NCBI GenBank assembly: GCA_037349105.1
Contig: JAYJMM010000097.1
Location: 1,860,001 to 1,924,000, forward strand
Direction: 5' to 3'
DNA length: 64,000 nt
Source of the DNA: Limnomonas spitsbergensis
Lineage: Eukaryota > Chlorophyta > Chlorophyceae > Chlamydomonadales
Part shown: in pieces, positions 1 to 64,000 of the stretch
Position numbering within the stretch: position 1 is the first letter of the stretch
How the letters are laid out: every line of letters begins with the position of its first letter
The notes under the pieces: model-generated
Told to the model about the DNA's origin: nothing
The model's database searches: none
The model's input: only the letters and a program-made list of their open reading frames with translations
Translations under genes and position numbers: made by a program

Positions 1-80
1 CAGTCCACACCTCTCCACCCTGTCTATACACAGTCCACACCTCTCCACCCTGTCTATGCACAGTCCACACCTCTCCACCC
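1..80. repeat. 30-bp tandem repeat at window edge
   Basis: A 30-bp unit beginning CAGTCCACACCTCTCCACCC is present nearly three times and is cut by the left edge of the window, so the true array may be longer. No coding signal overlaps it. Confidence 0.85.
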
Positions 81-1865
81 TTTTCTTTTTGCCGATGTAG
101 AACATAACCCCTGGCCTTTACCTGCCTACGCACTTAACCCTCTGAAGGGATTTTTACTTAGCGGTCACAACCCCATGCAACCTAGCCTTTCCCTGCCTAC
201 GCAGCATGCACTCACCCCAGTATGAGACTTGGTAATGCCCTGGCCGTTCTGCCCAATCCTCTGAAAGGTTTTTTTTAGCCGTTCTATCCCCCACGTCAGC
301 CCTGCCTGCACACATTAATCCTGACAGGTGCAGCGCTTAACCCTAGCTCAGCCCTGCCAATGCACTCAACCCAGTTTGAGACTTGGAGATTCCCAGGCCT
401 TTCCTCCGGTCCATGAGGGGGGAGATGGGCAGGCCGTGGCGCCTCTCCATGTCGCCTCGCCTAAAAGGGGGTCAAGGGTGTGTGTAATTATTCTATTTAA
501 TATTAGGGTGTGTAAATAGGCCGAGGCACCTCTCCATGTCGCGGAACCTGAAAGTAGGGGTGAAGTGGCCGAGTTGATGGTTTTATATTTAGGGCCTCCG
601 CAAAGGACAGGAGAAATGACGACCTTCCTTGCCACGCTAGCTTGCAAGGCGGTGTGTAAGGGAAATGAAATGGGAGGCGCCTACTTAAATCGGCGAAAGG
701 TTTGCGGTCCACAGAGAGCTGAATGATGCATGAGAGACCCAGGGCCATGTGGTGGGTGCATATGTTGAAACTCGTTATTGTGTGGCACAGCTACGAGTCA
801 GGTACACCTCTTGGTCTCCGTACGGGGCCAAATACGGGGCCAGCCAAAAGCCATATCCTGTCCTGGTATGTATCTGTGGGCTTAACACCCTTAAACTCTT
901 GCAACAAGTACATAGATAAGACAAAAGCATCTTGAGTCCCAAGCGGCAACACAGAACATCAACCCAACCCGAAACGAAACACCCCAGATTGGACCTGACC
1001 GCGACTTGCTGGTGCATCGTCAAATCATCCGTCCAAGGACATGACTCTCTCCAAAGCGCCAGGACGTGCGTAGAACAAGAACAAACATAAACATTTCGGC
1101 AAACATTTGGGGTACTTTCTGAAGATATAGATTCAGATTGAGCCTTCGTTTAGGGTGACTGATATGAGGCTGAACCAGAATTGGCACCTTCAAAACGGAA
1201 AGGTAGTATAGTTTGCCGTTTTTTTGCTGCTGTTGGTACACTGGTATGGTTCTGCAACTACATCAAAAGGCATCCGCCACCTGAACATCTACCTCCCAAT
1301 GATCTTGACCCCCACACCACATTCTCTGTACCCTCAGCCCATTTGACTATCTTCTATCACCCCCCACCCTACCTTCCTCCCCACCATATCCTATTTACCC
1401 ACAGCCTGCTTGACAATCTTCTATCACCTCCCGTCCTCCCTACCTTGGACCCCCCACCGGTTCCTCTCATCTAGCCCCACCTGAACATCTACCGCCCACG
1501 TATCTTGATCCCACGTCACAACCCTTCTATCTTCAGCCCACTTGATGATCTTCTACCCACCCCAGCCCCCACCTTACCCCCCCACCACGTCATATTTTTC
1601 AGCATATTTGACTATCTTCTCCCCCCCCCTACACACACACCTTGATCCCACACCGCTTCTTTTGATCCTGCCCTACCTGAACATCTCCTCCTCCAGCCTC
1701 TAGACCCAGCGCATATGCACCTCCTCAGTACTGGCCACGTGACCGAGATCTGCCCACTTGAGCGCCATCTGGCATCAAGGGATCAAGGAGAGGGGGGGGA
1801 GGGGTGGGGGGGCAAATGTCGCACTCGCGAGCTTGAGGAAATTTAACTGCTGGGATCACTTAACC
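81..1865. other. Intergenic DNA, no gene seen
   Basis: No exon with convincing codon structure and splice borders was found. From about 1260 to 1720 there is a C-rich, degenerate repeat built on phrases such as CTTGATGATCTTCTA and CCCCACC. Short open frames on both strands have no recognisable protein features. Confidence 0.5.
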
Positions 1866-2175
1866 CTAAACCCTAGATGAGTGAGACAGGTACATCATCA
1901 GGTGTTGCAGATGTTGCAATTCCACGTTCAGGAATCTAAACTGCCGGTGTTGCAAGCACGTAATGGTGCAGGCCAGGCACAGGATCAGGTGAGGCAGATG
2001 TTGCACTTCCATATTCAGGAACAGGACAACTGACGGTGACGCAAGCACGTAATGGTGCAGGCCAAGCACAGGATCAGGTGAGGCAGATGTTGCACTTCCA
2101 TATTCAGGAACAGGACAACTGACGGTGACGCAAGCACGTAATGGTGCGGGCCAAGCACAGGATCAGGTGTGGCTG
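1866..2175. repeat. 89-bp tandem repeat, about 3.5 copies
   Basis: The phrase GATCAGGTGAGGCAGATG recurs at about 1983 and 2072, and a related end at 2161, giving an exact 89-bp period. The second and third copies are almost identical and the first is more diverged. Confidence 0.9.
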
Positions 2176-2328
2176 CTATTGGTGCAACAAGTGTGTATGC
2201 GTATGAATGGCATTATGTTTGCCATAACCCACAGAGTGAGAATGCAGGACGTCTGAGGGTTGCAGGCGCATATGCATACTGGTATCATGTGAGCGACATA
2301 TCCAGCTTTACTTAGTTTGTTCGTTGGT

Positions 2329-2482
2329 TTATTCCTGACCTGCATCACAAGCAGCTTTCTCTGCCCGGGCAGCAGCATCCTCGGGGACTACAGGCTCCCC
2401 TGCGTCCAAGGACTCCTTGCGGCTGATCGGCACCACCATGCCGCATGTGTGGCAGCAGCAGGGAGGGGGGAAGCAGCAGGAA
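2329..2482 (-). CDS. Possible last exon of an unidentified minus-strand gene
   Basis: Reading from about 2482 down to a TAA at 2329, the minus strand encodes a short hydrophilic tail rich in Ala, Glu and Asp (ending ...AEKAACDAGQE). A CxxC pair lies near its start. Codon use resembles the real exons in this window more than the surrounding DNA does. No acceptor could be fixed and no family was recognised. It could be the 3' end of the phosphodiesterase gene upstream at 7.5-10.3 kb, but nothing links them. Treat as a hint only. Confidence 0.2.
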
Positions 2483-2519
2483 GGCCTTTGAGCGATGAGG
2501 CGGATGAGCATCGAGATCG

Positions 2520-5500
2520 TTCGACATTGAGACGATTGACGCGAGTGGGATGGAGTTGATGTGGGTGATGGGATCCACCCGCCATCATCATGCTTGCCCC
2601 GATTTGGTGGTTACAGCTTCATTGAATCCCCCTGATTGCTGTTGCCCACCCGTTCATCAATACTAGGGTCAGGTGTCCAGGGTTTACATCCAAAATTAAG
2701 GGTTCAGGGTTCTCCTCCCAAATCAAAATCTGGAATTGACGGAACAGCGCCAATACAGCACACGACAGCAGAAAGAGAGACACATGCTACCTGTTCAGGT
2801 AAAAAGAATTCGAACGTGAGGGCCCATAAACAAATGAAACAACAAAATTGGGTCTCGGTTCACTGCTCCAGTGATGCCCCACCTCTTACCGTGATAGCGA
2901 CCCTATTCTCTTACAGGTATCATACCCCCTGCACCCCCTCCTGTATCTGACCGGTATAGGGATCCTGTCCTCTTACTTTTTTGCCTCGACTTTGAACGGA
3001 TCTCGCATGTCCGCCTTGGGTTCTGCCCCAGGTGCTCCGCTAGACACCGCTCGACCTGTACGTAGGCATGGGGGGCAGACGGGGCAGCATTAGGGAGATG
3101 CATTAAAGGATGCTCAGTGTCCAAGGGTGGTGGACATTGAACGGCGGTTGGCTTGTAAGGGTGGTTGGGCGGTTGGCGTGCAAGCGCGGTGGGGGGCATG
3201 GAAGGGTGGCTAGGTGTGGAATACCATTGCATCACCTCAGCCTTGCTTTGACTCTACTGGGGTGGGGTTACACTACTGTTACAGAGTGGTGGAATGGTAG
3301 TGTAGGGTAACAGCTCCAATGTGGTACGGGCCCCACTACTGCACGAGTTACGCCTCTTTTGTGGTTCAGCTACATGTCAGCTACACCCCGGCCTCCAGCC
3401 CGATGACCTAAGGATGTCCATCCTTGTAACTTGGGCTGCCGGCTCTCTAGGCCAGCCCCATTTCGTGTTCCCACCGGGCCTTTGGCGGCTGCGGGGCGGG
3501 GTGACGGGGTCTGCCATTGGTGGCCCTGTGTCTGAAAAAAGTAACCCTGCCAAGCTGGTTTCATTGCTCTTATCCCCCAATGGGGAAGGAGGATTCATTC
3601 CGCTACTGGGTTGCTCCCTTTCGGCATCCACCCCGAAGACGAGTTACAGGTGCACGGGTGCACCATCATGGCCGGTCCTTTGACCCTAAACTCGAGAAAC
3701 TTCATGCGCCCAATCGCATAATGCGTGAGACGTTAGCTTTCAGTGAGGCGGGCCACAATGTCCACACTTTTCAGTGTCCACATTCTGCAACGTCCACAAT
3801 CAGTATTGTTGCAGGGATGAAACAGACGAAGCTGGTGGCATTGAAAATTTGAAATGCGTCCCAGGCCACGATCAGGAGCTGGTTTGAGAGGAGGATCCGC
3901 CCTTTGTCCTATTTAAGTCTAGCTCTGCTACTTTTTAAAGGGAAGGTCAGTGCATGGCGGCCAGGCAGCAGCTCACCAGATGCCTCGGGCATCATGCTGT
4001 GCACAGATGCAGCGCTGCCGGATCCAAGTAAACCTCCACTGCCCCTGCACCTCACACATGGACGCCTTGAAAACAGCACATAGCTTGAAATTATAAAGAA
4101 GCGTCTTCCTGCTCCATATATTTGCCACAAGGCTGGCACCACAGAAGCGGCAACAAAATGTTAGGTCTAAGTTGGGTCGTGCCTGTCTACCTCCTGTCTT
4201 TCACTGCATTATATTTATCTTTTCAGCTTGCTTTCATCCCAATTTGTCCAGCCTGGCCCTTCCGAAAAAGGCTGAGGGCGGTGGCAAAAAGCCGCCAACG
4301 CTCTAAAGACAGAGGCTTCAGGGCACTCACCCCCCCTCACACTCCTAGCTGGTTCTCATATCCAGAATCAGATGCACATCCATAGACATAAATATCCCAT
4401 GCATGCAGCCCTTACTTGATGCATGGGGGACCTTGATGCATGGGGGCTCATGCACCCAGGGCTGATTTATGAGCACCGCAGGGTAAAGGGCTTTGCCTGA
4501 GAGGGCCTCTGCCCGATGATTGCATGCTCAGCCCCCCCCCCAAGGGCTCCAATAGCGACAGAAACAGGGCCCTACCCATTACTTACCTGACTATGGAGCC
4601 GCTCCAGTTGCGAGGGGCACACATACATGCGTAACAGGCAGTTGGTGGGGTTTTGTATCCCCTTCCAATGCCAACCTGGGAGACTGAGGGGCAGTGGATG
4701 CTCCCTTGCCCTTCTGGGAGGCGAGCGCTGTCTTGGCATGCCGCATGGCAAGCGCAGCAAACCCACAACTGGATGCATCTTCTACGTTGCTCCACATCTG
4801 CATGAAAGGGTTCGCATGGGTTGCATGCGATATAGCAGCCTCAATCCAGCCTGTGGGGGGGAGGGTGGGTGCCTGTGGGGGGCGGGTGCAGCAAGCTATG
4901 CGGCAGGCGGCACGAGGAGGCTCCACACATCTGGTCATGTGTCTGACGTTGATTAAGCAGATGCGGGGCACATCCACATGAAACCTGCAGCATTGCCAAA
5001 CGAACCAGATTTGTGTCCTACCGCCTGGGCGCGGCGGCTGGAGGATGCAAATCATCATCATGATTCATGACGCTTGCATCCACGACTGAGGGCCCATACG
5101 ACAAAGGCCCATACCGTAGATTTGCTTTGCCTCCCCTCATAATTAATGTTGTTTGGGGGTGAGCGATCCTTGAATGTACTAATTATCCGGCGATATATAT
5201 AGTAAGTATCCACCTAATATACTAATAATCCGGCTAATGATGTTGACGCTAGTTTTCTGTCAGAAATTAAGAGTTTGGCCCATACTACAAAGACCAATAT
5301 GGCGGAGCCCTAAATGCCTCCGTCCATGGCACGAAACGGTCCCAATACCTAATGAAGTACACTTTTTTTTACCAAGGTCTACCGCGAGGTCTGCCGTACC
5401 GGTAATTAAAAACTATAAACATTTTACCAACGTCTGAAATAAACCCCTCACAGTCAGGTCTTTCATTGCTAAATTATTTTAAAAAAGCCGGTACAAACAA

Positions 5501-5530
5501 ACCAGGCGGCCTACAGCTGCAACATGCATT
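2520..5530. other. Intergenic or long intron, no certain gene
   Basis: Apart from one MITE copy (3356-3540), nothing here is convincing. An uninterrupted minus-strand frame at 4591-5061 may be chance. AT-rich DNA at about 5150-5480 holds two loose copies of a phrase containing ACTAATTATCCGGC. If the phosphodiesterase gene is intact, its missing 3' exons would have to lie in this region, but none were recognised. Confidence 0.4.
3356..3540. mobile_element. MITE copy, 'CAGCTAC' family (copy 1)
   Basis: About 170-185 bp, starting near CTTTTGTGGTTCAGCTACA and ending near GTCTGAAAAAAG. It shares internal blocks (ggcc/cattt, gggcctttggcggc, ggcctgccattggtggcc) with copies at 15.3, 16.1, 19.7 and 35.6 kb. 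The ends form a short imperfect inverted repeat of the type TTTTTCGGCTAC, as expected of a non-autonomous DNA transposon. Confidence 0.65.
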
Positions 5531-5536
5531 GCATCA

Positions 5537-5578
5537 CAACGGATTTCATCTACTGCATGCAGTAGATGAAATCCGTTG
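5537..5578. repeat. Perfect 42-bp palindrome
   Basis: Two 21-nt arms (beginning CAACGGATTTCATCTACTG) are exact reverse complements with no spacer, centred on TGCA in GCATGC. It could extrude a cruciform or form a hairpin transcript. No gene overlaps it. Confidence 0.95.
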
Positions 5579-6363
5579 GGCCCGCGATTGCCGCAAGCGG
5601 ACCATCCTGAGCCAGCATCAAGCAACTTGAGCTTGTACCAAGGTCTCAGATCTGTTATGCCCCCCCTCTCTCACTTTCAGTGGGGACATGCTGTCCTTGT
5701 CGATTACCCTGGCAAGCACGGCTGCGATGGTTGTCCCCTTGGGCCTGAAGGAGGGGCATGCCACGTGAGGAAAGGAAGGGAGAGAGGGATTGAGGGAGGC
5801 AGGGGGCGAGGCAGGGAGAATGGAACGGGCGTAGGGACGGGAGGGGGAAGGAAAGGAAGGAGGGAAGAAGCAGTACATGGAGTGTTGCTAATGTTCCTGA
5901 CTGGCACGTGAGCCGTGGCAGCTGTAGTCGTTGCCTGAGTGAGGGGTGGGACATGAGTTATAGGTGGGACCGGAAAGAAAGGAATGGGAAGTATGAACAA
6001 GATCCATACCCACAGCGTTCGTTCATGAGAGGAGGGACGGAACACGCAAGAGGAGGGAGGGAGGGAGAAAGGAAGGGAGATCGCTGGAGAACGTGTCACA
6101 TGAGATACAAGTAAACATGTGTGAACAGTGCCTGTAGTGTTTGTGAGACCCTTAGCCTTGCTTTTTAAAAGAAATACGGAAAATAATATACCTATAATCA
6201 ATAGCCGGCTTAAAACGGATACAAATCGATGATAAGGACACCAGTTTTTCTCGTACAAAATATGATGGAAGGGCACTTCGCTTACCATCTGTATCTGTAC
6301 ACCAGAATAAGTATACATGCTATGCAGGAATATGCAGAAGGGCTCCCCTTCTCCTCATCTCAC
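5579..6363. other. Intergenic, purine-rich low complexity
   Basis: From about 5760 to 6090 the plus strand is a run of GGGAGG/GGAAGG-type purine sequence. Open frames here come from this bias (Pro/Ser/Leu-rich on the minus strand). No exon was accepted. Confidence 0.5.
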
Positions 6364-6518
6364 CCCACCGCCCTTATCCCCTGATCCCTCATACCCAATG
6401 CCGTGAAGCTTCCCCCCCTCGGCATCTCCTTCTCCTCCCGTGCAAAGGCTGCCGCCGTGCCGCTGCCCCCCCCTGCGTCAGTGTTGCTCATGGTACGGAG
6501 CCTGCTGGGAGAGGCAGA
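6364..6518 (-). CDS. Candidate internal exon, possibly of the phosphodiesterase gene
   Basis: On the minus strand a good acceptor (pyrimidine tract ending TTTTACAG) opens a frame of 51 codons closed by a GT donor at 6362-6363. The peptide is hydrophilic and Gly/Ala/Ser-rich (SPSRLRTMSNTDAGGGSG...), as in the linkers that interrupt many algal enzymes. It lies on the same strand as, and downstream of, the phosphodiesterase exons. No homology was recognised, so membership in that gene is inference. Confidence 0.3.
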
Positions 6519-7660
6519 CTGTAAAACAGCAAGAAAGGGTGCCGGGGAGAGGTGAGGCATGCAAAGGGATATGTTGTTGAGGTGTCCAGGGATCTGCAAT
6601 GCCACTCATGACATCTGGCATCAGATTTGCTAGGAAAAACATTTTAAAAAGCACGGCAGGGGTATCAGGAGGGGAGGCGGCAGGAAGAGGAGTTTGCTAG
6701 AGATGTAGAAAATATTAAGTAATGCCACAAGTGACATCTGGCACCAAATTGGCGCCAATGAAAGCATGCCAGAACAGAGCAAGGGACAAGGACAGAGCTA
6801 GCGCAAATCCAGCACGTAAAATAAAATCCAACCCAAAGATTGAGGGATCAAACCGACCAAACGATGCCCTCTCCCCCCCCATCTAGATATCAGGTTCCAT
6901 GTTCCAGCCCTCCAGATAGGATGTGGCATAGCTGCTCCATGGTACCTAAAACCCAGCTTACCCAATCTCTAACTGCCCTAGGCTGCTCAACGTTCCACAC
7001 TGTTTTAAACAGCAGATGCCAACGCTGCAACAACTGTACCAGTGCTGCAGCAGCCAACACGTTAGTTTTACGTCCGATGGAATCAACCAAACCGTCATAC
7101 CAACTCTCAACCCACCAACAGTTCATTACGTCTGGCGTGTTTTCAAGAAAGGATCGGCATCGAAAAACAATTGAAATGCCAGAGAGGGGTGTCAGGGGAG
7201 AGGCGGCAGGGATTATATCAAAATAAAGCAAACAGCTAAAAAGGGATGACAGGGGGCAGCAGGCAGGAAGAAATACAGCAATATAATGCAAACAGCTAGA
7301 AGGGGGCTGTCCTGTTGTTGTTGCTGATGCTGTACAAGTGGTGCCTGGCAGGCCCCCTAATGGGGTATGGCAAGCACTTCAAAGAACTGGCAGAAATAAT
7401 CCTGTCTGCCCCAGCCCCCGCGCTAGAGCCCTCCCATACACGTCTTGCCTGAATACTAACACTGCCTCCCCAAACCTCAACCCCGTTTGAATTCGAAATA
7501 CAAGCGCACCTGGATCCCGAGGACGGAGCTGCTGAGCGGGGGCGAGCCCTGTACCCTGAGCACTGAGCGGTTTTGCGATAGTGGGGAGCCCAGGCCGGCA
7601 TCCCTGGACATGAGGCCCTTGATTTTTTCGCAAATCGACCTGACAGCTCCCAGTGCTGCT

Positions 7661-7795
7661 CCATATCTGCAGCAGACAGTCAACAGGTTGGTCGAATCTG
7701 AATGGATTCAAAAACACCAGGCAGAGCGCGCCATATCTGCAGCAGACAGTCAACAGGTTGGTCGAATCTGAATGGATCCAAAAACACCAGGCAGA
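7661..7795. repeat. 70-bp tandem duplication including a splice acceptor
   Basis: Two copies of a 70-bp unit begin at 7661 and 7731 with only a few differences. Each contains, on the minus strand, CTGCTGCAG followed by ATATGG, the acceptor and first bases of phosphodiesterase exon 4. Only the copy at 7661-7668 borders the coding exon; the other lies in the intron. Confidence 0.85.
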
Positions 7796-8904
7796 AATCG
7801 CACACGGTTGTGTGCACTTTGCTTTACCTGTGGCCAGGATCATGTCAATCAGCCGCTTGCGCACGTACTTCATGTTCTCTTCAGGCAGCGTGCACAAGAA
7901 ATTGAATCGCTCCTGACATCATAAGCAACAGCAACAGCATCAGGCCATCAGCAACAGCACCAACAGGAGGATCCAGGAAGAGTTCAGCTTGTGAAGCAGC
8001 CAGAAGGGTGGCCAGGGCTAAGTCTCGCTATACCAAAAGAGGGCGACCTTAAGTGTGCCTGAGTGCTCTTGCAGTTTTAGTCCGTCTGAGTGTGAGTGGA
8101 TAGAATGCAGCCCTGGCCAGGATCATGGAGATCAATCCCCCCAAAGGTACCCCCCCCCATGTCTGCCCACGCATGCGGCAAGCTTTCTGCCAGCGGTTAA
8201 ACAACGCGGAAACTTCGATTTGTCGACTTTCTTAGTTGAATGCCGAGCGCAAAGGACGGCGGAGTTTGAATTCGTGCAGTTAGAATGACAACCACGAGCA
8301 CTGATCGGAGCAACATCCAGGCGAGAGCTCAGGATTCGAATTTGAATTTATGTTGTTGGCTTCGTGATTCAAACGCCATGCTTCTTCACCTCATCAAATT
8401 ACAATCGAAATGGGCATATCTGAGGAGCATCCTGGTGGTGGTTGAAGAATCTGATTGTCTGTTGCTTTGATTCGAATGACGTGCATCCCCATGTCGCTAT
8501 GACATTCCAACCAGGGATGAACGACATGGCCTTTGGTCCATAATATCATATCGTATCGTATTGACCAACATGGTATTTTAACAGACAGTGACGAGGGTTT
8601 GGGAGGGAGGTTTGACTAAGCAGCTCAAAATCCCAAAGTATGTTACTGTAGACCTTCCAGGGATGGCATCAGCAAGCAGTGCCACAGCGGAGTGCCACAG
8701 CGGCAGTGCTATCATCGCAAAATCGATATGCAAATGATATTTCGGCTCTGCATATCATGCTGCCTTGATTCGAATTTCAAAACGCGTGTGACAAACAGAC
8801 CTCCATGAGCAGCTTCCAGGAGGCCGACGCGTGGAAATTCTCCATAGGGGACTGGTCGTTGTACTGAATCGCCAGGTCATGCTGCGTCTTGATCAGATAG
8901 TCGT

Positions 8905-9030
8905 TGTTCACACCCTGCGGGGATATTGGGCAGTCGTTCACACTAGGTCCACACTGTGTTCACACCCTGTGGGGAAATTGGGCAGTCCATCACACTAGGT
9001 CCACACTGTGTTCATACCCTGTGGGGCTGT
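8905..9030. repeat. 52-bp tandem repeat including a splice acceptor
   Basis: The phrase CACACCCTGNGGGG recurs at 8909, 8961 and (as CATACCCTG) 9013, a 52-bp period. On the minus strand each unit reads CCCC-purine-CAG followed by GGTGTGAAC or GGTATGAAC, copying the acceptor and first nine bases of phosphodiesterase exon 2. Confidence 0.88.
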
Positions 9031-9077
9031 TGGATTGTGGTGACAATGAGGCTGACTCATCCACCGGGGAATATATT

Positions 9078-9138
9078 TTTCATGAGATATCTTTCATGAG
9101 ATATTTTTCATGAGATATTTTTCATGAGATATTTTTCA
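9078..9138. repeat. 17-bp AT-rich tandem repeat, about 4 copies
   Basis: The unit TTTTTCATGAGATAT repeats about four times, all within a phosphodiesterase intron. Confidence 0.85.
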
Positions 9139-9828
9139 GGGGCGATGCAGAGCAAGCAGGGGTACAGCAATAGCAGAGATTGGCTCAACAGATTAAGGAA
9201 GTGCTTGAAGACCGCTGAAACCACAAGGTTGCAATATCAGCGTTTACACCAGGGTGGTGGGTGGGGGCAGCCAGCGGTTCCGGGACGAGAACATTTTGCA
9301 AAACACACGCTTTGACAAAATTTTCCGCCCCGGAACCACTGGTTGCCCCCCTGTCCCCCTGGATTACGCAACCACTCAAGGGCCTTTCTCGTAAAGGGCC
9401 AGACAGAGCAAACTCGAGATAAAGAGGCAACAGGGCCAGCCTTAAAGAGCGCATTACACGCGAGCAAGCCTGAAATGCCGGGGTCAAACAGAGATAGGGG
9501 AACGGACAAGAAGGATCAGATGGTTTGAGTCCCAGTGGGGTTCAACACCAAGGCCTTATCATCCAAAACGGGGTCTGAAATCCCTCCTGGGGCTGGACGT
9601 TTCACGCGAGCCTCCCAAGCTTTGTTCCCAGGGCACATCTACCTTAGTATTGACCTGTCAAGGCCTTGCCTCCATCTCCAATAGGGTAGGACGTCAACCA
9701 CGAGCTGCAACCCCCCTAAGCCCCTAGTTGACCATCCCACATTCCTGATGACCGTACTCTGCACCCACACAATCCTATGCGGATCCTGATTGTATAAAAC
9801 AAACAAAGCACAAAGAGGTGCAGGGCAA

Positions 9829-9902
9829 CAGTGCTCCTCTGCACCTCTTTGTATGCCCACTTATATGCAAACGTTTCAACAAAGAGGTGCAGAGGAGCAC
9901 TG
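9829..9902. repeat. 24-bp perfect inverted repeat (stem-loop)
   Basis: Arms at 9829-9852 and 9879-9902 are exact reverse complements, with a 26-nt loop. A third partial arm (ACAAAGAGGTGCAG-like) precedes them at about 9809. It lies in the phosphodiesterase intron between exons 1 and 2 and could be a footprint of a small foldback element. Confidence 0.9.
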
Positions 9903-10309
9903 CTCTCCAAACCAGGCAGGTGCACCCTAAGGGGTTGAGGGATGTCGCCCCTCATGTATACCCCTCATGTATACCCCAAAAGGGGTATAGAGGGTTGTCA
10001 CCCCTCGTCTACCCCTCAAGTACCCCTGGTTCCCCCCTCCTGATCAAAGCGCTCGTCTACCCCTCATGTAACCCTATTTCTCTCCCCCCTAATCAAAGCA
10101 CTCGGCCTCACCTTGTGGCCGTAGTCGTGCACAATGGCCGCCAGATACATGCTGAGCGCCCCGAGCGGGGAGCACTTGCACGCCTTCCAGATCCCGCCTC
10201 GAGTGCAGAGCACGTGCAGCGTCCTCATCACATCCGCCGCGTGCGTCGCGCAGTGGTAGTGCTGGCCCTTGTACAGGTTGTAACTCTCCTCCACCTCCAG
10301 CAGGAATCT

Positions 10310-11160
10310 AAATCGCAGGGACAATGAAGGTGAGGAAGTGAAATAGGTCTCAGGTTGACAGAGTTTAGGACGTGGGGTTCGAGCCAAGGCCGCGTGCATG
10401 GCAATTTTTGTGTAAGAGCACACCAGACCACTTTGGCGGGGCTGCTGGGCGGCCACTCCTGGGCTGACTGGGACCAAACCTTGACCGGCCTATGGCCGGT
10501 GGCCCAGGCAGCAGGGCTTGCTGAACAGGGCCCTAAAGCTGTAGGCCATGATGTAGCTGACGTGTAGCTGATGTGTAGCTGAAGCGCACTAAACAAAAGA
10601 GCGCTGCATGGCACAGTGGGGCAGCTGGCTTTTCTACAGGTTGTCGCCCCCTCCAACCTTCCCATGGATTTTAGTCGGGTCCAATCAACTTGGAACTATA
10701 AATGACAGATGGCTTTGCGCTGCTGTTGATCTGGTCATCTGGCCAACGTCAATTCTTCGAGCCTTGCAGGCCACCTCTCGAAGGCCGCTGCGCACTTGAT
10801 CATTATCGCCACTCTATGGATGACACATATGACAAATCGAAAATTGTGAGTTGTTCAATGGTTGATGACAGCCATTGCACTTTTGGTGACATGGCTAGCT
10901 TTGTATTATTTGTCATGAATTGCTGTATGGCCTCTGCGTGCTTGATCACACTCATCACACTATGGACCACACATACCACACTAATGGCAACAGTGTGTGT
11001 CACTCATCACACAACTGTACTAGACAACCCACATGGCCACGTCACACTTTTGTCCACCTGGCCAGCTTCACTGCTTCCGTTCTGTGGTGCTTGAAGGCTT
11101 CTGTCCGTGATGACACACCGTCACACTTTGATGACAGACGTCACACAATGTATGACAGGG
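10310..11160. other. No gene seen upstream of the phosphodiesterase exons
   Basis: A 5' exon ending in phase 2 and encoding the first phosphodiesterase helices was sought here on the minus strand and not found. The stretch 10790-11160 is rich in CACTCATCACAC-like phrases and has no convincing exon. Confidence 0.4.
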
Positions 11161-11164
11161 CTAA

Positions 11165-12076
11165 CAGGGCCTGTGAAGGTAGTCAGACAGATGGCCTGTG
11201 AAGGTAGTCAGACAGCTGGCATGTGAAGGTAGTCAGACAGATGGCCTGTGAAAGTAGTCAGACAGCTGGCATGTGAAGGTAGTCAGACAGCTGGCATGTG
11301 AAGATAGTCAGACAGATGGTATGTGAAGGTTGTCAGACAGATGGCATGTGAAGGTAGTCAGACAGATGGCCTGTGAAGGTAGTCAGACAGCTGGTATGTG
11401 AAGGTAGTCAGACAGATGGTATGTGAAGGTTGTCAGACAGATGGCATGTGAAGGTAGTCAGACAGCTGGCATGTGAAGATAGTCAGACAGATGGTATGTG
11501 AAGGTTGTCAGACAGATGGCATGTGAAGGTAGTCAGACAGATGGCCTGTGAAGGTAGTCAGACAGCTGGTATGTGAAGGTAGTCAGACATATGGTATGTG
11601 AAGGTTGTCAGACAGATGGCATGTGAAGGTAGTCAGACAGCTGGCATGTGAAGGTAGTCAGACAGCTGGCATGTGAAGGTAGTCAGACAGCTGGCATGTG
11701 AAGGTTGTCAGACAGATGGCATGTGAAGGTAGTCAGACAGATGGCATGTGAAGGTAGTCAGACAGCTGGCATGTGAAGGTAGTCAGACAGATGGTATGTG
11801 AAGGTTGTCAGACAGATGGCCTGTGAAGGTAGTCAGACAGCTGGCATGTGAAGGTAGTGAGACAGCTGGCATGTGAAGGTAGTCAGACAGATGGCCTGTG
11901 AAGGTAGTCAGACAGATGGTATGTGAAGGTTGTCAGACAGATGGCATGTGAAGGTAGTCAGACAGCTGGCATGTGAGGGTAGTCAGACAGATGGTATGTG
12001 AAGGTTGTCAGACAGATGGCATGTGAAGGTAGTCAGACAGATGGCCTGTCAAGGTAGTCAGACAGATGGCATGTGA
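11165..12076. repeat. 25-bp minisatellite, about 36 copies
   Basis: The unit is close to GGTAGTCAGACAGATGGCATGTGAA, repeated head to tail without spacers. Variants cycle between CTGGC/ATGGC/ATGGT and GGTAG/GGTTG/GATAG, which implies higher-order amplification of blocks of several units. It is non-coding. Confidence 0.95.
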
Positions 12077-12269
12077 ACAGCTGGGCCTGTTTGTAGGCTG
12101 CATCCACTTGGGAGCCTGGGCTGAGCTGCCGTAACCCAGTGATATGACTGGGGGAGAGGGAGGGATGAAGGCCTGCAGCAGTGCATCTTTGGGGGGTCAA
12201 TCAGTCCCATTGGAAGAAATTAATCAATAAACACGCATCGGAATATGCATCTCTTGCTTGTCTGTATGC

Positions 12270-12415
12270 CAATGACGTTACACCTCTGGGCCCTGCTCAA
12301 ACAGGCTCGGCCGCGTGGGCGCCTAACTATAGAGTTGGGAGGAAAGATGGAAACAAACACAAGGGGGCAGGACAACAATTTGAGGAAAGGTGGGAAAGAA
12401 AGTGCAGGGACCAAA
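12270..12415 (+). mobile_element. SINE-like element copy (GACGTTACACCTCTGGG family)
   Basis: A near full-length copy: AATGACGTTACACCTCTGGG, GGCTCGGCCGCG, a GGCGCCTAACT block, then an A/G-rich tail (gggaggaaagatggaaacaaacac...). Clear target-site duplications were not found. Other copies in the window do have them. Confidence 0.7.
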
Positions 12416-12439
12416 CAAAAGGCTGGAAAAGAAAGACAA

Positions 12440-12850
12440 AGGAAGCAGCCTCTGAAAACGTCTACACCGCAACGATATCTACCACGTCTTCCACAAAGGG
12501 CAGGGCATCCCACCCAAGCGGCCAAGCCTGCCCCGGGACATCTCCAAAATTCTCTAGCACCGTTCGGAGGACCTGCCCATCCCCGCTCCGTAAGTTGATC
12601 CTGCACGCTGGGGCATTGAAAGCATGCATGCAACGCGTCCTCCTCATGGTCGCCCGTCTCCCCTAGCCCAACATCGCTGGCAGCACCGTCTGTCACGCTG
12701 CTGAACACTGCTAGTATGTATGCATTGAGAAATAATGTATACCAATCGAGGATTGGAGAACAAGATGACAAGTAGTGGCAGGCCAGGTGCAGCGTGCGTG
12801 CCCCTGCTGGTGATGGCTTGGCGCCGCCATCGGATGGACAAGAACTGGCC
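12440..12850 (-). mobile_element. Fragment of a LINE-type retroelement (3' part)
   Basis: One minus-strand frame reads ...ETGDHEEDALHACFQCPS..., resembling the Cys/His segment after the reverse transcriptase domain of algal LINEs. Neighbouring sequence is in mixed frames, so this is a decayed piece. It abuts the SINE-like copy at 12270-12415. Confidence 0.35.
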
Positions 12851-13170
12851 AGGCAACTTATTATAATATGTCTGATGTCACTGACTTGCAGTGGAGTTGT
12901 GGTCTGCTGTAGACCAGAGTCTCTGTTTTTCACGTTCCAAATCCATCTCCTAACCGTACCAACCGCAGATTGGAGACCTGACGGGCAGATTGCAAACTGA
13001 AGTGTGGAGCGAGGAGTGTCTCCAGCATCGACAGATCAGATCTGCTCATCAGCATCGAAACCAGGATCGAAATCCCACGTCGAAATATAGTTGTCGAAGC
13101 CCCGACACCCCTCGAACGCCTGCGCACTGCCGATAAATCTTCCTAGCCTCCCCAAATACCCCCTCTTGAC

Positions 13171-16100
13171 ATGGACCCCCGGAACCAAGAGCAATTGCGA
13201 CTGTTGCTGAGCCATGCACGTGGACAGATTGCATCGCAGGACCCCCAAACTGCGCTGGCGACCGTTTTGGAAGCCGTGCGTCTTCTCGGCGCCCCGGCGG
13301 CCGCATTCCCAGCTTTGGAGCTTGCCGTGAGCCAGTCTCAGGCGCTGACGCAAAGCGCGACGACGCCGATGGAAACGTCCATCAGCGACCGGTCGCCGCC
13401 GTCAAATGTAATGCAGGAGTTGTCTATGGCACTGGCTCAAGTCTCCATCTGCGCCCAGAGCTCCCAGGCCCAACAGCAAGTAAGGCCCACCCCACGACCC
13501 ACTTGAGAGTTGGGACTAGGGCAGAAAATAGTCATGCTTCTGGCCAATTATACTTTCTTAAACATCTCCGTCATGCCATGTCATACATGGCATGGTATAA
13601 GTAAACCTCCTCATGCCTTGATTGGATGAGGACGTGTGTTCAGTTCAACATGCTGGTGGCTGCTCCGCATGGGGCTGAAAGGGAGGGTGCTCACCAGTGC
13701 CTGCAACTGTGCCGCAGTTCAGAAATCTTATGATTATTTACGGTCCCCACTGATGAAAGTAGCTGAATTTGCTTTCAAATTACGGTGCCTGTAACTCAGC
13801 TACGTAATTCGGCCGCCGTAAGGACCGTAATCAGCGCAGCCATGGTGCTAACACTACCTGCACCTCCCACACCGGCTATAAATGAACTTGTGCTTATTTT
13901 ATTTTGTATTGGGGCCTCATTGATTGTGTAGTCAGTGGGCGCCCACTCGCCTGAGCACCAGTGGGTGGGGGGGATGAAGTGCAGCCTCTTGACATGGGAA
14001 AATAGAGAGATGTACACCAAATTGCGGCCAGCACCTGCTTCGATAGGCACTGCACCCAATAGGGTTGAATTGTTTTCAAAGGAAGGGACTTGTGCAGGGT
14101 TTAATCTTTGTGTATCTTGTATTGACCTTTTTATTGATCAGAGCCACAGCCGTTAAGACCCAAGCAACTGTTATTTCTCTGGTGTTGCACCTGCGGCATG
14201 TTGCATGATCGCAACGGCCACTGAGCCAAAGGCGACCCAGAGAAGCCGGCCAATAGGCACCCTGTCACACTTCATTTTGGATGAAGATAAGCTGCTTGCC
14301 TTGCACCAGCAGGCAGCTCTGTGTTTCAGCAGGAATGCACACGAGCTGAGCACCATGCTTAAGCTCCAACAAACAGTCCCCCAACCCGCCTGTCATAATT
14401 GCGTTTCATATTTTCTCAGGCATGCGCCCTGGCCTCATGCATGTCATTTGTGACTGCAGTCCTGCCTGGCCCTTTCTCAAACCTTTTGCGCAGCCCACGA
14501 GGGCTTGCCGTCAGCGCACGAGGGCATGCTGTCAGCGCACTGTTGTCATTGAGGCTTGGTAACTGCTAGATTCCTTACAATACCCCATTCTCAGCTCGAT
14601 GATGGGATGTCCGTTGGGTCTTGTAATTTCTGACCTTGTCTGTTTGCCCCATCCTCAGCCCCATGACGAGATGTTCGTTGGGCCTTGTAATTTCTGACCT
14701 TGTCTGTTGGCCCCATTCTCAGCTCGATGATGGGATGTCCGTTGGGTCTTGTAATTTCTGACCTTGTCTGTTTGCCCCATCCTCAGCCCCATGACGAGAT
14801 GTCCGTTGGGCCTTGCAATTTCTGACCTTGTCTGTTTGCCCCATCCTCAGCCCCATGACGAGATGTCCGTTGGGCCTTCAAGCAGCACCAGTGGCTATGA
14901 TGGAGGCCAGACAGGGGCTTCAGCAGGAGACGGGCAGTGGCAGCAGAGTTCTCATCAGCCACCCACAGCAGCTGGTGAGTGTCTTCTAGGAAGTAGGATG
15001 ATCAAGTGTGGGAAGATGCAACATGCTCTAAAATCTATGCCTTTTTCTCCGTAGATTGGTACGTCTATGACTTCCGCACTTCTTGTACCGCATCACGCTC
15101 ACCCGCAAATCGCACTCGCACCTCGAGCAAAATATGCACGCTCACGCACGGCAAATTTAGGCGTATAGGCAAATGCCCATAAGTATGCTGCTGAGCCCCT
15201 CGGGCTTCGAAAAGTATGAACAATGCTGAGTATGAAAATGAATTTGAATTGCATCCTGTAAAACGCATAGGCTTGAAGAGGATGGACTGAGCACACCGTT
15301 GTTGCCAGAGTTTCATTTTTCAGGATTCAGCTACATATCAGCTACAACCCGGCTTCCCTCCAGAGGCCCCCGGTGTGGACAGCCATGCTGCTGGGGCCGC
15401 CGGCAGTAGGCCGGTCCAGGTATGGTCCGAATCGGGCCTCTGATGGCCGCGGGGCGGCCTGCTGATGGTGGCCTCATAGCCGGAAAAAAACACTGGTTGT
15501 TGATGTACATCTTACTGCAAACCAGCAGGTGCCCTTGACCAGTGGACGCTGGCCTCCCGTCAACTGCAGCTGCAACAGCAGTATGAGGCAGACGCACAAC
15601 ATTTGCAGCAACAGCAACAGATGCAACAGGAGCAGCAGTTTCGCCAAATGCAACAACAGCAGCAGGTACCTCATCTGATGGGGATGCCTATGGACTCATG
15701 TCCTATGTCTAGCTCCAGTGGTCAGCAATCCCAAGGTCATCCAGTACAAGGGGAGAACGTCTGCGAACCCATCCTGCACGTAAGTTTCATTAATGTAGGG
15801 CCTGTGCGGACTTCCTGTCCCAAGCCTCACCTACAGCCGATTCAATGTTGTTGCGTTATGTCGTCTTGGATAGTTTGCCCAGTTGTCTTCATGGTAGGAG
15901 GCCATAGCTGCACCTGCGTACATGGACTTTAGGGCCCGTTCACATCTGATGTCAAATCATGTCATGGGGGTAACTCAAATTGGGGTCGTGGTAACTCGGT
16001 GCGACCCCAACCCAGATTCCGCTCCATAGTGTGAACGGGCCCTTCAACACAGCAGTGCCATCGCAAATTCCGCACCGCCATGTATGATGTGGACTGTCAG

Positions 16101-16808
16101 TCTGCTCTCTGTGACTCATCTACATGCCTGCCTCTGGTTTGAGACCCCATTTGTGGACAGCCATGATGCTTTGGCTACCTACCGTAGGCTGGTCTAGGGG
16201 TGGTCCCAATCAGGCCTTTAGCGGCCACATGGCGACCTGCAGAACGTGAACTCGAAGCTGAAAAAATAAGTTCTGCTGCCCGTGCTCGCTGCTTGTTCCT
16301 CCCCTCTTGTGACGTCCGCCAACACGGTTTTGGGTTTGTGATCCTCAACTCACAATCCACTACAGGTAATTCAATTCATCAGTCCCTTTGTTCCATTTTG
16401 AACCCATTCCCACCATGTACAAATGAAACCGAGGAGATATCAGATTTCAAGGACCTCATCCTGGTAGGCTGATATCTCTGGATGTCAGTGACGTTACACC
16501 TCTGGGCTCTGCTCAAGAAGGCTCGGCCGCGTGTGGGCGCCTGCCTAAAGGGCTGGGAGGAAAGTACGAAACAAAACACGAGGGGGCAGGGGGGGGGAAG
16601 GTAGGAAAAGTGGGAAATAAAGTGATATCTCTGGATGTTCTGAGGATCGCGCTAACATTGCAACCCTTCCGTGCAGGAGTCTGGTCGGGACGAACTCACG
16701 TTGTGCGCTCTGCGGGACGGTTCGAGCTTTGTGTGTCCGCGTTGCCAGGGTGTGGTGCAAGTCTGCAGAGGGGAACAGCACGCACGCTATTGGTGTCAGG
16801 CAGAATAA
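13171..16808 (+). CDS. Unrecognised 271-aa protein with Gln-rich middle and C-terminal zinc-ribbon-like end
   Basis: Four exons join in frame: 13171-13479, 14851-14974, 15529-15779 and 16677-16808 (TAA). Total 816 nt, 271 residues, and every intron has GT..AG. Residues 1-60 look helical (MDPRNQEQLRLLLSHARG... then a DPQTALATVLEA stretch), like a short TPR-type hairpin. Residues 145-190 are Gln-rich coiled-coil (LQLQQQYEADAQHLQQQQQ). The last exon encodes a compact domain with CPRC, then C and HARYWC, which could bind zinc. The family was not recognised and no function is assigned. ATG 13171 is the first Met of a frame that fits the splice phase. The introns hold a 64-bp splice-acceptor repeat, three MITEs and a SINE-like insertion that ends 38-54 bp before the last exon. 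Confidence 0.8.
14575..14878 (+). repeat. 64-bp tandem repeat carrying five copies of a splice acceptor
   Basis: AG acceptors at 14594, 14658, 14722, 14786 and 14850 are spaced exactly 64 bp apart. Each follows CCCCAT(C/T)CTC and precedes a copy of the first exon-2 bases (CCCCATGACGAGATG or CTCGATGATGGGATG). Only the last copy continues into the open exon. Three upstream copies run into TTGTAATTTC, a potential donor, 25-30 nt after the acceptor. Confidence 0.93.
15316..15488. mobile_element. MITE copy, 'CAGCTAC' family (copy 2)
   Basis: Starts TTTTTCAGGATTCAGCTACA and ends near CATAGCCGGAAAAAAA, so the ends form an imperfect inverted repeat. The body contains the ggccggtccagg and gggcctctgatggcc blocks shared with the other copies. 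It lies in intron 2 of the 13171-16808 gene, ending about 40 bp before exon 3. Confidence 0.75.
15931..16043. mobile_element. 113-bp MITE with 14-bp terminal inverted repeats
   Basis: The ends AGGGCCCGTTCACA (15931-15944) and TGTGAACGGGCCCT (16030-16043) are perfect reverse complements. This resembles short hAT-type non-autonomous elements, but no convincing 8-bp target duplication was seen. It lies in intron 3 of the 13171-16808 gene. Confidence 0.8.
16108..16267. mobile_element. MITE copy, 'CAGCTAC' family (copy 3)
   Basis: Starts GTGACTCATCTACATG and ends near CTCGAAGCTGAAAAAAT. It shares the CCCCATTTGTGGACAGCC, GGTCCCAATC and GCCTTTAGCGGCCAC blocks. It is more diverged than copies 2 and 4 and lies in the same intron as the 113-bp MITE. 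Confidence 0.65.
16486..16622 (+). mobile_element. SINE-like element copy with 16-bp target-site duplication
   Basis: CAGTGACGTTACACCTCTGGG through an A/G-rich tail ending GGGAAATAAAG. It is flanked by the perfect direct repeat TGATATCTCTGGATGT at 16470-16485 and 16623-16638, the signature of target-primed retroposition. It sits in the last intron of the 13171-16808 gene. Confidence 0.88.
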
Positions 16809-16873
16809 TGCTGCCCTGCCGCGTCCACTGCCTGCTGGATTGTATATACTATATAGGCGGTAGATTAAATGCC

Positions 16874-16936
16874 CACGACATTACACCTCTGGGCCCTGCT
16901 GAGGATGGCTCAGCCACGCGGGCGCCTAACCACCAG
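16874..16936 (+). mobile_element. SINE-like element copy, 5' part
   Basis: CGACATTACACCTCTGGGCC through GGGCGCCTAACCACC. Only the conserved 5' block of about 60 bp is present. Confidence 0.65.
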
Positions 16937-17366
16937 GAGGTCAGTGTGCTATGGGCTGCTGGTTTTTTGAGTTTATTTTCCCCTTGTAGGACTGAACATA
17001 TCATGCCCTGACTGCTGGTGCACTATTTTCCATGGGGGTCATGCCTCCGAACCCTGAATCCCTCTAAAACGTTGGACTTCTACCGCTATGGTATTTTTCC
17101 TCTCACCCTTCTTCTTCTACCTCTTTGCCCACTACATGGCCTTAAATGTATGTCAGCCAGGTGAAACAGATTACACCTTGAGCTGAGTCTGCAAACCAGT
17201 CAAATAGGAAGCAGGGCAGGGTAGCACCAGATAAAGTACACATCTTGATGCAGGGGAATCAGTTGCTGCTGAGCCCTATTTGTCAGGGCAACAAGGTAAT
17301 GCTCGGCTGAAAGGCAGCAGAGTAATGAATGTAGGTCCAGGGGATTCAGTGGCTGCCGAGGCCTTA

Positions 17367-17412
17367 GTCAATGACGTTACACCTCTGGCCCCTGCTGAAA
17401 AGGCTCGAGCCC
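17367..17412 (+). mobile_element. SINE-like element copy, 5' part
   Basis: GTCAATGACGTTACACCTCT through AAAAGGCTCGAGCC. It is truncated and lies next to a second truncated copy at 17440. Confidence 0.6.
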
Positions 17413-17439
17413 CCAGCTCGGCCCCCAGTGCTACGAAGT

Positions 17440-17492
17440 CAATGGCATTTCACCTCTGGGCCCTGCTCAAAAAGGCACGGCCGTGCGGGTGG
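17440..17492 (+). mobile_element. SINE-like element copy, 5' part
   Basis: GTCAATGGCATTTCACCTCT through CACGGCCGTGCGGGTGG. This truncated copy is in tandem with the one at 17367. Confidence 0.6.
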
Positions 17493-17499
17493 TAGACAG

Positions 17500-18043
17500 G
17501 TACATAACTAGCATTGTGATGCGTGTCGTCACTGAGACATGTTAACCAGGCTGAACATTCCATGGCACTATGGTAACCACGTTATCACCACCCTGTCATG
17601 CTATTTTCTTTCTTACTTGAAGCCCTGATTTCGTAATCACCCTTTAATCTGAAGTTACATAGTCACTCCTCATCGAGCAAGCACAAACACTGCTCGAATA
17701 TCGATCCATCATACAGAACAAGCACCAACACTGTTCGACCCCTTCAGTCTAAGCAAGCACAAATACTAATTAGTCTTGGAGGTCTTCTCTTGATATTTCG
17801 GCCCTTATCAAGCATTCTCCAGCCTTCCAGCTGGTTTACCACCACCAATTCCATCAACACTTCATCAACAGCCAGTCCAGAGGCTCCAAGTCGACTCCTT
17901 GATAGATCATGAAACGAGTCTCCCCATCTGAAGATCGCCTACAAGCGACTTCCCACTGAAGATCATCGTACCCTGTCACCAGTGTACTACATCTTCGACT
18001 GCTACTACAATCACCTTCGGAAGGGTCGACCCATCAGGCAATC
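17500..18043. other. Intergenic, no gene; possible retroelement leader
   Basis: At 17660-17780 the phrase GAGCAAGCACAAACACTG recurs two to three times in degenerate form. The stretch up to 18043 could be the untranslated leader of the short frame at 18044, but no paired terminal repeat was found. Confidence 0.35.
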
Positions 18044-18283
18044 TTGTCAACAGTAGAGAATAGTCAGGAGTCTTCAGCTAGGAGGATGTCGCTCGAAGAA
18101 TTGAAGAATCAGGGACGTGTCGTATTGATGACGTCTAATGCAGCCAAGATACACATGTTAGGGCAAACCAATATGCACCTGACTTGCAGTAACAAGATGT
18201 GGCTTCTGGTTTTTGCAACGGAAGAATTGAGATTGGCAATAATGCCGATGAGTGCTTTTGAACTTGGGTGGACTGCGTTATAA
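18044..18283 (+). CDS. Unrecognised 79-aa open frame
   Basis: Starts MSTVENSQESSARRMSLEEL and continues with alternating hydrophobic and polar residues to a TAA at 18283. No domain was recognised. Its start is loosely like the N terminus of retrotransposon gag proteins, and it lies among element fragments. A truncated retroelement is as likely as a gene. Confidence 0.2.
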   Translation: MSTVENSQESSARRMSLEELKNQGRVVLMTSNAAKIHMLGQTNMHLTCSNKMWLLVFATEELRLAIMPMSAFELGWTAL

Positions 18284-18847
18284 AAGACACGAAAGCTGGT
18301 TCCCCTTTTCTTGTCATCCTTCTATAAGATTCTTATTTCTGGCTGGGGGGGGACTGAAAGGGGGTTACTCCTATTTTAGTTCTTTTCACTGAAGCTGTTG
18401 CGCAGTCATTTGCTTGCGCAGCCATTAGCCCCGACAACCCAGTGCTACAAGATGTGACCCTCGCCTTAACTAACCAGAATTCAGGCACGCCCACTGCACG
18501 GCAAACAATTCTTATAGTGATGCAAGCAAAGGGAATGAGAGGCGGCCCCCTGTGCAACCAATGATTGGCCTTGCCACACCTGGATGGCCGAGTGGCTGGA
18601 CTTCGGCCATACTGCTAGTGGAAGTCCCGGATGTTCTGGATCTCGTACCAACCAAAGGAACGGTAGCAGTGTGCCAGTGCCAGAGAGTCACCGGCCAGTA
18701 ATGTAATCATGCAGTGTGTGCGGTTTATCCTTGTGCCAGCATGGAGTACGATGAGCAGCTGAGTGGTTCTTAGCGCATTTCAGTGTACGGCGCGTTCAGG
18801 CGGTTCATGCCCCGAGGGTGCGTAACGAGAGCCTGGCAGTCTGGCAC

Positions 18848-18903
18848 ATGTCCCCGGCCGAGCCTTTTTTATCAGGGCCCAGAGGTGTACCTTCATTGGC
18901 ATG
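18848..18903 (-). mobile_element. SINE-like element copy, 5' part, minus orientation
   Basis: On the minus strand it reads CCAATGAAGGTACACCTCTG then GGGCCCTGATAAAAAAGGCT and CGGCCGGGG, matching the family 5' block. It shows the element inserts in both orientations. Confidence 0.6.
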
Positions 18904-19091
18904 TCCACGGGTTAAGTGCAAACCTCCGCACACTCTGTCTTCCGCCACACGCACACCTGCCCCACCCCTGAAAAGTACGGAGGCCCAGACCGATGCGCTA
19001 TTCTTACTGCCCTCCGTGTAACACAACTAAACTGTATGGGCTCTGGCATCTGTAGGTGCTTGCAAGAAGACACTAAGCGTTGCCTCCCGTT

Positions 19092-28106
<9,015 letters not shown>

Positions 28107-28309
28107 AGAGAAGGCGGCAGATAGTGGTCGCCTCAGCATTGAGGCAGCGGGCATTGGCCAGGAGAGGAAGATCACGATGGTGGGCCCCCCATGAGGTATC
28201 AGGTGCCCCTCATGGGGAGCATGCAGAATTGATCTTGCTGTGTGCAGCCTCATTGCACTGGCTCTCTATGTGGACCTTAAGACTTGTGACGACGTAGACT
28301 AAGTCAGCT

Positions 28310-28365
28310 GATGTACAGCAGCGTAGGCAGTACAGCAGCGTAGGCAGTACAGCAGCGTAGGCAGC
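28310..28365. repeat. 17-bp tandem repeat, about 3 copies
   Basis: TACAGCAGCGTAGGCAG repeats head to tail about 200 bp after the stop of the TPR-RING-LON gene, possibly within its 3' UTR. Confidence 0.85.
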
Positions 28366-28837
28366 TTCCAAGCTGCACAAAGACTTTGCCCTACGACCGG
28401 CTACGCACTTCTTGTTTTTGTTGCTTTGATAGGAATGAGAGGTGGTCAAGGGCTCATGAGTGGTTTGCTACAACCTGTCCCAAATCTGCAGGTCCAAGGG
28501 ACTACAAAGAATTGGTGAATACCGCCTTGCAGATTGATGCACTGTGACGGTGAAGGAAACCTTCATCGATCAGACTCCATGAACAAATAACCGAACTTGA
28601 GATTCCCAGTCTGTTTGAAACAGATCCACTTCTACTCATGTGTACAGATTACGCGAGTCACTAACTGTGGTAGAACTGCGAGGGTAAGTGCCACACGATG
28701 CTTTTGCAATTCTTGTACTTGTCCACTGTTACCAGGGTACCCCTGCTGGTACTTCAAATGAAAAATAATCCGGTTTCTGTCTACCGGTAATGATTTTCTT
28801 TCACTCGACTCCTTACTGTTCTAAACTCGACTCCTTA

Positions 28838-28872
28838 AAGCAGGGCCCAGAGTTGTAACGTAATGCACTTGA
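28838..28872 (-). mobile_element. SINE-like element fragment
   Basis: On the minus strand it reads GTGCATTACGTTACAACTCT then GGGCCCTGCTTTA, matching the first 35 bp of the family. Confidence 0.5.
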
Positions 28873-28927
28873 CTCCTCATGGCAAGCATACTGAAAAATG
28901 CCTACCGGCAACCCTTGAGGAAGGATG

Positions 28928-28982
28928 GGCGCCCACGCGGTGAAGCCTTTTTCAGCAGGGCCTTGAGGGGTTACGTCAGTTC
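28928..28982 (-). mobile_element. SINE-like element copy, 5' part
   Basis: On the minus strand it reads CTGACGTAACCCCTCAAGGC, CCTGCTGAAAAAGGCTTCAC and CGCGTGGGCGCC, a diverged family 5' block. Confidence 0.55.
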
Positions 28983-29089
28983 AGCAGGTAATTATAGGCA
29001 ATGATGTTCTGTAGGTAGTTCAAGTGTGGAACAGGGGCTATCAGGGTCCTGGCAGGATTTCTCATTGGACGCGCTCCTGGTGTTCCGCT

Positions 29090-29142
29090 AGTCAATGACA
29101 TTACACCTCTGGGCCCTGCTCAAAAGGCTCGGCCGCGCCAGG
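29090..29142 (+). mobile_element. SINE-like element copy, 5' part
   Basis: GTCAATGACATTACACCTCT, GGGCCCTGCTCAAAAGGCTC, GGCCGCGCC. It is truncated after the conserved block. Confidence 0.65.
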
Positions 29143-29389
29143 TGTTGCACTTATGTGTGAATATGGGTTTCCCTCGTGAGAAAGCGGCGTTATGAAGGCA
29201 CCTGGGGATCCAAGCATGCTGCTTCGCAGTTTGGGTCGCATAACAGTGCTCCGTCACAAAGCACAAACGGGAGCGTTGATTAAAGGAGAGAATTTTTCAA
29301 GCAAATGATGTCAAATATTCTATTTTGAGGGGGCTGGACGATGGTGGCAGGACGGGCCGCCATTCCACGGTACCGTCATCAAGGCTAAG

Positions 29390-29769
29390 AGGTCGGTCAC
29401 ACAGCGTTACGTTTGGGGTTGCGTCAGGAAAAAGTGATAACGTGACGCCGGTCACACTGGCCCAAACGCGAAACGCATCCAAACGCGAAACGCAGACGCG
29501 GAGGGGGGGGGCGGGGTGACGTTTTGCGTTTGAGATTTTTCATCGATTCCAGCTCAAGCTTGATCGTAAGCTGCAAATGAAGAACACATATGTTACAATA
29601 TAAGGAAATATCAGCCCCGAGCCGCTAGGAGTCGGAATTCGCACACAAATGTACCATGTCGTGCCCTGACGTCTTGCCCAAACGCAGTGTGACCGACGCG
29701 AAATCCAGACGCGACCCCAACGCTACTGCCAAACGCAACCTCAAACGTCAAACGCAGTCTGACCGACCT
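29390..29769. mobile_element. 380-bp MITE with inverted ends and 5-bp duplication
   Basis: Starts AGGTCGGTCACACAGCGTT and ends with the inverted match ...GACCGACCT. The inverted similarity extends about 40 bp inward (TTTGGGGTTGCG against CGCAACCTCAAA). CTAAG flanks both sides (29385-29389 and 29770-29774). The interior is rich in AAACGC phrases on both arms and has no coding capacity. Confidence 0.85.
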
Positions 29770-29799
29770 CTAAGAGTTGAATGCTCTACACGAGTTGAC

Positions 29800-31049
29800 G
29801 CGCAGGGCGGGTCAGATGTATCGACACGTTTTAGGGGTACTGAGGTTTGACCCGCCGTCCCAACCTGGTTCACACTAGCAGTACCAACTGCAAGTTGAAG
29901 TAATCTCTCTAGGAACTGCCTCGATCGACCTGGTGTGTTGCTACATCGTCAAGTGCTGTAATCAGCTTGCCATACACGGTTTATTGAGGCCTGTTGGGGT
30001 ATCATTTGAATCCGAATGACAGTTGGATAAAAAAAACTGCCCCGTTGGGCACCAAACTTGCGGCGGCTGAGCCTGAAAAGTGGCAAAAAACCGGTTAAGA
30101 CCTTACGTGGGTGTAGGTGGGTCACAGACGGAGGCATTGCCATCTTCCCTGGGTCATTTGGCCAATCCAACTTGCAGATATGGCCTTCCATGTGGCCCAC
30201 ATCAGGGCTGTCTTTGATGGATTGGAATTCACTCCAAACCTGTCTGATTGCTATGATGTCTGGTGATTCAGAGAGCCTGAGAGTAGCTCATTAAGACTGC
30301 CCTCCCAATTTTTGCACCATTCCCCACTCCAGAGGCTGCACATTTGGGGCAAAGGTGTCTTGGCAGGAAGCCATACCCCTTGCCCCATGCAGCCCCTCAG
30401 CCATGCAAGCTCCCATATCACTGCCACTGAGTTCCAGAATGCCTTAAGTCATGTATCCACTCTTTATTCACACATCTTGATTTGTATGTCCTTTATTCCA
30501 GGCCCCCCTTCTTATCTGAGCTGAGCCAGCCAGATCTGCCGAGGACTGGTTTTGCGAGAGGATGGAAAAAACAGCACTGGTGGTTTCAGAGCCACAGCCC
30601 TAGGCTTTACAGCAGGTAATACTTCAGCTATGGAGGCCAGCATGACAATATAACATCCTCAAAAAATTAGAGGCAGGCCCCTCAGCATGAGTAAGTTGTC
30701 TCAAAACATAAATTCATTGGAGTTGGTGATTCTGTCAAGTGGACTCCCAAAGCCCATTGTGTTTGCGTTTCATGATCTCAAGGGACAGTTAGTGCCTACC
30801 AGAATTAGTGCACTGCTAGCAATCAGGTTGGAGCACAGTCAATGTGTAACTGATATCAAGTCATGACCTAACCACCTTGCATTGCTGGGCCTGTCCACGT
30901 TTTTACGGTACATATGACCCGCCATGCGCGTGATTGCCTGCTACCTTCCATGATCTCAGTCGATACCAGGAGCCCATCACCACGCTCATGCAGTTGCTGG
31001 AGGGAGCTCTGGTCCCTGATATGTCAAAGTGTCGGCCCTGCATGAATGT
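29800..31049. other. Intergenic between convergent genes, no gene seen
   Basis: This lies between the 3' end of the TPR-RING-LON gene (+) and the 3' end of the kinase gene (-). No exon or repeat of note was found. The part next to 31050 is probably kinase 3' UTR. Confidence 0.45.
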
Positions 31050-34000
31050 CTAAATGAAGACTGATCCATTTGAGAAGTATCCTACATCTAGCTTGCCAAT
31101 TTGCCCTGCGGCGTCCAAGTCCTTCAGAATGTCAACGACAGCGGTGAAGTTGGGGCGAACGTGCGCATCCTGCAGCGAAGACAGGGGTTAAGGGTCAAAG
31201 GCTTAGAGAGCCGTCACGGCATACAAGTACAAACCTAGGGTATCTACTACCCAGTTTGTGTGCGGAAATACAAATAGACAGAGGTTCATGGCCATGCGAG
31301 GCTATGCAAAGTTTTCAGTGGGTGTTGATGATGTCACACCTCTGCAATCTGCCAAAAAGACTGTTGACCAGCCGGTGTATTGGGTTACTTGTGGCGCCCA
31401 GAGTCCCTTCCCTCGGCTTGTACCTTATCCCATGTCACCCACTTGATAACGCTGCCCCACAAGCCAAGCATGCCTGCCAGGCATCGGTTCAGCAACACGT
31501 CTTAAATCTGGATATTAAGACGTCTCGGCAGTCGGCACGAGCCTTCATCTTCAGCTCCATCCCCCTCAACAAGGGCAGGGGTCCCATGCTATGCAGTGCT
31601 CCGTCGCCCTCACACTCTCCCTCAGCAGCTGGACGCCTCCCACCTCCCTCCTCCAGTTCTTCTTCCCTGCCCCTCTCTTTCCTTTTACTCCCCCCACTAC
31701 CCTCGACAGGACAGCTGGGCACCCATGCAGCCTAGCCTTTCAAGCAGGGCCCACAGGTTAAGGAAAGTGCACAGGTGTCGTGTCACAAACCGGTCCCCTC
31801 CAGTCTCCCGACATAGGCGGCTCACCTGTGCCCAGCAGGCTGTGATGAGCTCGGACAGCTCAGCAGGCCAGTGCCGCGGAATCTCGGGTCTGAAGCCTCT
31901 TGCAACACGCTCGGCATATGCCTGCGACAGGGTCCCAGTGCAGGTGAGCTGCTGATGGGACAGAGAGCACACACAGCCGAGCTCTCACAAAACTAGAGTG
32001 CTATGGCACGATGTGCCAGTTCATGCCGTGCAATAGTTGCCCTTGCTCGATTGGGGTGCCTTCGGGTTACGCTCCTACGCTTTACGCTCCTACCAGTTGC
32101 TCGAAACAAGTTCCCTCTACCGTGGGTCATCCTGATCTCCTCCGCAGACATCAGCTAGTCAGAGGGTGAGCAGAGCTGTTCGTGCGGTACGAGGCCGCTC
32201 ATTGAACAACAGGTTGGAATCTATTTGATCTCCAGTGGTTGCGCTTTACCTGGGCGTCCTTCCGCGGGTCGTTCTTGATCTCATCCACAAGCATCAGCTT
32301 GCGATTGAGCACCTCGAACAGAATGACTCCAAAGCTGCGGCAAAAGAGGTGAAGCGACCATACGAGGGGGGGAGGGGCGGTCAGAACACGGTAGCAAGCA
32401 TCTCAATTACTCTTCGTGGCATTTCAACTCCTCTTCATGGCATCTCAATTCCTCTTCATGGCATCTCAATTCTAATGACCAGCCGGCACTGTGTCACCCC
32501 GAACATCTTCCAGCGCATGGGCAGCCCTTGCTTGGCCCCGCCATCACCCAATTCGATCCCCCACCTGAACACGTCCACCTTCTCGTTGTAGGGGTGACCG
32601 AGCACAACCTCGGGTGCCATGTAAGCCCACGAGCCAACAGCCTCGGTCAGGTTGTACCTGCGATGACATGGTGACGTCAGTAGAGTTGCCGGCGAACGGG
32701 ACGGCAAACGGGTCCCACCTTCTCAACAACACGCAATCTCTAGGAGATCGCACTCACACTCGCCAAACCAAATAAAGAAATGATGCGCCAAGGCCTGGAT
32801 TTAGAAATGATGCGCCAAGGCCTGGATTTAGAAATGATGCGCCAAGGCCTGGATTTAGAAAGCCATCTGTTTTGCCGCAGCGCTGGCCGGCAAGAGCAGG
32901 AGCACCGCGTCAACATGCCATATACCAAGCTATACCACCGCTCGATTTCATCTTAAGCTGCACAGCCCTGAAGCAACTCTCATGCCCATATCCCAAGCTA
33001 TATCCACACTCCCTGTTCTCAAAAACACCTGCCCTGAGGTCCCATTCCTTGCCTTTCTACGTAACATTGTCCTGCCAATCAAGGGCAAGGTCCCATTTCC
33101 TGCCTTTCTATGTGAACCTTGTCAAGCCTATCTTTCCTCACCTACGTTTGCCCCCCCTATTTGCACTGCCTGACCCTTTCAACAAACGCTGGTGGGAGCA
33201 TGCGTACACACTGCACACCGAAGCATGGCAAGTAGGGTAATTTAAGTGGTGACGGCGCGGATGTGGCTACGGACCAAAGCTGTTTCCATGATTCGCTCCT
33301 TCTCACCTGATTTCATCCTAAGCTGCACAGCCCTGAAGCAACTCTCATGCCCATATCTTAAGCTGTATCCACACTCCCGGTTTTCAAAGGCAGCTGCCCT
33401 GAAGCTGCGCTCCCTCTCACCTGATTTCATTCACCCACGTCACGGCGCGTCTTGGAGGCGGCTTCCGTGCTCGCTGAGCCGCGGCCCCCTCTGTCAGGCC
33501 AAGATCATCGACGACTGTAGACTGCTCCCCTTGAGCGGTGGTCTGCGGAGCCGCAGCAGCAGCAGGGGGGTTCAGGGCCTAGGTAGGGTTCAGGGCCTAG
33601 GTAGGGTAGGCCAGAGTTCCCAACAGATAGGCTCATGACACAGGCTGTGAAATAGAAAATGAAAATACGCATCATGTTTTTTTGAAATAAATCATCAAGT
33701 TTGTGGCCTGTTCACTACCAGGGGCGAATGTGACTGTACAGGAGTCTTTGGATTCGGTTTCTGCCAGCCTGTAATATTCCCAGTTACGTGTCACATGTAG
33801 GCCAACCCTTGTATCGCTCACAGACAAACCTTGTACTGCATACAGACAAACCTTGTATCGCCTACAGACAAACCTTGTACTGCCTACAGACAAACCTTAT
33901 ACTGCCTGCAGACAAAGGCCCAAGCACTATCTGGCTGAGCATGAGGCCTCCAGCAGGAGGTCAAGAGGGAGCTCAACTGTGGCGTAAATAAGCCGGGCGG

Positions 34001-37000
34001 CGGAAACGGAAACGCTGTGCCCACCTTCTCCTACCACACCTACCTGAGCTAGCAGCCTGTTGAGCAGGGCTTCGTTGCGGACCATCTTCTCCTTCATCTC
34101 CACTGCCTCAGCTGAGAGGGGCTCCACAGAGGTGGTCTCGACAGATACCGGCTGTGCATCAGACAGGGAGGGGAGAGGGACCATGGCAGGTCAAGACCCG
34201 GATTGGACAGAAGCGTCCTAAAAGCCTGCAGCCCAGCAGCCCTGCAGAAGACACCACCTCCCAGGCGGCAACAGCCAGGAGAAAGAAGAGGACTGGAATC
34301 GGGTCGAGACCCAATGGTGTCCCTACCGTAGATTGGATTTGCCTTCCCACAGGCAACAAACAAAAGATATATTTCAATGCTGCAAACTCTCGGGGCAAAC
34401 GGTCGACAATGACTCTTAAGACAATCGTTATGTCGTTAGTGCATGGATCCCTTTACCCTACCTACCGGTAAACAACGTAAATTATCAGGGAAGGCAAAGC
34501 AAATGTACGGTAGTCATTCAGCACAAAATCATAAATGGAACACAGGACTGACTTAGAAAACGCTGACATCAAACGGCAAGACATCAGGCATGCTGAAAGC
34601 ATTGATGCAACGGCTCATAACAAGGGACGTGTGTGAACATATCCACACCAGTCCATCCACACAGTACACTGACCTGGTTAGAAGGCGTTGGAGAAGTTAC
34701 TTCGCCTGCTCGCAAGCAGCAGCAGCAGCAGCAGTGCAGGGGCTGGTATTAGACGGCAGCAGTGCAACAGCGGCAGCAGTACAGTGGCAGGTGTTTGGCA
34801 GCAGCAGTGCAGCAGCGGCGGGCAGGCTATAGCAGGGCAGAGGCAGGCATTACGCATTTACAGCTGGAGCTCTTAGGCAAGATACTAGGCAAGCCTTGAT
34901 CAAAAGTGCTTGCTTGTGAGTCACAAAGCTCCCCTGCAGACCCCCACCCCCCCCCATGCAGCTGGCCTGTGCTGGCGGTTGTACCCGCCGGCTTGACAGG
35001 AGCATACACAAATCCCTCTCCTCCATGCCCTTCAGATATCTTGAGCCTACCTAGCCGGCCTGTGACGCGCAGCTTGATCTCCTTCATCTTGGCCATGATT
35101 TTTTGCATGGAGTTTTGCTTTTGGGGCGGGGCACGTAACCGGGCTCGGGGGTCAGCCTGCTGGGAGCCACGGTCAGCTATTCAATAAAAGTCCAGGATTC
35201 ACAAGTGCCTGATGCAAACATCATGGGACAGGACGATGTTCACAAGATGCAACTAAAATGCTGGAGATAAATCGCTTGTCCCTTCATTCCAGGCAGTTTC
35301 TTTCGGATCTGCGGCTCAAGTCATAATTTTGTCTTCCGTGTCGCACGTTCTGATTTTCGTTTCTTAACCACGTTTCAACTCGCCCTCATGTGGTGACAAA
35401 GTGGGTAGAGTAATCCCACTTACCGTTCGCTGCTCCTCTGCCGTTGAGGAGGAGACTGAGCCTTGTCTGTCGGGGCTGGGGGACTTGATGGTCTTTGGAG
35501 CCTCTTCGTCCTCCTCCTCTTCGTCCTCCTGCACAAGATCCCAGGACAAGGCTCCAATAAGCGGCTTTGATTGTGAAGGAGGGCCCAGGGCTGTTCTTTT
35601 TTCGTGACTCAGCTACAGGTCAGCTACACTCCGGCCGCTGGCCGGAGGCCCCATTTGTGGCCAGCCTTACTGCTTAGCCACCAGTTATAGGCCAGCCCAG
35701 GTTTCGTCCCAATCCGGCCTTAAACGGCCTCCCAAAGTTAAAGTCGTAGCCGGGGAAAAGACACTGGCCCAAGGATTGTACAAGGATTCGTCCAGGGCAA
35801 GGACGAAGAATGATGCGGAAAACTATAACCCTGGATGCAATTCAGACTGATTTCTTTTCCAGATTATATTATCATTACCGTATCATCAACTTCAACTATA
35901 ACTGGTAGATGAAGAACTGTATCTCATATCTCCAGATCAATGCCACGGCTGCGAAAAATATTCAAATTCTCCAGAATACAGCAGATTCGACTTGCCGTCC
36001 TTCACAATTAACGTCACTTAGGGGTGAGGGATTCATTATAATAAGAATGATTGAACGTCAACAATTATGTCAAGGCCAGTTCCAGTCTTAACAACGAGTT
36101 TCTGTCTATTTGGGGGGCCCGAGGGAAATCATGAGATGAACAATTCATTCATACCAGTACCCGAGGGAATGCAATTCAAATCTACGGTAACAGACTTGAG
36201 AAAATGCCAGCGCACCTCCTTATGGATTCCCATGGCTGATGTCACAATGTGCATCCTTGACGGAGCGCGCATTACTGGCCGCCGCCCAGCAGCTCCCTGC
36301 TTCCCTGCGCCCGATGTCGGTGTCGAAGGCTCCTCAGGGCAGCGCCCCGAGGCGCTTGCAGCGGCCGACTCTCGGCTACTGCTCCCAACATCCCCGGGCT
36401 TGCTGGCCTGATTGGGCACGAGATCAGAGGGGTCAACAGGATCAGGTGCTGCTGGTTCAAGACCCAGAAAGGCCTTCACGTGCAGGGCAGAATACTGGGG
36501 GGAGTTCACAAGCCAAACTTGAAAACAAATCCCCCCTGTGCTATTCTGGCGAAAACCATCTGCTTTCAAATGCCTGAGTTGGGAGGTACAAGTATTTTTT
36601 GGTTTTAAAAAGGGTTGTCACCTTGTCCGCCCGCTGCTGCGCTAGCGCCACCTCCAGCTCGTCCTCCTCCTCGTCACAAGCGCCATCGTCCTCCTCCTCC
36701 GTTGCGTTGGCCGCCACTCGCCGCAAGCCCAGCTTGGAGTTCAGGTACGCTTCGGACGCCACGCGCTTCACCACCTTCTTGATGCGGTCATCGATCACCT
36801 TTTAAGGAAGAAAACACAGGCTGGATGGGGGGCTGTTCAGCCTAGGCACAGAGCAGTGTTTATCGAACTTAGTTCAGCTACGATTCAGCTACTAATCAAC
36901 GCCCACAGCCAAGGAGGCCTGGTGCAGCCAGCCCTGCTGCACGGGTCACCGTACGCAGGCCAGTCAAGGTTTGGTCCCCATCGCCCAGCGGTGGCCCCGC

Positions 37001-40000
37001 CGGGCAAGGCCTAGGTCATCTGGCATGCACTGAAATAAACGCCTTTTAGGAGATCAACTTCATGCATGGCATCCAAAGACAACCAAGCCTTGTTGTTGCA
37101 AGCGTGCGGAGACCTTTTGCTGCGTAGGACCCTAGGTAGGGGCAGGTAGGCAGCTGGCCACAAAGCTTACGCCATTGCTGCGTGAGCACCCCTAAAACAG
37201 GGAGCACCGACACACCTCAAGGATGCCAATGTTGGACAATCAATCTCCTAATGGATGCCAAAGATGAGCTCACACCCATCTCAAGCATGCCAATGATGGG
37301 CATACTCTGTCCTAATGGCGGCCAAAGATGAGCAATTGCCAAGCTCAAGGATGCCAAAGACAGACATCAGCTCTCTCCTAATGGCGGCCAAAGATGAGCA
37401 CCAGCACAATGTGACGCGACGCTGCAGAAGCACCCCACCCTACCCCACCCCGCACCACCCTACCCCACCCTACCCTACCCCACTCTACCCCAAACCACCT
37501 TACCCTACCCCACTCTACCCCACCCCACCCTACCCTACCCCACCCTACCCCACTCTACCCCACCCCACCCTACCCTACCCTACCCTACCCTACCCTACCC
37601 CACCCTACCCCACCCCACTCTACCCTACCCCACCCTACCCCACCCCACCCTACCCCACCCTACCCCACTCTACCCCACCCTACCCTACCCCACCCCACCC
37701 TACCCCACTCTACCCCACCCCACCCTACCCCACCCCACCCTACCCCACTCTACCCCACCCCACCCTACCCCACCCCACCCCACAGCTCCCGTGCACCTTG
37801 TGCAGGCCGAAGTCCACGAGCTTGGCCATTGTCCCTGTCCCCCAGGGCGCCAACATAATGTTCTCCAGCTTCAGGTCCCTGAGGGACAGGAGTGATCAGG
37901 TTGGGTTGGACAGCGCTAGAATTGAGGTTCAACTTGTCCTTGAATTGAGTTTCAAATTGTCCATGAATCGAGGTTCAACCTGTCCTTGAATCGAGGTCAA
38001 CCTTGTCCTTCAATTGAGGTTTCGACCTATCCTTGAATCGAGGCCCAAGCTTCTCCTTGATCCCAGTTAGACACTAGTAGCTAGGAATTGGGATACTTCA
38101 AGCTATCCACCGTGCAAGAGGAGAGGGTACTGGACCTGTCATTCAATACATTAATTCAATTGTACACAAGATCATGCTCCTTAAAGTTTGTGTCAAAATT
38201 TTATCTGAAATAATCCATCAGCGACCGCCCCCCCGATGGCGAGTTCAGGTATTCGGAAATCATACTTCCAAAGTGCGTCACTGGGTCAAGGTCAGCTTCA
38301 CCAAGGTCAGCTTCACCAAGGGTGGCTGAGCTGAGGAGGGGAGAGAAACCAGAGGCTACTTCAAGAAAGAGCAGACAAGGGCATACATGGAGCAAATGAG
38401 CATCTCAAACCGCAACTTTTCACAAACTAAAAGGTTCAAATGCCCAAGCATTTCCACCCCCAACCAGCCCCTTTCAGCTTTTCGGCCCCCTTTGGTCCTT
38501 CCTCTCTCCTCTTCCTGCTGCACCTTCACAGCATCATGCCACCCAGCATGTCTCGCCACAAATCACACCTCCCTGCTGCACACACCCATAATGGCCCATC
38601 CTGCAGTCCTTGCCCTCCTCCACCCTCACCTGGCCTGAGCTCTTCCCTGCAACAGCTCTAGACATCACCTAGATCGCCTCCCAACCTTCAGTCATGGACC
38701 CACGAGTACATGACCCACCTGTGCATGACCCACCTGTACATGACCCACCTGTGCATGACCCACCTGTGCATGACCCACCTGTGCATGACCCACCTGTACA
38801 TGACCCACCTGTACATGACCCACCTGTACATGACCCTCCTGTACATGACCCACCTGTACATGATCCACCTGTGCATGACCCACCTGTGCATGACCCACCT
38901 GTGCATGACCCACCTGTGCATGACCCACCTGTACATGACCCACCTGTGCATGATCCACCTGTGCGTGACCCACCTGTGCATGAACCACCTGTGCATTATC
39001 CACATGTTCATGACCCACCAGTACATGACCCACCTGTGCATGACCCACCTGTGCATGACCCACCTGTGCATGACCCACCTGTGCATGACCCACCTGTGCA
39101 TGACCCACCTGTGCATGACCCACCTGTACATGACCCACCTGTGCATGACCCACCTGTACGTGACCCACCTGTGCCTGACCCACCTGTGCATGATCCACCT
39201 GTGCATGATCCACCTGTGCATGACCCACCTGTGCATGACCCACCTGTGCATGATCCACCTGTGCATGACCCACCTGTGCATGACCCACCTGTGCATGACC
39301 CACCTGTGCATGACCCACCTGTGCATGATCCACCTGTGCATGACCCACCTGTGCATGACCCACCTGTGCATGACCCACCTGTGCATGATCCACCTGTACA
39401 TGAACCACCTGTGCATGACCCACCTGTGCATGACCCACCTGTGCATGACCCACCTGTGCATGACCCACCTGTGCATGATCCACCTGTGCATGACCCACCT
39501 GTACATGACCCACCTGTGCATGACCCACCTGTGCATGACCCACCTGTGCATGACCCACCTGTGCATGATCCACCTGTGCATGACCCACCTGTGCATGACC
39601 CACCTGTGCATGACCCACCTGTGCATGATCCACCTGTACATGAACCACCTGTGCATGACCCACCTGTGCATGACCCACCTGTGCATGACCCACCTGTGCA
39701 TGACCCACCTGTGCATGATCCACCTGTGCATGACCCACCTGTGCATTATCCACCTGTACGTGACCCACCTGTGCATGACCCACCTGTACATGACCCACCT
39801 GAGCATGACCCACCTTTGCATGAGTACATAGCCCACCTGTTCATGAATACATGACCCACCTGTACATGAGTACATGACCCACCTGTGCATGATCATGGGC
39901 TTTTGTTCCGATACGTTATGCAGGTATTGCATGCCCTCTGCCACGTTCATCATCCACGCCAGCGCGTCAAGGCTCGTATAAATACATTTTTGGCGGTTGA

Positions 40001-41795
40001 GCATTTGCTTGTACACCTGGAGGTGGTTGCAAAGGTGGGCAGATACGTAATATTCAGCATGTATACTTAAAAGAGCGCATGCATGTTGTGATACAATAGG
40101 TCACCTGCAGACGCGTCTGGTGCTGTTGACGTCAAAGCAATGGGGTAGGCGTAGCATCGCTTGCGGTAGCAAAGAGGATCACAGTCAGACCGTGATTCAC
40201 AGGGCGTGTCAAGGTTTAGGACAGAGGTTCGGGCTAGAGTCAAGGCAAGTGGCTTCATGCAATGCGGCAACCACTTCAAATGAGTCGGCATTACATGAGA
40301 GAAAATATTATTTGATAGCCCATCCAGGGCAGTTCTGGTGTCAGAACAGAGGCCATGAAAATCATAAGATTTATTCCATTGCCCTCAGGGTTCCAGTCCC
40401 ATGCGTCCTCTGATATGTCCTGTACAGTACAGAAATATGACACCCCATGCGCCATAATCTTGGCCAGCGCATGCATTGGCCAGAGTGTCTATTCTCTGAC
40501 AAAGCTATGCTACATGAGGATGGAAGCCGAGGCATATTTCTTCAGTCGGTCTCAAGCTTTAGGGGTCAGCCCATGCATGCGGACTGAAAGGCACCCTGAC
40601 TCTATGCTAGACTGGATGACCTCAGCCTCTCAGAGCTGTGACAAGTTTTTCACTGCATGCCATCCCATGTCGAGTGTAGCTTTCCTCCCTCTGTGTGTCT
40701 TATGCTCATCAGCAATAGATTACCCTCCTATTACAGCCATCAGGTAATGGAGAGGGTATTACAGAGGGCACTCAAGAGCCGTTCCTGTTGCCCCTTTCTG
40801 GTGTTGCCACATCGGTGGTACGTGTTGCTTGCTGACGGTGCGGGCTACATCATAACATCGGCGTGCCTGCTTCACAAACGCACCTTGTGCAAGAGGTTTC
40901 CTCCCTTGATCAGTTCCTGGACAATGAAGAGGCTACCCGGGTTCTGTTCGTCACCGTCGTCATACTTGCCGATACCGTAGCATGCCGCAATGTTCCTGTT
41001 GAGTCGGGACAGGAACACTCGAGGGAGAGGAAGTATGTGGAGAGAGCTTTGTCGCGGACGCAATAGTGCCCAAACGAGGATGCAAATTTTTGCACAGCAA
41101 GTGTTTGTCTTCTCCAGGCTTCATGTGCGCCTCTCATCACGCAGCCAAGACACCGCACCCAATTCCTACCCGACTTACGGGTGCGAGATTTTGGTCATAA
41201 TCTTGGCCTCCTTTATGAAGCGCAAGCAATCACTTCTTCTCTTCAGCATGTTCTTCTTAAGCACCTGACAAGGCACATGGAACGGAGGCAACGTCACAAC
41301 GTGCCAGCCTGGTGTCGATTCGGTCAGTCGATCTGTCCACCCCGTGGCAGCATTCCCGGGCCCAAGAGGGCAACACCTAAAGCTGCAAGATCCGCATTAT
41401 ACGAGTTGCTATAGTGCAGGCTCATTGTTTGAGAGAACCCCTTCCATAACATAACAGCCAGCATGGCTGTCCCGAGGGGCACAATAGACGGAGTAGCTCG
41501 TCGCGGCCATGCGAAAGGAAGCGCTGGAAACTGCTCGCACCTTGACAGCGACGATGCTCTTATCTCCGGTCTCTGGGTTTTTATAGACACCTTCATAAAC
41601 TCGAGAGAATGCTCCTTCCCCAATAGGAGTCGTTATGTTCACCCAGTTCGCGCTGAACACGATCGAAAAGCTGCTATCCTTCTGGTTGAATGATGGGCTG
41701 GCAGAAGGAGGTCCATGCTGCCTGTTCATTTCCTGTCTGCTCGTCGAAGGCGACTCTTCTCTACCACCGACGGGTCTGTCCCACCTTGCGTCCAT
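31050..41795 (-). CDS. Protein kinase with a ~310-residue insertion in the activation segment, 672 aa
   Basis: Sixteen exons join in phase: 41795-41541, 41264-41179, 40995-40884, 40016-39883, 37878-37797, 36798-36622, 36494-36216, 35528-35424, 35156-35051, 34705-34674, 34151-34044, 33542-33421, 32657-32565, 32334-32250, 31948-31826 and 31169-31050 (TAG). All kinase landmarks are present: glycine loop GEGAFSRV (59-66), VAVK with Lys85, helix-C Glu104, HRDLKLEN (195-202), DFG (218-220), MAPE (546-549), DVFSFG and CWAQDAHVRPNF. This predicts an active Ser/Thr (or dual) kinase, closest in style to the TKL/CAMK-like kinases of green algae. Residues 224-533, between DFG-LHK and YNLTEAVGSWAYMAPE, are an insertion with basic, acidic (EEEDD, EDEEEEDEE) and Ser/Pro-rich parts. 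The start is the first ATG of the open frame. A shorter first exon starting at 41654 is also possible. Confidence 0.9.
32395..32470. repeat. 24-bp tandem repeat, 3 copies
   Basis: CATCTCAATTCCTCTTCATGG repeats about three times in a kinase intron (between exons 12 and 13). Confidence 0.85.
32775..32862. repeat. 27-bp tandem repeat, 3 copies
   Basis: GAAATGATGCGCCAAGGCCT followed by GGATTTA repeats three times without change in the kinase intron between exons 11 and 12. Confidence 0.92.
33301..33431. repeat. 114-bp duplication including the exon-12 splice donor
   Basis: TCTCACCTGATTTCAT occurs at 33301 and 33415, 114 bp apart. On the minus strand this is ATGAAATCAG|GTGAGA, where the copy at 33415 is the real donor of the exon 33542-33421. 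The intervening bases (AGCTGCACAGCCCTGAAG...) recur again, more diverged and without the donor, at about 32940. Confidence 0.85.
33820..33915. repeat. 22-23-bp tandem repeat, 5 copies
   Basis: CAGACAAACCTTGTACTGC-type units repeat five times in the kinase intron between exons 11 and 12. Confidence 0.88.
34706..34735 (-). promoter_or_regulatory. CTG-repeat tract serving as acceptor region of a 32-nt microexon
   Basis: On the minus strand (CTG)n followed by CTTGCGAGCAG leads into the predicted 32-nt exon 34705-34674. That exon supplies the phase (1 to 0) otherwise missing between exons 9 and 11 and encodes EVTSPTPSNQ. The acceptor depends on a trinucleotide repeat that can change in length. 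Confidence 0.6.
35596..35760. mobile_element. MITE copy, 'CAGCTAC' family (copy 5)
   Basis: Starts CTTTTTTCGTGACTCAGCTA and ends GTCGTAGCCGGGGAAAAG. The inverted ends and the CCCCATTTGTGGCCAGCC block match the other copies. It lies in a kinase intron (between exons 7 and 8). Confidence 0.75.
36868..37045. mobile_element. Diverged MITE copy, 'CAGCTAC' family
   Basis: AGTTCAGCTACGATTCAGCT, then GGCCAGTCAAGGTTTGGTCC and GGTGGCCCCGCCGGGCAAGG. Blocks are in family order but eroded. It lies in the kinase intron between exons 5 and 6. Confidence 0.45.
37432..37784 (-). repeat. (GGGTAGGGTGGGGT)n array starting 12 nt after a splice donor
   Basis: The plus strand is about 350 bp of ACCCTACCCC/ACCCC units. 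In the kinase transcript (minus) it reads GGGTGGGGTAGGG and begins just after the donor of exon 5 (37878-37797). It is dense enough to form RNA G-quadruplexes. It resembles telomere repeats but lacks the TTTTAGGG register expected of chlamydomonad telomeres. Confidence 0.92.
37885..38050. repeat. Degenerate ~25-bp tandem repeat
   Basis: TTGTCCTTGAATTGAGGTTC-type units repeat about six times in kinase intron 4, next to exon 5. Confidence 0.75.
38700..39881 (-). repeat. 15-bp minisatellite made of copies of the exon-4 splice donor
   Basis: On the minus strand the unit is GTGGGTCATGCACAG, repeated about 75 times from 39815 down to 38700, with three 23-nt variant units between it and exon 4. The junction of exon 4 with its intron is itself ATGCACAG|GTGGGTCATG, so each unit carries a copy of the 5' splice site. 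The unit is a multiple of three and has no stop, so frames on both strands stay open. The long open frames here are not independent genes. Confidence 0.95.
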
Positions 41796-41799
41796 GCCG

Positions 41800-42400
41800 C
41801 CGGGGATTATTAGGGTCGAGAATCACAAGCTGTGTCGACTGTATAATAACGGGGGCCGGCACCTACGGTGTGATTAATAAATGCCGTAGCGTGGCCTGAG
41901 GAATTCAACCAGTGGTTCAACCCCTGATTCAACCAAGCAACCAGTGCAGGGTGGGAGTGTCCACACCTGCACCGACCTCGCGTAGTTACGCGGGCGCTGT
42001 GCGATTCATACCATGCCACATCGGTTTAAAGGGTTCATACCCTGCGTTCGATACCGATTCTTCAAGCCACGCTCCAGAGTTTTCTTTCTCCCCACGCCCA
42101 TGCCATGATGATAGCTGTGTAAACCCCCTAAACGCCAACATGGCGTCCGGTAGCATATTCTGATAATGAAAATAAGGCATGTGTGGACATGCTGGAGCCT
42201 GGAGCATGGGTCACATGTCAGCAGCATGAGAGCTTCGATGCTGCACTACAGAGATCGTCAGCATAGCATTGAGTATGTGTGGCATCCAAGCACAATCTGG
42301 TTGTTTGCTTTAGAAGTTCATGACACCTACCGCACGGTAAGGCATTCGCTTCGGGATCACTATTTGTTTACGGTACATCATGACTGGTAATGTATTAGCC
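41800..42400. other. Upstream region of the kinase gene, no gene seen
   Basis: Presumed promoter and 5' UTR of the minus-strand kinase gene. No clear TATA box or conserved element could be singled out. Confidence 0.35.
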
Positions 42401-43083
42401 CCCTAGTGTGCTGGTTGAAGAAATATCAGGGCCTGGTGGTCATAAGGAGATGAGTGGCCAACCTGCACATGAGTGGCCAGCCTGCAACCAGCAAGTGAAG
42501 CTTGGGAAGCTCACAGCCATCACTGATCGTTGGGCAAGATTGCATGGGCACGTCCATCCTGAGGTGTTAGGATTTCAGCGACGCCGTAGCACGCTCCAGG
42601 CTGATTTCCTCTTAAGACTTGAAATCAATGCTCGACGGACAGCTGCATGTGGCCTTTGTGGACGTCTCCAAGGTCCATGACAGCTCACCGCATGGCAGCT
42701 GTGGCGGCATCTGTGCAAGCAGCTTCACCTTGATAATCAGTTCTGTTACGTGCTCTATGATGGTGCAGTCTGCACGCTTACAGACGGCCACACAAGTACT
42801 GAAAACGTGCCTTGCACAAGAGGCATCAATCAGGGCTGCCCACCGAGCCCTCTGCTTTTCAGCCTCTACATCAGCAACATGCTGGGCATGCTCGCAGCCA
42901 AGTGTCCGACAGTGGGCATTGTGTCTGGGGCAAGGCGATGGCTGCATTGCCTGCTCGATGCGGATGAACTCTCCCTGGTAGCCAGCACCCCAGCAGGGCT
43001 GCAGTGCATATTAGCTGCCCTACATGAGGACACAATGGGTAAAAATGAAAAGTAAATGTCAGCAAGACAGAGACCTTGCATTG

Positions 43084-43198
43084 TCAATGACATAACACCT
43101 CTGGGCCCTGCTCAAAAAGGCTCGGCCGCGTGGGCGCCCAACTGTCCCGTTGGGAGAAATAAACTTAAGGTAAGAGGGAGAGAAGGAGAAGAACACAA
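43084..43198 (+). mobile_element. SINE-like element copy with target-site duplication, inside the LINE
   Basis: TCAATGACATAACACCTCTG through an A/G-rich tail ending GAGAAGAACACAA. It is flanked by AGACCTTGCATTGT and AGACCTTGCAGTGT (one mismatch in 14). It interrupts the LINE frame just after NVSKTETL, and the LINE resumes behind it. Confidence 0.88.
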
Positions 43199-43342
43199 AG
43201 ACCTTGCAGTGTGACATCCGCTTAGCAGCCCAGCGCGGACAGCCAGCCCATGTCTGCTTCTGCGGCCCAGAAAGGGCCAGGCTGACTCATGCTCAGGAAT
43301 TCTAGTTCTTGGGCGTCATTCAGCGCAAAAGCGGCAACATGT

Positions 43343-43462
43343 CAGTGACGTTACACCTCTGGGCCCTGCTCAAATAAGGCTCGGTAGGCTCGGCCGCGCG
43401 GACGCCTAACTAAAGAGTTGGGAGGGAAGATGGAAAGAAACACAGAAGAGGGTAGGACAAAA
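43343..43462 (+). mobile_element. SINE-like element copy with target-site duplication, inside the LINE
   Basis: CAGTGACGTTACACCTCTGG through GGGTAGGACAAAAT. It is flanked by perfect 15-bp copies of AAAGCGGCAACATGT (left end 43342, right 43464-43478). An internal duplication of GGCTCGG is seen near 43380-43395. Confidence 0.9.
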
Positions 43463-44437
43463 TAAAGCGGCAACATGTGGAAGGCCATGCATGGAAGAGA
43501 GGCGCCTCTAGATGCCGCATTTCACCGTTTCCGCCCCATGGTTGCCAAGGTGCGTCTCATGCACCATCTACCTGTACGCATCCGGTTGGCGGCTATATAC
43601 ACATCGCCAGTGGCCAACTACGGAGATGTGGTGTGGGACACTACTGACCTCCAGCTGCGGCAGTGCTTCAACAGCAGGATGCAGTCCAGCCTGCTTCGGC
43701 ACCTGCAAAAGACTGCAGGGCTGCCTGCGTCCGCAGCCAGCTGGGGGGTAGTGAGGGAGCTGCAGATCCAGCTGTAACAGCGAGACAGGTGGCCCAACGA
43801 GCTCTACTTATACCACGCAGGGGCGGCACCGGCAGCACTGCGAGACAGCCCACTCATGGCTAAGGCTGGCATGCAGCTCGCGGTCAGACAGAACACCGGA
43901 GGGCGCACCTGGTGCAGTGAACTGCTGGGTGCACTCGAGGTGCTGGAGCGGGGAGCAGCTGTCCCTATACAGCGACTGTCACAGCCTTTACAGCCTTTAC
44001 CCGCCAAGGAGGTGCTGGCGCTAGTGGACGGAGCCTACAATGAGGCGTTGCTGGACTCCTCTGGGCCGGGAAAACCTCAGGGATCCCGCCACCGAACACA
44101 GGTCTGCGGAACACAAGCCTCTTGTGCCTGCTGGTTTCAACCTGCAGAGGGTGCTGTGCTGGCGCAGGAGCCAAGAGCCGCACCAGCAACAGGGAGTGTG
44201 CTTTTGTGCGCTCAGACTTATGGCTGCGACTTGGCACCATCTGCGCAGCCGACTCTAGAGGATGGGGTGCCCCAGCTTTCTAAGAAGATGTGGTCCAACT
44301 TGATGAGGGCCATGCCCCATGGGCTGGGTATTCTGACTTCCTTTTATTTCTTGCCTTTTTCTCTGCTTCTTCTCCTTCTCTCGTCTCTCCACTTTCCAAC
44401 TAGGCAGTTGCACGCTTACCGGTAATGCAATACGTGA

Positions 44438-47325
44438 TGTCACGGTATAATGCAGTAAACGTGCCAGAACCGTATTAGCCGCCGCCGCGGCCACGGAGGC
44501 TCCGCAGCTTCTCTGCGGAGCCCACTTTTCTAGGTTAGGAGCCCAGCTTCCCACTTTCGGGAAATTCTGAGCCAGTACTTAGTAAATAAGGGTTTGCCGG
44601 GACCTTTCAATCCCGGCTCGCACGCTTGACACTTACTTCGTCCCTTTTAAGTGGACAGACCTCCAATTGTAAACAGCACCGGCCATTATCCTGGATATGC
44701 CCGGTGAAGAGCATTAAGTCAGTTCCGCGTCAACAAGTCAAGCCTAGATCAGCTACTCAGCCGACATAGCAAGCCTAGGACTACCCTGCAAGATGCCCGA
44801 CTTGACCTAGGACAACGTCCGCAGTCTACGTCTACGGCATCCCCCGCATTACGCGGTAAGTGACCCAGATCGGCCTGCCAGGTTAGCTACCAGGAAGGCC
44901 AGAAGTCTAGCTTTACAAGTGCTCAGCACCGTGTCTGTCATCTAGAAGTTCCAGCCACAGCTTAACGCGCTGCGCATCCGCGGCCAGTGTGTAGTCACTG
45001 AGCCCGCCCCTAGGCGTCCGCCACTCTGTGGGGAAGAAGTCCGCCACGGACCTGAAGCAACCATCGCGTGTCTACTTAAAAGGGACGAAGTGGATCTAGT
45101 CTGCTCAGCCTGATCCAACGAATCCTGCTTAAGGTGTATGTGCTGTGAAGCCTGGAATTTTTTCTCCATGACAAGCGGATCTGCCTTGGACAGCTAGAAA
45201 TCACTGAGCAGAGGATTCTTCATAGATAATTCCAAGTCAATACCTGCTTGCGCTGGGCGTGGCAACCCAGAAGCAGAAGTAGCTTGAAGAATCAGGCTGT
45301 TGAATTATAAACCCAGCTGATTAGTGCCTGTGCACCTGGTCTGCCTTTGTGGTGAAGTGCAAATTACCCAAGTGTTGACAGCAGAATTGAGGTGTGGATC
45401 TGGGATCCAAGTTTAAAAGCGGCAACCCAAGACTGTGTGCAGGAAGCAGACATCGCGACCTGGAGCTGCAGAGTCTGAGCATGAAGCCGCGCACCTGACA
45501 ATGCAGGGATCAGCATGGCATCCCAGCGAGTCGAAAGGTGGGAGAAGTGGGTGAAGGCAAGATTTTGCCAGATCACCGGATTATACATTAGGGCGAGGGG
45601 TCATTCCGCCAGATCAATTGAAATTGCCTGTCCTTGTGGCCGGTCTAGCAAGTCCTCACCAGGCTGCAGACGGTAGAGGGAGCAGAAGCGTGCTGTAAGC
45701 TGCGTCAAAGGTTGCTGTGTGCCAACACAGACAAACGAGCGAATTGTTCAGAAATCTAGCAGAAATGCAGGACCCAATCATAGATCCCGACCGCCACCAG
45801 CACCCTGAAGCATCCAGGTGTAGCAGCAGGCTAAGAGGGCTGGATCCCGTGACACCCCTTGATGCTGCGATAGCCGAAGAGGCGATGCAGATTTCCCTAG
45901 GACTGTCAGGAGCACCCTTGGATGATGGCATTTTGCATGTAGCAGTGACTCGCAGAGGGATCGGACGAGGCGGCCCGGTCATGGACACCCCCAGGCTGAG
46001 CCAAGAAGTGGAGCAGTGGCCAGTCCCTGAGGAAGGAACCTTTGACCCGACCTCACAGCCGCCCACGGATAGGTCGCAGACCTGTGTGGCGGGGGAGGGC
46101 AGCGGTTCAGAAGGAACCCCGACGCAGGACCTGCCTGGAGGGGCAGGAACGCGGACAGGCGGGACTGAACCGGAGCTCCAAGTGTTGATCAAGAGGGAAC
46201 CCGGACCCGAGCCCAGGCCTGAGCCCGCAGTGGTCAGGTTGGAAAAGGAGACGGTCCAGCCAGTGGCGACCCAGCTGGACTTGCAGAGGTACCGGGAGCC
46301 GCAGGTCCAAAGGGAGTTAGCCGGGCCGGCAGTGGTCCAACGGGACTTGCAGACATGCAGTGACCCAAGGGCCAAGCGGCAGCCCGCCGCGCCTGTGGGA
46401 CAGCCGTGGGCGGATCTGGTCTCTGAGGACGAGCTGCCAGATCCCAAGCACGACATGCAGCTTCCAAGGGGAATGCCGCCAAGGCCTGTGTTGCACCGGC
46501 GGAAGCAGGCAAGGCCGCTGCGCGTCCCGGTCGAGGAGACGGCCGGAGCCTTGGCATATGGCACACCCATGTCCAGATTCCCCCCCAGCCTCGGCGGGCA
46601 AAGGCAGGAGGCCGGGGCCGGATCTGCCGGGAAGGAAATGGGGAGCGGCAGTCGGAGGGACAGCATGTACGGGTACTTCAACAACCCGGCGTGGATGCCT
46701 GTACCCGGAGAAGCCGAGCAGTCAGGAGGACGCTGGCTGCTGGACCCAGCAGGGCGAGCGGCGGACGAGCTACAGCCGATAGGATGGACGGGGATCCTGC
46801 AGTGGTCTGCACGCCTGTGGCAGCAAGTATGCTCCAGGTATTTTGCCCACCTCAGCGATCAGGCAAGGGCCATCGAGGAATTCAGGAGCCACCATCTGGC
46901 AGAGTGGGCAACAAAAGCCATTATGGGAATCCCTCACACGGGGCAGGACAGGGCAACGCTGCTGGCAGCCCTTGGCAGGGTGTCCAAGGGAACAGCGGGA
47001 CAGGAGGCGGCCCTGGCTGTCAAGGCCTTTGCAGATGAGTGGTGCACCAGCGTGGTCGGGGATGAGGAGCAGCCCGGATCTGAGCCAGTGGAGGAGGAAG
47101 AGCTCCAGGAGTGGGAAGGATTCGAGGCGGCCAGGCTGCAGCCCGATGACCTCAGGAAGGTCCAGAGGTAGCAAGAGCAGACGGGAGGAGCTGTTACAGC
47201 TGCAAGCCAGGCCCTGCGGGAACGCCTGGAGGCCAGCAGTGAGCCCAGTCTCAGGAGCCAAAGAGGGAACAAGGGTGCAGGCCCAGGCCAAGCAGCCCAG
47301 CGGCCAGCAAACAGCTAAGGGCGAC
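44438..47325 (+). mobile_element. Older split-direct-repeat retroelement, 5' part
   Basis: It starts TGTCACGGTATAATGCAGTA. The first ~650 bp match, with many differences, the A repeat of the younger element (58805-58161 read on the minus strand), and the leader matches to about 45300. A gag-like frame follows at 45765. The element is broken at 47325 by the younger element and its gag resumes at 58806. Its own B repeats and 3' end are not visible. Confidence 0.8.
45765..47171 (+). pseudogene. Gag-like protein of the older element, interrupted
   Basis: The frame starts MQDPIIDPDRHQHPEASR, parallel to MQDAIVDPNRHQHPDTAR in the younger element, and later contains QPIGWTGILQWSARLWQQVC, IEEFRSHHLAEWATKA and MGIPHTGQDRATLLAALG. 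The younger copy has near-identical phrases. The frame ends at a TAG (47169-47171) where the younger copy has Trp (VRWQEQTEG). The same frame then stays recognisable until the insertion at 47326. The large repeat region of the younger gag is missing here. A structural (capsid-like) role is inferred from position and from homology between the two copies only. Confidence 0.75.
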
Positions 47326-47556
47326 TGTCGCACCATAAAGCAGTAACCGTGCCAAAATGGTGTAAGCTGTCAGGACTGCCTTAGAGAGGCTCAAACTACT
47401 CACAACTAAGGTTCAACACCTGTACACACGTGCCTCTTGTACTACACTGCGGAGGTACAAGGGCTGTAAAGGGGTAACTTGGTACAGCGTACCGTATAAG
47501 AGGGAAGGTTGGCCTACCCGGGCGCCCCTAGCTGTGGGTACCGCCCCTACTTTACT
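47326..47556 (-). repeat. Split direct repeat B2 (outer)
   Basis: 231 bp, beginning on the plus strand TGTCGCACCATAAAGC and ending CTACTTTACT. It forms the 3' terminus of the young element and directly abuts A2. Confidence 0.92.
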
Positions 47557-47557
47557 A

Positions 47558-48202
47558 CGAGAGGTTTGCTTTGGGTCCGTGGCGGACTTCTTCCCCACAT
47601 AGTGGCGGACGCCTACGGGCGGACTCAGTGACTACACACTGGCCGCGGATGCGCAGCGCGTTAAGCTGTGGCTGGAACTTCTAGATGACAGACACGGAGC
47701 TGGTCACTTGTAACGCTAAACTGCTGGCCCTTCAGATAGCTGATCTGTCGGGTCGCTGAGTCACTTACCGCGTGAAGCGGGGGATGTCGTAGCCGTAGAC
47801 TGCGGGCGGTGTCCTAGGTCGGGCTGGGCATCTAGCTGAGGATTACTAGGTTGCTATGTCGGCTCTGAGGCCGAACTAGGCTTGATCGTCTTCGAGCCTT
47901 CGTGGTACTGGCGTTATTGGTATTCACAGGGTATATCTTGGGATGATAGCCGGTGCTGATTACAATTAGAGGCCTGTCCACTTAAAAGGAACGAAGTAAA
48001 TGTCAAGCGTGCAAGCCGGGATTCAAAGGTCCCGGCAAGCCCTATTTACTGAGTACGGGAAATCCTGCCTCAGACCTTCCCGAAAGTGGGAAGCTGGGCT
48101 CCTAACCCTAAAAAGGGGGCTCCGCAGGGAAGCTGCGGAGTCTACGGGGACGCGTCAGCGGTCCCTACGGTTTTGGCACGTATACTGCATTATACCGTGA
48201 CA
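47558..48202 (-). repeat. Split direct repeat A2
   Basis: 645 bp, near identical to A1 (differences noticed: C/T at about 47609 and T/G in the cagacctNcccg phrase near 48078). It ends on the plus strand CCGTGACA and is separated from B1 by GC. Confidence 0.93.
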
Positions 48203-48204
48203 GC

Positions 48205-48435
48205 TGTCGCACCATAAAGCAGTAACCGTGCCAAAATGGTGTAAGCTGTCAGTACTGCCTTAGAGAGGCTCAAACTACTCACAACTAAGGTTCGACACCT
48301 GTACACACGTGCCTCTTGTACTACACTGCGGAGGTACAAGGGCTGTAAAGGGGTAACTTGGTACAGCGTACCGTATAAGAGGGAAGGTTGGCCTACCCGG
48401 GCGCCCCTAGCTGTGGGTACCGCCCCTACTTTACT
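48205..48435 (-). repeat. Split direct repeat B1 (inner)
   Basis: 231 bp, near identical to B2 (GTCAGT for GTCAGG, and GTTCGA for GTTCAA). The A2-B1 joint reads GACAGCTGTC, a palindrome. Confidence 0.93.
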
Positions 48436-48439
48436 CGCC

Positions 48440-49415
48440 CCCCGCTCCTCACGATAAGCACTCAGGGCTTGCGTGGGGAGCCGGACTAGGGGTGGTACTG
48501 AAACTGGAATCGGAAAATATGTACACTCAGCACTTGTCAGTTCCCTAACACGGAAGTCTCCTACACATCTGACTGCAATCCAGCTAGTCGAAAGAAAATC
48601 CACGAAAGAAAATCCACTGCAGGAAATGTGCTGCAGGACATCCACAAAAAGAAATTCTCCAAAGAAAATTCACTGAAATGCGTGGCTAACCCTAGGTCCT
48701 CCCACGGTTACGCACACTCGACAAAGGCCTCAGGGCTCCTCCCGACCTCTCTCTGGCCTGATCATGGCACAAATAATTCGGTACCGTCACCAGTGTCATG
48801 CTTGGGGAAATTCAAAAAACCATCAGAATCCGTCAGAATCTACAGAACCCTCAGAAACTGTCAGCATTCACATGTTCTACCGCTTGGAAGCGTTCCAATC
48901 CAAAGGCCTCAGTCAGGCACACAGACAACCGCATACCGTCCGCTGCTCTCGCCCCAATGCACCGTTGACACCTGGCCCTAGGCCACAGGAGATGAGTGCA
49001 GTAGCAGCGGTGCCTTATCCTAGTCTTGCCCCTGCTGGTTGGCCCTGCGGCAATCTCTATTTCAAAGAAAATTGTCATGCAAGTCTACTACTTGAATCAG
49101 CGCTGTAGCCGTCGTCACTATGTACTCCTTTGGCTCGCTGCTCCTGCTCCTACGGTACATCGGGAAAGCTTTTTACTTGAGTACTAGGCTACGTCCTGCT
49201 GGACGTCGGCCCACTGCCTGCTGCCTACTAGTGCCAGTCGTGCCGCCCATGGGGTGTTCCCCTAGGGCTGGCACCGGCTCGTTCTTCCAGGTATGGCGTG
49301 GGTTCCGTCAAGTGCTCAGCGCGTACTACCGTTCTAGGGGATTCCTATTCCCCCTTAGCCCTTCTTGGCTGTCTATCTGCCCCTCGAGGGCCGACACCTC
49401 CTCTTCGTTGGAAGC
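48440..49415. other. 3' untranslated part of the young element
   Basis: Between the end of the gag-like frame and B1 no conserved protein was recognised in any frame. Reverse transcriptase and recombinase motifs were looked for and not found. Confidence 0.55.
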
Positions 49416-52400
49416 CTAGCGCCACCATGGTCCTTCAATGGACCGCTCGCGAGGTGACATTGGGTTCTCCCCTGTCATTGGTGTACGCGATGCTATTGAG
49501 CCCGCCCGCCAGTGGTCTTGTAACGACCCGTTCCCCCTGCCGGGTGGCAGGGTTGGTCTAGGTGTCCAACGTGCCGGCTTTCTCCCCTCGCCCGTCTCAT
49601 CCGCCTCTTCCTCCTCTGCCGTCTCCTCTTCCTCATCTGTCTCGTCCTCCTCTTCCGTCTCTTCCGCCTCTGGCCTGTGATCTGCGACCACCAGGTCTCT
49701 CATTTCCAGGGCGAACCTCTCCATCAGCACCACCTGCTGCGTCAGCACAGTGATCTGCTCCTCATCGGTCATGCACAGGTAGTTGGGCACAGTCATCCTG
49801 AACTCGCACAGCTTGGCCCTGGTGGCCACTGGCAGCCCATCATAGAACATGTGCGAGACCGAGTGCTTTCTGCCAAAGTGGTCTGGTGCATCCCTGGAGA
49901 TCTGCAGCAACTCTGCCGTGGACAGGATCCTGTGGGCGAAAGCCTCAACCGTCTCCTCCGGCTTGACTCCTGGGTCCAGGGTGGTCTTGACTCCCAGCTT
50001 GAGGCCGGTGATTGCTGCCCTTTCGTCTGAAGTTGGCTTGCCCACCTCCCTTTGGACCACCCTGATCCACAGGGTGAGTAAGGATACCTCGCTGGGCGGC
50101 CCGACCGCCGGGGCACTCCACGCCTCTTGGATCCGCTCGACCTCCCTGGAGGCTTTGTCTCCTTGGGGTGCTGATCGTATGGCGACCACCAGCGGCCCCA
50201 CGCATGCTGGCTTGGCTGTCCACATGCCCACCAAGGAGCGGACCAACAGAGCCATGGCTGAGGGTGACTGGCAAGACCCTGCAATTTCTCCTGCCACCAC
50301 TGCCAGGGCTGGCGGCTCGTCCGATAAAGCCAGGCGGTTGTGCGAGCCCCATGAGCTGCAGGCCTGGCAGTATTGCCTGGTTGCGACTGCCCCCGGTTGG
50401 GACATGTCCAGCACTGGCACATTGCCCTGAATGTTGGGGATCTTGGTGAACCGCGTTCCCCCAGCCAGCTGCAGGATCATCTGTTGCTGCAGCCGTATGT
50501 TTGTCTCCGCCTGTTCCTGGGTTAACCTGTCCCTTCTTTGTCTCGCAGATTCCCTGCCGGAGCCTGGGCCGCGACCCTCTGTATCCTCCGAGTCTGACAT
50601 GCTGGGGTCCGAGCCAGATCCGCCGCCGCCGTTCCTGGCTGGGCCTTGCCTGCGTTGGTCCCGTTGGTCTCTGCGGTCTGCGCTCAGTTGGGACTGTCCG
50701 CCCCCAGATGGCCTCATGCTTGCCACGCTTCTGGGGCGGCTGCTGCCCTCCGAAGGCTGTATCGCTGGGCCCTGGCGCCTATCCTCTTCTGACTCCGCCT
50801 GCCTGCTGGGCTGGTAACTGCCATGCCTGCTGGGCTGCGTTCCACCCGTGTACTCCCTTGCCTCGGAAGCTGACAGGCAGTCGTCCCTGCTTTCCTGCCT
50901 TTGCTGGTAGTCTCCCCCGGTGGTACCTGCCTGGTTGATTTCCTGAACGACCCGCCTTCCTTGGCTGGGGCCTTGGCTCCTCTCCGGCCTGCCTCGTGCC
51001 TGTGCTGCTTGTCCCCGCGGGAACTCAGCAATGTGGTCCACCTGGCCTTCTTGGCCGCTGTGTTCCGTATGATCCACGAAGCGCAGCAGGTCGTGGGGTT
51101 CTTGCCTGCTGGCCCTTCTTGGCACTGGGCCCTGCTGGAAGCCGGTTGTTCTGGGCTGTTCGCTGGCCGCTGGGCTGCTGGGTCTGGGTCTGCGCCCTAC
51201 GTCCAGCCGCTGGTTTCGGAGGCTGGGCTCACTGCTGGCTTCCAGGCGCTCCCATCTGGCTTGGCTTGCAGCAGGTGCGGTCCCTTCCGTCTGCTCCTGC
51301 CATCGCACCTCCCTGCGGTCGTCTTGCTGCAGTCTGGATGCTTCGAACCCTTCCCACTCCTCGAGCTCCCCTTGCTCCGATTCGGGCTCTTCCAGATCCC
51401 CTGCTGTGCCGTTGCACCATCCGTCGGCGAAGGCCTTGACAGCTAGGACCGCCTCAGGCCCTGCTGCTCCTCTGGACACTCTGCGCAGGGCTGCCAGCAG
51501 CGTTGCCCAGTCCTGCCCCGTGTGGGGGATGCCCATAAGGGCCTTCGTCGCCCATTCCGCCAGGTGGTGGCTTTGGAACTCCTCGATAGCCTGGGTCTGA
51601 TCGCTGAGGTGGGCGAAACACCTGGAGCACACCTGCTGCCACAGCCGTGCTGCCCATTGCAGGATGTCTGCCCATCCGATTGGCTGGAGTTCTCTAGTTG
51701 GTAGTTCCGCCGTACCCGTCTGGCTCACGCTCCCCGCGTGTTCTTCCACTGCCGGACGCCGCTCCCCTGGGATAGGCGTCCACCCCGGGTAGCTGAAGTA
51801 CCCATAAAGGCTGTCAGCCTGGCCGCTGCCCTTCTTTTCCCTGCTGTTGCCTTTGGCCACGGCCTCTTGCCTCTGCCTGCCTGCGCTAGCTGGGAACCTG
51901 GACTGGGGTGTGCCATGCCCCGTGGATGCGGGTGCTGCTTGAACGGGTATCTGTCCATACCTGGGTGCCAACCACATGGGCTCCCGGATGCTTTCCTGCT
52001 CAACAGCTTCCACCCTGCTTCTCATTGGTTTGGGCTCTTCTTCCTCCACACTGCTGGAGCCCGCCTCAGCCTTCTGGGGCTGGTGTGGCTCCTGCACCCG
52101 CAGCTGACCCTGCCCCGGGTTCTCAACCGCCTCCAGCGCTGCCTGCTTTGCTCCTCCCCTCTGGATGGTGGCATCCATGAGATGCTCACATGCCCTGTCG
52201 CTGTGCTCGCACTCGAACCCGCAGAACATGCATACTCCTCCTTTGTTAAGCCGCATGGCCTGACGCATGTCATTGCGGATCTCCATCGGTTGCTGACGGG
52301 CACCTGCTGCACGGTCCTCCCAGAGCCTGTCTAGATCCACATCTGCAGGCGGTACATCATGAATTGCTACCGGGCACACATTTCTGATGCCGCTGTCGTC

Positions 52401-53309
52401 CTCGGGTGCTGGCACCGGAGACCTGCTGCTCCTAGCTGCTTCCATGTCACGGTCAGCTGCCCTGCCTGCCATTGCCAGGCTGGAACTGCTGCAGTCGTCT
52501 GGGTCGAGACTCAGGCTAGGGCTGGCTTGACCCACTGGCCCACCCGGCTCTGCTGAGCAGGAACCCTCATGGCTGGCCTGCTCAGCCCCGTGCCCCCAGG
52601 GTAGTGCCACGTGCCATGCAACCATGGCTGCGTGCTGCAGCTGCTGCTCTTCCTCCTCCTCGCCTTGTGGCCGCAACGCCTGTAAGTTATGATTGGCATG
52701 TTCCAAGCTATGCTTCACCCTCCTCAGCTGCCTGGTCATCCTCAACTGCCAAGCCAACATTGGCTGCCTGGCCACCCACAGCTGCCTGGCCACTCCTTTG
52801 AGCTTCTGCCGGTACCAGTTAACCTTTTCCCTCAGCATGGGTACGGAGATTCCCAGCTCCTCTGACCCCTCAGGATTCTCTGCTGCAACTGGCTTGGGTG
52901 AGTGTCCATTGTGTTCCCCATGGGCACTGTCCTGGTGGGTTGGGCTTGCTACCCTTGTGCCCGGGATCACCTGCCTTGCCCCTTCAGTTGGACCTTGCAC
53001 GGCCAACCCCTCCGGCAGGTTGCCTGCCTGGCCCCCCTTGAGTCCTGAGGCCTTGACCAGGGACTGGCTAGGGCTGCCGGCAGCTGCAGGCACACATGCC
53101 TCACTCTTTGGCGCCCCCAGCTGTTTGTTGGCCTGCTGGACCGCCCCTGGGTCTGATATTGGCACCTTGGTCCCTCCAGGAGCTGCTGCCACTGGTGGTG
53201 TGATAGGCCCATCCTCTTCTGGTTGGTGCATATGCATCTGAACCGACACCATTGCATGCCTGTGCACGTGGTCCTCGACCTCACTTGATCCAACTGGTTC
53301 CTCAGCCAC
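49416..53309 (-). CDS. Gag-like polyprotein, main part (young element)
   Basis: Frame of 1297 codons. Its first codon is GTG, preceded in the same frame by a TAG at 53331-53333 that separates it from the repeat-rich frame upstream; read-through or splicing would fuse them. It contains MCFGFECEH-type Cys/His residues (CMFCGFECEHSDRACEH), the block shared with the older element (QPIGWADILQWAARLWQQVC, HHLAEWATKALMGIPHTGQD), a Ser/Arg/Gln-rich linker, and a capsid-like segment (LGVKTTLDPGVKPEETVEAF, HRILSTAELLQISRDAPDHF, MFYDGLPVATRAKLCEFRM). It ends in a very acidic stretch (TEEEDETDEEEETAEEEEAD). The capsid-like part follows retrotransposon gag style. The rest is not recognised. Unusually large for a gag. 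Confidence 0.8.
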   Translation of the reverse strand: MAEEPVGSSEVEDHVHRHAMVSVQMHMHQPEEDGPITPPVAAAPGGTKVPISDPGAVQQANKQLGAPKSEACVPAAAGSPSQSLVKASGLKGGQAGNLPEGLAVQGPTEGARQVIPGTRVASPTHQDSAHGEHNGHSPKPVAAENPEGSEELGISVPMLREKVNWYRQKLKGVARQLWVARQPMLAWQLRMTRQLRRVKHSLEHANHNLQALRPQGEEEEEQQLQHAAMVAWHVALPWGHGAEQASHEGSCSAEPGGPVGQASPSLSLDPDDCSSSSLAMAGRAADRDMEAARSSRSPVPAPEDDSGIRNVCPVAIHDVPPADVDLDRLWEDRAAGARQQPMEIRNDMRQAMRLNKGGVCMFCGFECEHSDRACEHLMDATIQRGGAKQAALEAVENPGQGQLRVQEPHQPQKAEAGSSSVEEEEPKPMRSRVEAVEQESIREPMWLAPRYGQIPVQAAPASTGHGTPQSRFPASAGRQRQEAVAKGNSREKKGSGQADSLYGYFSYPGWTPIPGERRPAVEEHAGSVSQTGTAELPTRELQPIGWADILQWAARLWQQVCSRCFAHLSDQTQAIEEFQSHHLAEWATKALMGIPHTGQDWATLLAALRRVSRGAAGPEAVLAVKAFADGWCNGTAGDLEEPESEQGELEEWEGFEASRLQQDDRREVRWQEQTEGTAPAASQARWERLEASSEPSLRNQRLDVGRRPRPSSPAASEQPRTTGFQQGPVPRRASRQEPHDLLRFVDHTEHSGQEGQVDHIAEFPRGQAAQARGRPERSQGPSQGRRVVQEINQAGTTGGDYQQRQESRDDCLSASEAREYTGGTQPSRHGSYQPSRQAESEEDRRQGPAIQPSEGSSRPRSVASMRPSGGGQSQLSADRRDQRDQRRQGPARNGGGGSGSDPSMSDSEDTEGRGPGSGRESARQRRDRLTQEQAETNIRLQQQMILQLAGGTRFTKIPNIQGNVPVLDMSQPGAVATRQYCQACSSWGSHNRLALSDEPPALAVVAGEIAGSCQSPSAMALLVRSLVGMWTAKPACVGPLVVAIRSAPQGDKASREVERIQEAWSAPAVGPPSEVSLLTLWIRVVQREVGKPTSDERAAITGLKLGVKTTLDPGVKPEETVEAFAHRILSTAELLQISRDAPDHFGRKHSVSHMFYDGLPVATRAKLCEFRMTVPNYLCMTDEEQITVLTQQVVLMERFALEMRDLVVADHRPEAEETEEEDETDEEEETAEEEEADETGEGRKPARWTPRPTLPPGRGNGSLQDHWRAGSIASRTPMTGENPMSPRERSIEGPWWR

Positions 53310-53330
53310 TTGCTGGTTCAGCTTCTGTTC

Positions 53331-55853
53331 CTAAGAATGCAGTTGGTCCGGCTCGCAGCCACCGGCCACCACAGGTGGCACATGGGCTGCCTCCCTCGGC
53401 AAACACCGTCGTGACGCCTGCACCTGCAGTTGTATTGGCTCGCAGCCACCGATCCCTACAGGTGTCACAGGAACGTCCTCTCTCTGCAAACACAGCCGTG
53501 ACGCCTGCACCTGCAGTTGGCCTGGCTCACAGCCACCGGCCACCACAGGTGTCTCATGGGCTGCCTCCCTCGGCAAACACCGCCGTGACGCATGCACCTG
53601 CAGTTGGCACGGCTCGTGGCCACCGGTCACCACAGGTGTCACATGAGCTGCCTCCCTCTGCAAGCACCGTCGTGATGCCTGCACCTGCAGTTGGCCTGGC
53701 TTACAGCCACTGGCCACCACAGATGTCACAGGAACTGCCTCTCTCGGCAAGCATCGTCGTGATGCCTGCACCTGCAGTTGGCCTGGCTCGCAGCCACCGG
53801 CCACCACAGGTGTCACAGGAACGTCCTCTCTCTGCAAACACAGCCGTGACGCCTGCACCTGCAGTTGGCCTGGCTCACAGCCACCGGCCACCACATGTGT
53901 CTCATGGGGTGCCTCCCTCGGCAAACACAGCCGGGACGCATGCACCTGCAGTTGGCACGGCTCGTGGCCACCGGTCACCACAGGTGTCACATGAGCTGCC
54001 TCCCTCTGCAAGCACTGTCGTGATGCCTGCACCTGCAGTTGGCCTGGCTCACAGCCACTGGCCACCACAGATGTCACAGGAACTGCCTCCCTCGGCAAGC
54101 ATCGTCGTGACGCCTGCACCTGCAGCTGGCCTGGCTCACAGCCACTGGCCACCACAGGTGTCACAGGAACTGCCTCCCTCTGCAACCACAGCCGTGACGC
54201 CTGCACCTGCAGTTCGCCTGGCTCACAGCCACCGGCCACCACAGGTGTCCCATGGGCTGTCTCCCTCGGAAAACACAGCCGTGACGCATGCACCTGCAGT
54301 TGGCACGGCTCGTGGCCACCGGTCACCACAGGTGTCACATGAGCTGCCTCCCTCTGCAAGCACCGTCGTGACGCCTGCACCTGCAGTTGGCCTGGCTCAC
54401 AGCCACTGGCCACCACAGGTGTCACATGAACTGCCTCCCTCTGCAAGCACCGTCGCGACGCCTGCACCTGCAGTTGGCCTGGCTCACAGCCACCGGCCAC
54501 CACAGGTGTCACAGGAACGTCCTCCATCTGCAAACACAGCCGTGACGCCTGCACCTGCTGTTGGCCTGGCTCACAGCCACCGGCCACCACATGTGTCTCA
54601 TGGGGTGCCTCCCTCGGCAAACACAGCCGTGACGCATGCACCTGCAGTTGGCCTGGCTCGCAGCCACCGATCCCTACAGGTGTCACAGGAACGTCCTCTC
54701 TCTGCAAACACAGCCGTGACGCCTGCACCTGTAGTTGGCCTGGCTCGCAGTCACCGATCCCTACAGGTGTCACATGGGCTGCCTCCCTCTGAAAGCACAG
54801 CCGTGGCACTTGCCCTTGCAGGTGGCCTGGCTCGCAGACACCGATCACTACAGGTGTTACGGGAACTGCCTCACTCTGCAAGCATAGCCGTGACGCTTGC
54901 ACCTGCAGTTGTCCCGGCTCGCAGCCACCGGCCATCACAGGTGTTACAGGAACTGCCTCCCTCTGCAAACGCAGCCGTGACGCATGCACCTGCAGTTGGC
55001 CGGGCTCGCAGCCGCTGATTACCACAGGTGTCACAGGAACTGCCTCCCTCTGCAAACACAGCCGTGACGCCTGCACTTGCACTTGGCCTGGCTCGCAGCC
55101 ACCGGCCATCACAGGTGTCACAGGAACTGCCTCACTCGGCAAACACAGCCGTGACGCATGCACCTGCAGTTGGCCCAGCTCGCAGTCATCGGCCACCACA
55201 GGTGTCACATGATCTGCCTCACTCTGGTGCAAACACAGCCGTGACGCCTGCACCTGCAGTTGGCCTGGCTCACAGCCACCGGCCACCACATGTGTCACAG
55301 GAACTGCCTCCCTCTGCAAACACAGCCGTAACGCTTGCACCTGCAGTTGGCCTGGCTTGCAGCCACCGGCCGCTGGTTTGGGTGGACAGGCATTCCCCTT
55401 CGGAACACAGTTGATCAGGTGCAGCTGCTCGCTAGCTACCGGGCTATCCTGCCTGGGTGGGCAGGCACTCTCTGCCGTAACACAGTTGATCAGGTGCAGC
55501 TGCTCTCTAGCTACCGGGCTATCCTGCCTGGGTGGGCAGGCACTCTCTGCCGTAACACAGTTGATCAGGTGCAGCTGCTCGCTAGCTACCGGGCTATCCT
55601 GCCTGGGTGGGCAGGCACTCTCTGCCGTAACACAGTTGATCAGGTGCAGCTGCTCGCTAGCTACCGGGCTATCCTGCCTGGGTGGGCAGGCACTCTCTGC
55701 CGTAACACAGTTGATCAGGTGCAGCTGCTCGCTAGCTACCGGGCTATCCCGCCTGGGTGGACAGGCACTCCCTCGGGTCTGCTGTTGGTGCATGGAACTT
55801 GGCTCGCCTTCACTGCTGAGGATATCAAACATGGACCAGCCGTTGGGGGGCAC
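53331..55853 (-). CDS. Repeat-rich gag-like extension with 25- and 29-residue repeats (young element)
   Basis: Frame of 840 codons ending in TAG at 53331. Its first codon is GTG directly after an AG, so it may be an exon start. N-terminal: five copies of a 25-residue repeat (CPPRQDSPVASEQLHLINCV...). Then about 23 copies of a 29-residue repeat (GGCEPGQLQVQASRLCLQRE plus VPVTPVVA), each with two Cys. The 87-bp and 75-bp DNA units are multiples of three, so opposite-strand frames are open too. The minus frame is preferred because it lies in line with the gag-like frames on either side. Function unknown. Confidence 0.6.
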   Translation of the reverse strand: MPPNGWSMFDILSSEGEPSSMHQQQTRGSACPPRRDSPVASEQLHLINCVTAESACPPRQDSPVASEQLHLINCVTAESACPPRQDSPVASEQLHLINCVTAESACPPRQDSPVAREQLHLINCVTAESACPPRQDSPVASEQLHLINCVPKGNACPPKPAAGGCKPGQLQVQALRLCLQREAVPVTHVVAGGCEPGQLQVQASRLCLHQSEADHVTPVVADDCELGQLQVHASRLCLPSEAVPVTPVMAGGCEPGQVQVQASRLCLQREAVPVTPVVISGCEPGQLQVHASRLRLQREAVPVTPVMAGGCEPGQLQVQASRLCLQSEAVPVTPVVIGVCEPGHLQGQVPRLCFQREAAHVTPVGIGDCEPGQLQVQASRLCLQREDVPVTPVGIGGCEPGQLQVHASRLCLPREAPHETHVVAGGCEPGQQQVQASRLCLQMEDVPVTPVVAGGCEPGQLQVQASRRCLQREAVHVTPVVASGCEPGQLQVQASRRCLQREAAHVTPVVTGGHEPCQLQVHASRLCFPRETAHGTPVVAGGCEPGELQVQASRLWLQREAVPVTPVVASGCEPGQLQVQASRRCLPREAVPVTSVVASGCEPGQLQVQASRQCLQREAAHVTPVVTGGHEPCQLQVHASRLCLPREAPHETHVVAGGCEPGQLQVQASRLCLQREDVPVTPVVAGGCEPGQLQVQASRRCLPREAVPVTSVVASGCKPGQLQVQASRRCLQREAAHVTPVVTGGHEPCQLQVHASRRCLPREAAHETPVVAGGCEPGQLQVQASRLCLQREDVPVTPVGIGGCEPIQLQVQASRRCLPREAAHVPPVVAGGCEPDQLHS
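53340..55390. repeat. 87-bp tandem repeat, about 23 copies
   Basis: GCACCTGCAGTTGG recurs every 87 bp (for example 53507 and 53594). Units vary by blocks (GTCACAGGAACTGCCTCCCT against GTCTCATGGGCTGCCTCCCT), and groups of units are repeated together, pointing to unequal crossing-over. Confidence 0.92.
55408..55780. repeat. 75-bp tandem repeat, 5 copies
   Basis: TTGATCAGGTGCAGCTGCTC starts at 55411, 55486, 55561, 55636 and 55711, an exact 75-bp period. The units are almost identical. Confidence 0.95.
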
Positions 55854-55882
55854 CTGCCTTCATGGCTGCTCCACACGCCTGG

Positions 55883-56998
55883 TCAATGCCTCCAAGGGCA
55901 CGCGACCTGCGGTGCCAACCAGCACAGCCAGATTGCCCAACCCCACCTGCTCTGCGTCACACACAACTTTTCACACTCCAGTGGCCCCGGCCACTGCCCT
56001 AGCCTCTTCCACCCTACCGTCTGGGCCAGGTCCTCCTTCCTTTTTACTGGGGGCCATTCAGTGGTGGCGGCTTTTGCTCCCTCTACCGCCTGCAGATCTG
56101 CAAGTTTCCTGATCATCTGATTTCCACCACGGGGCATCGTCCCACTCTTGTCTTTAACGCGTTGCGCAGCGCTTGCCACTCCCAGCGGCCTCTTCTGCGT
56201 TGTGTATTCTGGCCCACTGCATAGATCCGCGCCCCGTAGCTGCGACACAGCCGTGTTTGGATCTGGAGCCGACTCAGATGCACTTCCTACCAGTTTCAAC
56301 CACTGCGCGTATTCCAGGCCCTGCCTAAAAAAATCCGGGGTTGATTGGGGCACTGGCTCACCTCGGCCGATCTCTGTGTGTGACACTGCTGTATCTGGAT
56401 CCAAGGCTAACTCAGGGGTGCCTCCTTTCAGCTTCAACCCCTGCGCATATGCCAGGCCCTGCCTCCAAAAATCCGGGGTTGATTGGGGCACTGGCTCATC
56501 TCGGCCGATCTCTGTGTGCGACACCTGGAGATCCATCTTGACCTCGCTGCTCCGTGTCCCTGCCCCGACAGGCAGGTCCACCGGAGGTTCCTCTGGCCCG
56601 CCTCCCTCTCCAACACCACCGGTCTGCGACCTCTCAGTGGGTGGCTCCGAGGTCGGGTCCAGGGATTCATCGTCGGGAACCGGCCACCGCTCTCCCTCTT
56701 GGCTCAGCCCCGTCGGGATGCGCGCGGTGCCGCCTCGTCCGATACCCCTGCGTGTCACTTCACTGTGCACCGTACTCGCATCCAAGGTTCGAGAACTAAC
56801 AACCCCCAGGGCCTTGTCCCCCATCCCTGCGTATTCATCCCTCGACAAGCCAAGGGAAATCTGCTTTGCTTTCTCGGCTACAGCCGCATTTATAGGTGTC
56901 ATAGGGTCGTCCCCTGGTTCCATTCCTCTCACCCGCCCACTGCGTCTTGCAGTATCAGGGTGTTGGTGGCGGTTGGGATCTACAATGGCATCCTGCAT
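55883..56998 (-). CDS. Gag-like N-terminal part (young element)
   Basis: Starts MQDAIVDPNRHQHPDTAR, homologous to the gag start of the older element. It shares HSEVTRRGIGRGG, LSQEGERWPVPDDESLDPTS and PPTERSQTG with it. A roughly 50-residue block (VSHTEIGRDEPVPQSTPDFW...) occurs twice. Past about residue 330 the peptide loses character before a stop at 55883, and the next frame is shifted. A frameshift or an intron ending at the AG before 55853 would join them. Confidence 0.7.
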   Translation of the reverse strand: MQDAIVDPNRHQHPDTARRSGRVRGMEPGDDPMTPINAAVAEKAKQISLGLSRDEYAGMGDKALGVVSSRTLDASTVHSEVTRRGIGRGGTARIPTGLSQEGERWPVPDDESLDPTSEPPTERSQTGGVGEGGGPEEPPVDLPVGAGTRSSEVKMDLQVSHTEIGRDEPVPQSTPDFWRQGLAYAQGLKLKGGTPELALDPDTAVSHTEIGRGEPVPQSTPDFFRQGLEYAQWLKLVGSASESAPDPNTAVSQLRGADLCSGPEYTTQKRPLGVASAAQRVKDKSGTMPRGGNQMIRKLADLQAVEGAKAATTEWPPVKRKEDLAQTVGWKRLGQWPGPLECEKLCVTQSRWGWAIWLCWLAPQVACPWRH

Positions 56999-57234
56999 TG
57001 TACTATCGATGCTGAACAGCTGTGCCAGCTCGACTGTGTGGGCTCACAGCAACTGGGCACGAGCTTAAAGCCTGCTTCCGTTCTCCTCTACCTTCTGCAG
57101 GCTGGTTAGGCTTTTGCTAGACAGGTCAAGCACGGGAAAATTTTCTTTTATGGGTTTGGCGGGTATTTTCACCTTCTGGGTTGCAGCGCAGTTTGCTCCT
57201 CGCGCTTCGCAGACTCCTCTTAAGCTGCGTTCTG

Positions 57235-57835
57235 CAGCCTTGGATGATTCCGCGTATAGCGGGTCTCGTCCGCTATTTCCTTCCGCTTCGCAGCGCGGCT
57301 TCCTCCTCGGGCTCCGCAGGCTCCGCTCAAGCTGCGACTGCAGCCTTGGATGATTCCGCGTATAGCGGGTCTCGTCCGCTATTTCCTTCCGCTTCGCAGC
57401 GCAGCTTCCTTCGGGCTCCACAGGCTCCGCTCAAGCTGCGACTGCAGCCTTGGATGATTCCGCGTATAGCGGGTCTCGTCCGCTATTTCCTTCCGCTTCG
57501 CAGCGCGGCTTCCTCCTCGGGCTCCGCAGGCTCCGCTCAAGCTGCGACTGCAGCCTTGGATGATTCCGCGTATAGCGGGTCTCGTCCGCTATTTCCTTCC
57601 GCTTCGCAGCGCAGCTTCCTTCGGGCTCCACAGGCTCCGCTCAAGCTGCGACTGCAGCCTTGGATGATTCCGCGTATAGCGGGTCTCGTCCGCTATTTCC
57701 TTCCGCTTCGCAGCGCAGCTTCCTTCGGGCTCCGCGGGCTCCGCTCAAGCTGCGACTGCAGCCTTGGATGATTCCGCGTATAGCGGGTCTCGTCCGCTAT
57801 TTCCTTCCGCTTCGCAGCGCAGATTGCTCCTCGAG
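57235..57835. repeat. ~105-bp tandem repeat, 6 copies, in the leader of the young element
   Basis: TGGATGATTCCGCGTATAGC recurs at 57241, 57347, 57451, 57557, 57661 and 57765 (alternating 106- and 104-bp steps). Longer and shorter unit types alternate, so a two-unit block was amplified. Confidence 0.93.
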
Positions 57836-58160
57836 CTTCGCAGGGTCCTCTCAAGCTGCGTTCTGCAGCTTTCGGTGATTCCTGCACACAGCCTTGGGTC
57901 ACTGAAGTCTCAGCCTTAGCAATCCACTTAATCACTGATCCGCAGATCCACTTCTGTCAACACTTGGGAATTTGCACTCCACCACAAAGGCAAGTCCAGA
58001 TGCACAGGCACTATCAGCTCTGCTTAGTGATTTCTAGCTGTCCAAGGCAGATCCGCTGTCTCAAAAAGAAATTCCAAGCTCCACAGCACATACACCTTTA
58101 GAAGGGTTCGTTGGGTCAGGCTGATTAGGCAAGATCCACTTCGTTCCTTTTAAGTGGACA

Positions 58161-58805
58161 CGAGAGGTTTGCTTTGGGTCCGTGGCGGACTTCTTCCCCA
58201 CATAGTGGCGGACGCCTATGGGCGGACTCAGTGACTACACACTGGCCGCGGATGCGCAGCGCGTTAAGCTGTGGCTGGAACTTCTAGATGACAGACACGG
58301 AGCTGGTCACTTGTAACGCTAAACTGCTGGCCCTTCAGATAGCTGATCTGTCGGGTCGCTGAGTCACTTACCGCGTGAAGCGGGGGATGTCGTAGCCGTA
58401 GACTGCGGGCGGTGTCCTAGGTCGGGCTGGGCATCTAGCTGAGGATTACTAGGTTGCTATGTCGGCTCTGAGGCCGAACTAGGCTTGATCGTCTTCGAGC
58501 CTTCGTGGTACTGGCGTTATTGGTATTCACAGGGTATATCTTGGGATGATAGCCGGTGCTGATTACAATTAGAGGCCTGTCCACTTAAAAGGAACGAAGT
58601 AAATGTCAAGCGTGCAAGCCGGGATTCAAAGGTCCCGGCAAGCCCTATTTACTGAGTACGGGAAATCCTGCCTCAGACCTGCCCGAAAGTGGGAAGCTGG
58701 GCTCCTAACCCTAAAAAGGGGGCTCCGCAGGGAAGCTGCGGAGTCTACGGGGACGCGTCAGCGGTCCCTACGGTTTTGGCACGTATACTGCATTATACCG
58801 TGACA
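58161..58805 (-). repeat. Split direct repeat A1 (outer)
   Basis: 645 bp at the 5' end of the young element, starting on the minus strand TGTCACGGTATAATGC. Unlike A2 it is not followed by B. It runs into the leader through GTCCACTTAAAAGGAACGAA. Confidence 0.93.
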
Positions 58806-59077
58806 CGACCAGCCTGTCCCTAGCCAGGCCAACGGAGCAGAGCTCGGAGCCAAGAAGGGCAAGCAGGCAGGAGTCCTGTGATATGATGCGCATCGTGGAC
58901 AACAAGGAAAACAGCAACCAGGAAGGCCAGGTGGACCACATCGCGGAGTTCCTGCGGGCCCAGGCGGCCCAGGCAGGGGGCAGGGCGGAGAGAAGGAGCC
59001 ACTGCCCAGGCCGAGGGAGGCGAGTCCTGCAGGAAATCGAGCCGGCAGGGAATACCGGGAGAGGCGACCCGCAATGA
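58806..59077 (+). pseudogene. Gag-like fragment, continuation of the older element
   Basis: The plus strand reads ...NQEGQVDHIAEFLRAQAAQA and RRVLQEIEPAGNTGRGDPQ, matching GQEGQVDHIAEFPRGQAAQA and RRVVQEINQAGTTGGDYQQ in the young element. It follows on from the sequence broken at 47325, so the 11.48-kb insertion split one gag gene. It ends at a TGA, and the rest of the older element is not recognised beyond about 59090. Confidence 0.75.
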
Positions 59078-59134
59078 CAGGAAAGGACATGGCATTCTAT
59101 CTTGGATGGTCACTATTCCGGTTGTACTTCCGGC

Positions 59135-59225
59135 GCTCGGACTGCTCTAAGGCGACTCTCGGACTGCTCTAAGGCGACGCTCGGACTGCTATAAGGCGAT
59201 GTTCGGAGTGCTTGAGACTGCTTGC
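59135..59225. repeat. 22-bp tandem repeat, 4 copies
   Basis: CGGACTGCTCTAAGGCGA-type units begin at 59138, 59160, 59182 and (degenerate) 59204. Confidence 0.85.
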
Positions 59226-59407
59226 GACTGTCTTGCCGTACATGCGAAGCAGTCGCTGCTGGTACAAAGCGAACCAGAGACTGCTTTGCCGTACAAGATG
59301 GGCAGTCGCAGTCGTTGTAAGCAATCTAAATTAGTAGTAGAAAATGTACCGCGCCTTTATCTTCATGATTCTATATTCCTCTCGCTTGCATTGAGCCATG
59401 ACCTCGC

Positions 59408-59704
59408 GTGGCACAGGACATTCTCGCAATGCTCGGATCTACGGTACCTGTGCCCCCCTCTCCGAAAGGGAGTGATGTTAAAACAGCAGATACCATGGTA
59501 GCACTGGATGCGGCTGCTTTTTATGTTAAGACCGCCAGGATGCCTTTTGTCCTGAAAGCCGATTGGCGAGACACGCTGTTGCGTCACTTTCGGGAACAAA
59601 CGCCTCAGGAGGTGGCAAAAGCTACACGAAATCGTCCTGGGCTTATTGGCTTCGTCTCGCTGTCAGACGGAGGACTTCTGGTAATACTATTGTTACTAGC
59701 ATGA
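59408..59704 (+). CDS. Unrecognised 98-aa open frame
   Basis: The peptide begins MAQDILAMLGSTVPVPPSPK and contains VALDAAAFYVKTARMPFVLK and RDTLLRHFREQTPQEVAKA, a reasonable soluble-protein composition with coding-like codon use. It may be an exon ending at GT near 59681. It could not be joined in phase to the exons at 60254 and was not assigned to a family. Confidence 0.25.
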   Translation: MAQDILAMLGSTVPVPPSPKGSDVKTADTMVALDAAAFYVKTARMPFVLKADWRDTLLRHFREQTPQEVAKATRNRPGLIGFVSLSDGGLLVILLLLA

Positions 59705-59709
59705 TGTTG

Positions 59710-60250
59710 TCCTTGGAATGCTGTTCCCGGTCCGGCGCAGACTCTTCACGCAATCCGGCTATTTTCATTTTCCAACCAGGCGTACGCTTGTTCATCCTGT
59801 ATCAACTCGCCTACACCACTTTGGCGATGCAAATCTGCTTCTCGTGTAACGAGGCTCGCGAACCATATCGTAGAAAAGTGGGTAAATCGTTGTCATTAGC
59901 CCCCCCATCATGCTTGCTTGCGCGGAGGGGTACAGGAGAGCATAATCGATTTTGCATGAATCGCAGGCATCCGCCTTTCCCTCCATCAGACCAGACGGCC
60001 GTAGTGGTTGACGTCCGCTCAACTCAGATCAGAACCCAGTAGGTAGTCACCATATATTTGTAGTCTGCACTGCATGATTCCAAGGGCAAGTACTGTACCT
60101 TGCGGCTCATGGATGCGGGCATGGGGCATGCAGAAAAGAGCACATGATGTGGAAAGGCAAGGCACATTTTGCATGGGTACAAACGATTAGCCACAATGCT
60201 TTGCCTGACTACCTGAGCCTTCCTCTGATAACAGGCATGCGCAAGGAAGC
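59710..60250. other. No gene seen
   Basis: No exon with good borders was found. An acceptor-like CTGATAACAG precedes the open frame at 60254, so an upstream exon of that gene may lie here. Confidence 0.35.
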
Positions 60251-60253
60251 AAT

Positions 60254-61032
60254 ATGAGGAGCCATGATGGTTTGGGACCAGAACAACACTATTCAGCAGC
60301 TGGTCCCTACATTCTCAGCCGGATAAGAGAACTGCTTATCCCCGACCCTGACGATCACCGCATGATAACACATTCAAAATTTGTGCAGGTTTTAACCAGC
60401 CGTCGCCGGCACACCTTCCCCACAGCCAAGCTCAGAGGCTTCATGGAACATATAAGAAATACTACCATTAGTACTAGAACCTGTGTTTTATGCAGATTTG
60501 GGTGATGGCATCAGTATAATTCACTGGTTAATGTCTTAATTTGCTCTTACAGGACAGAGGATGATGAATGCGGAGGAGGTCAGGTTTCACAGAGGATGGA
60601 CCCCAGGATTGTCATGGCGCGGCAGAATAATGCAGTGAAGGGATTGCTTGGGAGCATGTTGACTGCTAGCCATGCACTCAACAGACCAGACGGTTCTGTT
60701 GCAGGCAACGCTGGTCATTGTGCGAGCCCGTATTTCAGGTCTGTTTTTGGTTGTCTTACAAAGAATGCGCACCGGATTTGGGGGCTTGACAACTGCTTGA
60801 TTGTAATGAACAATATTCAATCATTACCGTGACTGCAGTGGGCCATACGGTCAAACTAAAGCCATGCCATGGCCTGCTAATCTGCTGCGCTGATGTCTGA
60901 CCAACCTATTCTGTTTTGTGCAGAGATGGCCTGCACTATGCTGATCCCATTGGCATGAACTTTGTAGCAAGCGGTGCTGCCACCGGACATTACGGCGTCG
61001 ATGCGGGCAGTGCCAGTCCGTACGCCAATTAA
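60254..61032 (+). CDS. Unrecognised 180-aa protein, three exons
   Basis: Exons 60254-60501, 60553-60738 and 60924-61032 join in phase (543 nt with a TAA at 61030-61032). The protein contains SRIRELLIPDPDDHRMITHS, a CVLC pair, RIVMARQNNAVKGLLGSML and a C-terminal unit GLHYADPIGMNFVASGAATG that recurs downstream. The TAA exists because the splice donor seen in the next duplicated unit (AGGTAAG) reads AATTAAG here. The gene may therefore end here by mutation, or the exon may be skipped and the gene run on into the repeats beyond 61952. No family recognised. The true N terminus may lie upstream. Confidence 0.45.
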
Positions 61033-61960
61033 GCTTAATGTGGTAGGCTGGACATACACACAGATTCACCTTGGCTAAGCAGCTGTTGGATTGTTTACGC
61101 ACTTTTCATTTGTTACTGTTACTGTTATGGGCCATGCAGCTCTAATGCAGCCATGCCAGGGCTAATGCTTGCTGATCTGCTGCGCTGTCTGACCAACCTA
61201 TTCTGTTCTTTGCAGCGCTGGCCTGCACTATGTTGGTCCCATTGGCATGGACTCTGTAGCAGGCGGTGCTGCCACCGGACAGTACGGCGTCGCTGCGGGC
61301 AGTGCCAGTCCGTATGCTAGGTAAGCTCAATCTGGTAGGCTGGACATAAGCACAAAATTGATCTTGGCTAGACAGTTGCTGGATTGATTGCGCATTTTTC
61401 ATTTGTAACTGTGACTGTTATGGGCCATTCAGCTCTACTGCAGGCACGTCTGTGCCAATGATGGCCATTCTGCTGTGCTGACTGACCCACCTTTCTGTGT
61501 TGTGCAGGGGTGGCCTGCCCCATGCTGGTAATTCCAGATGACCGGGCGCCAATGCCGGCCTTCAGCTTCCAGGCTCCCTTTCCTCCCTGGACCTCATCTC
61601 AGGCAGGTATCTACATGCCAGGTCAGCAGTTGCACCCGCCATGCCTCCCTTCGGGGGTGCCTCGACACAGTTGAACTACGAAGCAGACGGTGCTGTCACA
61701 GGACTGTATGGCGTTGCTACGGGCACCGCCAATCAGCATGCCAGTTCACATGCCAGGTAAGGTTGATGCTGGTAGGCTGGACATGCGCACATGTTCATTG
61801 TTGCGGGAAAGCAGCTTGATTATTATGCGCATATTTTTATTTATTACTGTGACTGCAGTGGGCCATACGGTCAAACTAAAGCCATGCCAAGGCCAATACT
61901 TGCTGATCTGCTGCGCTGATGACTGACCAACCTATTCTGTTTTGTGCAGGGATGGCATGC
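60820..61960 (+). repeat. 292-bp exon-plus-intron tandem duplication
   Basis: Intron end, acceptor and exon recur with acceptors ending at 60923, 61215 and 61507 (292-bp steps) and again at 61949 (442-bp step). Exons encode GLHYADPIGM..., GLHYVGPIGMDSVAGGAATG and a diverged third with GAVTGLYGVATGTAN. Unit 2 keeps its donor (AGGTAAG at about 61319) and unit 1 has lost it. The intron ends of units 1 and 4 are nearly identical. Confidence 0.88.
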
Positions 61961-64000
61961 AGGACCCCCCTTTGTTGCGCTGCACAGGTCGCCGGTGACA
62001 GCACCCAGCGTAACAGCGGCAGGGGCAGCAGCAGGGCCCTCCCATGCTGCGCTGAACAGGCCGCCGGTGACAGCACCCAGCGCACAACGGGAGTGCCAGC
62101 AGCAAGGCCCTACCATGCTGCGCTGAACTGGCCGCCGGTGACAGCACCAAGCGCGACGGCGGTTGTGCCCGCAGCAGGGCCCTCCCATGCTGCGCTGTAC
62201 AGGCCGCCGGTGACGGCACCCAGTGCGACGGCGGAAGTGGCAGCAGCAGGGCCCTGCTATGCTGCGCTGAACAGGCCGCCGGTGACAGCACCCAGCGCGA
62301 CGGCGGTAGTGCCCGCAGCAGGGCCCTCCCATGCTGCGCTGAACATGCCGCCGGTGACAGCACCCAGCGCGACGGCGGCAGTGCTCGCAGCAGGGCCCTC
62401 CCATGTTGCGCTGTACAGGCCGCCGGTGACAGCACCTAGCGCGACGGCGGCAATGCCAGCAGCGGGGCCCTCCCATGCTGCGCTGAACAGGCCGCCGGTG
62501 ACAGCACCCAGCGCAACGGCGGCAGTGCCAGCAGCAGTGCCCTCCCATGCTGCGCTGAACAGGCCACCGGTGACAGCACCCAGCGCGACGGCGGTAGTGC
62601 CCGCAGCAGGGCCCTCCCATGCTGCGCTGTACAGGCCGCCGGTGACGGCACCCAGCGCGACGGCGGCAGTGGCAGCAGCAGGGCCCTCCCATGCTGCGCT
62701 GAACAGGCCGCCGGTGACAGCACCCAGCGCGACGGCGGCAGTGCCCGCAGCAGGGCCCTCCCATGCTGCGCTGAACAGGCCGCCGGTGACAGCACCCAGC
62801 GCGACAGCGGCAGTGCTCGCAGCAGGGCCCTCCCATGTTGCGCTGTACAGGCCGCCGGTGACAGCACCTAGCGCGACGGCAGCAATGCCAGCAGCGGGGC
62901 CCTCCCATGCTGCGCTGAACAGGCCGCCGGTGACAGCACCCAGCGCAACGGCGGCAGTGCCAGCAGCAGGGCCCTCCCACGCTGCGCTGAACAAGCCGCC
63001 GGTGACAGCACCCAGCGCAACGGCAGCTGTGGCAGCAGCAGTGCCCTCCCATGCTGTGCTGAACGGGCCGCCGGTGACAGCACCCAGCGCGACGGCGGCA
63101 GTGGCAGCAGCAGGGCCCTCCCATGCTGCGCTGAACAGGCCGCCGGTGACAGCACCCAGCGCAACGGCGGCAGTGCCCGCAGTAGGGCCCTCTCATGCTG
63201 CGCTGTACAGGCCGCCGGTGACGGCACCAAGCGCGACGGTGGCAGTGGCAGCAGCAGGGCCCTCCCATGCTGCGCTGAACAGGCCGCCGGTGACAGCACC
63301 TAGCGCGACGGCGGCAATGCCAGCAGCGGGGCCCTCCCATGCTGCACTGAACAGGCCGCCAGTGACAGCACCCAGCGCGACGGCGGCAGTGCCCGCAGCA
63401 GGGCCCTCCCACGCTGCGCTGTACAGGCCGCTGGTGACGGCACCCAGCGCGACGGCGGCAGTGCCCGCAGCAGGGCCCTCCCATGCTGCGCTGAACATGC
63501 CGCCGGTGACAGCACCCAGCGCGACGGCGGCAGTGCCCGCAGCAGGGCCCTCCCATGTTGCGCTGTACAGGCCGCCGGTGACAGCACCTAGCGCGACGGC
63601 GGCAATGCCAGCAGCGGGGCCCTCCCATGCTGCGCTGAACAGGCCGCCGGTGACAGCACCCAGCGCAACGGCGGCAGTGGCAGCAGCAGGGCCCTCCCAC
63701 GCTGCGCTGAACAGGCCGCCAGTGACAGCACCCAGCGCAACGGCAGCTGTGGCAGCAGCAGGGCCCTCCCATGTTGCGCTGTACAGGCCGCCGGTGTCGG
63801 CACCCAGCGCGACGGCGGCAGTGGCAGCAGCAGGGCCCTCCCATGCTGCGCTGAACAGGCCGCCGGTGACAGCACCCAGCGCGACGGCGGCAGTGCCCGC
63901 AGCAGGGCCCTCCCATGCTGCGCTGAACAGGCCGCCGGTGACAGCACCCAGCGCGACAGCGGCAGTGCTCGCAGCAGGGCCCTCCCATGTTGCGCTGTAC
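61952..64000 (+). CDS. Pro/Ala/Thr-rich repeat protein, incomplete at window end
   Basis: From ATG 61952 the plus strand is open for 683 codons to the end of the window. After about 55 residues in another register it settles into a 24-residue repeat, PPVTAPSATAAVPAAGPSHA followed by ALNR or ALYR, about 26 copies. The Pro next to Ala/Ser/Thr pattern resembles arabinogalactan- or hydroxyproline-rich glycoproteins of algal cell walls, which suggests an extracellular matrix protein. No signal peptide is seen at this ATG, so the real start is probably upstream, through the exon-like units at 60.9-61.7 kb. The opposite strand is also open (Cys/His/Arg-rich) but is a less plausible protein. Confidence 0.4.
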   Translation, partial: MACRTPLCCAAQVAGDSTQRNSGRGSSRALPCCAEQAAGDSTQRTTGVPAARPYHAALNWPPVTAPSATAVVPAAGPSHAALYRPPVTAPSATAEVAAAGPCYAALNRPPVTAPSATAVVPAAGPSHAALNMPPVTAPSATAAVLAAGPSHVALYRPPVTAPSATAAMPAAGPSHAALNRPPVTAPSATAAVPAAVPSHAALNRPPVTAPSATAVVPAAGPSHAALYRPPVTAPSATAAVAAAGPSHAALNRPPVTAPSATAAVPAAGPSHAALNRPPVTAPSATAAVLAAGPSHVALYRPPVTAPSATAAMPAAGPSHAALNRPPVTAPSATAAVPAAGPSHAALNKPPVTAPSATAAVAAAVPSHAVLNGPPVTAPSATAAVAAAGPSHAALNRPPVTAPSATAAVPAVGPSHAALYRPPVTAPSATVAVAAAGPSHAALNRPPVTAPSATAAMPAAGPSHAALNRPPVTAPSATAAVPAAGPSHAALYRPLVTAPSATAAVPAAGPSHAALNMPPVTAPSATAAVPAAGPSHVALYRPPVTAPSATAAMPAAGPSHAALNRPPVTAPSATAAVAAAGPSHAALNRPPVTAPSATAAVAAAGPSHVALYRPPVSAPSATAAVAAAGPSHAALNRPPVTAPSATAAVPAAGPSHAALNRPPVTAPSATAAVLAAGPSHVALY
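61985..64000. repeat. 72-bp tandem repeat, about 28 copies, runs off the window
   Basis: The unit contains GGGCCCTCCCATGCTGCGCT, GAACAGGCCGCCGGTGACAG and CACCCAGCGCGACGGCGGCA. Variants at fixed positions (GTGCCCGCAGCAG, GTGGCAGCAGCAG, ATGCCAGCAGCGG; AACAGG or TACAGG) recur in the same order over several units, a higher-order structure. One unit at about 62080 is a base shorter and shifts frame. Confidence 0.95.

Follow-up and report, generated by a model that had tools for sequence, protein, structure and literature searches.

A protein kinase gene in this genome raises the question of what a long row of near-identical 5' splice sites beside a catalytic loop means: whether it diversifies the kinase, whether it made the intron in which it lies, or whether it is simply removed with that intron. 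We analysed a window of 64,000 nt from one contig of a 260-Mb genome assembly in 124 contigs. The kinase gene lies on the minus strand, with predicted exons at 41795-41541, 41264-41179, 40995-40884, 40016-39883 and 37878-37797 and a sixth from 36798; these boundaries were placed by protein alignment rather than by RNA. When joined, exons 1-5 matched the Pfam family PK_Tyr_Ser-Thr (1.2e-28) and aligned to relatives as far as DFGLHK, and the sixth exon opens with VIDDR, the same continuation as in relatives. Genome-wide, the kinase profile PF00069 matched 140 places. The features around the catalytic loop are as follows:

39883..40016, minus strand: kinase exon 4 (VYKQ...MIMHR), ending in ATGCACAG, phase 2; predicted from the exon model, Pfam and alignment to relatives
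39883..39894, minus strand: final 12 nt of exon 4, GATCATGCACAG, which also form the end of the unit variant GTGGATCATGCACAG
37879..39882, minus strand: intron 4, 2004 nt, GTGGGT...CCCTCAG; predicted from the exon model, the join MIMHR-DLKLEN being continuous with relatives
39814..39882, minus strand: three 23-nt units with GTGGG at the start of each, 69 nt in all, from unit reading
38704..39813, minus strand: 74 units of 15 nt, consensus GTGGGTCATGCACAG, from TRF and unit reading
37919..38060, minus strand: second array in intron 4, near its 3' end, with a 23-nt unit of different sequence, from a tandem-repeat scan
37797..37878, minus strand: kinase exon 5 (DLKLEN...DFGLHK), predicted from the exon model
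36799..37796, minus strand: intron 5, with AAGGTG at each end, containing arrays at 37431-37783 and 37216-37400; from a repeat scan and comparison with relatives

Exon 4 terminates at CAG/GTGGGT (the slash marks the predicted junction), and intron 4 starts at 39882 with GTGGGTCATG. The array begins at this very position. Its 23-nt units start at 39882, 39859 and 39836 and are followed by 15-nt units from 39813 down to 38704, which makes 77 copies (3 x 23 nt + 74 x 15 nt; TRF gave 75.1 copies with 93% matches). The exact consensus occurs in 41 of the 74 15-nt units, GT is retained in 73, GTGGGT in 57 and the final AG in 71, while CAG/GTGGGT is present at 55. Taking every GTG preceded by G and counting the exon edge, we obtained 75 candidate donors. 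The initial annotation had described about 75 functional-looking donors, in phase at the HRD motif of the kinase, in a stop-free 15-nt unit preceded by three 23-nt units that together keep the frame, and this description was borne out. The origin of such an array by chance is excluded. The kinase frame stays open across it in a 470-aa stop-to-stop ORF, which has little weight as evidence because the 15-nt run is free of stops in four of the six frames and contains three in a fifth.

An exact 28-mer from the array occurred 31 times in the 260-Mb genome, all 31 at the kinase locus, and the array is therefore no dispersed family. A dispersed intron family or introner element was ruled out on this basis, with the array alone as the query.

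The exon itself suggests where the array came from. Its last 12 bases recur exactly at the end of one variant of the unit, which makes a copied splice junction a good account of the origin and supports the earlier proposal that the unit arose from the junction itself. Duplication of these 12 exon bases together with GTG would explain variant GTGGATCATGCACAG without further change. We propose that a short stretch over the exon 4/intron 4 junction was tandemly duplicated in this way, and that slippage or unequal exchange would have expanded the duplication to 77 copies, nearly all of which keep the look of a 5' splice site. The direction could also have been the opposite, with the exon converted by the array. 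Close relatives carry IIHR, except for P0032 with IMHR, and the sequence here is MIMHR, giving the exon the repeat's ATGCACAG ending.

Relatives of the kinase indicate how the locus looks elsewhere. We used 37 of 47 proteins in this comparison, dropping the intron 4 rows of P0028 and P0035 as false matches; the named relatives are from Astrephomene, Sanguina and Chlamydomonas sp. UWO 241, which we take to be chlamydomonadalean green algae. Among the 37, some of whose records may be spliced, 12 are uninterrupted through HRDLKLEN with no insert at the HR/DLKLEN site, and P0043 breaks exactly at HR/D as the window does, with a few intron-derived residues that do not resemble the array. In P0004, P0005, P0010 and P0033 the frame is interrupted two or three codons past HR; intron positions at the catalytic loop may vary within about 10 nt among relatives. 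The intron 5 site was uninterrupted in all 11 relatives covering it, which suggests that intron 5 may be a lineage gain, and possibly a recent one. Such read-through does not prove that an intron is absent, as part of the records may derive from transcripts or from predictions with the introns already removed. Arrays occur in two of the three young-looking introns of the kinase gene and in neither of the two old-looking ones, a very small sample.

The strength of the candidate donors does not single out the exon edge. The computed pairing energy with the 5' end of U1 was -11.4 for 57 of the 75 donors, including the exon-edge donor, and -5.3 to -6.3 for the other four donors of the kinase gene. 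As 56 other donors equal the exon-edge donor in pairing energy, computed strength alone gives it no preference. Among several strong donors, the one closest to the 3' splice site can win. Judging from the relatives and from the ABCA7 gene described below, splicing would chiefly use the exon-edge donor, so that the array would be wholly removed and the HRDLKLEN loop left intact. Low-level use of later donors is likely and would mostly give a faulty kinase.

Human ABCA7 provides a precedent for this layout. According to the accessible text of PMC5954066, the first GT of the variable number tandem repeat (VNTR) in ABCA7 intron 18 is the donor of exon 18, and transcripts retaining one unit occur beside the canonical ones. 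Exon 19 skipping rises with VNTR length, and unit retention is independent of length (PMC5954066, and the review PMC6660495 as far as available). In both genes the repeat stands directly beside the exon, its first two bases are the flanking exon's GT donor (here exon end 39883 and array start 39882, the exon end coming from protein alignment) and the units vary slightly; in the kinase, the donor is repeated in nearly every unit. The ABCA7 unit is 25 bp, so one retained unit shifts the frame, as does the first 23-nt unit of the kinase array but not its 15-nt unit. Furthermore, length variation and unit-retaining splicing have been shown for ABCA7, whereas the kinase array is known from the DNA of one assembly. 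Given this precedent and the recurrence of similar arrays across the genome described below, the layout of the kinase locus is not unique, and the single array is an algal counterpart of the ABCA7 repeat.

Together, we consider it likely that the kinase array is a donor-anchored intronic minisatellite, mostly neutral and spliced mainly at the exon-edge donor. It is probably a harmless consequence of the genome's richness in repeats, not a means of producing many kinases, and would be tolerated because the exon-edge donor is intact.

Similar arrays recur across the genome, and this recurrence is a more interesting lead than the single kinase locus. Three CAGGTGNGT sites at short spacing gave 10,671 matches genome-wide (6,429 + 4,242), and the reversed pattern gave 973. 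Altered patterns matched 612 times for GCAGTGNGT (reverse 117), 450 for CAGATGNGT, with one change at +1 (reverse 52), 1,103 for AAGGTGNGT (reverse 616) and 496 for TAGGTGNGT (reverse 929), and the pattern AAGGTGAGT matched eight times (reverse 277); these counts exclude CAGGTGCGT. Matches overlap inside arrays, and the baseline varies widely, from 52 to 973 in the reversed controls. The excess of CAGGTG is real and specific to CAGGTG. Match counts alone prove no link to splicing. Among the matches listed, from C4 to C16:282 kb, the distinct arrays numbered 13 for CAG, five for AAG, two for GCAGTG, one for TAG and one for CAGATG, which lies within a CAG array. Roughly 100 matches were listed for the 13 arrays, which extrapolates to more than 1,000 arrays, a rough figure based on the first contigs only. 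Tandem repeats abound in this genome, and the kinase array is one example among many of its kind: in a 194-kb sample comprising the window and 13 stretches of 10 kb, 45.6 kb were tandem repeat, with 51 arrays. In one of these stretches (L033), a single 42-nt array runs across the whole 10 kb.

We opened the 13 arrays and looked at their surroundings. Five of the 13 have a candidate exon edge. Three of these (L035, L037 and L046) begin after putative exons, and same-strand exons up to about 3 kb upstream match exostosin, TPR and kinesin. Joined neighbouring exons scored 1.2e-11 for exostosin, above the cut-off, and 7.2e-6 for TPR and 3.3e-6 for kinesin, neither of which reached the curated cut-off. 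None of the three Pfam matches extends to the exon that bears the array, and this exon was assigned to its gene from the open frame and the splice sites. A plausible exon is also present at the L036 array, and L040 shows an apparent exon start on the opposite strand. Pfam searches with nine short exon translations gave none above the cut-off, and the exostosin gene on C4 was not among the matches of a PF03016 profile search. Comparing the upstream sequence with the unit in nine arrays, we found exact common tails of 4-18 nt, although the search pattern itself dictates three of these bases (CAG). Another intron of the TPR gene (L037 and L050, C4:5084102-5089102) consists entirely of a 12-nt tandem repeat, from its donor through to its acceptor.

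One explanation for these numbers is that the CAGGTG motif is itself prone to tandem growth, and that arrays occur at donors since donors carry the motif. This would overlap with a donor-anchored minisatellite rather than exclude it. It agrees with the specificity of the excess and with the spread of the reversed controls, which indicates that factors unrelated to splicing cause wide differences between motifs. Conversely, the single change at +1 in CAGATGNGT cuts the matches from 10,671 to 450, CAGGTG is found in only five of 77 array units in the 194-kb sample (tenth among 120 permutations, tied with others), and array edges at exon ends are not predicted from the motif alone. Growth of the motif by itself is thus possible but rather doubtful.

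The reading that we prefer, a mostly neutral minisatellite anchored on the exon 4 donor, also has points against it. Donor choice is deduced from DNA and protein alignment, not read from RNA. The genome-wide excess is tied to a C before AGGT, which would not be expected if any donor could seed an array, as AAG/GT is found at three of the five donors of the kinase gene. In addition, the strict donor 9-mer was present in only two of the 51 array units of the 194-kb sample, the kinase array and L022:2476-5762. The latter comprises 66 copies of a 50-nt unit whose consensus carries CAGGTGGGT on the minus strand.

A broader proposal is that CAG/GTG junctions seeded a whole class of minisatellites, perhaps more than 1,000, which would supply dozens of spare donors per intron and make or extend introns, the phase at the kinase permitting a ladder of inserts. 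We put this forward tentatively and think it unlikely. Should such a class exist, a single set of RNA data could reveal how the spliceosome picks among dozens of near-identical donors, and the same data set whether tandem arrays at CAG/GT sites are a current source of introns. The searched literature, which leaves most subscription journals outside its coverage, yielded no account of an algal genome with a class of arrays seeded on donors, and the word minisatellite is absent from the main text, as far as accessible, of a comparative Chlamydomonas genome paper (PMC8226300).

The array might also have given birth to the intron. In the Rogers model, a stretch bearing AGGT is copied within coding sequence and the resulting GT...CAG units are spliced out; here the intron would later have been lengthened. 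Such a history would fit the 71 of 74 units that end in AG and the 73 that begin with GT, so that most junctions are both a 3' and a 5' splice site, as well as the 12-nt match between exon end and unit, the intron 4 site that is uninterrupted in 12 relatives and broken in one, the excess for CAGGTG and not AAGGTG or TAGGTG, and the TPR-gene intron that is all repeat. Human tandem arrays are reportedly an origin of alternatively spliced introns, to judge by the title of Zhuo et al. 2007. Introns gained by tandem duplication have been described for ATP2A1 under the Rogers AGGT model (PMC4974935) and, with 24-nt repeats, for the fission yeast genes SPOG_01682 and SOCG_00815 (PMC3629103). In the accessible parts of these reports, such introns are like the kinase array in that the units have both splice-site halves and exon sequence is repeated within the intron. 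Unlike them, the kinase intron has its acceptor outside the array: the array stops at 38704 and the intron runs on for 825 nt through different sequence to 37879, so that the two splice sites do not both lie in the repeat; the fission-yeast proto-splice site, AGGC, is a further difference. P0043 breaks at the same place with residues unlike the array, TAG/GT shows no excess despite being a good junction of both kinds, some of the uninterrupted relatives may be spliced records, and the pattern among relatives fits loss of the intron as well as its gain. Overall, birth of intron 4 from the array seems improbable. Minisatellites also drive intron changes in duplicated human genes, where repeats activate splice sites (PMC2812944); those units average 30 bp x 4 in recent paralogues and, unlike at the kinase, no row of donor-anchored sites is described in the part of that report available. 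Further material on tandem units as intron makers is found in PMC2891723, likewise available in part.

Finally, the initial annotation had envisaged a ladder of kinases with inserts of variable length. Donors 2 (39859, +23 nt) and 3 (39836, +46 nt) are out of frame, with predicted stops at residues 205 and 241. The first in-frame alternative is donor 4 (+69 nt), which would insert 23 residues and replace HRD with QRD; donors 5 and 6 would yield LR and YR, and HR is first restored at donor 7 (39768, +114 nt). The initial annotation did not mention that donors 2 and 3 leave the frame. Protein searches for relatives with WVMHR repeats matched two of three candidates, P0019 and P0024, over 12-13% of the query, and a second search gave no candidate.

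Nothing points to selection on the peptide or on the donor. Among units, all 42 codon differences in the kinase frame were nonsynonymous and none synonymous, although these are partly shared by descent and so are not independent events, and coding selection on the array was rejected. Departures from the unit consensus affected 17 of 444 bases at positions 1-6 and 28 of 666 at positions 7-15; the donor bases are kept no better than the remainder of the unit, and the most variable positions were 11 (17 of 74) and then donor base +5 (16 of 74). Periods divisible by three were found in 34 of the 77 arrays of at least 2.5 copies in the 194-kb sample, and in four of the 17 donor arrays with one clear period among the matches listed, two of the 17 being read from opened arrays. 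As such periods are ordinary in this genome, the 15-nt phase at the kinase is not special, and we rejected it as evidence for function. In favour of a functional ladder, the 15-nt units are in phase, 57 of the 75 donors are equal in computed strength, and ABCA7 combines one-unit retention with exon skipping that grows with repeat length (PMC5954066, accessible text). Such a ladder, in which the choice among donors would vary the WVMHR insert of the kinase and the number of repeats would tune splicing, is very improbable: the peptide is not conserved, splicing from donor 2 or 3 would change the reading frame, no in-frame insert is shorter than 23 residues and the shortest yields QRD, no relative with repeat inserts was found and the other donor arrays listed show no preference for multiples of three.

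Elsewhere in the window, tandem arrays of 87, 75 and 72 nt, all multiples of three, lie at 53331-55859 and 61871-64000 and are open for hundreds of codons on both strands. At 49416-53330, the minus strand contains a stop-to-stop frame of 1,304 aa, the end of which looks gag-like.
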